DNA of 64,000 nt from assembly GCA_009823505.1 (NCBI GenBank), contig VZQC01009973.1, positions 145,809 through 209,808 of the forward strand. The letters are read 5' to 3'. The translations under genes and the position numbers were made by a program. Positions 1 to 64,000 of this stretch are shown in pieces. Numbering within the stretch: the first letter of the stretch is position 1; every line of letters starts with the position of its first letter. The notes under the pieces were generated by a model. That model was not told the origin of the DNA, did not search any database, and saw only the letters and a list, made by a program, of their open reading frames with translations. The DNA is from Rhizomys pruinosus (Eukaryota; Chordata; Mammalia; Rodentia; Spalacidae).

Positions 1-1035
1 CATGGCTTACTAAGCTGACCAAAAATGCCTTATAGCAGTGTTCTTCCCAGAAGTGCCAAAGGCCTGGCTTTGTGGTCCATCCTGTGTAATCCTTGTATTT
101 CCTAGCTGTCCTCCTGAAAGTCATGTTCATCCCCTCAGTCCTCCACTTCATACCCCTGTGGCCCTATCAGGTGCAGCTACGTAACTCATAAAAGAAATAT
201 TAACATTAGCTGTTTATCATGGCACATGCAAACAGAAAAGCAATAAAAGTATAGGCTTGCTCACTCAATTACCATTGAAATAGATATCACAAAAATTATT
301 CAGTGTCAGAAATCTAATTTTGTATGATATTTCTATATATTTCCATTGCTAATTTTTCTTCCCTCCAGTATTAGTGAATTAATATGCTTCAAATGTCCCT
401 CAAGCTACCCTGGAAAAAAAAATTCTACTTATTTAGCTGAGCTACCCAAATCCATTACACAAATTTCCTTTACAGCAAAGCATTGATGAATGAAACGTCT
501 CATGCTAATGTAAGAATAATCAATTTAGAATGCTTATGACAATTAACAAAGCTGAAGATACGCCTTGAAGGCTCCATGCTTTGTCAGCCCTGATTTGGAT
601 TAAACTTGTGCTAATGGGATCATTTTTCTTCCAAAAGGTATTCTTTTTAAGCAGACCTATCAATTAATATGAATTATGCATGTATAAAAGTACTAATGTC
701 ATTAATTAGACAAATTAATTTTTATGATGCAGTGGATAGACTAACACTAGATTATACGCGATAACTTTCCCCACGGCGCCCAAAGATTTGAAATAAATGA
801 ATAGTTTATATTTGTGTGCTTTCTACAGACTCAGCTGAGATTCATCAGGCTGCTGTGGGTGGGACCGATGGTTGGGATGTTAAATATTCTTGATACTTTC
901 TGAGCTTTGGGGTCACTCCAGAGCATGGAGGCCAAACTGCACAGCAAGAAACTCCAAAAATATTGCTTCTCAGGGTCAGGGAGAAGTTATTAAACTGTAA
1001 GCTTGCATTGATTCCCTTACACAGATGTCATCAGG
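1..1035. other. AT-rich DNA without recognisable gene
   Basis: I see no convincing exon, RNA gene or named repeat in this stretch. It is AT-rich, with short poly-A and poly-T tracts. It may contain old, decayed transposon sequence that cannot be named by eye. Confidence 0.5.
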
Positions 1036-1039
1036 GATG

Positions 1040-1228
1040 GGGGAAGAGAGAGGAAGGAAAGGGAGAGAAAGAGAAAAGAAGGAAAGAAAAAAGGAAGAGA
1101 GAGAGGAACAGAGGAGGGAAGCAGAGAGAGAGAGGGAAGGAGGAAAAGGAAAGAATGGAAACAAAGTAGGAAAGGCCATGGGGAAGGGAGGGAAGGAAGA
1201 AAAGGGACAGGAAGGAAGACCAGAGACC
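1040..1228. repeat. GA-rich polypurine tract
   Basis: About 190 bases are nearly all purine on the plus strand (GGAA, GAGA and AAAG runs with few interruptions). Such tracts are simple-sequence expansions and can adopt triplex (H-DNA) structures. The repetitive Glu/Lys/Arg or Ser/Pro/Phe open frames it creates on both strands are by-products and not genes. Bases 1229-1589 that follow hold no recognisable feature. Confidence 0.85.
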
Positions 1229-1589
1229 AAAGAGCAGATCGGACATTTTCCTATCATGTCTAGGTTGGCTCATTAATGTTGGTCAATAGTTTTTTTTTTT
1301 TCTGAAAAGAAAACATTATTTTAAATATTCAAATCTTCTCATCCATTTCTAAATAGCAAAGTTCTTGGTCAGTCTTGAAAACATTTTATAAGTCCTGGGC
1401 AAACTGTAACTTGTTCTTGGTGAGTTTGCTGTATTACTGAATGTTAGTCCAGTTTGACTGGTGTGATTTTATCTTCTTACTCTAAGTTCTCACTGCCTCA
1501 TTCAGAATTAACTACTTTCCTTTACAACCCTATGAAAACTTCTCTGCAGTTATGAAAGGTGCAGGACGAAGAGACTCACAGGTGGCCTG

Positions 1590-1825
1590 GGATTTGTGAA
1601 GTTGTAGCTGAGGCCAAGGCTCTGTGGGTAAAGTCCTTGCTGTCCAAGCACGGGCATGATGACCAGAGTCCAGATCCCCAGATCTCATGGGAAATCTGGA
1701 TGCAGCAGCACCTTACCTATAATCCCATCCTGTCCCTGTGGGGAGATGGGAGGCAGAGACGGGAGAACCACCGGAAGCTCATGGACCAGCTAGCTAACTT
1801 GGTGTATATGGACCAGTCAGCCTGG
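1590..1825 (+). repeat. Old B4/B1-like SINE, interrupted by an LTR
   Basis: The stretch carries tRNA-head-like wording (GTAAAGTCCTTGCTG, then CCAGATCCCCAGA) followed by a B1-like part (TATAATCCCATCCTGTCCC, GGGAGGCAGAGACGGGAG). This order fits the composite ID+B1 rodent SINEs (B4/RSINE1 type). The element continues after the LTR at 2230-2292. A short motif, GGTGTATATGGACCAG, occurs at 1801 and again at about 2234, so the SINE carries an internal duplication around the LTR insertion site. The family assignment is by eye. Confidence 0.45.
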
Positions 1826-2229
1826 TGGTCTAGTTTGCTTTCAATTTTTGTGGCAAAACACTCTGACCAATACCAACTTGGGAGGGGGTTTATTCACTTT
1901 TTATCTCCAGGGTCACAATTCATCACTCAGGGAGTCCAAGGTAGGAACTCAGTGCAGCAACCTGGAAGCAGGAGCTGAAGCACAGGCCATGGAGGAATGC
2001 TGCTTAGTGGTTTGGTCCCTTGGCCCTTACTCAGCTTACTTTCTTATACAGTACAGAACAACCTGCTTGGGCTGACACTGCCCACAGTGGACTGGTCACA
2101 CCCACTTCACTCAACAATCAAGAAGATGCCTCACAGACATGACCACAAGCCAGTCCAATGGAGGAAATTCCTCAGTTGAGGCTCCTTCAACCCAGGTATG
2201 TCAAGTTGACACTAGCGCTATCCAGCACA
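1826..2229 (-). mobile_element. Solo LTR, ERVL-class type, reverse strand
   Basis: Read on the minus strand this begins TGTGCTGGATAGC...GTCAACTTGACA and ends near CAAACTAGACCA. It is the reverse counterpart of the LTR at 62252-62659. The flanking five bases are CCTGG on the left and CCCGG on the right, a slightly mutated 5-bp target duplication as expected for ERVL-class elements. It is about 400 bp long with no internal region, so it is a solo LTR left by recombination. Confidence 0.7.
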
Positions 2230-2290
2230 CCCGGTGTATATGGACCAGCTAGGCTGGTGTACATAACAGTAAGCAACAAGAGAGAACTCA

Positions 2291-2292
<2 letters not shown>

Positions 2293-2334
<42 letters not shown>
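2293..2334. repeat. (CA)n microsatellite
   Basis: An uninterrupted CA dinucleotide run of about 40 bases lies at the end of the old SINE, where SINE tails commonly seed microsatellites. Confidence 0.95.
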
Positions 2335-2336
<2 letters not shown>

Positions 2337-3419
2337 TCCTACTGTACTAAAGTATCATATTTGCCCTCTAATATGGGTCTGCAGTTTGAGGGGTGTGGGA
2401 CAGCAATCCCGGACTCAGACTTACCTTGAGCATATGCAGGCTACCAATCTGCTTAGTGCATTAGTTGGGAACAAAAGATATAGGGCATACCCTGTTTCTG
2501 CTAGCATGTGCTCAGAAGTCAGGAGTCGGCTTGCTTGTCAGCATACCCCTTTTCTGAATTACCCCCTACGAGTTGGGATGACGTGTGATAGTTTGGAGGT
2601 CTAAGATTGGCTACTGGGAGGTGATTTGATATCATGCAATGTAGGGTCTGCCCATCCATGCTTAAGCTACTGGCTATGGGGAAATGGACAGATTTCATGG
2701 ATTTGCACCCTCTGACGTGGTCCCTGGGATGTCACTGAAGTAAACCCATGCCATACCCTCCTTAGCCTGTTCAACCTCAGGGTCAGCAGCCCCACAGGGG
2801 GGCCTCAGTTCTATCTTACTATTTACAAATATATTAATGAACAAATTTCAAGCTCTTAATTACTCTAGGTCTGCAATGAATCTTGCTATCTGGAAAAATT
2901 GATTCTCTAATTTTATTTTTTTATAAACTTGTTCTTCACTTGATTCTCTTTGAGTCTGCCTAAATTTTGACTTGGTTTATCAATTCCTTCCAAGGAAAAC
3001 TACTGGAAAATTAAAGTTTATGTTGAATTGATTCTATAATCAATTAGGGAAACTATTACATTTTTATGTAGTGAATTTTTGAATTCATAAGCATTTACAC
3101 ATCTTTTCATAAGCATTTACACATCTTCTTGTTACTTGAGTTTCTTTAACTTATTAGAGTAATGTTGCCTGGTGTTTCTGTAGGATCTTATCAATATCTC
3201 TTAGATTTGCTCCTAATATTTTATAAGTTAGGGTAGTGCCAAAGTATAAATCTTAACATCTTAATTTCTGAGTCAAAAACTTAACACAATAGTTTTTATA
3301 ATCTATATATATTATATGTGTGGTACTTTTTATACACAAAATCATACCAGGTAATAACAGTGATAATTTTATTTGTACATTTTCAATGTTTATATTTGTT
3401 TATTTATATGATTATAATG
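2335..3419. other. No recognised feature
   Basis: I see no gene or clear repeat. There are AT-rich stretches around 2820-3400 that may be decayed L1. A tandem near-duplicate of about 24 bases (CATAAGCATTTACACATCTT) lies at about 3088-3127. Confidence 0.4.
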
Positions 3420-3492
3420 CCCCAGGGATCAAACTTAGGGCTTTGTGTGTGCGAGGCCAGCCCTTTACTGCTTTCCTACACCCAGCCCTATA
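3420..3492 (-). repeat. ID-type SINE fragment, reverse strand
   Basis: The sequence reads as the complement of a tRNA-Ala-derived ID element (CCAGGGATCAAACTTAGGGC ... CACCCAGCCC), matching the reversed tRNA B-box and the GGGCTGGG head. It is short and diverged. Confidence 0.55.
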
Positions 3493-3579
3493 GCTGTCAT
3501 TGCAATTGCCAGACCTTTTAGTGCATTGTGGAAATGCACATGGGGGACAGCAGGTATTCTTGACTCATTTTTAATGCTT

Positions 3580-3772
3580 AGCTCGTGTGTGTGTGTGTGT
3601 GTGTGTGTGTTTGTGCACATGTATGAATGTGCACAGTGTACCAAGATGGAAGAGGACAACTTGCAGCACTCACATTATTCCTTCCACCATGTGAGTTCTG
3701 GGAATCGATCCGAAGTTGTTGTCAGGCTTGGGGGCAAGCACCTTTACTTGCTGAGCCAGCACCATGGCCCAT
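3580..3772 (-). repeat. B3-type (B2 superfamily) SINE, reverse strand
   Basis: A GT microsatellite (about 3584-3610) leads into TGCACAGTGTACC..., AGAGGACAACTTGCAG, TCCTTCCACCATGTGAGTTC and TTACTTGCTGAGCCAGCACC. This is the reversed order of a B3/B2 SINE: tail, unique region, then tRNA-related head at the right end. Confidence 0.75.
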
Positions 3773-3969
3773 AAATTCATTTATAGGCTCAGTGGTTAGA
3801 GCTTTTCAGGTTTCATTATTAATATAACAGACTTTCCATAGGTACCCTTTGGAAGATTAGTTTATTCTAACATTGGACTTGTTCTTTTATTGGAGATGTT
3901 GTTATAAACTTTACTAAATTTATTATAAAAGTATTTATCTTAAAGTATTTATTATAAAAACAATAATTT

Positions 3970-4223
3970 GGGGCTGGAGAGATGGCCTAGCAGTTAAGAG
4001 CGCCAACCGCTCTTACAGAGGACCCGGGTTCGATCCCCAGCACCCACATGGTGGCCGAGAACCGTCTGAAACTCCAATTCCAGGAGAACTCCAGTTCCAG
4101 GGGAATCCGAGACCGTCTTCTGACCTCCGCGGCATTGCACGACACGGGTGCACAAACTTGCATGCAGACAGTACATTCATACACATAAAGAAATAAATAA
4201 AATTAATAAAAAAAAAATTAAAA
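3970..4223 (+). repeat. B2 SINE with 17-bp internal duplication
   Basis: The element starts GGGGCTGGAGAGATGGCC and contains the RNA polymerase III B box (GGTTCGATCCC). It ends in an A-rich AATAAATAAAATTAATAAAA tail. The target duplication AAAAACAATAATTT flanks it at 3956-3969 and about 4224-4237. The body holds two neighbouring copies of an AACTCCARTTCCAGGRG motif, a subfamily mark also seen at 31752 and 54855. Confidence 0.95.
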
Positions 4224-4237
4224 AAAAACAATAATTT

Positions 4238-5109
4238 TATCTAATGTCTTTTTCTGTTTTTGAGGTAGCATGCTTTATCCTCTATTTCATAGTTTTAGAT
4301 TGTATTTCAATTGGTTTGAATAGGCAAATCCAGCTTGGCATCATGAATAAGGTTACCATATTGTGTCATATAACAATTTTAGGTTTCATTGATTTGAATT
4401 TAACGATGATTTTATGATTTTGTTATTTATGTGAGAGAAAATAATCTGTGCTTTCTCTTGTTAGTATCCTTCAGTATTTAATATTACAACAGCAGGGGTT
4501 TCCTTTTCCTATTTCCTGGAAAAGTTGTTTAAAAGGAGCTTATTTGTTTCTCTATTGATTGTTAATATTCCGCTGGGCCGCAGTATGGGTCTGGAGGTTG
4601 CATGTATCTGCTTGTGGGTAGGCTGTTTTATAAATCGTTTTTTAATTGTGCATAAAATTTTAGTAGACACGTGACAATCATCTATTCCACATTGTCAGTT
4701 TAATGCTGTCACGTCTTTCTATTAATTTGATGCTTCCCAATTTTAAATGTGTTAGTTTAAATTCATAGTATTTAAAGTTACCAGAATAACTTCTTATCCT
4801 TTATTCTGGGTATCAGTGACCTGTGATTGGTGTGCATGGTCTCTGACACCAGGCTTAGACTCTGATTTACTAGAAGGATTTTTCAGGGCTCAGAAAAACA
4901 GTCTGCTAATGCTAATGGTTTGTTACAGGGAAGAACTCTGTTCCAAATTAAAATGCACACAGGAATATGTGTGTGAGGTAGTCTAGGAGAGGGCTGTGCA
5001 TGCTTCAGGTTGAGGCTTATGGGGAACACTGTTCTAGTTTAGGGTGTTCAAGTGAAACTGACTAGCTGAAGTCAGTCATGCGAATATCTACACAGCTCCA
5101 TGGCTGCCC
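4238..5109. other. No recognised feature
   Basis: AT-rich DNA with no gene, tRNA or clear repeat that I can name. Short stop-bounded frames show no family resemblance. Confidence 0.4.
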
Positions 5110-5265
5110 CCAGTAAGGACCCTGGACACCAGGCTCGGGTGAACTTCTCCAGTAAGGACCCTGGACACCAGACTCGGGTTAACTTCCCCAGTAAGGACCC
5201 TGGACACCAGGCTCGGGTGAACTTTCCTAGTAAGGACCCTGGGCACCAGGCTCAGGTGGGGGTCC
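5110..5265 (+). repeat. 39-bp minisatellite, four units
   Basis: Four head-to-tail copies start at 5110, 5149, 5188 and 5227. Each begins with C(C/T)AGTAAGGACCCTGG and is 39 bases long. The first three are nearly identical and the fourth is diverged. Because 39 is a multiple of three, the array stays open as a repeat of 13 residues containing SKDPGHQARVNF. There is no splice or promoter evidence for a gene, so I treat the frame as a by-product. Confidence 0.9.
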
Positions 5266-6060
5266 CCCAGTTGACACGCTTTGGTATATTGTCATGCACC
5301 AGAAGTGGCACAATTAAATGCATCTAGATGATCCCACTAGCTAGGTTTCGAAGCTTTATTTAATTTCACAATTGTTACCTTTTAATGTGGACATTCAGCC
5401 CAGATAAATCTGATATATATTTGTACATATAGCCTTATTTTTATTTATTTGTTTTAAAATTCATTTCTTTCTGCTATGTTGCCTATTTTCTTCTACTACT
5501 TTGGGATATAAATAATTTCATTGTGCTCTCCAGATATTATAATATGAATTCTTCATTATCTGGAGTACAAGTAAATTTAGCATTTTCATCAATGGGTGCT
5601 TAATGCAAAATCTTAGAAATTTTTAATTGTATTTTCCATGTACATTTTATAATAACTACAAACTTTTAATTTTGTCTGTATTTTAACTCTCTTCAGACAT
5701 ATTTGTGTAGACAAAGTTTAGACTCACCTACCTATTTACAGCCTTTCTGTCGCTCCTGTTTTGGTGCTGGACCCTGACCCACGCCCCCCCCCCATCTACT
5801 GCTAAGATCTTACTTCAGAATTTGCTTGGCTGTAAATGCCTTTTTCTACCTTCATTTTTTAGAGTGTATTTTCACTTTCAACAGGATTAGAATTCAGCAG
5901 TGTGAAGAGGCCTCGCTTGTCTCTGACTTCCATCGCATGCTGGATTTTCTGACACTCTTGCTTCTTCTCTGCAGGTGACATCTTCAATTCTCAGCCCTCC
6001 CTCCAAATATCGGCTTTCTAATTTTTCTTTTTTTTTTGAGACAGGGACTTTGTTTTTTTA
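5266..6060. other. No recognised feature
   Basis: AT-rich intergenic DNA. A C9-type run lies near 5786. I see nothing that can be assigned to a gene or named repeat. Confidence 0.4.
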
Positions 6061-6061
6061 A

Positions 6062-6275
6062 GATTCATTTTTATTTTATGTGTGTGTGTTTTGCCAGCAT
6101 GTATGTAAGTGTACTGTATGGGTACTGTGCTCTTAGAGGCCAGAAGGGAACATCAGATGCCCTTAAAGAGGGGTAACAAACTGCCACGATTAGCCATGTG
6201 AATTCTAGGAACTCCCTGGGGTAATCTGTTAGAGCATCCAGTGCTCTTAACTGCAGCTCTATCTCTCCAGCCCTG
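6062..6275 (-). repeat. B2/B3 SINE, reverse strand
   Basis: The reversed order is visible: AT-rich tail with TGTGTGTGTG, then GGCCAGAAGGGAACATCAGATG, then AGTGCTCTTAACTGCAGCTC and TATCTCTCCAGCCC as the tRNA-like head at the right end. It is fairly diverged. Confidence 0.8.
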
Positions 6276-6289
6276 TTTCTGCTTTTTAC

Positions 6290-6382
6290 TGTCTGTTTTT
6301 ATAGTGTCGGGAAACTGAACCTGGGACCTTGCACAACCCAGGCAAGTGCTCTTCCACTGAGCTACATCCTCATCCTCTAGTT
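6290..6382 (-). repeat. ID-type SINE, reverse strand
   Basis: The segment contains GAACCTGGGACCTTGCACAA, GGCAAGTGCTCTTCCACTGA and GCTACATCCTCATCCTC, the reverse complement of an ID element with its tRNA-like B box. Confidence 0.75.
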
Positions 6383-6659
6383 TTGCAGTAGTTTTATTCT
6401 AATATGCCTCTGCATGTGCTTTTAGGTATTTTGCTTTATATTTACCCTCTTTGAGGTTAAGAACAGAACTTGGCATTCTCACTTTAAATATTTCATTAGT
6501 TTCTTTGCTTCGCTTCTCACCACTAAGAGGCTGACTATGTATGTTAGACATGGCTCGAAAGTTAAACCCATGTTTAACTTTCTTTCCATACTCCAATCTG
6601 TGTTCTACTGACTTGTCTTCTGTTTTACTAATTCTTTGTCCTGCTCATTTCATCTGTCA

Positions 6660-8125
6660 TTTAGCACCTCTGTTGAGTTCTTAATTTTCATTTTTAACTT
6701 AATTTTTTATATTTTGAGAATTTCATACATGAGTATTCTATTTTCAACATTTCCACCCCCTTCTGTGCTCCCACTCTCAAATTCATGACCTTTTCTTTAA
6801 TTGTCACATATATATAGTGTGTGTGTGTGTGTGTGGTGTACATACATAAGTATATATATATGTCACATATATACCAAAATTATGACCTTTGAAAATAAAC
6901 TGTATGCTAATTCCAAAATATATTTAGGAGTTCACATTTTCCCTTCAATTTTATATTACTCTAACATATGAATACATACCCTCCATACATATACCACAAT
7001 TACAAAGTTTGAAAATAAGTAGTCAGTCAATTCTAGAGCCCATTAAGGTATTCACATTATAACAACATAGTTGCCTTCAGATAAAAAGAAATATAACATT
7101 AACTTTTCTCAGCTTGACTTTCAACTAGGGATTTGGTGCTAGCATCCACAAATGAGGGATACCATTCCTTGTTTGTTTTTCTGGGACTGTGTTACTTCAC
7201 TTAGCCTAATGGCTTCAACTTACATCCATTTACCTGCATAGTTCATGATGTCATCCTTATTTACCACTGCATAGAATTCCATGTGTATATATACCACATT
7301 TTCTCTATCTACTTGTCAGTTGTGGGACACTTGGGTTTTTCTTCCAGCTCTTTGCTAGTATGAAGAGAGCTGCAATAAACATAGATGTGCATGTATCTCT
7401 GCGATAGGATGAGTCTTGTGGGTATATACCCAGGAGTGGTATGACTGGGTCAGGTGGTAGGCTCATTTTCAGTTTCTTGAGATTTCTCCACACTGCTTTC
7501 CATAGGGGTTGCATGAATTCACATTACCACCAGCAGTGGGTAAGTGTTCCCCTTTCCCCACAACCTCTCCAAAATTTGGTATCCTTTGTTTTCTGAATAA
7601 TAGCTAGGCTTACTGGAGCATGATGAAATCCTAAGTTGGTTTTAATTTGCATTTCCTTAATTATTATTGATGTTGAACATTTTTTATGATGTTTCTCAGC
7701 CATCTTTACTTCTTCATTTGTGAAGTCTCTGTTAAGCTCTTTACTCCAACTTTTGAGTAGGTCATTTGTTGTCTTTCTCCTTTGTGTTTTGAGTAGTTTA
7801 TACACTTTGGATGTTAGTGCTCTATCAGATGTGTCACTAGTGAAGGTTTCCTCCCAATCTGTGGGTTTTCTCTTCACTTTATTGATTGTTTCTTCTGCTG
7901 TACAGAAGCTCTTGAGTTTAATAAGGTCTCATCTGTCAATTGTTAACCTTATTGTTTGCACAGCTGCTGTCTGATTTAGAAAGACTTTTCTTATGCTTAT
8001 GTACTGTAGATTACTACCAATGTTTTCTTCTATCATTTTCCAAGTTTCAGGATTCACATTGAAGTCTTTGATCCATATGAAATTGTTTTTTGTACATGGT
8101 GAGAGGTAGGAGATTAGTTTTATTT
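6660..8125 (-). mobile_element. L1 fragment, reverse strand: ORF2 C-terminus and 3' UTR
   Basis: Read on the minus strand, about 8125-7130 encodes the C-terminal part of L1 ORF2. At 7514-7305 the frame contains PLWKAVWRNLKKLKM, then IPLLGIYPQDSS and MFIAALFI, hallmarks of the cysteine-rich ORF2 tail. At 7877-7524 it contains KELNRDFTNEEVKMAEKH and RGTLTHCWW. Below 7130 lies the 3' UTR with short AT and GT repeats. The copy is 5'-truncated inside ORF2 and carries stops and frameshifts, so it cannot move on its own. Confidence 0.9.
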
Positions 8126-8135
8126 TTCTTTTTTT

Positions 8136-10255
8136 TTATTTTTTATTTATTTTTTTTTCTAATTAAATTACTTTTTATTGATGCTTTGTGCATTTCATAC
8201 ATTTTTTCCAATTCAGTTCAGGGCTTAGTCTCCCTTTCCCCTCCCCCCCCCACCCCCACCCATCCAGATCATGCATTCTGCCATATCACTGTCCTGCATT
8301 CTTTCTCTCTAGTTTTTTTTTTCATTTTAGCTATAAGTGATAATAAATGAGTACAAGCATCCTTCAATGAAAACCTATCTGCAGGCTGTTGTGCCCATGC
8401 CCCAAACAACCTACCGCCCCACCATCTCAGTGGGGGGTGGTACAGGTTGTTTGTTTCCATTATAAAGTTGCTTCAAATGAGTGTACAGACTATATTTCGC
8501 TGTAGTTTCACCATTCACCCCAATCGCAGCCTTTACATTCTACTCTGCCCCCTCTTCCGAGGTTTTGTTCCCTAGGCTTAGAAAGTGGGCACAGGTGGAT
8601 GGAGGTAAACAGTCCACTCTCTCTGGAGGCTTGCGTGATTGCGACTCTGGTCATTCTGGCTGTTTCTTTCATGGGCTGACAGGTTGCAGGAATAACCTTT
8701 CGATCTATAATGAACGAAGCACAAGCATTAGATATATAGGTATTTAAGCACACTCATAGTCTGGTATGTTACTTTAGCACATACACCAGCTTGGATATTG
8801 TCCAACTCCTTGAATTACATTTTTTCCCCCATGTTAAATATGACCGGGTCTTACTGCGGCTTATAACATCTCTTAACCTGTAGAGGAGGCAAGCTTGTGG
8901 CATTATCCATGGGTCATTTCTCCAAGGGGAGAGCCAATAGCCAACTATATTTGGGTTATACAGGCACATGGCTGCCTTGCCTGCACAGTATTCCATGCAG
9001 GTGAGTTGTAGCTGGTGTTGACGGTGTAGTCTTGCTTGACTCAGGAGACCACCATCTGCCTTATTGGTTAGTGGCCTTTGGCAACACTCTCTGGTGTTCC
9101 AGGGGCCATTGTACACTTGCATGTGTGGTCTCAATTATTCTCCCATGTAACGCAGGTCTTCGGCAGCATGGTCTTATTGCCTTTCCTCCTGTAGGTATCC
9201 CAAACTAGAGGCAAGGAGCCCTTACCTTTTGTGGGGCCTTGGATACCCTGGCAACATCTCCTTGGTAGAACAAATCCATTGTTGATGTCAGAGCTCTGTA
9301 TTAATATATTTTGCCTGAGTGCATAGCCATAGGACTTTAGTATTATATTGGGTTCTGAACAGAGCTAATCCCTTCCAAGTTCCCGCAATGTCTATTAGTC
9401 AATTAAGAAAGCAGTTTACTGGTTTTATAAGCGATTACCTCTACAATAGTGGCTCCAATTTACAGTTGGGGAACAACCTCATCATAGTCATATTTCCCCT
9501 TGTTCTATGCGGGGAAGCAAGGAAAGTCTCTCAATCAGAAACCTTTGTGGCACCTAGAAGGTTAAAGTTTTAATTAGGACTCATTATAACTAGTTGTTAA
9601 TGTAGGATCCCAGGAGGCGTTCGATGTTTTATGGCAAATCTGAGGCTTTTCTTCCTGAATGTATCAGACGGGTCAGCCTTTCCGTTGCAACTTTTTGGTA
9701 CATCCTACTCCATGCAAACATTGTATCTTTTTTCCTCAGCCATTAAGTTGGTGACGTTTTGTCCTGTTGGAACAAACAATCTTTTCCCATAGTTAGTTTT
9801 AATATTTGAATTGCAAGGGTTTGATGACAAGGTTTCATGTCTTTCTGATCCCCCCCCTTTTTTTTTTAGCGTATGAGTCTCCAGAGGACAGTTGTATTAT
9901 ACATGACTATAGGGGGAAGTCAAGGCATCAGATTTTATCAAATTTACCCATGTTGTGTTGGGTGACTATATATGATAACTTGGGAAGCAAACTTAATTTT
10001 TACGTTAAATCATCTTTAAGAGAATGCTACAAGGTGAAACAGAGAAATTATAGAGAAATTATAGAGAAATTTGTATGTGGTTAATCCCAAAACGTCTTGC
10101 TCTCAGAGTTTATGTATACGCAAATGTGGGCAACAGTAAATTATATCTCCATTTAACTCAGTTGCACTACCATTTTTATCAGATTCTGTAAACCCATGTT
10201 GTCTTAATATGCACGTTTCCTTTTCTAAGTCCTAAAACAAAATGTAACCTGTAGA
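8136..10255 (-). mobile_element. L1-tailed repeat with long non-ORF2 body, reverse strand
   Basis: The 3' end (left) is poly-T followed by an L1-like tail: TATTGATGCTTTGTGCATTT, then a C-rich stretch (G-rich on the minus strand), then CATGCATTCTGCC. To the right, about 8300-9250 matches a body shared with 14706-15765, 29026-29440 and 34623-35110. Bases 9250-10255 occur only in this copy. The body is not recognisable L1 ORF2. A minus-strand frame at 9134-8769 (121 codons) and a segment containing AHGAWAQQPAD-like wording recur between copies, but no family is recognised. On the minus strand it follows directly after L1 ORF2 (next entry), so it may be an unusually long L1 3' extension rather than a separate element. 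Confidence 0.65.
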
Positions 10256-12770
10256 AAGGGCTAGGCGAAAATGGGGGTACTGACTGGCTTCACGTCAAGT
10301 AATATGCCTTTACCGAATATACTTACGTTGTCATTCTCACACCCATCAACCCCTTTCCAATTCCCATTTCGTCATTTTCTCGATTGCCAGTTTTTTTTTT
10401 TTCCTTTTTCTGTTGTTCTTTTACTAGCATCCCTCTCTATGAGAAATATTTATATTACTGGCGTTGTTGGTCCTAGCATCCACATCTGAGGGACACCATT
10501 TCGTCGTTTGTTTTTTCTGTGATGTGTTACTTCACTTAACCATAATGTCTCCTCGCTCATTTCCATTACCTGCACATTTCATTGGGAATGGTTGTCCCTT
10601 TCCTTTACTGTGCCCCAATTGATATTATTGATACATGTACCACATTTTCTCTATTCCACTCATCAGTTGAAGGAAACCTGGGCTTGTTCCAGCTTTGCTA
10701 TTGTGAACAGAGCTGCCAATAAACATAGCGTGCATGTATCTTTGCAGTACGTTGTGTCTTGTGGGTCTATTCCCCGGAGTGGTATGACTGGGTCAAAGGA
10801 AGGCACATTTTGAGTCTTCTAAGGGTTCTACACAATGCTTTCAAACCAGTGGCGTACAAGTGTTACCATTCCCACCCGCAAGAGAGTTTCCCTTTCCCAC
10901 AAACCTCTCCATCATGGTATCGTTTGTGCTTCTGATCCTAGCCATGTCTTATTGGAGTAAGGTGATATCTCGCGTGGTTTTAATTTCATTTTCCTTAATT
11001 ATCCGAGAGAGAGCTTGAACATTCTTAAAGATGTTTCTCGGCCATTTCTAACTCCTCCTCTGTGAAGTCTTATTCAGCTCTTTGATCCATCTTTTGAATG
11101 ATCATTCTGTTTGCCTTTCTTCTTTGCTTGTCTTGAGTAGCTTGATACTCTGGAAATTACTGCTTTGTCAGAGTATCTGCAGTGAAGGTTTCCTCCACTT
11201 TGTGGGTTTTCTCACTTCCTGTATTCGCTTCCTTTGATGTACAGAAGTCTTTTGAGTTTCAATGAGGTCCCATTTGTCAATGTCGATCTTATTCTTGTGC
11301 AGCTGCTTGTCTGATTTAGAAGTCTTTTTCCTTACACCTATGTCTTGTAGTCTGCGCCAAGCTTTTCTTCTACTGCCTCCAGAGACTTGGGTTTCACATT
11401 GAGGACTTTTGGCCCATCTGGAGCTGACCCTTTGTACCAAGGGAGAGGTAGGGGGCGTTTAATTCTTATTCTAAAAGTGGTTGATCCAGTGAGTTTTGCC
11501 AACACCAATTGATGAGAATGCTGTCTTTCTTCCATTGTGTCTCTGGCCCCCTTGTCAAATATGATGGTGGCTGAATGAAATGTAGAGCTTCAGTTTTGGA
11601 TCTTAAGTTTTATTCAATTGGTCAAATGGTCTGTTTTAGTGCCAGTAACAAGCTGTTTTAGACTATAGCTTTGTAGTATAGTTTGATATCTGTTATAGCG
11701 ATCCCCCTGTATTGATCTTTTTAACTCAGGGTTGCTTTTGGCTCTATCCGGGGTCTTTTGTTTTCCAAATGAAATTGAGGATTTTTTTTTCAAGGCTGTG
11801 AAGAAACTCCTTGGGGATTCTGCATGGGATCGCATTAAATCTGTACACTAGTTGGGTAGGATGGACATTTTAATATATTTTATTTTTCCCATCCATGAGC
11901 CTGGGAGTTTGTCCATCTTCTGATGTCCTTCCTCAATTTCCTTTTTCAGGGGTTTAAAATTTTTCGTTGTAGAGATCCTTTGGTTTTGTCTTTGGTTATG
12001 GTTGTTCCTAGGTATTTTTATTGTTTGAGGCTATTTGAGTGGGAAAAGGTCTCCCTTGTAGTCCTTCTTCAATTGTTGTTGTTTGTGTCAGAAAGGCTAC
12101 TGATTTTTCTAGGTTTATTTGTATCCGCCCTTTACCAAAGCTCTTGATCGTTCTAGGAGTTTTGGTGGAGTTTCTTAGCATCCCTTTAGGTAGGACCTTC
12201 ATCATCAGCAAAAAGGGGATAGCTTGACCTCCTCTTTTCCCAATTGAAACTCTTTTAATTCCTTTTCTTTCCTTATTGCCTTAGCTAGGGTTTTTCTAGC
12301 CTATAGTGAAGAAGAGGGTTGGTGACAGGGGGCAGCCTGCCGAGTTCCTACCCTTAAAGGGGAATGCTTTTTTCATTTCCCCATTTAGGATTGATATTGG
12401 CTATGAGTTTCTGTCTATTGTCTTTGATACATTGAGGACTGATCCTCAAGGACCATTCCTTTAGTACTTTAATCATGAAGGTCTGCTGGATTTTGTCAAA
12501 GGTTCTCCGCATCACTTGCGATGATGGTGTGTTTTTTGTCCTCCAGTCCATTTATATGTTTATATGTTTATTGATTTTCACATGTTGACCATACCTGCAG
12601 GTCTGGTTTGAATCAACTTGTCATGGTGGATGATTTTCTGATGTGAGTCTGTATGCGATTTTGCCAGTACCTTGTTTAGAATTTTGGCATCTATGTTCAA
12701 ATAGGAGATGGGTCTATAGTTCCCTTTTTGGTAGTATCTTCTTCCCTGAGTTTTGGCTAGTAGTTGGTCT
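10256..12770 (-). mobile_element. L1 ORF2 region, reverse strand, heavily frame-broken
   Basis: Read on the minus strand this covers reverse-transcriptase and C-terminal ORF2. It follows the same text as the L1s at 6660 and 59886 (for example TTTCTCTATTCCACTCATCAG near 10650 and GTTGTTCCTAGGTATTTTTA near 12002). It differs from those copies by many single-base insertions and deletions, so no frame exceeds about 90 codons over 2.5 kb. Either it is very old or the assembly is poorly polished here. Confidence 0.85.
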
Positions 12771-12771
12771 A

Positions 12772-12860
12772 AGCCGTGAGTTCCAGGACATTGGGGCTAC
12801 AGGGAGGACCTGTTTTGAAACACACACACACCACAACACACATCACACACACACACAAAT
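12772..12860. repeat. B1 remnant and (CA)n
   Basis: GTGAGTTCCAGGACATTGGG and GGACCTGTTTTGAAA resemble the 3' half of a B1 SINE on the plus strand. This runs into an imperfect CA array at about 12821-12857. Confidence 0.6.
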
Positions 12861-12904
12861 CAGCATGACTTCATGTTTAAAGTATGGGGAATTGAGACTG
12901 CGAG

Positions 12905-13440
12905 GGAACAATTCTCAACACATTTAAAGCCATGTACAATAAATCCACACAGCCAGTATTATGCTAAATGGGGAAAAAACTAGAAGTGTGTTTCCCTTTA
13001 AAGTCTGGAACCCAGCAAGGCTTCCCCCTATACCCACTCATCTTAAATATAGCTTGAAATGCTCACAAGAGCAATAGGACAAAAAAAAGGACATCAGAGG
13101 ATTACTAATTGGAAAAGAGGAAGTCAAACTATCATTTTTGCAGATTACGTGATAATTTGCCTAAGGGATACCAAAAACTCCACCAGAAAGCTTCTAGAAA
13201 CCATCAAGAGCTTCAGTAAAGTGGTGGGATACTAACTTAACTTAGAAATCTTGGTACTGTATTTTTATGCCAAAAACAATCATTTGGAGTAGTACAATGA
13301 GACTTTCACACTCACAATAGCCTCCAAAAATAAATTATCTAGGAACAAACCTGACCAAACACACCAAAAATCTCTATAAAAATGTTTTTTAATAACTGAG
13401 CTAGAATAAGCAAATAGAAGAATTTATAACCTTGAGGGTG
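12905..13440 (+). mobile_element. L1 ORF2 fragment (reverse transcriptase), plus strand
   Basis: The region follows L1 ORF2 text through the catalytic area: TATTATGCTAAATGGGGAAA, then the equivalent of the FADD motif at about 13136-13150, mutated here to read F-A-D-Y. It then runs through CTCCACCAGAAAGCTTCTAG. It is truncated at both ends and frame-broken. Confidence 0.85.
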
Positions 13441-13778
13441 TTAAACATTTGCCATATGGTTTAACCCATCAGACTGTACACACCCTTTGAAATTTTGGGC
13501 ACTTTTCCATTATACAGCATAAGGAAAGTAAAAAAATAATGCTAGAAGGTGCTAAATTAAAACCCAAAACCTTACTTTCCCATACTCCTCTGCAGTCCAT
13601 CTTTTTCATGAGAATCCTCCTGCTAAATCTATAATCAGGAAATATGTGAACTCTAGATAGAGACTGAGGACAAAGGCCATGGTTCAAAAGAAAGGAAATC
13701 TTATTTTCTGTCACTTTCTGTTTCCATATGTGTCTGGCTTTGTGTGAGTCTCCATGATCTCCATGTGTTGTGTTGTGC

Positions 13779-13818
<40 letters not shown>

Positions 13819-14290
13819 GAGTAGAGAGCAATATGTGTAGGTGTGGTGTGTGTGTGTGTGTGTGTGTGTGTGGGCTGGCTTTCCAGTTATATCATATCTT
13901 TTTGTCCATATTTTACTCCAATTATTTCTTAGGGACATTCCTTCTTTTTGGCATGCACTTTCTGGCTTCTTTACATGTCCAACTAGACCTCAGTCTTCAT
14001 CTCTGACTCTATCTCTGGGATGGGACAGTGAATGCATTTGAAAATGCAAAAAGCCAATGCCTTGGTACATAAAGGAATTCCTCTGGTGGTGACAGTTTCT
14101 GCTTTTGACTCTCTGGGTGTGTAGTGGATGCCACCTGGATTCCTAATCAGACTAGTTCTGTGGCACATGTTGGTAGCTATCCTAGTATCAGAACTTCAAG
14201 CTCAGGTTCTGGACTTTATGAGAGATGAACTCAGGTAAACAATGCCCTCCTAAAACATTGCTACTTGTTTTAAGTCTGTCCTGAAATGAC
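13441..14290. other. Non-genic; microsatellites at 13780-13871
   Basis: There is a (TG)n run at about 13780-13796, a (GA)n run at about 13795-13816 and a second (GT)n run at about 13848-13871. No exon or named repeat is otherwise visible. Open frames here are low-complexity by-products of the microsatellites. Confidence 0.6.
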
Positions 14291-16945
14291 AGATTACAAT
14301 ATTTTATGCCATCCAATGCTCAAAAGACCTCCATGAAACCCCAATGCTCTTAAAATAATAGAAGATAAATACGTTGGCAGTAAGTAACCTTATATAAGAC
14401 ATAGGCACAGGTTCTACACAGACAGAACTGATCAGGAAAGATGGTCAACAATAAACAAGTGGGAACTCATTAACTAAAATGCTTCTTGTACACCAACCCA
14501 AATGTAAAAAATAAAGAAGTGAGAGAAAACACACAGAGTGGAGGAAGCCTTCACAGTGACACTTCTGATAGAGCATTAACATCCAGAGGATATAAACATA
14601 CTCAAAACAACAAAGGTGCAAGAAAAAAATGATCCACCTCAAAAGAGGAATAAGATCTGACAGAGACTAACAATACTGAAGAAAAATAAACCTGCTGATG
14701 AAACATCTTTTTTTGAACATTTTTTTATTGATGGCTTGTGCATTCTACATCATTTTCCAATCCAGTTAGGCATATTTCCCTTCCTTCCCGCACCCCCACC
14801 CCATCCCGATCATGCATTCTGCCAAACTGTCCTGGCATCGCTCTCAGTTTTTTTTTCCATCTTTTTTTTTTTTTTTTTTTTTTTTATGAGTACAAGCTCC
14901 TTCATGAAAACCAATTTGCAGGCAGTTGTGCACAAACCCCACAGCGCCACCATCCAGCGGGGAGTGAGTGGAGTTGTAGGTCAATCAAGTTGATCAAATG
15001 CTGTTGTCTCAGACGACTATGTTGCTGTAGTTTCAACATTCCCCCCAATCGCAGCCCTTACATTTACCATGCCCCCTCTTCTGCAGATTGTTCCCTAGGC
15101 TCTAGAAAAGGGGCACAGGTGGATGAGGAAGCAAAACAGTCACCCTCTTGGAGCTTGTTGTTCTTGGATCTGGTTAATTTTGGTTGTTTCCTTTCATGGG
15201 GCTGACAGTTATGTCCAGGAATACCCTTCCGATTTTGCATACTAATGAAGCACAAGCAATTAGATATATAGGTATTTAAGCAGCACTAATAGTTATGGTA
15301 GGTTACTTTGGTATAGACACATATGTTTGGATGATATGTTAATCCATGAATTACATTTTTTCCTGTTAAATATGACAGAGTCTTACTGTGGCTTATAACA
15401 TCTCCTAACCTGTAGAGGATGTAAGCTTGTGGCATCAGCCATGGGTTATTCCTCCAAGGAGAGAGCCAATAGCCAATTAGATTTGGGATATACAGGCATA
15501 TGGCTGCCTTTGCTGCACAGTATTTCCAAGCAGGTGAGGTGTAGCTGGTGCTGATGGTGGAGTCTTGCTTGACTCAAGGAGACCCGTATTTGCTTTATTG
15601 GTTGAGTGGCCTTTGGTAACACTCTCTGGTATTCCAGAGGCCATCTGTACACTTGCATGTGTGGTCTCAATACATCTTTCCCATTTTAACGTCAGGTCTT
15701 CGGCAGCAGGGCCTTATCACCTCTCTTCTTGCAGGTATCCCAGTTTAGAGGCAAGGATAAATATCTTATAAAGTGTTCAGCTAATAATTATGAAAATGTA
15801 AATTAAAACTACTTTAAAATTTCATCTTTCTCTGGTAATATTAGCCATGATCAAGAAAACAAAGGATACCAAATGCTGGAGAGTATGTGGGGAAAGCGGA
15901 AGAATCATCCACTGCTAGTTTACAACTTCTATGAAAAACATTGAAGAGAACTTCTGCATTGAAAAATTAAAAAAATAAAAAACGAAAAATAGTTGAAAGA
16001 CATGTATGGCAGAACACATGAGCTCTGGTGAGGTGTGGAGCAAGGAAGAGGGAATGAATCTAAATTCGATTAAGAAATATTGCATGAAATGCACAAAATT
16101 CAATTAGAAACTCTAAATGAGCCTACCACCTGAGCCAGTCATACCACTCCTATGTATATACCCACAAGACTCATCCTATTGCAGTGATACATGCACAGCC
16201 ATGTTTATTGCAGCTCTCATCAAAACAAAGAAGAGCTGGGAGCAACCAAGTGTCCCTCAATCTACAAATGGATAAAGAAAATGTGGTACATCTACACAAT
16301 GGAATTCTATGCAGCAATAAAGAAAGATGACATTATGAACTTTGCATGTACATGGGTGGAACTAGAAGCCATTATGCTAAGTGAAGTAACACCATCCCAG
16401 AAAAACAAAGGGCATATGGTATCCCTCATTTGTGGATCCTAGCAACAAATCTCTATTTGTAAGGCAAAATGTATAATTATTTTCAGAGGGGGAGGTTAGT
16501 AGTAAATATAATGCATATTATTCATCAACTTCCTACATAATGTAGGAATGTAAAGTAACACTTTTCTATACCTGCATAAGGCTCTACTGTGAAAATGTGA
16601 ACCCCTAAACATGTTGTGGAATTAACCTATAGTTTATTTTCAAACGTCATAATTTTGGTATATGTGTAGTGTGTATTTATGCATATTTTGGAGTGATACA
16701 AATTAGAAGGAACAACAACTTAAAAAAAGAGACTGGGTCAAAGAACTAACTCAAACAGTAAACTTCTGCCCCAAACAGTAAACTTCTTCATTGAAAAATT
16801 CAAAATAAAAGACTGAGAAAAAGAAAAAAGACATATACGGCAGAACACATGAGCTCTGGTAGGGTAGGGGAAAGGAAGGGGTAATGGGTCAAATTTGATT
16901 ATGAAATGTTGTATGAAATGCACAAAATCTCAATATAAAATTCTG
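14291..16945 (+). mobile_element. L1 ORF2 end and 3' UTR, plus strand, with two nested insertions
   Basis: L1 ORF2 text runs at 14390-14640, resumes at about 15770-15905 (ATCAAGAAAACAAAGGATAC, ATCATCCACTGCTAG) and again at 16111-16440. The last part encodes MWYIYTMEFYAAIKKDDIMN near residues 30-50 of the frame starting 16191. The 3' UTR runs to about 16945, with a G-rich purine stretch and a TGTATGAAATGCACAAA terminus. Two insertions split it: the L1-tailed element at 14706-15765 and an older L1 3'-UTR piece at about 15940-16105. It is frame-broken and inactive. Confidence 0.88.
14706..15765 (-). mobile_element. L1-tailed repeat, reverse strand, about 1.05 kb
   Basis: The left end is poly-T then TTATTGATGGCTTGTGCATT, a C-rich block (14785-14805) and CATGCATTCTGCC. 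The shared body then continues to about 15765 (GTCAGGTCTTCGGCAGCAGG near 15690). It interrupts L1 ORF2, which resumes directly to its right, so it is a real insertion. A shared AAYATCTT motif at both edges is a candidate short target duplication. It is a 5'-truncated copy of the family whose longest copy is at 8136-10255. Confidence 0.75.
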
Positions 16946-17924
16946 CTGACAAAATTACGGTGATTCTTTGGTTAAAAACATTTTCCTAAGTATACTATGA
17001 AAGTTGTTAAGGGAGGACATCAATCAATAATCCAAATCCAGGCCCAAAGCCTAATAATTACATCAATGGCCAGGACATGGTATATCGTGCAGTAGTGGCA
17101 CTTTTATTTTCAGGGTAACCAGCAGCTATCTGATTGCATTTAATGTTTTCTCAATGGGAGAGAATTCATGCGTGGCACTGTAAAATTAGACAGATGTACA
17201 TGCCTGAAGAGGGCATAGATCCTAGAGAAAAACAGAATTCTGCCTAGAGAGATCTATCTATTTCAAGATGAATTTTCTTACTCTATGCTAAATACAGATT
17301 CTTATAATTACAGACAGGTATACCATTCACTGCTCATCAAAGAAACTTATTTCTGCAGTAGATGGAGGCTATTACAGATTGCCACCACTGGTCTCACATA
17401 GAGTATGTGTATCTGAGAGATGTCCACCTATGAGTGGACATACGTGGTTCATCTACAATGGAACTCTGACCCTAAGGCTCATGGAACATAGCATAATAGT
17501 AGGTAGAAAGAATACTAGGCACCCCTCAACTCTCACCAGTGAAGTTTCCTCATGTAAGAGAGTGCCATTCCCACAGAAAGCCACAAGTAGCCAAAGTGCA
17601 TAGAATAGTCTGTAAAGAGCATGTACCTGAAGAAGTCTCACATTAAATCTTACCCACCTATGGCACAGGGATCATTGAAGAAAGAGGGTAAAAAGATTGT
17701 AAGTGTCAGGTTTAATTTATGATAATAAGGAATCAGAGTCTTCCAGGCATCTGGGAACTTGCTCATTTCAATTTTCAGCAATAATGAATGCATGCACAAG
17801 ATCCAATGTGGCAAAACTGCAGCAAAGAACTTAACTAATGGGGAGCAGGCCCCAATATTAGCTGAGGAACCATTGGTAGGTGATTACTTCTGGGTGATGG
17901 AGAAACGATCTTTTTTTTTCTTAG
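16946..17924. repeat. Dispersed repeat of unidentified class, copy 1
   Basis: Its wording recurs at about 51441-52330 and, in part, at 41010, 53655, 55370 and 58780. Shared landmarks are TCATCAAAGAA(A/G)CTT, a CAG(T/A)AGATGGAGGCTATTAC-type phrase, a TCTACAATGGAAC-type phrase followed by CTAAGGCTCA, and AAAGATTGTAAGTG. No coding frame is conserved. It is likely transposon-derived, but I cannot assign the family by eye. Confidence 0.55.
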
Positions 17925-18110
17925 TTTTTATTGAGCTTTTGTACATCTCACACAACATTTCTTAATCAAATTTAGACATGTTCTCCCATCCATACTCCCC
18001 TCACCAGAATTCATGCATTCTGCCATACATGTTAATTCCTGTCTTGCATCTTTTAATGTCTTTTTTTAAATTTTTTTTATACAAAAGTTCACATTTTTGG
18101 TTATATCTGT
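17925..18110 (-). mobile_element. Old L1 3'-UTR fragment, reverse strand
   Basis: Poly-T, TTTTTATTGAGCTTTTGTAC, a C-rich stretch and CATGCATTCTGCCATACATG give the reversed L1 3' terminus. A B2 tail remnant (TTGCATACATGCAGGAAGTA, then AATAAAA repeats) follows at about 18140-18225. Confidence 0.7.
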
Positions 18111-18229
18111 AAGGGAGTGATTCTAGGTTAGTTGACTAGATTCTTCAGGCATTGCATTGCACAGGTATACTTGCATACATGCAGGAAGTACACTAATGTA
18201 TAAAATAAAAATAATAAAAATTAGGTGTA

Positions 18230-20008
18230 AAGGAAAACCATTCTAAGCAGAAAAGTAGTTCTTTTCATCTACATTCTCTATGTTCCAAAGCACAACTTTC
18301 AAACACTGACAATAGAACCATGACAGAATGAGGGAGGGGGCATTGAATATCTTCAGCATTCCTTGTAAGAAACAAGATGAAATAAGCAACCACATTTCAG
18401 AATTGCTGTGGCTCATGCAGGAAGGTCCTCAACATTGTTATTATATGACACAATCATCCTTTTTTCAATGCTGTTACTACACGGATTTCCCAGCCCACCT
18501 CATAGAAAGAGCAAAGAGAACAGAACAGCAATCTTTCAAGTAGGAGACTGTGGAATACTTCAAGTTGAACAAGCTTGGCAACTTAGAAGCACATCTCTAA
18601 GAAATGTTCCAGATAGCAATAGCAAAGGTCACAGATGATTCCAAATATTATTAGCTTTGGGATGGATTTGCTGGTATGAGTTTTACAGTTTGTGCAGGAA
18701 AGAAGAATGAATTCTCCTAAATGTTTTCAATGATAAACATGCAGGACTCCCCTGCCTTGTAATTACTCTCGTCCCTTTAGCCCTTTAGTGTCAGAAGCAT
18801 ATTATTCAAATAATTCATATGTCCCAATGCTCTTGGCTCTTTGGCTACAGGAGGTAGAACAAAGACTTTATCTTCTAATATAATTATAATGAGCTCAGCT
18901 GGGTTTTGTTATGTGTATCTGCATCTCCCAATAGGAATTCTAAAAGAAATAAAAAAATAAACCCTTCTAGAATATATTTGCCTTTTGATTCTAAAATATA
19001 TGGCAATTCCATCCATAATCTGAGCTCTAAATCACAACTCCTTGATTGTGTACTTCAAAAACAGCCCAATTTTTAGATCAACAATTCACTCTTCAATGGA
19101 AAAGTGAAAACATCGTTAAGAGAAGCAAAGTTTGGGGTGTGAGGGGTATTGAATTGTTGACACTTGCAATTAAATGGATAACTATTCCAAGATGGAGAGT
19201 TCTTAGGCCTGCTCACAAGGCAACACATTGACTCTAAAGAGCCCAAATCTTTGTATCACTTGGTATGATACTCCTGATCAGAACACTGGAAAAGGGGCAC
19301 ATTTTAATGGGAGGTGGAAAAAAGAAATATAATTTGAGAACAAAGAGATATGCAGGCAGAGCAAGTGGTCTAAAATTGGTCAAAATATATTGTGTTGAAT
19401 TTCCAAGCATTCCATAGAAAAAGAAGAAATAGAGTTAGTAGGAGAGGAAGGAGGTCAACACGAACAAGTCTGGGGAGGCCCAGTGCTCTGACTGGCAATG
19501 CCCAGGCTCAAAGACCTCACAAAGGGCAGCTGCCATTTACTTCTGATCCTCATGAAATGGAACTGGACATTGTGCTGAGGAAGAGGCAGGAGCTGGAATA
19601 CATATGACTCTTCATGTCTTCTTCTTTCTCATGAATCTACAATGACTCCCAAACAACCAATGTGTGCAGTTTGGGGACCACAGGAAACAGATAACTGCTG
19701 TCAGACCCCAGAAATAGTACAGACCTCATAGCTTAGAGCATTCTCATGTGCAGGAGCCACCTTCTTGACACAGTGACCCAATCTTCAATTCTGTGCACCA
19801 TGCTCTGGCCTCATAGTTCTCCTATCAACACAAAGAAGGATTTGCTATTGGTGGGATTTTTCTCTAGTCATGAATCTCAATAGGACTTGAAGAAGATGAG
19901 GGAAGTCCCTATAAGGGAAAAGAGAAGTGACCTGAAGGAGAGGAGATGCTGGCAACATGGCATTCCTTCCTTACAGCTGAACTTTACCGAAATATCCTGG
20001 GATGATTA
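18230..20008. other. Mostly unique sequence, no gene recognised
   Basis: This is one of the least repetitive parts of the window. A slightly GC-richer patch at about 19420-19600 has an open frame of 71 codons starting at 19392. It has no recognisable domain, start context or splice signals, so I do not call it a gene. The region lies upstream of the signal-peptide exon and could hold its regulatory sequence. Confidence 0.4.
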
Positions 20009-20345
20009 GTTTTAAATTTCAACCTGACATAACCCATCTGGGAATAGTCATAATGAGGAACTGTCTAGAACATGTTGGCCTCTGGGCTTAGCTACGGATC
20101 TTATCTTTATTATGAATTCTATAACACGACCCAGCCCAGTGCAGAGGGTGAGGCACCATTCCCTAGGAGAGGGTTCTGATTAGTAAGAGAGATGAACAAG
20201 CTCTATGAGAGTGAGCAAGGCAGCAAGTATCCTTCATCCTTTTATTTCCATCTGTTCCTGACTGGGGATGTGATGTGATGGCTGTGTGAGTTCCTACATG
20301 GTATCCCCTCAATAACCAATGGAAGTAGAATAAACTTTTATCCTT
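20009..20345 (+). mobile_element. ERVL-class solo LTR, plus strand, decayed
   Basis: It runs from GATTAGTTTTAAATTTCAAC through CCTCTGGGCTTAGC, GACCCAGCCCAGTGCAGAGG and ATGTGATGTGATGGCTG to AGAATAAACTTTTATCC near the end. This layout, with an AATAAA near the 3' end, resembles ERVL/MT2-like LTRs of rodents. It has no internal region. Confidence 0.6.
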
Positions 20346-21180
20346 AAATTTTTATTTTTCAAGATATTTTCCTCCTTGGAAAAAATAAAAACTTATTTTG
20401 TTCTAAAACCTTCCTTCATTCATGATAATTAAAATCATTTTATTGTTATTACCCACAGGCATCAATAACTGTTTGTACTTGATATATATGAAATGGTTCT
20501 TCCAGAATTTCATTGAATATTTGATCGAGCAGTCATTTTAATTTTGGAATCAATAGATAAGTGACAGATTCTTAGAGAAAAACAAAATTCAAGCCTAGAT
20601 ATACACATATAAAGGAAGGATTAGGGGAGATAAACAAACAGCCCCTGCCTTGCACCTACATGAGAGCTTCATTTCTGAACCTGGAAACTTTCTGTAAAGA
20701 TATTTCTACTTAGAAATATGAACTTGGTGTTGGATCTTCTAGGAGAAAATATACAAATGTGAAAACTGAGAGAGAAGCTTCCCATGAAGCAAATTTCAGC
20801 TCACATCAGCTAATGTCGGGAAAGGACATATCTGAGGACCTTTTCAGGCACCTTGCTCTATAGGAGGGACAAACACTATCATGTGCCATAAAATCACTTG
20901 TTTACAATGCTGGACAACCATTCCAAGTCTTTCTGGCAATAATAACCCTACACATAGTTCTTGAGGTCTCACTTGGACACTGTAGCATTGAGAACACATC
21001 AATCCTAACAGGAAAAAAAAACTGACTTAGGTTTCCAAGTCAAGAACAGAATTAATTCAAACCCAGAGACATATTTGCACAGGTATGTAGGTGCCTCTGA
21101 ACTCATGCCAGGAGTTTGGAATATTGGAACATCACTCTAGATAGAGCACCTCCTTTCAACTTGTCTTTGAGTTTGCCTAA
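20346..21180. other. Unique sequence upstream of the signal-peptide exon
   Basis: No repeat is recognised. An octamer-like ATATTTGCAC lies at about 21071-21080, roughly 210 bases upstream of the start codon of the next gene. Its relevance is unproven. Confidence 0.35.
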
Positions 21181-21191
21181 CCGCCCCTACC

Positions 21192-21199
21192 TATAAATA
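21192..21199 (+). promoter_or_regulatory. TATA box of the signal-peptide gene
   Basis: TATAAATA lies 86-93 bases upstream of the ATG at 21285. Transcription would therefore be expected to start near 21220-21225, giving a 5' UTR of about 60 bases, typical of small secreted-protein genes. The call rests on the motif and spacing only. Confidence 0.6.
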
Positions 21200-21284
21200 A
21201 GGCCACTGTGAACTTGGGTTGTAACATCAGCTGAATATCAGACAAGATTTTCTTCCTGTCCACTGTCGGAACCCAGTGGGAAAC

Positions 21285-21345
21285 ATGAGAATCCACAGCT
21301 CTCAAATCCTGATGTCTTTATTACTCATTTCCTGGATCACCACAG
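21285..21345 (+). CDS. First coding exon of a small secreted protein (signal peptide), gene unknown
   Basis: The exon encodes MRIHSSQILMSLLLISWITT (20 residues) plus the first base of a glycine codon, and ends at an excellent donor (ACAG|GTAAGC). The product has a basic start, a hydrophobic core (ILMSLLLISW) and small polar residues near the expected cleavage point, so it reads as a cleavable signal peptide directing secretion. A TATA box sits upstream, and the phase-1 exon end is common in beta-defensin, chemokine and immunoglobulin-V leader exons. The matching acceptor is at 26929. I cannot identify the family: the MRIH start recalls some beta-defensins, and the SQ-LMSLL wording recalls kappa leaders, but neither is diagnostic. 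The gene is probably broken, because its second exon is cut by a provirus. Confidence 0.6.
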
Positions 21346-22045
21346 GTAAGCCTCAGCAACAGCTAAATACCTGAGAAGGGAGGAGATGCAGGAGCAAGGG
21401 GAAGTGGAGAAGAACTACTCCTAGGATTATAAGGGGGTGATGAGAGAATGGCATGGTTGAACTATGGAGATGCAGGGCTTTTCACAGGCAGATCTGGGGA
21501 TTACAGTGCCTGCAATTGCCCAAGCAAGTCAAGCACGTCTTGTGTGGTAGGAATTCTACTTAGGTGACATTAGACTACTACAATAATAGACCAGGTTCTT
21601 TTTCTAAGGGATATGTTAGCAATAACCCAACCAGCACATGCCAGTAAGATTCAGGGACACACCAAAGTGCAGGCAATATAGGGACCACAAGATAACTTTC
21701 AATGTGCTGGAACAACCAACTTACATTACTGAGATCTCCCTAATTATCATGAGGGGCAGCTCAAACTTATCAAATGATAGCAGAATTTCTGGGACAAGGT
21801 GGCCTGTCCTGGTGTGGGGAATGATGGGATCCTTCAGGAGGAAATGAGGATACTTTGTTCAGCTCAATTTTAAGGTAAATTTGAGTAGGTTTTGAATTAA
21901 TACACCTTATTTCCTTACCTGTATAGTAAGGTTGCTCGGGCAGAAAAAAAAATCAGAAAAAAATTGAAAAATAGTACTGTGTTTGTCTCAAGGATTTTTC
22001 TGGCTCCGCGATATTCCCAACAGACCCCCTGATCCATATCTTGGC
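21346..22045. other. Intron 1, unique part
   Basis: Bases 21346-22045 contain no recognised repeat and are presumed 5' intron sequence of the signal-peptide gene. No further exon with paired splice sites is apparent. Confidence 0.45.
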
Positions 22046-22143
22046 TGCCGGAGTCCAGCTCCAGCAGCTTCAGGCCCTGAAGTGGGTGGACTCAAACGCT
22101 GCAATGAAATTAATCAAATGAGACACAAGAATCTCTTTCTTTT

Positions 22144-22870
22144 TTAAAAAGTTACTTTTTTTAGCTATAAGTGATAATCCATTAGTATAAGCATCCTTCA
22201 TGTATAACCAATTTGCAGGCTGTTGTGCCCAAACACCCACAGCCCCACCTTCCAGCGGGGGGTGAGGGGTTGTATGTTCAATCAGGTTAATAAAAAAAAT
22301 GGAAAAAAAAAACTGAGAGAGATATGCAGGACAGTCATGGCAGAATGCATGATCTCGGTTGGGGTGGGGGTGGGGGTGAAGGGAAGGGGAGATATGCCTG
22401 AACTGAATTGGAAAATGATGTATGAAATGCACAAAGCATCAATAAAAAAAAATGTTGAGAGAGAAAAAAAAAAAAAAAGAATTTTAGACCAGCACAGTTC
22501 TCTTCACTGGTCTCTGTATTTTAAGAAAGGGAATAGCTTTAAATTTTTGTAAGTCCTCAGTAATGAGGATGTTATATGTCTCATTCTATATAAAGATTAT
22601 ATATAGATTCTAACAACTATCTGATGATGATAGAAATAAAGAATAGAGATAATAGAAGAAAAAAAAGTTACTTTTTTTATCTGTATGAGTATACTGTCTA
22701 CATGTATGTTGGTGCACTCATGTCGTGCAATGCCACGGAGGTCAGAAGAGGGCATCAGATTCCCCTGGAATTGGAGTTAAAGACAGTTCTTAGCCACCAT
22801 GTGGGAATCGAACCCTGGTCCTCTGCAAGAGCAGTCGGTGCTCTTAACCACTGAGCCATCTCTCCAGCCC
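22144..22870 (-). repeat. B2 SINE, reverse strand, split by an L1-tailed insertion
   Basis: Perfect 18-base target duplications (CAAGAATCTCTTTCTTTT) lie at 22126-22143 and 22871-22888. The B2 body is 22680-22870 on the minus strand (head CTCTCCAGCCCC at the right; CTCTGCAAGAGCAG and CATGTGGGAATCGAACCC are visible). Its poly-A tail region (poly-T on plus) is interrupted by the element at 22164-22661. The 17-bp internal duplication of the younger B2 subfamily is absent here. Confidence 0.92.
22164..22661 (+). mobile_element. L1-tailed insertion with 5' inversion and 3' transduction
   Basis: An 18-base duplication (AAAAAGTTACTTTTTTTA) flanks it at 22146-22163 and 22662-22679. Bases 22164-about 22300 are the reverse complement of the family body, while about 22305-22463 run forward through the G-rich stretch to TGTATGAAATGCACAAAGCA and AATAAA (22441). 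This head-to-head layout is the signature of twin priming. A first poly-A (about 22464-22478) is followed by about 180 bases of unrelated DNA (22479-22658), a second AATAAA (22635-22640) and a second poly-A. The extra DNA is therefore a 3' transduction carried from the source locus. Confidence 0.88.
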
Positions 22871-23649
22871 CAAGAATCTCTTTCTTTTCGTGACCTGAGG
22901 AGCATCTATCTTTCCTGTTCCTGTGCAGAGGACTTCTCCAGTTTGGCACTCTGCTGATTTTGTGACCTAAGGATTACAGAGAGCATCCATCTGCCTTCTC
23001 TGATCCTGTGCAGAGGGCCTTTCGGGGGTTTGCCACTCTGCAGATTTTTCTTCTCTGCCCTTTTTCTCTTCTCTTTTTTCTCTCTTTTCTCTCTCTTCTT
23101 TCTTTTGTCTCTGCTCCTCAGATCCTGATGTTTATTTTTATATATCCTAAGAGTAATATAGGTTATGCAAGCCCAAGCTAATGATGAAAAAAATAATCCA
23201 AATTCCCAGGAAATATTTTTCAGAAAATTCAGACCCGAAAACATTCTTAACATCATAAACAGTAAAACAATCAATACTGATAAAACCATTTAGTTGAGAC
23301 ATCACAGAAAGTAAAACAACAATAGTATAGCCCCTTGGCTAAGCAATTTAGTAGTTTTGCAGCAAAGTGAAGTCAATATTAACTTTTAACTCTGAGGACT
23401 TCATTTTTTATGCCTTGTGGTTACATAGATGCTAGACAGTGTAAAAAGTGAGGTTTGAAGATTTAACAATAGAGAACTTTATTTTTCTTGCCTTATTCCC
23501 TTGACCTGTAAGCTATTTCCTGGCTGATGTATTTGGAATCACTGTTTCACAGTGAATGAGTGTACAGTGATGAAACCTGTTATATTCTTGGTTGGTGGGA
23601 CACTTCAGAGCTTCTGTGTGTTTACACCAGGTCATAAATATGAAGATGT

Positions 23650-23811
23650 TGTGCTGGTTTAAATGAGAAGTGTCCCCCAAAGTCTAAATAATTTGAACAG
23701 TTGTTAACTCTGGAACATTTTGGGAAGGGCCATGGGAACTTTAGGAAGTGAGTGGTGCTGAATAAAGCATCTCACTGAGAGCGGGCTTTAACAATCGTTG
23801 TCTTATTCTGC

Positions 23812-23871
<60 letters not shown>

Positions 23872-23935
23872 TGCTTGTTGTTTGAGATGCAAGTCTTTAG
23901 ATTTTCACTCTTGCCACCCATGTCTGCTTGGCTAC
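23650..23935 (+). mobile_element. MT-type (ERVL-MaLR) LTR, plus strand
   Basis: It starts TGTGCTGGTTTAAATGAGAA and contains GGAACATTTTGGGAAGGGCC, AGCATCTCACTGAGAGCGGG and TGCTTCTCTCC before the CT array, the order of rodent MT LTRs. A (CT)n run of about 50 bases lies inside at about 23817-23867. Confidence 0.75.
23817..23867. repeat. (CT)n microsatellite
   Basis: An almost pure CT array of about 50 bases has expanded from a CT-rich part of the MT LTR that contains it. Confidence 0.95.
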
Positions 23936-24121
23936 CCAAAAATACTCAATAAAATACTCATTAACCAAATGCAAGAACTCAACAAATACTTATCCACAAA
24001 GATCTAGTAAGCTCAATCCCACCAAGGATGTAGGGATGATTTGACATATGTAAATTAATAAATGTTATCCAACAGATAACCAGACTAAAGGGAAGAGTTT
24101 TTAAGTGAAATACACAAAAGT
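23936..24121 (+). mobile_element. L1 ORF2 fragment, plus strand
   Basis: The segment follows L1 reverse-transcriptase text (CCACCAAGGATGTAGGGATG, TTGACATATGTAAATTAATA). It is truncated and frame-broken. The GTF3C6 retrocopy inserted at its right edge. Confidence 0.7.
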
Positions 24122-25186
24122 AGGATTCCTTTTTTTTTTTTTTTCTTTTTTGTCATATTTTTAAAAAATTTAATTCATGCCTGGTTTTGTATGATTCTGG
24201 AACAAGTTGTGCTATAACTGGGAATATGTGTAGGGTCAACAATAACAACAAACTGGTGAGCCACCTGAAAGCTACACAGGCAATTATTTTACATCAAACT
24301 TCTTTTCAAAAACTTTAGGAGTGGTTAATATGAGAAATGTTTCCATCTTGAGTTTTCATGAAAACAGAGCTTCCTATTTCTGATGAAGAGGCATCCACAG
24401 GAGGTCCAGGATGCGCTGTTTCTGAGTGCAGAACTTTCCCTTGGCCAAACAGCTCTGCACTGTCTGTCATTTGAGTCTCTTCCAACTCCAAAGGTTTATC
24501 AGAGGCTGAAGCTGCAGCATCGTCTTCATTTTCATGTAGAAAGCTACAAATCATGTTGGGTCTGTAGGAGAAGTCATTATCCTTCATCTGCAGCCACTCA
24601 ACTCCATCTATGTTTTCTTCTCCTTCCTTCTTTTCTGTCAGAAGAGTTCTTGTCATGCTGAGCTTCTTCATTGTGTGGCATTTGTATTTCAGCATTGTTT
24701 TATCAATTCCTTCTGGATCCACATGTTCAACACTTTCTTCGAATATAACACAGGTCCCAAGAGTATCTTCATATTCCCCAGCAAAGACATAGCTGTCCAC
24801 TTTCAGAATAGGCCTTTCAGTGTCAATTCCCAAAATCTTGCATTTATTTTCACATTTGGAGAGAAAGTCTGAATCAATAATTCCTGACAATTCCACCAAC
24901 ACGAACTGTTCAGCCTCATCTTCCTCTTCTTCCTCCTCTTCCTCTTCGTCCTCCCAATTCGTCTCCATTGCCGCCGCCATGGCCCGTGTTCTCGGAGACT
25001 CCATCACTGGCCACGCCCACACGGAACCGCCATCTTGGAAAGGGGAAGCTGTGTCCTTCCCGTACCTTGTTGCGGGATGCAGGCTTGTACACCCTGGTGG
25101 GGCGTCAACTAAGGTTACAATGGGGAGAGGGAGGCAGGTAGGCCATTCTAAGACAGCAAAAATCAACCTCAGGATTCCTTTTTTTT
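24122..25186 (-). pseudogene. GTF3C6 processed retrocopy (full-length mRNA insertion)
   Basis: The copy is bounded by a 16-base target duplication, AGGATTCCTTTTTTTT, at 24122-24137 and 25171-25186. The right-hand site has the T-rich/AA context cut by the L1 endonuclease. A poly-T run (about 24130-24151) is the poly-A tail on the minus strand, with an ATTAAA-type signal about 20 bases away (TTTAAT near 24168-24173). The copy has no introns and includes a 5' UTR of about 190 bases and a 3' UTR of about 165 bases, so a whole mRNA was reverse-transcribed by L1 machinery. It lies inside intron 1 of the signal-peptide gene, in the opposite orientation. No promoter of its own is evident. Confidence 0.92.
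24315..24980 (-). CDS. Intact GTF3C6-like reading frame (TFIIIC subunit 6) in a retrocopy
   Basis: The frame encodes 221 residues, close to the 213 of human GTF3C6, the small TFIIIC subunit that helps assemble RNA polymerase III transcription complexes. It starts MAAAMETNWEDEEEEE. I chose the ATG at 24980 because it sits in the acidic N-terminus in a good context (GGCCATGG), although the frame is open 62 codons upstream. The conserved core includes QFVLVELSGIIDSDFLSKCE (about residues 24-43), CKILGIDTERPILKVDSYVF and AGEYEDTLGTCVIFEE. Later come KYKCHTMKKLSMTRTLLTEK and NDFSYRPNMICSFLHENED. There are no stops or frameshifts. It is either a recent neutral retrocopy or a retained retrogene. The sequence alone does not show expression. 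Confidence 0.85.
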   Translation of the reverse strand: MAAAMETNWEDEEEEEEEEEDEAEQFVLVELSGIIDSDFLSKCENKCKILGIDTERPILKVDSYVFAGEYEDTLGTCVIFEESVEHVDPEGIDKTMLKYKCHTMKKLSMTRTLLTEKKEGEENIDGVEWLQMKDNDFSYRPNMICSFLHENEDDAAASASDKPLELEETQMTDSAELFGQGKVLHSETAHPGPPVDASSSEIGSSVFMKTQDGNISHINHS

Positions 25187-25268
25187 AAACAATACTCTAT
25201 TCAGCAAAGAAGGAAAACAACCTCTTGATAGAGATTTTTGAAGAGGAAGTATGAATTTAATGAAAATC

Positions 25269-25292
25269 ATATATATATATATATATATATAT
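25269..25292. repeat. (AT)n microsatellite
   Basis: An AT dinucleotide array of about 24 bases lies in otherwise unassigned AT-rich intronic DNA (25187-25722). Confidence 0.95.
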
Positions 25293-25722
25293 ATCCCACA
25301 GGATGAGAATATCCTCTGATGCTGGTTTACTCTGGCCATTATAACCAATACCTGACACAAGGAAAAATGAACAGAAGATACTTCTTACCACTCAGCTTTG
25401 AAGGGTGGATGTCTGAGATGAAAGGTTGGCAGAGATGGCTCTTCCTGCACGTTTTGTACCTTACTTGAGATGATTTCCATCTATTTTTCTTTATTTACCT
25501 TTGCTCTGAATTATTTTCATAACTTCTTATATGATGACCAGCCATACAACTGCATGTGAACTCATTTATCACTTTAAAGACCATATCTACTAATAGAAAA
25601 ACAAAAGCATTCCTACAAAGAGTGAGTTTAACACTAACTACAATGTAAGAATTATCTAAATTTCCAGGAAGCAGTCCAGCATCCTATGTAAAGGAGGATT
25701 GCAAAATGACTGCTTGATGGTC

Positions 25723-26089
25723 TGTATTAGTCACTTTTCTGTTGCTGTGATTAACCACCATGAGCAATAGAATTTATAAAAGGAAGAGTTTATTTGAGCT
25801 TACATTGACGATTCCAGGGAATCAGAGTCCATTATGGCCGGAGGTGTGGCAGCTGGAGAGGCATGGCAGCTGGAGCAGCAAGCCAAGGGTCACATCTCAC
25901 AATGAGCACAGGAAGTCAAGAGAGAGCGAATGGAGCCCGCAAGGCTTGTTAAACTCACTAAGCCTGCCCCCAATAACGTACTTCCTCTAGCATGGCCACA
26001 CCTTCTAAGACCTCCAAGAACAGTGCCACCAACTGGAGACAAATGTCTGAATACTTAAAGCCTATGGGGGACACTCATTCAAACCACCA
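25723..26089 (-). mobile_element. MT-type (ERVL-MaLR) LTR, reverse strand
   Basis: On the minus strand it begins TGGTGGTTTGAATGAGTGTC and continues CCCATAGGCTTTAAGTATTC, CCAGTTGGTGGCACTGTTCT and GGTGTGGCCATGCTAGAGGA. It ends …GACTAATACA. This is the standard rodent MT LTR order at the usual length of about 370 bp, with no internal region. Confidence 0.85.
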
Positions 26090-26607
26090 CCTGGTCTTTT
26101 TCCAGGAATGGCACAAAATACCAAAATACGCTCTCCACTGGGGTTCTTAGAAGAATATTCTAGAGTGCTTTCCAATGGGACTCTGAATTAGAGCAAAAAG
26201 CAGAATGAACACTAACTTTATATCAATGGTGTTTTCACATATGAATTCTTGTTTCACATCCATAGGAAAGGATCCAAGGTTTCAGTAGAAGTGTAGGTTG
26301 GGAGCATAATTAGCTGGGACTCAGGTTAGAGAGTAGTCTAACTAAAATCAGGTAAAAGGAAGCTCAAGTTGGAATCACTGCATAAATCCCACTGTATTTC
26401 TCTGGAATAGAGGAGAGCCATTTGGGGACTCATAAAATCAGCTTGAGACTCATTTGCGAATAACTTCAGGTCCTTGAACAAAAAAAAGTCTCTCAGCAGA
26501 AGCACAAAGAGCCCTGTTGTTTTGCTTGGCCAGGAAGTGCATCACAGGTCTGATTCTATTAGCATTCTCCGAAGTTCCTATGTGCATTGTAAAGTCTGTC
26601 TCTTTGA

Positions 26608-26830
26608 CTGGAGAGATGGTTCAGCAGTTAAGAACACTGGCTGCTTTATAGAAGGTCTGTATCAGGTTCCCAGCACCCAAATGGCAGCTATGAAATGTCT
26701 GTAACTCCAGTTCCCATGGATCTGATGACCTCTTCTGATTTCCCTGGGCATTATGCCATATGGGTGCACTCGTGCACATGCAAGTAATACACTCATACAC
26801 ATAACTAAAATAAAAACAATAAATAAAATA
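26608..26830 (+). repeat. B2 SINE, plus strand
   Basis: It begins GACTGGAGAGATGGTTCAGC and holds CAGGTTCCCAGCACCCAAAT. It ends in ATAAAATAAAAACAATAAAT. It is more diverged than the copies at 3970 or 31752 and lacks their 17-bp duplication. Confidence 0.88.
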
Positions 26831-26928
26831 GTGTTTTTCCAAAAACCTGTCTCTTTAAATTTCCTGAATATCCTAAAGCAGCTGTAAACACAGAAAAATT
26901 CTGAAATATTTCTCTTCCCTCTTTGCAG

Positions 26929-26957
26929 GTTCTGCCCAGCATCTCAGTGTGGGAAAA
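26929..26957 (+). pseudogene. Second exon of the signal-peptide gene, truncated by a provirus
   Basis: A strong acceptor (TTTCTCTTCCCTCTTTGCAG) ends at 26928. The 29 bases that follow restore the frame of exon 1: the split glycine codon is completed, then codons for SAQHLSVGK follow. The next base is the TG that opens the proviral LTR at 26958. The last six host bases, GGAAAA, are the expected target duplication. A transcript splicing 21345 to 26929 would read six codons of LTR and stop. The rest of the original exon is not found downstream, because the other side of the provirus has been lost. The link to exon 1 is inferred from splice phase and orientation. Confidence 0.5.
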
Positions 26958-27636
26958 TGCCATGGCAGCTTCAGTTGAATCTGAGTGACATGATCACCAG
27001 AGTGAGGCAGAAGCTTCAAGGAAGTTTGCCTCCCGAAACAGCTTGTGCCTTCAGCCTTTTTCTTGGAATAGGCTGTACCTTGTTAATCATTACTGTTCTC
27101 TGTGCTATCATTGTTTGGGGATATGGATCAATGCGTTACCTTGTTCCTAGCAAGATACATGGTCTGGATACTGACCTAGATAATGAAACCACACCATTTC
27201 CTCCTTTAGTCATTGATTTGCCTGAAATTATGCAAGTACTTATGATCAGACATAAGAGGGCCACTAACTAGATAAGTAAGTCAAATTATTAAACTCTTCA
27301 TGAACCTTGGTCAAATGGCAACCACTCTCTATCACTTGGTAAACTTAAAAATGCATAACTTCCTGAAAACTAATGATCTAGAAACTAATGTTCTTTCAGT
27401 TTCCTATTAAAATATTAACTGCTCTATTCTTAGTAAACGTGCAATGTAATCAAATAAACCACATAGCTTCTGCATAAAACTAGTGTATAAAACCACTGAG
27501 ACTTTGAAAGTAAAGTTGCACTTAGATCAAGCCTGTTTGTGTCTGTGTGTCATTCCCTTTACCAGATCCCTTGTCCACCTTCTCTTCTCCCTGTTCCCGT
27601 CAGACTGATCGCTCCTGACTCAGTTGGTCCATTGCA
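26958..27636 (+). repeat. 5' LTR of the betaretrovirus-like provirus
   Basis: The LTR is 679 bp, starts TGCCATGGCAGC and ends ATTGCA two bases before the primer binding site. U3 carries an open frame of about 104 codons (26957-27271) encoding a membrane-anchor-like segment with FSLFLGIGC and a Val/Ile-rich stretch, which is the C-terminal part of env TM in another frame. TATA is at 27486-27492 and an AGTAAA polyadenylation-type signal at 27509-27514. A CT-rich U5 follows. Confidence 0.9.
27486..27514 (+). promoter_or_regulatory. Proviral TATA box and polyadenylation-type signal
   Basis: TATAAAA at 27486-27492 would set the U3/R boundary near 27515. AGTAAA at 27509-27514 is the nearest polyadenylation-type hexamer. 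A canonical AATAAA at 27453-27458 lies upstream of TATA and is less likely to be used. The LTR could act as an alternative promoter or terminator for the surrounding gene. Confidence 0.5.
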
Positions 27637-27638
27637 GG

Positions 27639-27656
27639 TGATGCCAGAAGAGGGAC
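27639..27656 (+). other. Primer binding site, tRNA-Lys type
   Basis: TGATGCCAGAAGAGGGAC lies two bases after the LTR and agrees at 14 of 18 positions with the sequence complementary to the 3' end of tRNA-Lys, the primer used by betaretroviruses. Candidate env splice donors follow at 27666/27667 (AGAG|GTAAAC) and 27817/27818 (AAAAG|GTAAGG). Confidence 0.75.
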
Positions 27657-27795
27657 ATGAAGAGAGGTAAACTGTCTCTCCTCTTCTCCTCATTTTAAAT
27701 TCAGACAGGGATAAGACCTCACCAGGAGTTCTGCAGACTTGCCAGTAAAGGATCACTGGTTCATAAGAAGGTGAGAAGATAATAAAAAGGGAATC

Positions 27796-29884
27796 ATGGG
27801 GCATTAACAATCAAAAGGTAAGGAGCTTTTTGTGTCAGTCCTGCATCACATGTTAATGGGTCGAGGACTTAAAGTCCCAAAAAGAAATTTATCTGATTTA
27901 TATGATTTCGTGTTAAAAATCAGCCCCTGGTTCCCTGAGCAAGGAAGCTTATCTTTGGAAAATTGGAAAAAGTTAGGAAAAGAAATGCATAAATATTATG
28001 AGAAACAGGGTCCTGGAAAAGTTCCTAACCAAGCATTCTCTCTTTGGATACAGATTAGAGATATGCTAACAGATAAATCAGAATTGGAGCTATTCACAGA
28101 GGAGGCACCCTCTGTCAAGGATGAGGAAGTCCCTTTGACAATAGTGAAAAGAAAGGGATATGATTCCACATGTCCAAAGAATATCAGCAAACATCCCCCA
28201 GCTAATTTGTTAAAACCTGAGCCTGGGGATGATTGGCTAGAAGATGATGACGAATGGGTTTTAGAAGAAGAAGCTGCTAGATATCATGAGGGAGATGAGG
28301 ATAGGGATCATTTTCATGACGAGGATCCCCCAACAGATTTATTGGCACTTGCCACTATGCCTCCACCCTGGAAAAGGATAGCCCCTAGAAGAGGAAGGCC
28401 TTCTAATAAGTTACCAGCCAATATGGGATTTATAGGTGCAGTAAAGGAGGCAAGAAGAGTAGGAGATACTAGACTTTGTGTCCCTTTGACAATTTTTGAT
28501 GATGGGCCTCCTCAATTGGAGACTTTACCTTTAAAAACACTAAAAGAACTTCAAACTGCTTGTAAAACTATGGGCCCTTCTTCGCCCTATGCTTTGCAAA
28601 TAGTAGATATGGTAGGGAGTATGTGGTTGACACCTTATGATTGGCAGCAAACTGCAAAATCAGTGCTGAGCCCTGGTCAACACATATATGGAGAACTGAA
28701 TATGAAGATACTACTAGAAAAGCTGTTCAAAAATCTTTTCTTAAGAAAGGCGCTAAACCTACAATGTGTATGCTATTAGGATGAGGGGAATATGCTACTC
28801 CCCAGTCTCAAGCTCACTTACCCAAGGAAGTATTGGAAGAAATAGCCAAAATAGCTGTAGGCGCTTGGAAAAAGTTACCCCCTCCTGAGGACAAGTCCAC
28901 AGAGTTATCAGATACAGAAACAGGAAGAAGCATATGAGGATTTTGTGGCTAGGCTGGAGGAGGCCATAGGAAGGATGCTTCCTCCCTCAGAGGGATCAGA
29001 ACTGTTGTTAAAACAATTGGCTTGGCTAGGGAACAACCTGCGGAAGAGGGGGCGTGGTAGAATGTAAGGGCTGCGATTGGGGTGAATGGTGAAACTACAG
29101 CAATGTAGTCTGGACACTCATTTGATCAACTTGATTGAACAAACAACCTGTCACCCCCCACTGGATGGTGGGGCTGTAGGTGTTTGGGCACAACAGCCTG
29201 CAGATAGGTTTTGCATGAAGGAAGCTTGTACTCATGGATTATCACTTATAGCTAAAAATGAAAAAAAAAAAAATGAGAGAAAGATGCAGGACAGTTATGG
29301 CAGAATTCATGATCTGGGGATGGGAGTGGGGGGTGGGGGGGAAGGGAAAAGGGAAAATAAGCTCTGAACTGAATTGGAAGAATGTTATGAAAATGCACAA
29401 AGCATCAAGAATAACCTAATGTAAAAAAAAAAAAAAAAAAAAAACAATTGGCTTGGGAAAATGCTAATACGTTGTGTCAAAAATTGATTCGGCCAGTAAG
29501 AAAAACTGGGACGTTGCAGGACTACATAAAAGCTTGTTTGGATGTCTCACCAGCAGTGGTGCAAGGAGTAGCCTATGCTGCAGCTATGAATGGTCAGCAC
29601 TACAGAGCCTTTGTGTCTAAATTAATGGTGAATCAAGCAGAAGGCAATGCTTCTCTTGTGGTCAAGAAGGACACATGAGTAAAAATTGTCCAACCAAGGA
29701 CAAACAGTCCCCTTTCAATACAAATGAGAGAAAGAAATCAACCCCAGGACTCTTCCCCAGATGTAAAAAGGGCAGACACTGGAGAAATGAATGTAAATCT
29801 AAATATCATAAGGATGGAACCCCTCTTTCGGATGACAAAGAGGAGACAAAAAACGGCAGGAGGGGCAAGCCCTCAGCCCTATAA
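27796..29884 (+). pseudogene. Proviral gag, broken
   Basis: Gag encodes the virion structural polyprotein. The natural start is probably ATG-GGG at 27796, giving the Met-Gly needed for myristoylation, but codon 4 is TAA. From 27832 the frame runs to 28779 with matrix-like text (KISPWFPEQGSLSLENWKK) and capsid-like text (PLKTLKELQTACKTMGPSSP, GSMWLTPYDWQQTA). A frameshift near 28690 ends it, and another stop follows at about 28783. An L1-tailed element interrupts capsid at 29026-29440. Capsid resumes at 29448 with the major-homology region ([19 protein letters not shown]), and nucleocapsid spans about 29640-29884. The first zinc knuckle (C-S-C-G…H…C) is readable across a frame change; the second has Phe in place of its first Cys. 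No functional Gag is possible. Confidence 0.9.
29026..29440 (+). mobile_element. L1-tailed repeat inserted in proviral gag
   Basis: A 16-base target duplication, AAAACAATTGGCTTGG, lies at 29010-29025 and 29441-29456. The insert starts CTAGGGAACAACCTGCGG and contains the shared body (GGGGCTGTAGGTGTTTGGGC, CTTGTACTCATGGATTATCA). A G-rich block (about 29318-29345) is followed by an A-tail of more than 20 bases. It is a 5'-truncated member of the family at 8136, 14706, 22164 and 34623, and it post-dates the provirus. Confidence 0.93.
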
Positions 29885-29946
29885 ATAAAGGAGGGAACTT
29901 AAAAATAGAAAAGCTTAATCCTGAAGTAGTAGAGTTTTGCCCACAA

Positions 29947-30687
29947 ATGGGTCAGACTGTTTTTAACCTACCAAGGGCAACACCAGGTAGTGCAGGATTG
30001 GATTTGTCAGCTATAAAAGACTATATTTTATCCATGGTTGATGGAGTCCAGCTGGTGGATACCATGGTACATAGACCATTACCAGAAGGGACTTTTGGTC
30101 TCATAATAGGTATAAGTTCAAACTACAAGAAATACTTGGAAGTTCTTCCTGGAGTGATTGATGCAGATTATCAGAGAGAAATTAAGATAATGATTAGACC
30201 ATTAAAGAAAACAATTCAGATTCATAAGAATCAGTGCTTAGCTCAGTTATTGTTAATACCTTATATCAAGACTCCCAATCTGGTATTAAAACAAGAAAGA
30301 GGAAGTCAAGGGTTTGGAAGCACAGAAGCAACTAATTGGGTACAGGAAATAAATCGACGAAGACCTATTAAAACTATATATTTAAATGGTAAGCCTATAC
30401 AAGGAATATTGGATACTGGTGCAGATAAAACATGTATCGCTGCCAAAGATTGGCCTTCTAATTGGCCTACACAGAGGGCTTGGTCGACATTGGTAGGCTT
30501 GGGATCTACCTCCAATGTACTTCAAAGCTCTCAATATTTAAATTGGACATGTAATAACAAGAGTGGAAAAATTCAGCCAAATACTGTTGCTTCATTACCA
30601 TTCTCCTTATGGGGAAGAGATATAGTGCATGATATGGATGTGCATTTGATAACTTCTGATGATTTTAGCCTAGAGCATTTTTCATAG
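29947..30687 (+). CDS. Proviral dUTPase-protease frame, open
   Basis: This frame is intact over 246 codons. Residues 1-115 are dUTPase-like: PGSAGLDLS near residue 13 is the conserved dUTPase motif, and [14 protein letters not shown] (near 70) and GFGSTE (near 121) are further conserved spots. The enzyme lowers dUTP during reverse transcription. The protease part follows, with the aspartic active site ILDTGADKT at about residues 153-161, then WGRDI near residue 222. In this class the product is made by ribosomal frameshifting from gag, so the first ATG need not be the true start. It is the only uninterrupted proviral gene here, but with gag and pol broken it has no evident viral function. Confidence 0.88.
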
Positions 30688-30689
30688 GG

Positions 30690-33626
30690 GCCACTGAGGA
30701 ATATTATGCAGATAAAATTATATGGAAAAATGAAGAGCCTGTGTGGGTTAATCGGTGGCCCCTAACTCAAGAAAAGATACAGGCTATAGAAAAATTGGTT
30801 CAGGAACAACTTGATAAAGTATATTTAGAAGCTTCAAATAGTCCTTGGAATACACTAATATTCACTATTAAAAAGAAATCAGGAAAATGGAGACTCTTAC
30901 AGGATTTAAGAGCAGTAAATGCTACTATGGAAACCATGGGAGCATTGCAGCAAGATCTTCCTTCCCCGGTAGTCATTCCCAAAGAAATGGTCACAGTTGT
31001 TATAGACCTGCAAGACTGCTTTTTTACTATAAAACTACATCCAGAGGACTGTAAAAAATTTGCATTTAGCATACCATCAGAAATTTCCAAAGGCCTTTTC
31101 AGCGATATCATTGGAAAGTATTACCTCAAGGTATGAAAAATAGTCCTACTTTATGTCAAAAATATGTAGACCAAGAATTAATAAAGGTTAGAGAGTGGTG
31201 TCCTGGTGCATATATCATTCATTATATGGATGACATACTCCTGGCTACTCCAAGCTTGAAGGAGACTCAGGAAGCATTGGAGAAAATGATACAATTAACA
31301 TCTTTTGGACTAATCATTGCACCTGATAAGATTCAGTGGAATAAACCATTGTCCTATTTAGAGAATATGATTTATGATTATTACATACAATCACAAAAAA
31401 TATCTATCAGATATGACAAACTAAAAACTTTAAATGATTTCCAAAAACTATTAGGAAATATTAACTGGATTAGGCCATCATTAAAAATTACTACTGGAGA
31501 ACTGCATCCCCTATTTAATATTTTAAAAGGAGATAGTCATCTTAATATTTTAAAAGGAGATATTCATCAAAATTCATCAAGACAAATAACAAAAGAGGCA
31601 ATTGAGGCTTTAGCTCTTGTAGATAAAAAATTATCTGAAGCAAAAGTTCATCAAATAGACTATAATAAGGAATGGATGTTAGTTATTCTAAAACTCAATT
31701 CACTCCCCCTGGATGTTTTTGGCAGGGAGGAGTATTAGAATGGATACACCTGGGGCTGGAGAGATAGCCTAGCGGTTAAGAGCACCGACTGCTCTTGCAG
31801 ATGACCTGGGTTCGATCCCCAGCACCCACATGGCAGCTAAGAACAGTCTGTAACTCCAATTCCAGGAGAACTCCAGTTGCAGGGGAATCCAAGACCCTCT
31901 TCTGACTTCCGCAGCATTGCACAGCACGGGTGCACAAACCTACATGCAGACAGTACATTCATACACATACAAAAACAAATAAAATTTTAAAAAAAATTTA
32001 AAAAAGAATGGATACACCTATTACATATGCAAAGTAAAATGGTATCGTCTTATGTGTACCTTACGGCTCAACTTATAATCAAAGCTAGACAGAGATCTAA
32101 AGAATTATTTGGTAAAGAAATGCAAAGTATTATTATTCCATTAAATAAAACTCAATTTGAACATTTAATGCAAACTGATGATGAATGGCTTATAGCACTG
32201 CAAAATTACACAGGACAAATTAAGTATAATTTGCCTCAACATAAAATCTTAAAATTTATTCACGAAGTTGTTATAATTTTTCCAAACAAATGCTCTTTAA
32301 CACCTCTGGAGGAAGCTCTTACTGTCTTTACAGATGGCTCCTCTGATGGAACCTCTGTGGTATATGTGTCAGGCAGGCCACCCATTATCAAAAGGTCACC
32401 TGGTATTTCTGCACAGCAGGCAGAAATTACTGCGGTAATTATGGCCTTTGAGACATATCCCCAACCTTTAAACTTCTACACACATTCTAAGTATGTGGTT
32501 AATTTATTTCCGGCTATTGAAACAGCCCTATTGTCAGGTCAGTCCCCTGTATTACCATTACTGTTAAAGTTACAAAAAGCTCTTGTCAATAGACAAAGCA
32601 AGGTCTACATAGGCCATATAAGAGGACATACTGGACTTCCAGGGCCCTTATCAAAAGGCAATTATATGTCTGATCTATATACTAAAACTCTAATAGCCAC
32701 AGCTTTAGAAGAGGCTATAGAGAGCTGTCATCTTCATCATCAGAATGCACTTGCTTTGAAGAAAATGTTTAACATCACTAGAGAATAGGCTAGACAAATA
32801 GTAAAGCAGTGTATGTGCTGTCCAGATATATACCATCCCTTAAAATTAGGAGCTAATCCTAGAGGGCTGAAGCCTCAAGTGTTATGGCAGATGGATAACA
32901 CACATATTGCAGAATTTGGAAGATTAGCTTTTGTACATATAACCATTGACACTTACTCTCATGCAATGCATGCTACAGCCAGAACACGGGAAGCTGTTAA
33001 AGATGTCATCCAGCATTTAATATACTGTTTTGTCAACTTAGGACTGCCATCGCAGATAAAGACAGATACTGCTCCAGCATATTCATCAAAAGCCTTTAAA
33101 ACCTTTTGCGATCAATGGCACATCAAACATACTACAGGAATACCTTATAACCCCCAAGGTCAGGCAATAATTTAAAGAGCTCATCAAACTTTAAAGACAC
33201 AGCTATTACGTCAAAAGAACACTAATAAATATTTTCCCCTCATCAAGCTTTGAATCATGCACTTTTTACCATAAATCAATAATTACCCCAATGAAAAGGC
33301 ACTGGGGAGATCAAGAACACAAAATTGAACCAATGGTTACACGGAAGGATTTATTAACAGGCATGTGGAAGGGCCCAGATGTCTTAATTTCCTTGGGAAG
33401 AGGATAGGCTTGTGTGTTTCCACAGGATGCGGACTCTCCCATCTGGATCCTGGACCGACTTATCCAGCACTACAATGTCAAGGAAGCAGAAAAGAAAGCA
33501 GCAAAACCTAAGGCAGGCCTGTCTGAAAATGAAAGCACTGCTGCTGACTCCGAAGGCGTCACAGCAGACACCAAAGGCCAAGACACCGACATGGGGACAA
33601 GTCAAGAAGCTGACGAAGGAAGCTGA
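30690..33626 (+). pseudogene. Proviral pol (reverse transcriptase, RNase H, integrase), broken
   Basis: Reverse transcriptase begins at about 30741 ([36 protein letters not shown]). A frame change falls near 31110-31136, and the catalytic YMDD box follows at about 31224-31235 (HYMDDILLATPS). A further frameshift and stop (31738) precede a B2 insertion. RNase H lies at about 32310-32700: FTDGSS and the AEIT glutamate are present, but the YxDS aspartate reads His (YTHSKYVV). Integrase spans about 32740-33200: a stop at 32786 sits in the zinc-binding region, and WQMDNTH and KTDTAPAY keep the first two catalytic aspartates. The codon expected to hold the catalytic glutamate after NPQGQAII is TAA (33173-33175). 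The tail runs to 33626, overlapping the start of env. The enzyme set is dead. Confidence 0.9.
31752..32004 (+). repeat. B2 SINE inserted in proviral pol
   Basis: A perfect 15-base target duplication, AGAATGGATACACCT, lies at 31737-31751 and 32005-32019. The element has the head GGGGCTGGAGAGATAGCC, the B box GGTTCGATCCCC, the 17-bp internal duplication and an A-rich tail. It is clearly young relative to the provirus. Confidence 0.96.
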
Positions 33627-34622
33627 GTCCATAGTGACTCAAACTGAAAAGCCTTTGACTGCAGCTAGTTTTTTCTTGGCCAATCTTGCAGTCTTATCTA
33701 CTCAGCTATCCACTGTATCATGTGCAGTGTATTGGGCATATGTTCCATCTCTGCCTCTGATTCACCTTGTGGGCTGGGGGGGAAGAAATGCAAATTAAAG
33801 TAATGACTAATAAGAGTGATTTACTGGGGGGATTTGCAGATTTAAGAAATCATCATGATATTTCCTCTGAATTTGCATATGAGGACAGATCTGACACAGC
33901 TCCTATTTGTGTCTCTCTTGGAACTACTGTACCTTTTGGATGCCTTCCCCTTAGTTATAGAACCTTTTTGACTGATGCACCTGATAAATTTAAGAATTAT
34001 GGAGGAAAGAACAAAATTAGCAATAAAAGATTAATTTGGGAAATAGGTCTTATGACCTTGGGTTATTCTAATTATAATGATACTTACGTTCCTTGGAATG
34101 ACAGTTTACCTATTGACTTGTGTATTCAAAAATACCATAATAAAGATCAATTTTGGGATTCACTTATAAAGTATCCACAATGGCTTCTTTGTGGATTCAT
34201 AGGAAAAGTATTAAAATACTGTCCTTTTGATTCTACAGAGAAAATTTTTGTCTTTTCCATAAGCGGCCCTGACTATGACTATACCTCTAATTTAAAAAGT
34301 AACTCCCAGCACTTTAATGGATATCAAACTAATACTTTGGGAGAACCAATAAAACGGTGGTTCATGCCCAGATGGGTGGCACCTGTATATGTGAGTCACT
34401 CGCATATACACAATCTTACTACCATTCACCCAGAGCTTTTTCACTTGTTTGCCACAGCCAACATAGTATTGCTTAAAGAACCAAGAAAAAATAATTCTGA
34501 TCCGCTTGCAGTGAGAAGCTGTGTGGGATATCCATACGGAATTTTAGCTGCTGATCCTAGAAATCTTATTATTGCTAATGTTGGAAAGTCATATCATATT
34601 CAATGTTCAAAATGTATTCTTT

Positions 34623-35110
34623 TTTTAATTTATTTTTATTGATGCTTTGTGTATTTCATACATCATTTTCCAATTCAGTTCAGGCATATATCCCCTTCCC
34701 TTCCCCCCCACCCCACCCCTACCCATCGCAGATCGTACATTCTGCCGTAAGTTTTCTGCATCTTTCTCTGCTTTTTTGTTTTGTTTTGTTTTCATTTTTT
34801 TTAACAATAGATGATAATTTGTGAGTACAAGCATCCTTCATGTAAAACCAATTTGCAAGCAGTTGTGCCCAAACCCACACAGCTCATGGGTCCCACCATC
34901 CTGAAAGGGGGGGCTTGTATGTTCAATCAAATTGATCAAATGAGTGTCCAGTCTATATTGTTGTAGTTTCACCATTAACCCCAATCGAAGCCCTTACATT
35001 CTACCACGCCCCCTCTTCCACAGATTGTTCCCTAGGCTTAGAAAAGGGGCACAGGTGGATGAGAAGCAAAACACTCTACTTTCTCTGGAGCTGATGTCTT
35101 GGTCTCTAGT
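34623..35110 (-). mobile_element. L1-tailed repeat inserted in proviral env, reverse strand
   Basis: A target duplication of 14 bases, CAAAATGTATTCTT, lies at about 34608-34622 and 35111-35124. The left end is poly-T, then TATTGATGCTTTGTGTATTT, a C-rich block (34700-34725) and the shared body (GTGCCCAAACCCACACAGCT, CTTACATTCTACCACGCCCC). It is truncated at a point different from the copies at 14706 and 29026. Confidence 0.92.
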
Positions 35111-35713
35111 CAAAATGTATTCTTACAGATTGTATATTTTCAGGTTTTAATAAGAGTTATTCAGTTATTATTCTTGTTAAAAGACCTTCTTATGTCATGA
35201 TTCCTGTCAATCTTGGAGATGATCCTTGGTTCGATAATTCTGCTTTACAAACTCTAAAAAATTTAAATGAACTAGTTAGGCCTAAAAGATTCATTGCCGC
35301 TTTGATTCTAGGAATTACAGCATTAATAGCTATCTTGACATCTTTTGCTTTCTCTACTGCTGCCTTGGTTACTAATGTTCAAACTGCACATTTTGTAAAT
35401 GATTTGAGTAAAAATGTTTCTGCTGCATTTGCTAATCAGCATGATATAGACAAAAGACTAGAAGCAAAAGTAAATGCGCTTGAGGAAGCCGTTTTGGCTC
35501 TCGGAAAGGAAATTCAAAATTTAAAGGTACAGCTCTCAACTCGTTGCCGCGCTAGCTTTAGATATATTTGTGTGACACCGCTAAGGTATAATGATACCTG
35601 GGAATGGAATACTACTAAGAATCACTTATTGGGAATATGGAAGGATAATGATATTACTCGCAATATGTTAGATCTCCAGCAACAAATTATGGATAATAGT
35701 AAGGCTCACATAC

Positions 35714-35727
35714 AAGAAAGGGAGAGA
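35714..35727 (+). other. Polypurine tract of the provirus
   Basis: AAGAAAGGGAGAGA ends directly before the TG of the 3' LTR. It would prime plus-strand DNA synthesis and fixes the LTR start at 35728. It lies within env coding sequence. Confidence 0.85.
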
Positions 35728-35940
35728 TGCCATGGCAGCTTCAGTTGAATCTGAGTGACATGATCACCAGAGTGAGGCAGAAGCTTCAAGGAAGTTTGCC
35801 TCCTGAAACAGCTTGCGCCTTCAGCCTTTTTCTTGGAATAGGCTGTTCCTCATTAATCATTACTGTTCTCTGTGCTATGATTGTTTGGGGATATGGATCA
35901 ATGCGTTACCTTGTTCCTAGCAGGATACATGGTCCAGATC
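35728..35940 (+). repeat. 3' LTR of the provirus, truncated
   Basis: It matches the first 213 bases of the 5' LTR with roughly eight or nine substitutions by eye. It keeps the membrane-anchor-like frame open until the break. At about 35937-35941 (around GATC) the match to the LTR stops and reverse-strand ERVL protease sequence begins, so the last 466 bases of the LTR and the right-hand target duplication are missing. Confidence 0.9.
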
Positions 35941-36456
35941 ACTAATTTCTGCAATCCCTCCAGGGATACGATACTGTTTTTGGTTCACTATTTTTCCTGG
36001 TAGAGGCAGCACCAATGGTTTCCATTTGGCCTTTCCGACCATAATAGCCCTCACTCCACAGGTCAGGGAACCAATGTGGGGATTCCGCCAATTTCTAATT
36101 TATATCTATCCCAATTATACATTCTGGGACTGGGGAAATAACCACAAGATGAGTTCTGGGACCCACTGGGCCCACTGTGAGTCAGACTTCAGCCAAAACT
36201 CCATTTATCACCTGACCTCCATAGGCCCTTACTTTACCTTGAGGGTCACAATGCTTTTTAGGGTCTCCTGGATCAGTGTCAACTCAGAACCAGTATCCAA
36301 TAGGCCTCAAAAAGTCTGATTATTTCCTTTTCCCCAGTGTACAGTTACCCTAGTAAAAGACCTCAGGTCCCTCTGGGAAAGGACAGGAGGAAGGCAAACA
36401 GCATAACTCTTTGGTATTGTGACAAGGTCCTTCCTCATTGGAACCCGGCCACCCCT
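35941..36456 (-). pseudogene. ERVL protease / start of pol, broken
   Basis: On the minus strand, text near 36300-36270 encodes a TGSELTLI-type aspartic protease site. At about 36020-35960 the frame reads toward a QYRIPGGIAEIS-like segment that precedes reverse transcriptase in ERVL elements. Stops and frameshifts interrupt it, and it ends at the junction with the betaretroviral LTR. Confidence 0.65.
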
Positions 36457-38143
36457 TCATTCAAGGGGTTCTGGGTCTGTGAACTGTCTCAAGTCTGGAA
36501 ACTGGTTAACTGGGCGGGATTTGCTACTCCTAAAATCAAATGTTGACTTCCTGTCATTTGTTCTAGAGCTTTTCTGCTTATACAGATCAAATAAAAACTT
36601 AGTAGGCTTCTTGTGTATTTGGTTCCTGGGAACGCCATGATTGATTAGCCAGTTCCAAAGATCATTTTGGGTCATGCCATTATAGGTATTGTTTTGCCTT
36701 TGCCACCCATTATGATAATTATGGTAACTACGCTCATCTGGCCTTCTGCAATTCAGTGCTGCCACCTGACGCCTACCCTGAGGTCCTGTTAAACCTATTA
36801 TGTGTACATTTAATTTATGCAAGCGAGCAACAACTTCTCTAACTGTAAGATCTGGCATAAGAAATAGAGCAAAAACAAAGCTCTTCAAATGTTCTGGTGT
36901 CTCTCTCAGTACTTTCCATCTTATAAATTCAGTGAGTGGCATGTCCTCTGGGTCCTCATATTGTGGAGAATGTGGTTTTACACTTCGAATCCACTCGAGC
37001 ATGCCCATCTGCCTGACCCTCACAATCCCTTCATCAATACTAAGCCAAGGAATATCAGGCATCTCTAACTCGCTGTTAGTAGGCCATGTTTTAATAAATA
37101 CATCAGCCAACCATTCAAATAAACTTTTAACACCTTTTTTAACTGCTCGAGCTTCCATGTTAAACCTAGAATCTCTACTCAGTGGGCTCATATCGATAAA
37201 CTCAGTATGATCCAATTTTATATTCCTTCCACCATTATCCCACACCCTTAAAATCCATTCCCACACATATTCCTTAGGCTTCTGCCGGAATGAATCAGCA
37301 AACTCATTAATTTCTTTAGTGGTATAACGCACCTCCTCTTGGACCACACTTTCTATCTCACCTTGAGGGGCTTGCTTAGACTTCAATCTGGTTATAGGTC
37401 TAGAGGCAACAATTGTTGGGCCCTGAGGGACATTAACTCCCACTGGGAGGGGGGGATTAGTTTCCTCAGGCAAGGGTGGGGAGGAGGGATCTGCAGGGTG
37501 TGGATTCTCTGCTGAGGGTGGGGAGATTAATTCCTCAGATAAAGAAAATCCCTCAGAATCTGAAGGTTCAAAATCCTCATCATCATGGTTCTCCTACACA
37601 TCTCCATCCCAAGTTTCAGGGTTCCACACTTTCCCCACCAGTGCTCTCACTTTAACTGCTGACACTCTTCATGGCTGGGAATTAAATTTGCATTGTAAAT
37701 CAGCCAAACGTATAATAAGGGCTGCAGCTTGATTTTCTGCTGCTTTAGCTTTTTGGCTGCTGGAGAGAAGATTCTCTTCCAGAGCACACTTGGAAACCTT
37801 TAAACTGTTGTTTCGAATCCAGAGCTGGTCATTTTTATCACTGAGCTCCTTACTTTCCCCTATCACTTTATCCAGACATGCTAGGAGCAACAAGGCAACA
37901 TCATTATTTTCCTTATTTTTCTGCAATTTCTCGAACGTTTTATATAGAGTCGCTAAAATCCTTGCTTCTCACAAGAGGTGAGTTAGGTGAGTCAAATAGA
38001 TCTATCTTCATAATTAGTTCAAATAGTCTGCACCAAGGATTATCATTCCTCTTCATGCCACCAGGAGAGCTTTCAGTAACTCTAGGCTTCATTGGGTTGG
38101 AGAGCTGGCTCCAGAGGCTACCAAGCCCACTAAAGAAATTCAT
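36457..38143 (-). pseudogene. ERVL gag, partly open
   Basis: On the minus strand gag starts near 38143 (MNFFSGLGSLWSQLSNP). A frameshift follows within about 70 codons, a second piece is 37926-37669, and the main block is 37473-36457, open for about 338 codons. That block contains YTTKEINEFADSFRQKPKEY, WILRVWDNGG and LPDIPWLSI-like capsid wording. This is the gag type from which the mouse restriction factor Fv1 was derived. Its last codons (after about 36540) run toward the protease region. In-frame stops lie between 37669 and 37473, so a complete Gag is not encoded. Whether the open block is under selection is unknown. Confidence 0.8.
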
Positions 38144-38163
38144 CCTTTCAATTCTGTTTCTCT

Positions 38164-38181
38164 AGAACCACTCCCGGTACC
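38164..38181 (-). other. Primer binding site of the ERVL element (tRNA-Leu type)
   Basis: The minus strand reads TGGTACCGGGAGTGGTTC six bases after the end of the LTR, close to the leucine-tRNA primer site that gives ERVL its name. Confidence 0.7.
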
Positions 38182-38187
38182 AAAATC

Positions 38188-38665
38188 TGTATTAGTCAGG
38201 GTTCTCTAAAGAAACAGAAGTAACAGGACGAATATATATAGCTATATATAATTTATTGATTTGCTCAGGTGACAGAGTTCAAGGATTCCAACAGTAGCTG
38301 CACCACACTGGAATGGCCAAGACGAGAATCCAGGGAACTGCTCAGTCCGCAAGGCTGGATGTCTTAGTAGCCCCAATCCAGTGCTGAAGGCCCAAATGGA
38401 TTCCAGGAGATCTGCCTGTCTCAGTACACGCTGGGATCCGAAAGGTTAATCACAGCAGCAGACAAACTCACAAGATGAGAGAAGCAAGCCGCAGGAGAAA
38501 AGGGACCAGCTCGTTCTGCCATGGCCTTTTATACTGCCTGCCGGCAGAAGATAACACCCACATTTGGGGTGGGCCATCCGGGTTGAGGTGGTCCAATCCA
38601 AACATCCCTTTTCTCTTATTTGTTCCTTAGTCCAGTAAAGTTGACACACAGTATTAACCATCACA
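38188..38665 (-). repeat. 5' LTR of the ERVL element
   Basis: The LTR is 478 bp. On the minus strand it starts TGTGATGGTTAATACTGTGT and ends CTGACTAATACA. A TATA-like GTATAAAA lies at about 38527-38534. AT-rich sequence and the CTTTAGAGAACCC wording near the end fit MT2/MLT2-type LTRs. It interrupts an L1. Confidence 0.88.
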
Positions 38666-39560
38666 CACACTAAGGTCTTGTGTATCCTTGTGGGTGAGAT
38701 GAGTTTCTTGACAATCAAAAGATAGGGTCTCTTTTTTCATCCATTCTGCTAGTCTCTGATTTGACAGGGGGTTTTAGGCAATTGGCTTTTAATGATATTA
38801 CTGAAAGCTGTGTATTAGGTACTATTATTTTAATTGCTTTATGGATAAAGGTAAACCCTCATTCACTGCTAGTGTGAATGCAAACTAATGCAGCAACTAT
38901 GGAAGACAGTGTCTGAAACGTTCAATAAACTACAAATAAACCCACCATATAACCCAGTTACATCACTCATTTGCATATACCCAAAGGAATCATCACACTG
39001 TAAAAACACTTGTACATCCATGATTGGTGCTGCTTTCTTCAAATAACTAAGAAATGGATGGAGCCTAAATGTTCGAAAATGGACTTGCGGATAATGAAAA
39101 AAGTGGTACATCTACCGATGGAGTAATACTCAACAATAAGAAATGAAGCTATTATGCAAATCACAGGTAAATAGATTGGACTATTGAGTGCATACCAAGA
39201 GAAGTATTGCAGAAACCAAGAGATGCATGTTGTCTCTCATTTGTGTTCTTGTCTATCACTAGGGAAGGATACTTGGAGGTAAAGGAAAAGAAGGAACCAA
39301 ACAGAGGGGGTAGTATGTCTTTAGGGGAATAGAAATGGTGGCTATGTTGGTTTGGAGGGGAGGAGGGAGAAAAATGCAGGGAGTTGAAGGGGAAAGTGGG
39401 GAAGATGGTGGTGCTAAGGAAGGGTAAGGAGGAGGGATTTGGGAAGTGAAGAAGAAAGAATAGAGATGATTGGACCTTGAGATTCTAGGGAAAACAGTGT
39501 GGAGTGTGATGCACCTGAAACCCCATGAAAAATGCACATAAACTGTCTGAAACTTAGTAG
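38666..39560. mobile_element. L1 with inverted 5' segment, then ORF2 end and 3' UTR
   Basis: Bases 38666-38849 are L1 ORF2 in reverse orientation (TTTGATTGTCAAGAAACTCA on the minus strand). Bases 38850-39290 are L1 ORF2 C-terminal text in forward orientation (AACCCTCATTCACTGCTAGT, CACCATATAACCCAGTTACA). A purine-rich 3' UTR follows to about 39560. The head-to-head join near 38850 fits a twin-priming inversion, and the ERVL LTR abuts the inverted part. Confidence 0.7.
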
Positions 39561-39675
39561 AATGGTGTTGCAACCTGGGAGCTGGGAAGGATGGAACACA
39601 GTGCCAGACAGAGGAAACCTCCCATTGAAAAGAATAATGCTCTTCACAGAAACATCCCACTGTCCAGTACTAACT

Positions 39676-40050
39676 GCTGTATTAGTTACTTTGCTGTTGC
39701 CGAGATAAAATGCCCTGATCAATGCAGATTTTTAGAAGGGATTGCTTATTTGATTACAGTTCCAGAGGAATCTGAGTCCACCATGCTGTGAAGGAATGAC
39801 AGCACAGGAGACTGGGGCAGAAATCTAAGCACTTATATCTTTAAGTATCCACAATTTGCAGGAAAAGAAAAGAGAGACAACATGTGGGACAGAACTTTCA
39901 GCTCTCAAGGCCCTCCTCTCTGATGTGTTTCTTCCAGCAAGGCCATACTTCCTAAACCTACACAAACAGGCCACCAGGAGGGCCAAGTATTCACATACTT
40001 GGATCCTGGGGGGGGGGGAGTTTCAGCCAAGCAGAATCAATACCAGAATA
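39676..40050 (-). mobile_element. MT-type (ERVL-MaLR) LTR, reverse strand
   Basis: It starts TGTATTAGTTACTTTGCTGT on the plus strand and passes GTTCCAGAGGAATCTGAGTC. It ends near GGATCCTGG and a G10 run at about 40009-40018. A sister copy lies at 42850-43190 in unit B, and remnants lie at 57960 and 59835 in and after unit C. Confidence 0.75.
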
Positions 40051-41503
40051 AATACGTGATTGACTAATTAAATTATTAATTAGTTAACTAAATATAACTT
40101 TGACCTAGTTCCCAACTTGTAAGTTCCACAGGGAGTAGAAAAACAGCCAGTGAATCATGCTAAAATACAGTCTTGACTCTGAGATATGAAGAGTCAGTGT
40201 ACCTGCACTTCTTAAAATTCCCTGCACTTTTCCTTCATTATAGCATGAGTTCTGGGATATCAATGTCTCTATTCTTGCTGGACCCCACACTTGTCCCAAA
40301 TTACTCCCCTCTGAGTAGCTGGGTTTAGATATTTCCAAGTACATTATTCCTCTTTCTTCCTGACAAAATATTTCCTGTGGAATTTTTTCCTGTGGCAAGG
40401 AGAATAACTAAGAAAAAAAGTCATTAAGAGTATTTACTGGGGAGTTCTTTTTAATGGACTCATGAGGACACTGTTCTTAATCCCTGGATATGAATGATGC
40501 CTTTATTGATCTCTTCTGCTCACTATGACCTGCACTCTGATATGGTTAGACCAAGACACTTAACACGTTTAATAAATCATATAGATTTTATTGATGTTGC
40601 CTTTGTTCTGTCCCAATTGCCTGTAAGGCTGTACTGTCTGTCCAGATCAAGGTCACTCAGAGTGACTGGCTGCTTAGCCTTGAACTTTGTGTAAGCTGCC
40701 CTGGTGTTGTGGTTCCACTGACCACTCAATACATTATTCAAGAGTTCTGATAGTGTCCTCAAACCTTGCCTCATCCAAATTGGCCATTTCACACAGGGGA
40801 AGGAAAAAACTTGATATCATGCTTATAGAATTGTTTACCTTTATCCATAAAGCAATTAAAATGATAACACCCAATACACAGCTTTCAGTAATATCATTAA
40901 ATATCAATTGCCTAAACCCCCCTAGTCAAATCACAGACTAGCAAAATGGATGAAAAAAGAGACCACATCTTTTTATTGTCAAGAAACTCATCTCACCCAC
41001 AACCATATGCCACTCATCAACAGAGCTTCTCCTTGCAACAGATGGGGGCTACTGAAGAATTCCCCAACTGATTAGATGGATAAAATATACATATCAAAAG
41101 ACACACCTACAGGTGAATCTCTACATCTAAGACTCCTGCAGTATCAAAGGTGAGAGGCAGAAAGAAAACAAGTGTATCCCTCGATTCTTACCAACAAAGC
41201 TTCCATACATAATAGAGTGTTGCAAACAGCAGGGTAGAACTAGTCAAACTTTAAAGAATGCGAGCCTCTAGATTGTGTATCCCTGGATAGGACCTCTATA
41301 TTAAATCTCACACACAACCAGTCAGGAAAAATTGCTGAATTCGGGATGCAAATATTATAAGAGCCAGGGCTGGTACATGAAAATAAGAAAGCACTAGGTT
41401 ACAGAGGACAGGAATCTTTCACTTGTAAAGGTGTGGTGATGTTGTCAGGGGATCCATGCCAACTCAGACAAGGTCTCAGAGTGGGGCAAGAGAAATGGGT
41501 GAG

Positions 41504-42115
41504 TGTGTATCATCTCTTGGTCTTTAATCAAACGTGGCCACAATCCGCATGATTTTCTTCCCTCCTAGAACCAGGCTCACAGTTTCACAAGGCCACAAGA
41601 CTCAAAGCTGTCTCCTACTGGCATGGTAACAGTTCCTAGTTTGAGTTTCTGGAAAGGATGGGGGAGGGAACCCTGAGATGTCACCTATGAGAAATGAAAT
41701 GGACGCAAAGAGAGGGTCCGGGAGAAAAGCAACTCAGTTTTATTCAGGCTAATGTGCTTATATATCAAAGCTACTGTTCTCTGGGCAAGAAAATGGGGGC
41801 AGAAGGGTGTGAATGAGAGGAAAGGAAGTGCAGGCCATCTTTGCTCCTATTGGGGACAGCAGAGCTCCTGTTTGTGCAACCAGCAAACTAGAGGTGTTAC
41901 ATTTTGCTCAATACCTCAAAGGAAGAGGCCATCAGGGTCTGTAACTTTGCAGAGAAAAAGTGAGGCAGCATAAACCACAATACCTAGAACTCACGGAGCT
42001 AGAGATAACTCACAGAGGCAACTTGAATGCCCATGGATATATCAGATAACTCTCAGAAGTTCTGGGACAGAACTTGCAGGTCCTGTCTCTAGCCAGACAA
42101 AGTTTCATTCCTACA
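41504..42115 (-). mobile_element. Class II ERV solo LTR with intact 6-bp target duplication
   Basis: The 612-bp element starts TGTGTATC and ends CCTACA on the plus strand. It is flanked by GGTGAG at 41498-41503 and 42116-42121. The 6-bp duplication indicates a class II (ERVK/betaretroviral) integrase. On the minus strand TATATAAGCAC (41754-41764) precedes AATAAA (41739-41744) and CTCCCGGACCCTCTCTTTGC. Unit C carries the uninterrupted target (GAAATGGGTAGGGGATTGG near 59101), so the LTR entered unit A after the duplication. Confidence 0.85.
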
Positions 42116-42830
42116 GGTGAGGGACTGTCCCTAGACTGAAAACTACAGGGTCCTGATTACTGCTGGGTGAGGAAGAGTAGGCTTTACCTAAGAATTACAG
42201 GTGTGCTGATTAGACTCTTCTAAAATAATTTGAATGGAAGGACATCTGGTTTCATGAGCCTAACTGGATAGGGCATTGCTTGTAGCACATAATGCATGTG
42301 TTCCACTGGGGGATGGAACATGAGGTGGACTCAGTTTTATTGGGAACCCTTGTATGAGATGGTCAAATATTCAATAGAAATAAATGAAATAATAGTAAAG
42401 AATTATAAATATGATAATAGTCTTTATGAATTTAAAGAACACACAAACAACACAAAGTAGGTTAAAAAAATAGGGAAAATTCCCCACTGAAAACACAAAA
42501 GAAATACCGAAGGGAACTCGGGCAGAAATTAAGGAAGTAAAAATTCAATAAGCAATTTGAAACAGCATGATCAATCTTCAGTATTAGAATGTATGGCTTG
42601 GAAAACTCAGTATCAAGATTGGACAATGAAGTAGAAGAAATGGAACCACACAAGTGAAGAACATGAAACAAAACAGGATTAGAAGATGCAGGGGAGCTGA
42701 TAACCAAGAATAACAGTAACTTATACAAATTAGGCATAGGGGAAAGAGAAGAATATCATATCAATGACATTCTAATGTTAACACTACTGTAGAAAAAATA
42801 GGTGTAATGGTCTACAAAGAAATATTCCAC

Positions 42831-43860
42831 TGTCTGGTACCAAGTACTCTATTAGTTACTTTGCTGTTGCTGTGATGAAATACCATGACCAAGGCAAGTT
42901 TTTAAGGAATTGTTTGTTTGGCTTACGGTTCCAGAGGAATCAGAGTCCCTCATACTGTGGAAGAATGACAGCACAGGAGAATGGAGCAGAAATCTGAGCA
43001 GTTATATCCTTAATATTCACAATTGGCAGAAAAAAGAAACTAAGTGTGGGACAAAACTCTCAACTCTCAAAGCCCACCTCTGAGATGTGCTTCCTCCGGC
43101 AAGGCCACACGTCCTAAACCTCCACAAACATGCCACCGGCTAGGGTGAAGTATTCACATATTTGGATCCTGGGAGGACAGTCTAATCCAAACAAAAGGAT
43201 ACCCTAAGAAATTCTTAAGCAGTTACCTAATTAATTAACTTATTAGTCAATTAAAATAAATTTGACCTAGTGTCCAACTTGTAAGTTACATAGGGTGATG
43301 AAAAACATCCAGTGAATCATTCTTAAATACAGCCTTTACCCTGACCTATGTGAGGTCACTATGACTATGCTTGCAATATCCTGCAGTTTTGCTTCGTTAT
43401 AGCATGAGGCCTGAGATGTAAATATCTCTATTCTTACTGGACGCTACACTTCTCTCCAAACACTCCCCCTTTGAATAGCTGGGTTCAGATATTTCCAAAG
43501 ACTGCAATTCTGTTTTCTTCCTGGCAAAATCATTCCTGTGGCAAGGAGATTAACTAAGGAAAAAAAATCATTAAAGTAAATACTGAGGAGTCATTTTCAA
43601 TGGGCTCATAAGGATATTGTTCTTAATCTCTGGATAAGAATGATCCCTTTTAAGTATATAAATGTGTCTTTATTGATCTCTTCTGTCTACTATGACATGC
43701 ACTCTGATGTGGTTAGAACAAGGCAGTTAACACAATCAATAAATCACAGATTTTATTGATGTTGCCAATGTTCTTTCCCAATTGCCTGCAAGGCTGCACT
43801 ACCTTTCGAGATCATGGTCATTCAGAAGAAAATACTAAGCAATATCTACACAGATAGCTG
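42831..43860. repeat. Segmental duplication unit B, truncated
   Basis: The unit repeats the first kilobase of unit A in the same orientation: MT LTR at 42850-43190, then GACCTAGTGTCCAACTTGTA, AGTGAATCATTCTTAAATAC and CCAATTGCCTGCAAGGCTGC. It ends at about 43860 and runs into unrelated L1 pieces. Confidence 0.75.
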
Positions 43861-43959
43861 TTCTGGAAACATTATTTCATTTATATGAATTCGAAATCAT
43901 AGACATGAATAGCAATATAGACAAGTGACAGTACATGAACTTAAAAAGCTTTAGCCAAC

Positions 43960-44135
43960 TTCCACATTGAGAATTTTGAGAAAGACTGAGAAAAAGATGA
44001 AAAACATGTTTGGCAGAATGTATAAGGTCTGGTGGGGTGGGGGGAGTAGGGAAGGGGACACTGGTCTAGATTTGATTAGTAACATAATCGTGTATAGAAA
44101 AAAGATATATAAAAAATTAAAAAAAGCTTTAGCAC
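43960..44135 (+). mobile_element. L1 3'-UTR fragment, plus strand
   Basis: GACTGAGAAAAAGATGAAAA, GTTTGGCAGAATGTATAAGG, a G-rich block (44030-44060) and an A-rich end give the L1 3' terminus. Confidence 0.7.
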
Positions 44136-44335
44136 ACCTGTCGTTGACTGCTTTCCTCTGAACATGACATATTTGTTGCCTTCCTAAATGGTCAAGAGAT
44201 AATTACCCTCAAGAGGACCCCTGAAAAGAATGGGTCTAATAGCATTTGGACCTGGAGAGGAGCCATTTACTCAACAGTCACACCCCTGCCCAAGGATATG
44301 TCAGAAGTGAATGGTTACTGGGGGAGCAATATACT

Positions 44336-44498
44336 TCTTTTTTTATTTATTTATTATGTGTATGAATGTACTGTCTGCATGTAGATTTGTGCACCTGTGT
44401 CGTGCAATGCTGCGGAGGTCAGAAGAGGGTGTCAGACTCCTCTGGAACTGGAGTTCTCCTGGAATTGGAGTTACAGACGGTTCTCAGCCACCATGTGT
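44336..44498 (-). repeat. B2 SINE, reverse strand, head missing
   Basis: TTATTTATTTATTATGTGTA, TGTCTGCATGTAGATTTGTG, CAATGCTGCGGAGGTCAGAA and both copies of the 17-bp duplicated motif are visible. The element ends at CAGCCACCATGTG, so the tRNA-like head is absent. Confidence 0.88.
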
Positions 44499-44639
44499 GA
44501 CATGAGGAGAATCACTTCTTTGGCTTCTCATTCTTTTCCTGTCTGCCATAAAAAGAGGAAAGTCAAACTGAGTGACCAACCAGTCCTCCATATTAACATT
44601 TGATATTAGCAACAGAAGCCAAAAAAACAAACAAAGGGG

Positions 44640-45909
44640 GAAACATCAGCAAAAACAGCAACAACAAATAAAATACACATGACAAAGAAACAATGGAAAA
44701 GCAAAAATATAGAAAAAGCTCATAATAAATCCCGACCAAACTCAACCAATCCTGTAGAAGATCCCAACAACGAGATCCCTGGAAGGAAACAAAGACACTG
44801 ACATTAGAAGAACAATTATATACATATTCAAAGACTATAAAGAACAAATCCTAGAACTAAAATGAGAGAATGAAAAGCTCATGAAGGGATTAGAAAGAAA
44901 GTATTATAAACTCTGGAAAGAACTAAAGGAGATATTGACAAACTCAGAAAAGAACAAGATGAAGAGAAATAAAAACTCTGAAAAGAACTAGAGGAAGAAA
45001 AATACAAACTCCAGAAAGAAATAAAGGAGGAGAATGACAAACTCCAGAAGGAAGGGGAAACATTGAAAAGATCTCAGGCAGAAAGGAAAAAAAGAACCTG
45101 ACTAGTGAAGCAAGGAGCTTTCAGAAGAGAATGAAAAGCTCCAAAAGGAAGTGGAAATACTGAAGAAATCATAGGATGAAATGAAAAAGGAAATTGAACA
45201 TTCAGGCATTCATCAGGAAATGATGGGAAAAAGCCTCAGAAGCAGAATGAATGAAGCAGAAATAAGAATATCCGACCTGCAGGATAACACAGCACAGCTA
45301 GAAACCTCAAGTAAAGATTATGAAAAATTAAAAAAAAACACAAGTGTGGAACAACCAGGAAATGTAGGGCACAATGAAAAGAACAAACCTCTGCATCATA
45401 GGGAAAGAGGAAGGAGAAGAATCCCAAGAGAATGGTATAGATAGATCTGCAACAGAATAATAGAAAAAAATTTCCTCAAACTGAAAAAGGACAAAACCAT
45501 ACAAATACAAAAAGCACATAGAACACCAAATACACAAGACCAGAAAAGAAATTCCACACATCATATCATAGTTAAAACACTAGATGCTCAAAACAAGGAC
45601 AAAATACTGAAAGCCACAAGAGAAAAGCAACAAGTTACATATAAGGGGAAGCCCGTCAGAATTACAGCTGACATCGCAGTGCAAACTATGTAAGCCAGAA
45701 GAACATGGACCAAAGTATTCCCAGTGCTAAAAGACTTTAGATGCAAAGTCAGATTACTATACCCAGCAAAAATGTCAATCATTGTTGAAGGAGTAAGAAA
45801 AATCTTTCATGACATAAAAATAATGAAAAAAACACATGTCAAAAAACCAACACTTCAGAAAATATATGAAGCAATTCAAAAAACAGAGGAAAGGAGCAAC
45901 TATCCTTAA
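44640..45909 (+). pseudogene. L1 ORF1, broken
   Basis: L1 ORF1 encodes an RNA-binding chaperone. Text from about 44850 is rich in Lys/Glu and reads as its coiled coil (repeated ERKKLQKE-type motifs). Open blocks follow at 45181-45444 (SRMNEAEIRISDLQDNTAQ) and the C-terminal domain at 45724-45909 (LLYPAKMSIIVEGVRKIFHD). Multiple stops and frameshifts mean no full-length protein is encoded. Confidence 0.85.
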
Positions 45910-45989
45910 GCAACCCAAGAGAGAAATTACCAAAAGCATAATATAGTAAATAAATACCTAGACCAAGAATACAAAGGAAAAATAAGTTG

Positions 45990-48580
45990 AAAGGAAACAA
46001 CACATATCTCTCAATAATAACCTTAAATATTAATGGTCTAAACTCCCAAATCAAAAGACATAGACTGGGAGAATGGATTAGGAAACAGAATCCATCTAAT
46101 ATGCTGCCTACAAGAAACCCATCTCACACTCAAGGACAGACAACACCTTAGAGTGAAGGGATGGAAAAAATATTCCAAGCAAATGGTACCAAAAAGGAAG
46201 TAGGAGTGTATATTCTAATATCAGACAGGACCTCACAGTAAAATTAATCAGAAAAGACAAAGAGGGCCATTATATCCTTATCAATGGAACAATTAACCAG
46301 GAAGATTTCATGATCTTAAATGTTTATGCACCAAACTCTGGTGCATTGAGCTTTATAAATACAATACTTCCAGACCTCAAGAAACAGATTAATTCCAGCA
46401 TGCTAAAAGTGGGCAACTTCAATACCCACTGAACCTCCTGGATAGAACAACTGGACAAAAAATAAACAGAGAGACATCAGAACTGAACAATACAATACAA
46501 TAAATGGACCTCACAGATATGTACAAAATATTCTACCCAAACACCAGAGAATATCCTTTCTACTCAGTGTCCCATGGAACATTCTCCAAAATCCACAACA
46601 TATTTGGGACACACACACAAAAATGTCAGCAACTTCAAAAGGATTGAAATTATTCCATGCATTCTATCAGACCACAGCGCAATAAAGCTCAATTTTAAGT
46701 ACTTGGCTAAGCCTTACTAATTATAAGAACACATGGAGACTAAAGAAAACAATCCTGAATAATGAGTGGGTCAGGGAAGAAATAAAGAATGAAATAAAAA
46801 CATTCGTGGAACTAAACGAAAATGACAATACAACAAAACAAAACCTGTGGGATACATTAAAGTCAGTCCTAAGAGGGAAATTTATAGCCTAAATGCCCAC
46901 ATTAAAAAAAAAAAAAGAAAGAGAACAAATAAACAATCTAACACTCCAGCTAAAAACACTTGAGAGACAACAAACGAATCCTTAACCCAACAGACAGGAA
47001 GAAATAACAAAAATCAAAGCAGACATCAATGAAATGGAAACAAAGAAAACAATACAAAAACTCAATGAATCCAAAAGCTGGTTCTTTGAAAAAAATAAAC
47101 AAAATAGACCTCTAAGCCAGCTAACCAAAAGAAAGAAAGAGAAACTCCAAATCAATAACATTCATGATGAAAGGATAAACATCACAACAGATAAAGAAGC
47201 GATCCAGACAGTCATATGAGAATACTTCAAAAGCCTATACTCTACTAAATTTGAAAACCTAAGAGAATGGATGAATATCTGAAATCCTGGGATTTGCCAA
47301 AGCTTAACAAAGAAGAGACTGTCAGCTTAAAGACCCATAATACTAGAGGAAATTGAAGATGTAATAAAAAGTCTCCCAACTAAAAAAAGCCCAGGCCCAG
47401 ATGGTTTCATAGCAGAATTCTATAAAACATTTAAAGAGTCCTTAAAATCATTAGTACTCACACATTTCAGAAGGATACAAATGGAGGGAAATATCCCAAA
47501 CTCCTTCTATGAAGCCAGAATCGCTGTAATACCAAAACCAGGCAAATACACAAACAAGAAAGAAAACTATTGACCCATACCATTAATGAATACAGATGCT
47601 GGAATTCTCAACAAAATACTTGAAAAGTGCATACAGACCCACATCAAAAAGATCATCCATCATGGCCAGGTTGGATTCATAGCAGAGATGCAGGGATGGT
47701 TCAACATATATAAATCAATGAATATCATAAAACACAGAAATGGATTGAAAGACAAAAAAAAACACACGATCATCTCAGTTGATGCAGACAAAGCTTTTGA
47801 CAAAATTCAGCATCCCTTCATGCTTAAAGTCCTAGAGGGAATTGGACTGGAGGGATCATTCTTCAATGTAATCAAAGCAATATACAAGAAACCCACAGCC
47901 AACATCATACTAAATGGAGAAAATTTGGAATCATTCCCTTTAAAGATAAAAACATGGCAGGGCTGTCCACTATCACCACTCCTCTGCAATATAGTGCTTG
48001 AAATGCTTGCTAGGGCAATAAGGCAAGAAAGAAAAATTAAAGGAGTAATAATTGAAGAGAAGGAAGTAAAACTATCCCTTTTTGCAGATGATATGATAGT
48101 TTACCAAAGGGATGCTAACAAGAAAACCCCAACAGAAAACTCTTAGGAATGATTAAAAGTTTCAGTAAAGTGGCAGGATACAAAATAAACCTAGAAAAAT
48201 CAGTAGCCTTTCTTTACACCAACAATAAGCAACTGGAGAAGGAATATAAGGAGACCTTCCCAATCACAATAGCCTCAAAATACACCTGGAAATAAACCTT
48301 ACCAAAGACACCAAAGACCTCTACAAAAAATTTAAAACGCTGAAGAAGGAGATTGAAAATGACATCAAAATTTGGAAAGACCTCCCATGCTTATGGATTA
48401 GAAAAATAATATATTAAAAATGTCCATTCTACCCAAATTAATATACAGATTCAATGCAATCCCAATCAAAACCCCATGAGGTTTTTCACAGACTTGGGAA
48501 AAAAGCTACTTAAATTCATATGGAAAAAAAAGACACTCAATAGCTAAAGCAACCCTGAGTGAAAAGTATGGTAGCAATAC
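45990..48580 (+). pseudogene. L1 ORF2 (endonuclease and reverse transcriptase), broken
   Basis: The endonuclease region starts near 46000 (ACCTTAAATATTAATGGTCT) and runs to about 46720. Reverse transcriptase follows. The frame at 47586-48146 contains [30 protein letters not shown] and the catalytic FADD box ([14 protein letters not shown], about 48075-48115), all conserved. Upstream and downstream frames are interrupted. The copy breaks off near 48580, where other L1 3' pieces follow. With ORF1 this is the most complete L1 in the window at about 3.9 kb, but it is inactive. Confidence 0.9.
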
Positions 48581-48619
48581 AAGTTGGAGCGAATAACAAG
48601 AAAATAACTAAAATAAAAA

Positions 48620-49330
48620 ACCTCTGGAAAGATTCAGAAAAAAGATTCAGGACATGTATGGCAAAGTGCAGGGTCTTAGGTGGGGTAGGGGGGCATGGAA
48701 AGGTAAGAGACTCTAGATTCCATTGAGAAGTGATGTATGACTTATGTAAAAAGTTTAATAACAATAAAAATAAAACTCAAAATTAGCCTATCACCTGACC
48801 CAGCCATACCATTCCTGGGTATATACCCACAAGATGCATCTTACCACAAAGATACATGCATAGCTATGTTTATTGCAGCTCTCTTCATAATATCAAAGAG
48901 CTGTAACCAACCTGAATGCCCTTCAACTGATGACTGCATAACAGAAATGTGGTACATCTACACAATGGAGTTCTATGCAGCAGTAAAGAAAGATGACATC
49001 ATGAACTTTGGTGGGAAATGGATGGAACTCAAAGCCATTATTCTAAGTGAAGTAACACAGTCCCAGAAAAAAAAAGGCAAATGGTTTCCCTCAGTTGTGG
49101 ATGCTAGCACCAAATCCCCAGTTGGCAGTCAAACTAAGCAACTTTATTATTATATTTCATTGTATCTGAAAGCAACTGTGCTATTATAATGTGAATCTCT
49201 TAATGGGCTCTAGAATTGTCCTATCACTTGTATTCACACATTGTAATTACCATATATGGGTAGAAGATATGGATTCATATTCTAAAAAAACAAATAAAGA
49301 ATATAAAGTTATACTTCTTTTTACCTGCAT
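48620..49330 (+). mobile_element. L1 3'-UTR piece and L1 ORF2 C-terminus, plus strand
   Basis: Bases 48620-48775 carry a G-rich L1 3' terminus. Bases 48785-49190 encode ORF2 C-terminal text (AIPFLGIYPQDASYHKDTC, MWYIYTMEFYAAVKKDDIMN), and 3' UTR continues to about 49330. These are two L1 insertions side by side. Confidence 0.85.
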
Positions 49331-49360
49331 GCAACTTTACTGTTAAAATGTGAATCTCTT

Positions 49361-49570
49361 GGGCTGGAGAGATTGCTCAGTGGTTAGGGGCACTGGCTGA
49401 TCTTGCAGAGGACCTGAGTTCGAATCCCAGCAACCACATGGAGGCTGGCAACTGTCTGCAACTCCAGATTCAGAGATCAGGCACAATCTTCTGTCCTCTT
49501 TGTGCATTGTACAGCACGGGCGCAATTGCATGCAGGCATAACACTCATAAAAAATAATAAAATAAAATAA
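49361..49570 (+). repeat. B2 SINE, plus strand
   Basis: The head GGGCTGGAGAGATTGCTCAG, the B box GAGTTCGAATCCC and the tail AATAATAAAATAAAATAAAA are visible. It is an older variant without the 17-bp duplication. Confidence 0.9.
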
Positions 49571-50095
49571 AATATTAATCTCTAAATGTGTTGTGGAATT
49601 AACCTATAGTTTATTTTCAGAATTTTAATTATGATTTATGTGTGGAGTATATATATGCTTATTTTGGAATAATATAAAATTAAAGGGAACAAAAAGAGAG
49701 AAAAATCCTATTCAAAGAACTGACCAAAACAGTAAACTTGTGCATCAAAAAGGTTACAAAAGAATGAGATAGAGCCAGGCATGGTGGTGCATGCCTTTAA
49801 TCCTAGCATTTGGGAGGCAGAGGCAGGTGGATCTTTGTGAGTTCAAGGCCAGCCTGGTCTACAGAGTGAGCTTCAAGACAGCTGGAGCTTCAGGGAGACC
49901 CTGTCTCAAAAAGACAAAAAAAAAAAAAAAAAGAATGAGATAAAGATGCAAGACAAGACTTAACATGTCTGACAGAATCCATGAGCTATGGTAGGGGGTT
50001 AGAGGGACATAAGTGATGGGTATGGATGGGGGAATGAGTCTAAATTTGATTAAGAAATCTTGTATGAAATGCAATCAATAAAAATTAAATAAAAA
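49571..50095 (+). mobile_element. L1 3' UTR, plus strand, split by a B1
   Basis: AAATGTGTTGTGGAATTAAC and ATTTTGGAATAATATAAAAT are shared with the 3' UTR at 16610-16700. After the B1 it continues with GACAGAATCCATGAGCTATG, a G-rich block and TTGTATGAAATGCAATCAAT. Confidence 0.8.
49772..49928 (+). repeat. B1 SINE, plus strand
   Basis: It starts GCCAGGCATGGTGGTGCATG and contains TTGTGAGTTCAAGGCCAGCC. It ends CCCTGTCTCAAAAAG plus poly-A. The target duplication AAAAGAATGAGATA lies at 49758-49771 and 49929-49942. It is a monomeric 7SL-derived rodent SINE. Confidence 0.96.
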
Positions 50096-50359
50096 ATTAA
50101 AAAGAAGAGGAAAGTTCATGTCCCCAGGTGAAAAGCTTTTGTAATAATTGATACCCATATTGGTGCTTGAGAGAACCAAGGAGGAGTTTGTGATGAGCAC
50201 TTGCAGTGTCTCTGCTCTGAGTGATGAGACAGACATACAAATGGAGCTCAAATGTCTGATGTTGGGCCTCAATGGAAGAAAACCTGGGATGGCTGTCCTT
50301 TCCATTATGTTATGGAAGGGTGTGTCATTGCTGCAGTAAAAACTTCACTGAAGCATTCA

Positions 50360-51150
50360 AACACATGCCAACTCACGGAACCTCTATGGAAAGCACTGTG
50401 GAAAACACTTAGACAATAAAAAATGAATCTACCACTTGACCCACTTGTGCCACTCCTTGCCATATTCCCAAAGGACTCATCCTACTGTAGAAAGACCTGT
50501 GCATCCATGTTGGCTGCTGCTCTTCACAATAGCTAAGAAATGGAAACAACATAAATGTCCTTCAACTAACTAATGGACAATAAACGTGGTAAATTTCACA
50601 ATGGAGTTCAACTCTGAAGTTAGAAAAGGTGAAATTATGAAATTTGCAGGTAAATGGATGGAACTAAAGAGTTAGACCAGGTGAAGTAACAGAAATGCAG
50701 AAGGCAATGTATGTTCTCTGTCATTTGCTGATTGCAACACCAATCCATTATATGTGACTGTATATCCTCATGGAACACCAGGAACTGTTAAAATGGAAAG
50801 ATATATGGAGGTAAAGGCAAAGAAAGAACATGAAAGAGGGAGTTTAGAAGGGAAAAATTTTTACCAGGGACTAGGTGAGGAAAGCGGGAGGGCTGACCTG
50901 GCAGTGAGGAGAGACATGAAGTGGGCCAAGATCAGGGGACTCAGTAGAGGGGAACCTTGGGAGGCATGTGTTTTTGTGGTGAGCATGGAGATGATGGGAA
51001 CACTGGGATTGGGGAAGGAGGAAGGTGGTCAGGTGGGAGGAAAAACAGTAGCAATGAATGAAACTTGGGGGGGGGGGGCACTAGAGAATTCAGAGGGAAA
51101 TGTTTTGCCCCTAAAAGCCCCTGAGAAATCCACAGACACTGCCTGAACAT
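50360..51150 (+). mobile_element. L1 ORF2 end and purine-rich 3' UTR, plus strand
   Basis: Bases 50365-50740 follow the ORF2 C-terminus (GGAAAGCACTGTGGAAAACA, ATGGATGGAACTAAAGAGTT). Bases 50750-51150 are a purine-rich 3' UTR with a G10 run near 51068. The long frames on both strands here are low-complexity by-products. Bases 51151-51440 hold nothing recognisable. Confidence 0.8.
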
Positions 51151-51440
51151 TATTGCATACCTATACCCAAGGGCTGCATGGTAGAGAACATAGTGACATA
51201 GAGGAGAGACATCCTTTTTAGTGGTTGGTCAGGGTGAACTATGAAACTACAAGAATACACAGGCTATCACAAGAGTTATTGGTATCTCCCAGACCCAGAA
51301 GATAATACCCTACCTCTGAACGCAGGACAGATTGATTTTGGGTCCTGTACTTGGAGCAGCAGAGCAGAAACTGATCTGGACACCTTATACTTGAAGTTTA
51401 ACTCTCATAGTTATTGAAAATAAAATATAAACTATAAGGG

Positions 51441-52330
51441 AGAAAATAAATCAATAGACAAAAACAGCCCTAAAACCTAATAACCATAAACACTGGCACA
51501 GCAAATTATTGGTGCAGAAGACACACTGTTATCTGATTGTGGAGTAATCAAAAGTTATTTAATTAGAATTAATACCTTCTCATTGAGAGTTAATTCATGG
51601 GTGGAACTGTAAATATAGCCAAATATACATGGCTATAGTGATGATGGATCCTAGAGTAAACATTTTTTTATCATTTCTCTGGACAAATTAAATTTCTTTC
51701 TAAATGCTAAATATGGATGCTTATATTAACAGAGAAATATACCATATAGTAGTCATCAAAGAGGCTTGTTTTGTTACAGAGAGAGGCTACTGCAAATTCA
51801 CACAACATGTCAGGTGTATGTGTGAGCAACCTCAGGTCCTTGGTCAAACATCTACAATTGAACCTTTACACTTAAGGCTAAAGAGGAAAGATGGTTAGAG
51901 AGTAAACTAGTGGATCCATGAATTGTCAGGAGAGAACCTTTCTTTTACAACAGAGTGTGATGCACAGAGATGTTCACAAGTGGTCAACTTTTAAAGAATA
52001 ATAGACTGCAGAATATGTGTCCCTGGATAAGATATCAATATTGGAACTCATTTAACCATGGCCCAGGGACCATTGTAGAAGAGGGGGCAGAAAGATTGTA
52101 AGTGCAAAGGCTGGCAAATGAACATAGTGGGACAGAGGCTTTTAGGCCAATGGAAGACTGAACATGTACACTTTGGAAATTGTGGGATCAAGAACAAGAC
52201 CCATGCCAACTCAATCAAACAAGGTTCAGATTAGAGCAGGCTTGTCCTAGCCTGGGAACTGATGGAAATGATTAGTACAGTGTGAGGGAGACTATGCTAA
52301 TTTACCATCTCTAGATGGGCTGACTAGACG
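51441..52330. repeat. Dispersed repeat of unidentified class, copy 2
   Basis: It parallels 16946-17924 over most of its length (TTGAGAGTTAATTCATGGGT, GTCATCAAAGAGGCTTGTTT, GGGGGCAGAAAGATTGTAAG). The shared phrases keep the same order and spacing but there is no conserved frame. Confidence 0.55.
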
Positions 52331-52790
52331 CAGTGAGTGAATTTTCAAAGAAGGGTATGTGGCTATGAATGTGGGAGCTAAGATGTGTGTCAAAATACAT
52401 GAGATCCAGTGGGGCATATTGAGGGAACAGGTAGATGGAGGGTTCAGAATTTGATTAAGAACTAGAGAATGAGGTAATGAAAGCTAAAAAAACTAAAAAA
52501 AGAGAACATCCCAGCTGATAAAGGAAATTATAGTCCAGTCACTCTGATGAATATAGACATAAAAAATATTCAATAAAATATTTACAATCCAAATGCAAGA
52601 TCGCATCAAATGTTTATCTTGCAACATCAACCATGTCTATGATTAAAAGAGCTAAGAGTGAATGAAAATGTTACAGGACATTAAAATGAAAATTGAAGTG
52701 TCTGATAGGTTAATTAGCTTGATTTAGTATGCAACATGATCCTACTCCAAAAAATAATGACGCTGACCAGAAAAACACTGGGTAAAAGTC
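52331..52790 (+). mobile_element. L1 3'-UTR and ORF2 pieces, plus strand
   Basis: ATGAGATCCAGTGGGGCATA and AATTTGATTAAGAACTAGAG belong to an L1 3' terminus. CTGATAAAGGAAATTATAGT and GATGAATATAGACATAAAAA (52520-52570) belong to ORF2 reverse transcriptase. All are fragments. Confidence 0.65.
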
Positions 52791-53149
52791 AAGGATGATT
52801 TTTAAAAAACTCCTTCAAAATAGGTAGAGATACAAGTTTTCCCAATCCTACATGGTCATCCCTTAAAATATGTGTAGGGCAACAATAAACAAATTCAGAG
52901 TGTGGTGGACTAGGAAAAGACACAGGAGAAGTGGAGTGGGAGATCAAAGAATGGAGAAATAGATGAACATTGCACTGTTTTAAGAAACTTTTCAAAATTA
53001 AAGTTTTTAAAACATAAGATAAAATTTAACACAATTATCACAGTAAGTAGAGAAGATAGAGTCAAATGGTTGTCAGAGTTTTTCATCGTCTGAATAGTCC
53101 TTTATACATGTGTGGCCCACATCCACATGCTGTTTGCTGTTCTTCTCTC

Positions 53150-53475
53150 CCTGGCTTAGCTCTGGCAAGGAGAGATGAAGGAACCACAAGGTATTTTACC
53201 TGACAGAATGAAAAGACAAGGACAGACATACAGACAAGGACTCAGAGAAAGCCCTAGGTAATAGACTCTAATGTTGGAACTCAAGGCTTTTATACTAGCC
53301 CAGGCATGGGCCAGGGCATGTACAAACAATTGGGGGCTAGCTGGGGCAGGCAATTGGGACAAGGGAACCTCAGGCTATAATCCAGATCAAAGTTCTTTCC
53401 TGAGAGATCAAAGGACAGTCCAGACTTTCACTGGTCTCTGAGAAATAGCAGGGGTCAAGGCTGCCAGGGAACAGC
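53150..53475 (-). mobile_element. Probable ERV solo LTR, reverse strand
   Basis: On the minus strand a GTATAAAAGCC TATA-like motif (about 53286-53296) is followed by a region ending in CTCCTTGCCAGAGC. The stretch is GC-richer than its surroundings, has no coding frame and has no internal retroviral part. Boundaries and target duplication are not clear, so the call is tentative. Confidence 0.4.
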
Positions 53476-53514
53476 TTTTAAGTGCTCCTGCCACAAGAAT
53501 ACCTACAAAAAGAT

Positions 53515-54475
53515 GAGCTAAGAATAAACTTAACCAAGGAGATAAAGCAATTCCACAATGAAAATTTTAAAACATTGAAGGAGGATAGTGAAAAGGCACA
53601 AAATGATGGAAAGAACTCCCATTCTCATGAATTCTCTCAATCAGATAGGTGTATTATTTACCATTCATCAAAAAAACCCTTATTTTGGCAACAGATGGAG
53701 GCTATTACTGAGTTCCCCAACTGATTACACACAGAGAATATTTGTCTGAATGATTCCTACCTTTATGTGACACATCTACAATGCAACCTCTACACTTTAG
53801 GCTAATAGGAAATAGTGAAATAGAAGTAGAAAGAATACTAACACATATCCCAATTCTCACATGCAACACTGTGAAATGCACACAAAAGGTCACAGCTGGG
53901 AAAGGTCTAGCGCATAAGAGACCCTCAGACTGCAGTTGCATGTTCCTGGATAGGATTTATATATAAACCTTACCCTTATGTGGCTCAGGAACCAATGAAG
54001 AAGAAATGGCATATTGATTGCAGGAGCCAGGGGACACAGTAAATGATGATAAAGAAACTTAGGATCTTCTAGGCCTCTGCAAACTTGCTTCTATGGACTT
54101 ATAGCAATGGTGACATCAGGTACAAGACCTATGAAAACTCAATTAGAAGACAACTTGGCATACAATTGGGAAAAGGGCTGCGGTCCCCAACCTTAGCTAA
54201 GGACCTATTTGCATCTGTTTACTGCAGGCTTAGAGAGAGTAGATCTTCTTTAAGTGAGGGACACTAGATAGGCTGTTGAGACTTCAGTAGATGAGCTTGT
54301 ATTAAGGGAGCTTGTATCTGGGGTCACAAACTTTGCTAGATGAGCCTTAATCTATAGGAAAGAATCCATGAAATCCAGGGGTTCTGAGGGCTGTGAACGG
54401 GGCAGGGAGTCTAAACATGGTCAAGATGTTTTGTATGTGTTACCCAATAATTCAATAAACATATATTTTGAGGAA
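53515..54475. repeat. L1 ORF2 scrap, then dispersed repeat copy 3
   Basis: Bases 53515-53650 match L1 ORF2 (AACTTAACCAAGGAGATAAA). From 53655 the unidentified dispersed repeat follows (CATTCATCAAAAAAACCCTT, GGCAACAGATGGAGGCTATT, ACATCTACAATGCAACCTCT). An L1-like 3' terminus (GAATCCATGAAATCCAGGGG, then TTTGTATGTGTTACCC) ends it at about 54350-54475. Confidence 0.55.
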
Positions 54476-54489
54476 AAATGAGCAGTACT

Positions 54490-54842
54490 GGAAGAATCAT
54501 TAAACCTCAGAGTATACTACCAATCCATAGTGACAAGAGGAAGGTATCAGAGCAAAAATTGATATGTAGACCAAAAGAATAGAACAGAATACCCAGAAAT
54601 AACCCACACAGGTGAAGACATTTAATAGTCAACAAAGAGATCAAAGAAATTGGGAAGGAAATGTTTATTCAAAAATGATCCTGATATTCATTCCTAGAAG
54701 AGTGAAAACAGATCCAAATTTCTTTCTATACACAAAGATTGACTCAATATTGATCTTCATGAATATGCATGGAAGAGGTGAAGCTTAAACTGCTGGAGGA
54801 AAGCCCTTCAGATATAGGCATGGCCAAAGAGTACTTTAAAAG
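54490..54842 (+). mobile_element. L1 ORF2 fragment, plus strand
   Basis: ATTGATATGTAGACCAAAAG, AATAGAACAGAATACCCAGA and ATTTAATAGTCAACAAAGAG follow the ORF2 region downstream of reverse transcriptase. It is frame-broken and interrupted by the B2 at 54855. Confidence 0.75.
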
Positions 54843-54854
54843 ACTACAGCAGTA

Positions 54855-55116
54855 GGGGCTGGAGAGATGGCCTAGCAGTTAAAAGTGCTGACTGCTCTTG
54901 CAGAGGACAGGGTTCTATTCCCAGCACCCACATGGTGGCTGAGAACCGTCTGTAACTCCATTTCCAGGAGAACTCCAGTTCCAGGGGAATCTGACATCCT
55001 CTTCTGACCTCCGCAGCATTGCACGACATGGGTGCACAAACCTACATGCAGACAGTACATTCATACACATAAATAAAAATAAAATAAAATAAAATTTTTA
55101 AAAATGCTATAAAAAT
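54855..55116 (+). repeat. B2 SINE, plus strand, 17-bp duplication subfamily
   Basis: The head is GGGGCTGGAGAGATGGCCTA, and the internal duplicated AACTCC…CCAGG motif and an A-rich tail are visible. The target duplication is ACTACAGCAGTA (54843-54854) versus ACTACAACAGTA (55117-55128), one mismatch. Confidence 0.93.
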
Positions 55117-55128
55117 ACTACAACAGTA

Positions 55129-56135
55129 GAGTTGATAATGCCAAGAATTTGCAAGTGGAATTACATCAGCACATAGGAAGTAGTCACCAGATTGAACAGA
55201 CTGCATATGGGATAAGAAATATATCATTGCTAATTATACATCAAATAGTGATATTTGTGGAGGATAAACAAGAAAGGCCTAGGATGAATGAGGAGCTGAA
55301 AAAATAACAACTAACCAAATTACCCTGTCAGAAAATAGGCTAATGAGAGAATAATTGACTGTGAAGTACATAGCCACAAGCACTACATATGCAATGCAGC
55401 ATCTATGCCTAAGGCTCAATGACACATATACAAGAAGGAACAAGAAGACTCTAAGACAGGGGGCCCAGAATGGTTGCTAGGAGATAGTATGTTCTCAACA
55501 GCACAGGGATGTAGCAAGCATGGAATATAAGCATTTTGGCTGCCTGAAGAAAACGTGCTCAATCAAAACCACAGTCCGCATTACAATAATAATGCTTTAA
55601 ATTCCACAATTCCTCACACATGGATGGATAGCTACAACAACAAGAAGGGATCATGAATTCTAGAGTGAGTGCAGAGGACGTAAGGGAGTTGAAGGGAGAG
55701 CAAAGGGTGGAAAGAAGGTTATTATAGCACCCATGAAATAAACTATCAAAAAGAAAAAAAATGAATGCAATAAACATAAAAAACAAATAGTAATTAAACA
55801 CTTAGAGAAGTGCCCCAAATTTTTCCTCAACATCAAAAATGACCTAAAACTGCATTGAAATTTTATGTCAGTCTAGACAGAATGCCTACCATCAAGAAAC
55901 AAGCAACAATTAACTTGTACCAAAGTACATCTTTGTGTAATCCTACATCTGATAGAACTCAATATATATGAAAGAATACATGAAATCCAGTGGAGATGCT
56001 CTAGGGGAGATGTAAGTGTTAGTGGGCCTAATATATATTAAGAACTAATATATGAATCACACAAAAAAACTAAATAAAACATACAAAAATGAAAATGGTT
56101 AAACAGATAGGACTAAACATGACAAAATGGATAAC
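55129..56135. other. L1 scraps and dispersed-repeat remnants, no gene
   Basis: L1 ORF2-like text (AACAGACTGCATATGGGATA) is followed by a weak copy of the dispersed repeat (about 55340-55560, GCATCTATGCCTAAGGCTCA). L1 3'-terminus-like text lies at about 55970-56080 (TACATGAAATCCAGTGGAGA). No exon is seen. Confidence 0.45.
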
Positions 56136-56139
56136 GTCG

Positions 56140-56640
56140 GGTAGGGAGAGGCTTATGGGGGACAACTGGGATCCTCCCACTGGCTCTCCAAGGCTGAGTG
56201 TCAACATCTGTATCTGGGTCCAGGGCAGGGAAGCCCAGGCTGGAGCCCACTGAAGGGTCTCAGTTGTTCCCTATGTATTGCACTGCCATCACAGTCTTCA
56301 GCTGCCTGCAAGCCAATTCACCAACCCCCATCTGCCGCAAGTCACTTCCAAAAGTCACCTCTGCCACATCGTCCACCTACAGGTGCTAGCTGGACAGCTC
56401 CTAATGCCTGTTGTTCTCAATTACCTCCGGACCACCAGGGGTCTCCTATGGAATCTCCCTAAATATGTGGCCAGCCTCCAGTGCCTTCCAAAGCCTGTGG
56501 GGCAGCTCTTCTGCATTTCAACATCTGCAATAGCTCCAACATTTCTCTCACTTGATTCACCCTCCATGGCTCAAGGTGATTCTGCGGCGCTGGGAACTAC
56601 CATCTTGGATCTCTCCCCAATCCCCTGACTATTAAGAACT
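56140..56640. other. GC-rich block of unknown origin
   Basis: About 500 bases are distinctly richer in C and G than the surrounding DNA, with phrases such as CTGGGTCCAGGGCAGGGAAG and CACCAGGGGTCTCCTATGGA. A plus-strand frame is open for 116 codons from 56278 but matches no family I know. Position between L1 pieces and base composition suggest an L1 5' UTR fragment, but this is not shown. Confidence 0.4.
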
Positions 56641-56649
56641 ATAAACTTC

Positions 56650-57700
56650 TCTATTAGGACTAATTTACTCTCCTCATATCTCAAATATCAAATGACATTT
56701 CAAGACAGGTAAATCAATAGATGGAATTCAGATGGCCTAAACAGACTGAAAGGAAGATACTAAGTTATCATCCCATTAGCTATTAGTCGTGGAGTAGCTA
56801 TGGATACAGTGGATTTATCTCAGATAATAAAAGAATACCCAACATGCCCACAGCCAACATTATGCTAGATGGAGAAAAATGCAAACTTCTCTACTAAGAT
56901 ATGGACCATGCAATGATGTCCACTCTCTCCATTCCAAGTCAAGTGTTGGAGATAAAGGGATACAATTGAAAATGGAGAATTCAAAGTACCCCATTTGCAG
57001 AGGATATATTCTGGAACATAAAAGACAACATGTTCAGGATGTGACACTGTTCAAACCGGATATCTAAATGTAGATAAATAAAAATATACTCCATTTCTCT
57101 CCATCCACAAAACTTGAATCCAAATAAATCAAGGATCCTAATGTAAGACATAATATTCTTAATCTAATAGAGGAGAATGAGGGAATACACTGGTACTTGT
57201 AGGAAGTGGGCAGAAATTTCTAAACAAGACTTCTATTGTGCAGGCCTTCAGCCTTAAAATTGACAAGTGGGTCCTAAGAAACTAAAATATTTCTGCACAG
57301 GAAAGGACACCATCATTCAAGTGAGGAGGTATCCTGAAGAATGGGAAAATTCTTTGCCAGCTATGCCTCTGACAGAATGTTACAATCTTGAATATAATAT
57401 CTCAAAATGCTATAGTTCAAAAATGAACTCCATTGAAAGTTATGGACAAGGAATTGGAATAGGGAGTTTTCCAAAGATGAGATGGAACTGGCAGTTACAA
57501 TGGATAAGACCCCTAAAAGCAAATGATGTCAAATACTGGTAGGGATATGAGGACAGTTAATACTCATTTCTTGCTGATGTAAGTGCAAACTGGTGAAGCC
57601 ACTTTTGAATTCTACAGGGAGTTTCCCCAGAAAGCTAAAAATATACCTCCTTATGATCTTGCCATTCCACTTCTAGGCATATATCAAAATGACTCTATAA
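56650..57700 (+). mobile_element. L1 ORF2 fragments, plus strand
   Basis: CCACAGCCAACATTATGCTA (about 56845), a degraded reverse-transcriptase tail, TTGCCAGCTATGCCTCTGAC (57353) and CTTGCCATTCCACTTCTAGG (57660) follow ORF2 in order with gaps. It has many stops. Confidence 0.7.
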
Positions 57701-57764
57701 CTTACTTTGGAGATAACATATTCATTATTATTCTGCTCTATTCACAGTAGCCAGAAATGTGTTA

Positions 57765-57935
57765 CAATATGTTTTGTGTATTTCAGACATCATTTTTCAG
57801 TTCTGTTTAAACATATGCCCCTTTCCCTTTCCACCACCCCACCCCAGATCATGCATTGTGCCATAACTGTTCTGCATTATCCTCTCAGTCTTCTTTTATG
57901 TTTAGGAATTCACATTTTCCTCCTTTAATTTTATA
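57765..57935 (-). mobile_element. L1 3'-UTR fragment, reverse strand
   Basis: TTTTGTGTATTTCAGACATC, a C-rich block (57820-57850) and CATGCATTGTGCCATAACTG give the reversed L1 3' terminus shared with the L1-tailed family. Confidence 0.7.
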
Positions 57936-57959
57936 TTACTCTAAAATATGACATTCTTT

Positions 57960-59885
57960 CCATACTTTCTTCCAGCAAGGCCACATTTCTTAAACCTCCA
58001 CAAACATGGCACCAACTAGGGCCAACTATTCACATATTTGATCCTAGGGGAGAAGGTCTCAGCCAAACAAAATCAATAACAGAACAAATACTTAAGTGAT
58101 TAACTAATTAAATTATTCATTAACTTCGACCTAGTTTCCAACTTGTAAGTTACCTAGGGAGAAGGAAAACATCCAGTGAATCATTCTAAAATATAGCCTT
58201 GACTCTGAGATATGAAGAATGTGTGTGTCTCTTAAAATACCATGCACTTTTCCTTCATTATAGCATGAGTTCTGGGATGTCAATGTATCTATTCTTACTG
58301 CACCCTACACTGCTTCCAAATTACTCCCTTCTCAGTAGCTGGGTTCAGATATTCCCAAGGACATTATTTCTACTTTCTTCTTGACAAAATCTTTCCCGTG
58401 AAATCTTTCCTGCAGCAAGGAGATTAATTAAGGAAAAAAATCATTAACAGTATGTATTGGGGAGTTAATTTTAATGGGCTCATGAGAATAATGTTCTTAA
58501 TACCAGGGCATGAATGATCCCTTTTAAGAATATAAATGTGCCTTTATTGATCTCTTCTGCCCGCTATGACCTGCACTCTGATGTTGTTAGAACAAGGCAC
58601 TTAACACATTCAATAAATCACATAGATTTTATTAATGTTGCCATTGTTCTGTCCCAATTGCCTGCAAGGCTGTACTACCTGTCCAGATCAAGGTCTCTTA
58701 CAGTGACTGGCCATCTCACACAGGGGGTTGGAAATACCTAACATCATATGCTTATGCAATCTTATATTGATAGACGACCACACCATACACCACTCATCAA
58801 AGAAGCTTCTCATTGCAACAGATGGAGGCTACTGAAGAATTCCACAACTAGTTATATAGAAGAAATATACATCTCAAAGACACCTCTACAGTTGAAACTT
58901 TACACATAAGACTCCTGCAACATCAAGGGTGAATTGCTGAAATGGGACTGGAAATATTTTAAGAGCCAGGGCAGGTACATGAAAATATGAAAGCACTGGC
59001 TTGCAGAGGACTGGAAACTTTCACTTGTAAACATGTGGCAATGTTGGCATCAGACAGGGTTCCCATGCCAACTCAGACAAGGTCTCAGAGTGGAGCAAGA
59101 GAAATGGGTAGGGGATTGGCCCTGGACTGAAAACTACAGGAGAATGATTACTGCTTGGTGAGGAAGAGTAGGCCTTACCTAAGAATTATAGATGTGCTGA
59201 CTAGACTCTACAAGAATAATTTGAATGGAAAAACATCTGGGTTCAAGAGCTTGACTGGATAGAACTTAGCTTGTAACATGTAATGCATGTGTTCTGATAG
59301 GGGATGGGACATGGGGTAGAGTGAGTTTTATTGGGAACCACTGTATGAGATGTACAAATATACAATAAAAATAAATAAACTAAAAGTAAAGAATCATAAC
59401 TATGATCATAATCTTTATGAATTTTAAAGAATACACAGACAACACAAAGTAGATTAAAAAGATAGGGAAAATTTTCTACTAAAAACAGAAAAGAAATACT
59501 GAAGGGAACTCAGGCAGAAATGAAGGATGTAAAAATTCAAAAATTTGAAACAACAGGACTAATATTCAGTATTAGAATGAATGGCTTAGAGAACACGATA
59601 TCAAAATTGGACAATGAAGTTGAAGAAATGGAACCACACAAGCAAAGAAGATGAAACAAAACAGGACTGGAATGTTCAGGGGAACTGACACACAAAGAAA
59701 AAAAAATCATACAAACTAGGCATAGAGGGAAGAAGAGAACGTCATATCAATGGTGTTGATCTAATGATAACACTATTATATAAAAATTAGGCATAATGTT
59801 CTAAAATTTTAAATCCCACTGTCCAGTACCAAATGCTGTATTAATTACTTTGCTATTGCCTTGATAAAATGCCATGAGCAAGACA
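57960..59885. repeat. Segmental duplication unit C
   Basis: The unit is collinear with unit A from its MT-LTR end (CAGCAAGGCCACATTTCTTA) through GACCTAGTTTCCAACTTGTA and GAATTCCACAACTAGTTATA. It then passes GGGAAAATTTTCTACTAAAA to the start of a next unit at about 59820 (CTGTCCAGTACCAAATGCTG), which is cut off at 59885 by an L1. It lacks the 612-bp LTR and part of the L1 sequence present in A. Confidence 0.75.
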
Positions 59886-60028
59886 AGTTTTGAAGGGGTG
59901 CCATTCGTTGTTTGTTTTTCTGGGACTGTGTTACTCCACTCAGCATGATATTTTCTAGTTCAATACATTTACCTTCAAATTTCATGATGTCATCTTTCCT
60001 TTTTTGCGGTTCTTAGCCTCAGCCTTTA

Positions 60029-60257
60029 TTTTTTTATTTATTTTTTATTTATTCTTGTATGTGTATGAATGTACTGTCTGCATGTAGGTTTGGGTACCCA
60101 TGTCGTGCAGTGCCATGGAGGTCAGAAGAGGGCGTTGAATTCCCCTGGAACTGGAGTTAAAGATGGTTCTCAGCCGCCATGTGGTGCTGGGGATCAAACC
60201 CTGGTCCTCTGCAAGAGCAGTCAGTGCTCTTAACCCCAACGCCATCTCTCCAGCCCC
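60029..60257 (-). repeat. B2 SINE, reverse strand, in L1
   Basis: The target duplication AGCCTCAGCCTTTA lies at 60015-60028 and 60258-60271. The reversed element shows tail, CATGTAGGTTTGGGTACCCA, CTCTGCAAGAGCAGTCAGTG and the head CCATCTCTCCAGCCCC. Confidence 0.95.
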
Positions 60258-62251
60258 AGCCTCAGCCTTTAAAGGTTATACTATCCCCCCAGCCCAGTGT
60301 CATCTTTCTTTACCACTGCATAGAACTCCACTGTGCAGATGTACCACATTTTCTCTAGCCACTCGTTGGTTCAGGGGCACTTGAGTTGGTTCTAGCTCTT
60401 TGCTATTGTGGAGAGAGCTGCAATGAACATGGCTGTACATGTATCTCTGTGGTAGGAAAAGTCTGATGGATATATTCCCAGAAGTGGTATGGCTGGGTCA
60501 GGTCATTTTGAGTCTTTTAAGGGTTCTCCACACTGCTTTCCATAGTGGTTGTACATGTTTGTATTCCCACCAGCAGTGGATGAGTGTCCCCCTTTTTCCA
60601 CACCCTCTCCAGCATTCAGTATCATTTGTTTTCTTGAACCTTGCCAGCCTTATCAGGGTGAGATGATATCTTAAACTGGTTTTAATTTGCATTTCCTTAA
60701 TTATTAGCGATGTTGAACAATTTTTAAGATGTTTCTCAGCCATCACTAGTTCCTCACTTGTGAAGTCTCTGTTCAGCTCTTTACTCCATCTTTTGAGTGA
60801 GTCATTTGTTTTCTTACTTCTTTGTTTTTTGAGTAGGTTATATATTCTGGAAGTTAATGCTCTGTCTGATCTATCAGTGGTGAAGGTTTCCTCCCACTCT
60901 GTGAGTTTTCTCTTCACTTCCCTGATTGTTATTTTTGCTGTACATAAACTTATGAGTTTAATAACCTCCCAGTTGTCAATTGTCGACCTTAATTCCTGTG
61001 CAGCTGCTGTCTGATTATGAAAGTCTTCCTACACCTATGTCTTGTATGTTGCTGCCAACTTTTTCTTATATCACGTTCAGAGTCTTGGACTTCATATTGA
61101 GTTCTTTGATCCATTTGGAGTTGATTTTTGTACAGGGTGAGAGGTAGGGGTTCAATTTTTTTCTTCTACAAGTAGTAATCCAGTTTTGCCAACACCATTT
61201 GCTGAAGATGTTGTCTTTCCTCCACTGAGTCTTTTTGGACCCCTTGTCAAATATGAAGTGGCTGAAATTGTATGTGTTCAAGTTAATCTTCATTTTTTCC
61301 CATTGTGTGGAAAAAATTGTCTTTTTTGTGCCAGTACTAGGCTGTTTTTATGACTATAACCTTGTAGTATAGTTTGATGTCTGGTATAGAAATCCCCCCT
61401 GTATTGCTCTTTTCACTCAGGGTTGCTTTGGCTATTCAGGGTCTTTTATTGTTCCATATAAATTTAAGAATATTTTTCCAGCTTGAAAGTGTTAAGAATA
61501 TCTTTGGGATTTTAATTGGAATTGTGTTGAATCAGTATATTAGTTTGGCTATAACGGACATTTTTACCATATTAATTTTTCCAATCCATGAGCATGGGAG
61601 GTCTTTCCATCTTCTGATGTCTTCTTCAATCTCCTTCTTCAGGAGTTTATAATTTTTGGTGTAGAGATCTTTGGGGTTTTGGGCTAGGTTTGTTCCTAGG
61701 TATTTTATTGCTTTTGAGGCTATTCTTTTGATTGGAAGGTCTCCATTCATTCCTTCTTCAGTTGCTTGTTGTTGGTGTAAATAAGGGCTACTGATTTTTC
61801 TAGGTTAATTTTGTATCCTGCCACTTTACTGAAACTCATTCATTTCCAGGAGTTTTCTTGTGGAGTTTTTAGCATCCTTTAGGTAAACTATCATATCAGG
61901 GTGAGAGATAGGGTTTAATTTTATTCTTCTACAAATGGAGATCCAGTTTTGCCAGCACCATTTCCTGAAAGTACTGTCTTTCCTCCATTGATTCTTCTTG
62001 GCCCCATTGTCAAATATGAGTTGGTTGAAATTGTATGAGCTCAAGTTTGGGTCTTCAATTTTGTTCCGTTGGTCTATGGGTCTGTGTTTTCACCACTACC
62101 AGGCTGTTGTTATGACTATTGCCCTTTAATATAGTTTGTAGTCTGGTATAGTGACCCCTCCCTGTATTGCACTTTCCACTCAGGGTTGCTTTGGTTATTT
62201 GGGGTATTTTGTTTTGTCATATTAATTTTAGGAGTTTTTCTATTTTCCAAG

Positions 62252-62659
62252 TGTGCTGGATAGCTTTAGTGTCAACTTGACACACCTGGGTTGAGGGAGT
62301 CTCAGTTGGGAAATTTGCTCCATTGGATTTGCCTGTGGCCACATCCGTGGAGTATTGTCTTGATGGTTGAGCAGTGTGGGAGGGTGCAGCCCACAATGAG
62401 TGGTGCCACCCTGGGCAGGTTGTTGTGTACAGTAAAAGAAGGCAGGATGGACCTGGGCCAGAGGAGCAAGCCAGTGAACAGCATTCCTCCATGGCCTGTG
62501 CTTCAGCTCCTGCCTCAAGGTTCCTGCCCTGAGTTCCTGCCTTGGGCTCCCTAAGTGATGAACTGTGACCCAGGAGATGTAAGCTCAATAAACCCTTTCC
62601 TCCCCAAGTTGGTGTCGGTCAGAGTGTTTTGTCACAGCAATGGAAGACAAACTAGAACA
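62252..62659 (+). mobile_element. ERVL-class solo LTR with intact 5-bp target duplication
   Basis: The 408-bp element starts TGTGCTGGATAGC and ends CTAGAACA. It is flanked by CCAAG at 62247-62251 and 62660-62664. AATAAA lies near the 3' end (CTCAATAAACCCTTTCC). A five-base duplication fits ERVL integration. It sits in L1 ORF2, which continues on both sides. Confidence 0.9.
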
Positions 62660-62944
62660 CCAAGTCTGTGAAGAAATTCATGGGAAATTATATGGGGATT
62701 GCATTGAATCTGTGTATTAATTTTGAGAGAATGGACATTTTTACTATATTAATTTTTTTCAATCCATGAACACGGGAGGTCTTTCCACCTTCTGAGGTCT
62801 TCTTCAATGTCCTTCAGAGGTTTGAAATTTTTGTTGTAGAGCTCTTTGTTGTAGAGAACTTTGGTGTCTTTGGTTAAGTTTGTTCCTAGGTATTTTATTT
62901 TATTTTATTTTTTATTTTCTGAGGCTATTGTGAGTGGGAAGGTC

Positions 62945-64000
62945 TTCTTTTTTAATTTTAATTTGTTTTACGTTTTTTGTACCAGATTATGTTACAAATT
63001 GAATCTAGACCTATGTCCCCCTCCCAACCCCCCCTCCCCACCAGATTCACCCTTTCAGTCAGTTCTTTGATGCAGATTTTTCTGTTGTTGGTGTTATTAT
63101 TGTTCTTTCCATTATGCATCACTCCCAACAAGAAATATTTACAACTAGGTTATTCATGCTAGCATCCACAGATGAGGTATACCATTAGTCCTTTGTTTTT
63201 CTGGAACTGTGTTACTTCACTTAATATAACATCTTCCAGTTCCATCCATTTACCTGTAAAGTAGATGATGTTGTCTTTACTGCTGCATAGAACTCCATTG
63301 AGTAGATGTACCACATTTTCTCTATACACTCATCAGTTGAGGGGCATTTATGTTGGTTCCAGCATTTTGCTATTGTGAACAGAGCTGCAATAAACATAGA
63401 TGTGGATAAATCTCAGCGGTAAGAAAAGTCCTGTGGGTATATACCTGAGAGTGGTATGACTGGGTCAGGTAGTAAGCTCATATTTAGTCTTCCAAGGGTT
63501 CTCCACACTGCTTTCCATAGTGGCTGTACCAGTTTACATTCCCACCAGCAATGGATGAGTGTTCCCCTTTCCCCAAAACTACCCAGAATTTGGTATCATT
63601 TGTTTTCTTGAACCTAGCTAGTCTTACCAGAGTGAAATGACATCTTAAAGTGGTTTTAATTTGCATTTCCTTAATTAATAGCAATGTTGAACACTTTTTA
63701 AGATGTTTCTTCTCAACCATCTCTAATTCCTCACTTGTGAAGTCTCTGTTCAGCTCTTTGCCCCATCTTTTGAGTGGGTCATTTCTTTTCTTTCTTCTTT
63801 GATTTTGAGTAGTTTATATATTCTGGAAGTTAATGCTCTGTCAGATGTATCAGTGGTGAAGGTTTCCTCCCAGTCTGTGAGTTTTCTCTTCACTTCCCTG
63901 ATTGTTACTTTTGCTGTACAGAAACTTATAAGATTAATAATGTCCCACTTATCAGTTGTCAACCTTAATTCCTGTGCAGCTGCTGTCTGATTAAGAAAGT
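62945..64000 (-). mobile_element. L1 3' UTR and ORF2 C-terminus, reverse strand, running off the window
   Basis: The left end has T-rich sequence, then C-rich blocks (63015-63050) as the reversed G-rich 3' UTR. From about 63160 ORF2 follows: the minus-strand frames at 63720-63484 and 63962-63750 contain MVEKKHLKKCSTLLLIKEMQ and VKRKLTDWEETFTTDTSDRA. The copy continues beyond 64000. Confidence 0.88.

What the first reader, a model, noticed from the sequence alone, without database searches (positions are those of the whole stretch)
21192..26957. A signal-peptide gene whose second exon is cut by a provirus 29 bases after the splice acceptor
Seen: TATA box, ATG, hydrophobic 20-residue leader, strong donor at 21345, then 5.6 kb later a strong acceptor at 26928 in the same orientation and matching phase, with nine further codons before the LTR begins at 26958. 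The last six host bases (GGAAAA) are the expected betaretroviral target duplication. Inference: an actively transcribed secreted-protein gene was disrupted, and the spliced product would end after six LTR codons. The family is unknown.
Basis: partly seen in the sequence, partly recalled or inferred. Interest (0 to 1): 0.75.

Follow-up and report, generated by a model that had tools for sequence, protein, structure and literature searches.

The report
Beta-defensin gene copy cut by provirus
In what looks like a rodent genome, one copy of a small family of genes, probably for beta-defensin antimicrobial peptides, keeps its promoter and first exon but has its second exon cut short by an endogenous retrovirus: a clear but fairly ordinary case of gene loss.

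Summary
TATA box, 61-base exon 1 (leader MRIHSSQILMSLLLISWITT), phase-1 donor, 5.6-kb intron, acceptor and 29 bases of exon 2 end exactly where a 679-base betaretrovirus-type LTR starts. The same genome holds four more promoter/exon-1 copies; two keep an exon 2 behind the same acceptor. Those second exons show beta-defensin-like cysteine spacing, and Pfam Defensin_beta is their only match, below the curated cut-off; both are broken. So the 'unknown family' is probably beta-defensin; a second, local profile test gave mixed results. 'Actively transcribed' has no support. The GGAAAA target duplication cannot be checked: the 3' LTR breaks off after about 210 bases and is joined to the inside of a high-copy repeat, probably another retroelement, and no rest of exon 2 was found in the window or the next 200 kb. 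Of ten other LTR copies read, seven show clean 6-base duplications. This is a new example of a known kind. Whether the provirus killed a working gene or hit a dead one cannot be told.

The parts
21192..21199 (+). TATA box (TATAAATA)
   Evidence: Read directly; kept in the 4 paralogs, one lacking one base
21285..21345 (+). Exon 1 coding part: leader MRIHSSQILMSLLLISWITT plus first base of a Gly codon; donor GT at 21346
   Evidence: four paralogous exon-1 copies
21346..26928 (+). Intron, 5.6 kb, colinear in blocks with the introns of the paralogs at C2480:358-365 kb and C2818:8-10 kb
26929..26957 (+). Surviving first 29 bases of exon 2 (nine full codons, SAQHLSVGK)
   Evidence: acceptor and first bases aligned with two paralogs
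26952..26957 (+). GGAAAA, candidate 6-base target duplication; partner not found
   Evidence: 7 of 10 other LTR copies read have clean 6-base duplications; no partner found
26958..27636 (+). 5' LTR of the provirus (TGCC...TTGCA, 679 bases)
27639..27656 (+). Diverged primer-binding site, tRNA-Lys type by eye
   Evidence: By eye against a recalled consensus; the exact-match scan found none
27832..35748 (+). Provirus interior, searched in nine pieces: gag p10/p24, dUTPase-protease, reverse transcriptase (split over two open frames), RNase H, integrase, a sub-cut-off Rec match, GP41-type env; one piece without match
35728..35939 (+). Truncated 3' LTR (first ~210 bases), preceded by a purine tract (by eye)
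35940..38666 (-). High-copy repeat, probably a retroelement, joined inside its interior; minus strand by its 378-codon open frame (Pfam DUF5535); outer LTR-like end about 38188-38666 by eye
   Evidence: (1323 first-look candidates; 39 other scored hits at 97-98%); far end by eye

Best explanation
A member of a small gene family, probably beta-defensins (exon 1 = leader, exon 2 = mature six-cysteine peptide), was hit by a betaretrovirus-type endogenous retrovirus that integrated in sense orientation 29 bases into exon 2, before any cysteine codon. A transcript from the host promoter that still splices would encode a 36-residue peptide (leader, nine exon-2 residues, six LTR codons) without a defensin core. 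Later a deletion joined the 3' LTR, about 210 bases in, to the interior of a downstream high-copy element in the other orientation, and so removed the rest of exon 2. Shown: gene structure, paralogs, LTR start, truncated 3' LTR, unique junction. Inferred: beta-defensin identity of this copy (through its paralogs), the deletion and the order of events, absence of a functional product.
For: Paralogs of promoter/exon 1; exon 2 behind the same acceptor in two paralogs and colinear intron blocks. Exon 2 of the C2818 paralog has C-x6-C-x4-C and, after a frame change, C-x5-CC; the C2480:365 kb paralog has C-x6-C-x6-C-x9-C with an in-frame stop right after the first cysteine. Pfam PF00711 Defensin_beta is the only match for both (E 0.0011 and 0.0033; 0.0032 for the C2480 copy in one unshifted frame with the stop as X), against 0 of 8 shuffles. 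The LTR has many copies: 40 scored of 316 first-look candidates, the window's own among the 40; in 7 of 10 of them read, clean 6-base duplications flank TG...CA ends. Interior pieces match gag, dUTPase-protease, RT, RNase H, integrase and GP41-type env. The 3' junction is unique among the hits listed: 39 of 40 match only the part right of the join.
Against: Both Pfam scores lie below the gathering cut-off (19.4 and 17.8 against 21 bits), and the reading of the C2818 copy needed a frame change that I chose; without it, its first part alone gives no match and its unshifted reading gives none. A narrow profile made from the nine Defensin_beta hits of this genome supports the C2480 copy only moderately (9 of 2000 shuffles as high) and does not support the C2818 copy (1771 of 2000; 331 of 2000 without composition correction). 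Genome searches list no place on C2480 or C2818 for PF00711 (E up to 0.001, 150 of 284 candidates scored) or PF13841 (E up to 1). The second gap of the C2480 copy, x6, is outside the published x3-5. The window copy itself has no cysteine before the break.
Confidence: 0.78

Rival explanations
1. The gene copy was already a pseudogene (broken in the part of exon 2 that is now missing) and the provirus landed in dead sequence. This is compatible with the anatomy above but denies that a working gene was disrupted.
For: Both paralogs that keep an exon 2 are broken, and two exon-1 copies have no exon 2 detected. Exon 1 of the window differs from the C2480:358 kb copy at 12.7 of 46.3 non-synonymous and 5.3 of 13.7 synonymous sites, a weak contrast.
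Against: TATA box, start codon, open leader, donor, acceptor and the nine remaining full codons of exon 2 are all kept. Against the nearest paralog (C2480:228 kb) exon 1 differs more at synonymous (0.48) than non-synonymous sites (0.15), but over only 20 codons.
Confidence: 0.45
2. The family is another small secreted protein with a phase-1 leader exon, not a beta-defensin.
For: Pfam scores below the curated cut-off; local profile test mixed; no family hit on these two contigs in the genome searches.
Against: PF00711 is the only Pfam match for both paralogous second exons, 0 of 8 shuffles match; cysteine spacing of the C2818 copy fits the published formula C-X4-8-C-X3-5-C-X9-13-C-X4-7-CC (passage of PMC515299) if its frame change is allowed.
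Confidence: 0.17
3. The exon pair is a chance arrangement in non-genic DNA.
For: Only the lack of expression data.
Against: Promoter, exon, intron blocks and acceptor shared with paralogs.
Confidence: 0.01

Closest known systems
Mammalian beta-defensin genes (mostly two exons; duplicated clusters with pseudogenes, e.g. mouse chromosome 8)
   Same: Exon 1 = leader, exon 2 = mature six-cysteine peptide; TATA boxes in defensin genes; pseudogenes by duplication and decay (passages of PMC515299 and PMC2807441)
   Different: This copy loses exon 2 to a provirus; no copy of this family was shown to be intact here; subfamily not assigned
Endogenous betaretroviruses (class II, MMTV/HERV-K type; class assignment from recalled domain make-up)
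   Same: Gag p10, dUTPase-protease and GP41-type env matches; 6-base duplications in 7 of 10 copies read
   Different: 679-base LTR; a 104-codon open frame at its start has no Pfam match to a superantigen family
Gene inactivation by endogenous retroviruses (recalled kind)
   Same: Sense-orientation provirus inside an exon truncates the product
   Different: Here a junction with a second element has also removed the 3' side

Membership tests
Beta-defensin | Two coding exons, leader then mature peptide | tested here: met
   Leader exon, phase-1 intron, exon 2 in two paralogs; no transcript evidence
Beta-defensin | Six cysteines C-X4-8-C-X3-5-C-X9-13-C-X4-7-CC | tested here: inconclusive
   Spacing seen in one broken paralog across a frame change; four cysteines with x6 in the second gap in another; the window copy ends before any cysteine
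Beta-defensin | Pfam PF00711 above gathering score | tested here: not met
   19.4 and 17.8 bits against 21, sole match; broken copies read with X. For this reason the copy is called probable, not filed as a proven member
Betaretrovirus-type ERV | LTR pair with TG...CA ends | tested here: met
   26958-27636, and the truncated start 35728-35939
Betaretrovirus-type ERV | dUTPase with protease, gag p10, env | tested here: met
Betaretrovirus-type ERV | 6-base target duplication | tested here: inconclusive
   Family: 7 of 10 copies clean; this copy: 3' side missing
MMTV superantigen (LTR open frame) | Pfam superantigen domain | tested here: not met
   Sole listing is Vpu at E 0.098, below its cut-off

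The most novel reading that the evidence does not exclude
The intact host promoter, leader exon and splice sites still feed into the LTR, so the locus makes a short secreted host-virus fusion peptide, or a transcript that begins at a defensin promoter and runs into the provirus, under innate-immunity control.
Probability: 0.07. Interest if true: 0.45.

Novelty: new member of a known kind. Interest (0 to 1): 0.27.

Why it matters
It is one well-resolved example of how an immune-peptide family shrinks: duplication, point decay in some copies, and retroviral truncation followed by loss of the 3' half in another. It also shows that the target duplication cannot be read at this locus. It does not change what is known in general.

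Tried and rejected
Exon peptides against Pfam and solved structures: no match. Unshifted paralog peptides against Pfam: no match. Protein search with the C2818 paralog: no candidate. Six-cysteine pattern scan: no beta-defensin-type match in the window or in the 200 kb downstream and L007. Search for the rest of exon 2 with the paralogs' second exons: nothing in the window or in C2480 up to 409,808 apart from the paralog's own exon at 365 kb and short weak matches, best E 0.018; a fast-changing exon could be missed. Genome-wide pattern 'LTR end + GGAAAA': two places, as many as in the backward-pattern control; by eye neither is followed by exon-2-like sequence. A first local profile held three sequences read on the wrong strand and is discarded; the repeat is the one reported. 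The genome search with the window's own intron/exon-2 end did not complete, nor one with an exon-1 paralog; the local comparison and the search with the C2818 exon 2 (two places) stand in for them. Upstream C2480 and more of C2818 were not obtained, so paralogs below the reach of the DNA searches are not excluded there. Literature: three searches on defensin with retroviral insertion or pseudogenization listed 3, 2 and 1 papers, none by title or abstract start about such a locus; only open-access papers are held. Likeness of the second element to the mys/mysTR family of cricetid rodents is recalled and untested; PMC10089650 was seen in passages, PMC2807441 and PMC515299 likewise.
Full report
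What is there. The window is G000:C2480:145809-209808 of an unnamed 3.67-Gb genome. A TATA box at 21192, an ATG at 21285, a 61-base first coding exon with a hydrophobic leader and a GTAAG donor at 21346 are present as described. A pyrimidine-rich acceptor ends at 26928, and 29 bases of exon 2 follow in phase, up to the TGCC start of an LTR at 26958. The predicted spliced frame gives nine full exon-2 codons, six LTR codons and a stop.

Is it a gene? The genome search with exon 1 gave four places, the window and three paralogs, and a local search added a second, inverted copy on C2818, so five copies in all. Identities to the window over about 320 bases are 73-80%. The TATA box (one base short in one copy), the ATG and the donor are kept. 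The 5.6-kb intron is colinear in blocks with that of the C2480:358-365 kb paralog, and the last intron bases, the acceptor and the first bases of exon 2 match two paralogs (E 1.4e-11 and 2.1e-9). Chance is not a serious option.

Which family? In the C2818 paralog exon 2 reads C-x6-C-x4-C and, after a frame change, C-x5-CC. In the C2480:365 kb paralog it reads C-stop-x5-C-x6-C-x9-C. The published beta-defensin formula is C-X4-8-C-X3-5-C-X9-13-C-X4-7-CC (passage of PMC515299), so the second gap of the C2480 copy is one residue too long; most mammalian beta-defensin genes have two exons, with the leader in the first (passage). Pfam Defensin_beta is the only match for both (E 0.0011 and 0.0033, both below the curated cut-off). 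The C2480 copy matches also in one unshifted frame with its stop as X (E 0.0032); the unshifted first part of the C2818 copy alone gives no match; 0 of 8 shuffles match. Against this, a narrow profile made from the nine PF00711 hits of this genome supports the C2480 copy only moderately (9 of 2000 shuffles as high) and fails for the C2818 copy (1771 of 2000; 331 without composition correction). The genome searches list nine places for PF00711 (E up to 0.001, 150 of 284 candidates scored) and nineteen for PF13841 (E up to 1), none on C2480 or C2818. I take beta-defensin as likely (about 0.83), through the paralogs, not from the window copy itself.

The provirus. The LTR spans 26958-27636. The LTR search scored 40 of 316 candidates, the window's own among them; the others are 91-95% identical and most cover query positions 1 to 672-683. 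Of ten copies whose ends I read, seven have clean 6-base duplications, one matches at 5 of 6 bases, one at 5 bases only, and one is the 3' LTR of a provirus, preceded by its purine tract (the sorting is mine, by eye). Nine interior pieces were searched: eight match gag p10/p24, dUTPase-protease, reverse transcriptase (two pieces), RNase H, integrase, Rec (below cut-off) or GP41-type env, and one has no match. Over 208 bases the two LTR starts differ at 8 sites, the last at the edge of the homology (K2P 0.040), that is about 3 to 9 million years at assumed rates of 7e-9 to 2.2e-9 per site and year; the stretch is short and the estimate rough.

The other side. The 3' LTR stops after about 210 bases at 35939. 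From 35940 the sequence belongs to a repeat with 1323 first-look candidates in the genome; the 39 other hits scored all begin at query position 81 and are 97-98% identical. In five of these copies the sequence left of that point differs from the window and is alike among them, so the join lies inside that element. It is probably a retroelement on the minus strand: it has a 378-codon minus-strand open frame with a Pfam DUF5535 match and an LTR-like end seen by eye. The simplest history is insertion of both elements and then a deletion between them that took the rest of the LTR, the 3' copy of GGAAAA and the rest of exon 2; this is inferred. With the paralogs' second exons as queries, no rest of exon 2 was found in the window or in C2480 up to 409,808, apart from the paralog's own exon and short weak matches (best E 0.018). 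The genome-wide pattern for this LTR end plus GGAAAA has two matches, as many as its control, and neither leads into exon-2-like sequence by eye.

How it works, or fails. Without the cysteine core the copy cannot make a defensin. Whether it worked before the insertion is open: its leader, splice sites and nine remaining exon-2 codons are intact, but both paralogs that keep an exon 2 are broken. A small fusion peptide is possible and untested.

Verdict. It is a new example of a known kind. No paper on this locus appeared in the listings of the three searches made for it.

Noticed in passing
26957-27271 (+): A 104-codon open frame begins at the LTR border (its A from the flank, TG from the LTR), with a hydrophobic stretch. 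It sits where MMTV keeps its superantigen frame (recalled), but has no Pfam superantigen match.
   Followed up: partly
L007:2512-2826 (+) and L007:9494-9808 (-): Two convergent exon-1 copies of the same family, 97% alike, on C2818; an exon 2 was found only for the minus one.
   Followed up: partly
L010:7953-8270 (C2480:227761-228078): Exon-1 copy closest to the window (80%); no exon 2 of its own was found before the next paralog's exon at 365 kb or up to 409,808.
   Followed up: partly
38188-38666: LTR-like end (TGTATTAGTC...) of the high-copy element, seen by eye; likeness to the mys/mysTR elements of cricetid rodents is recalled, not tested.
   Followed up: no
5110-5258: Tandem array of 3.8 copies of a 39-base unit.
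   Followed up: no
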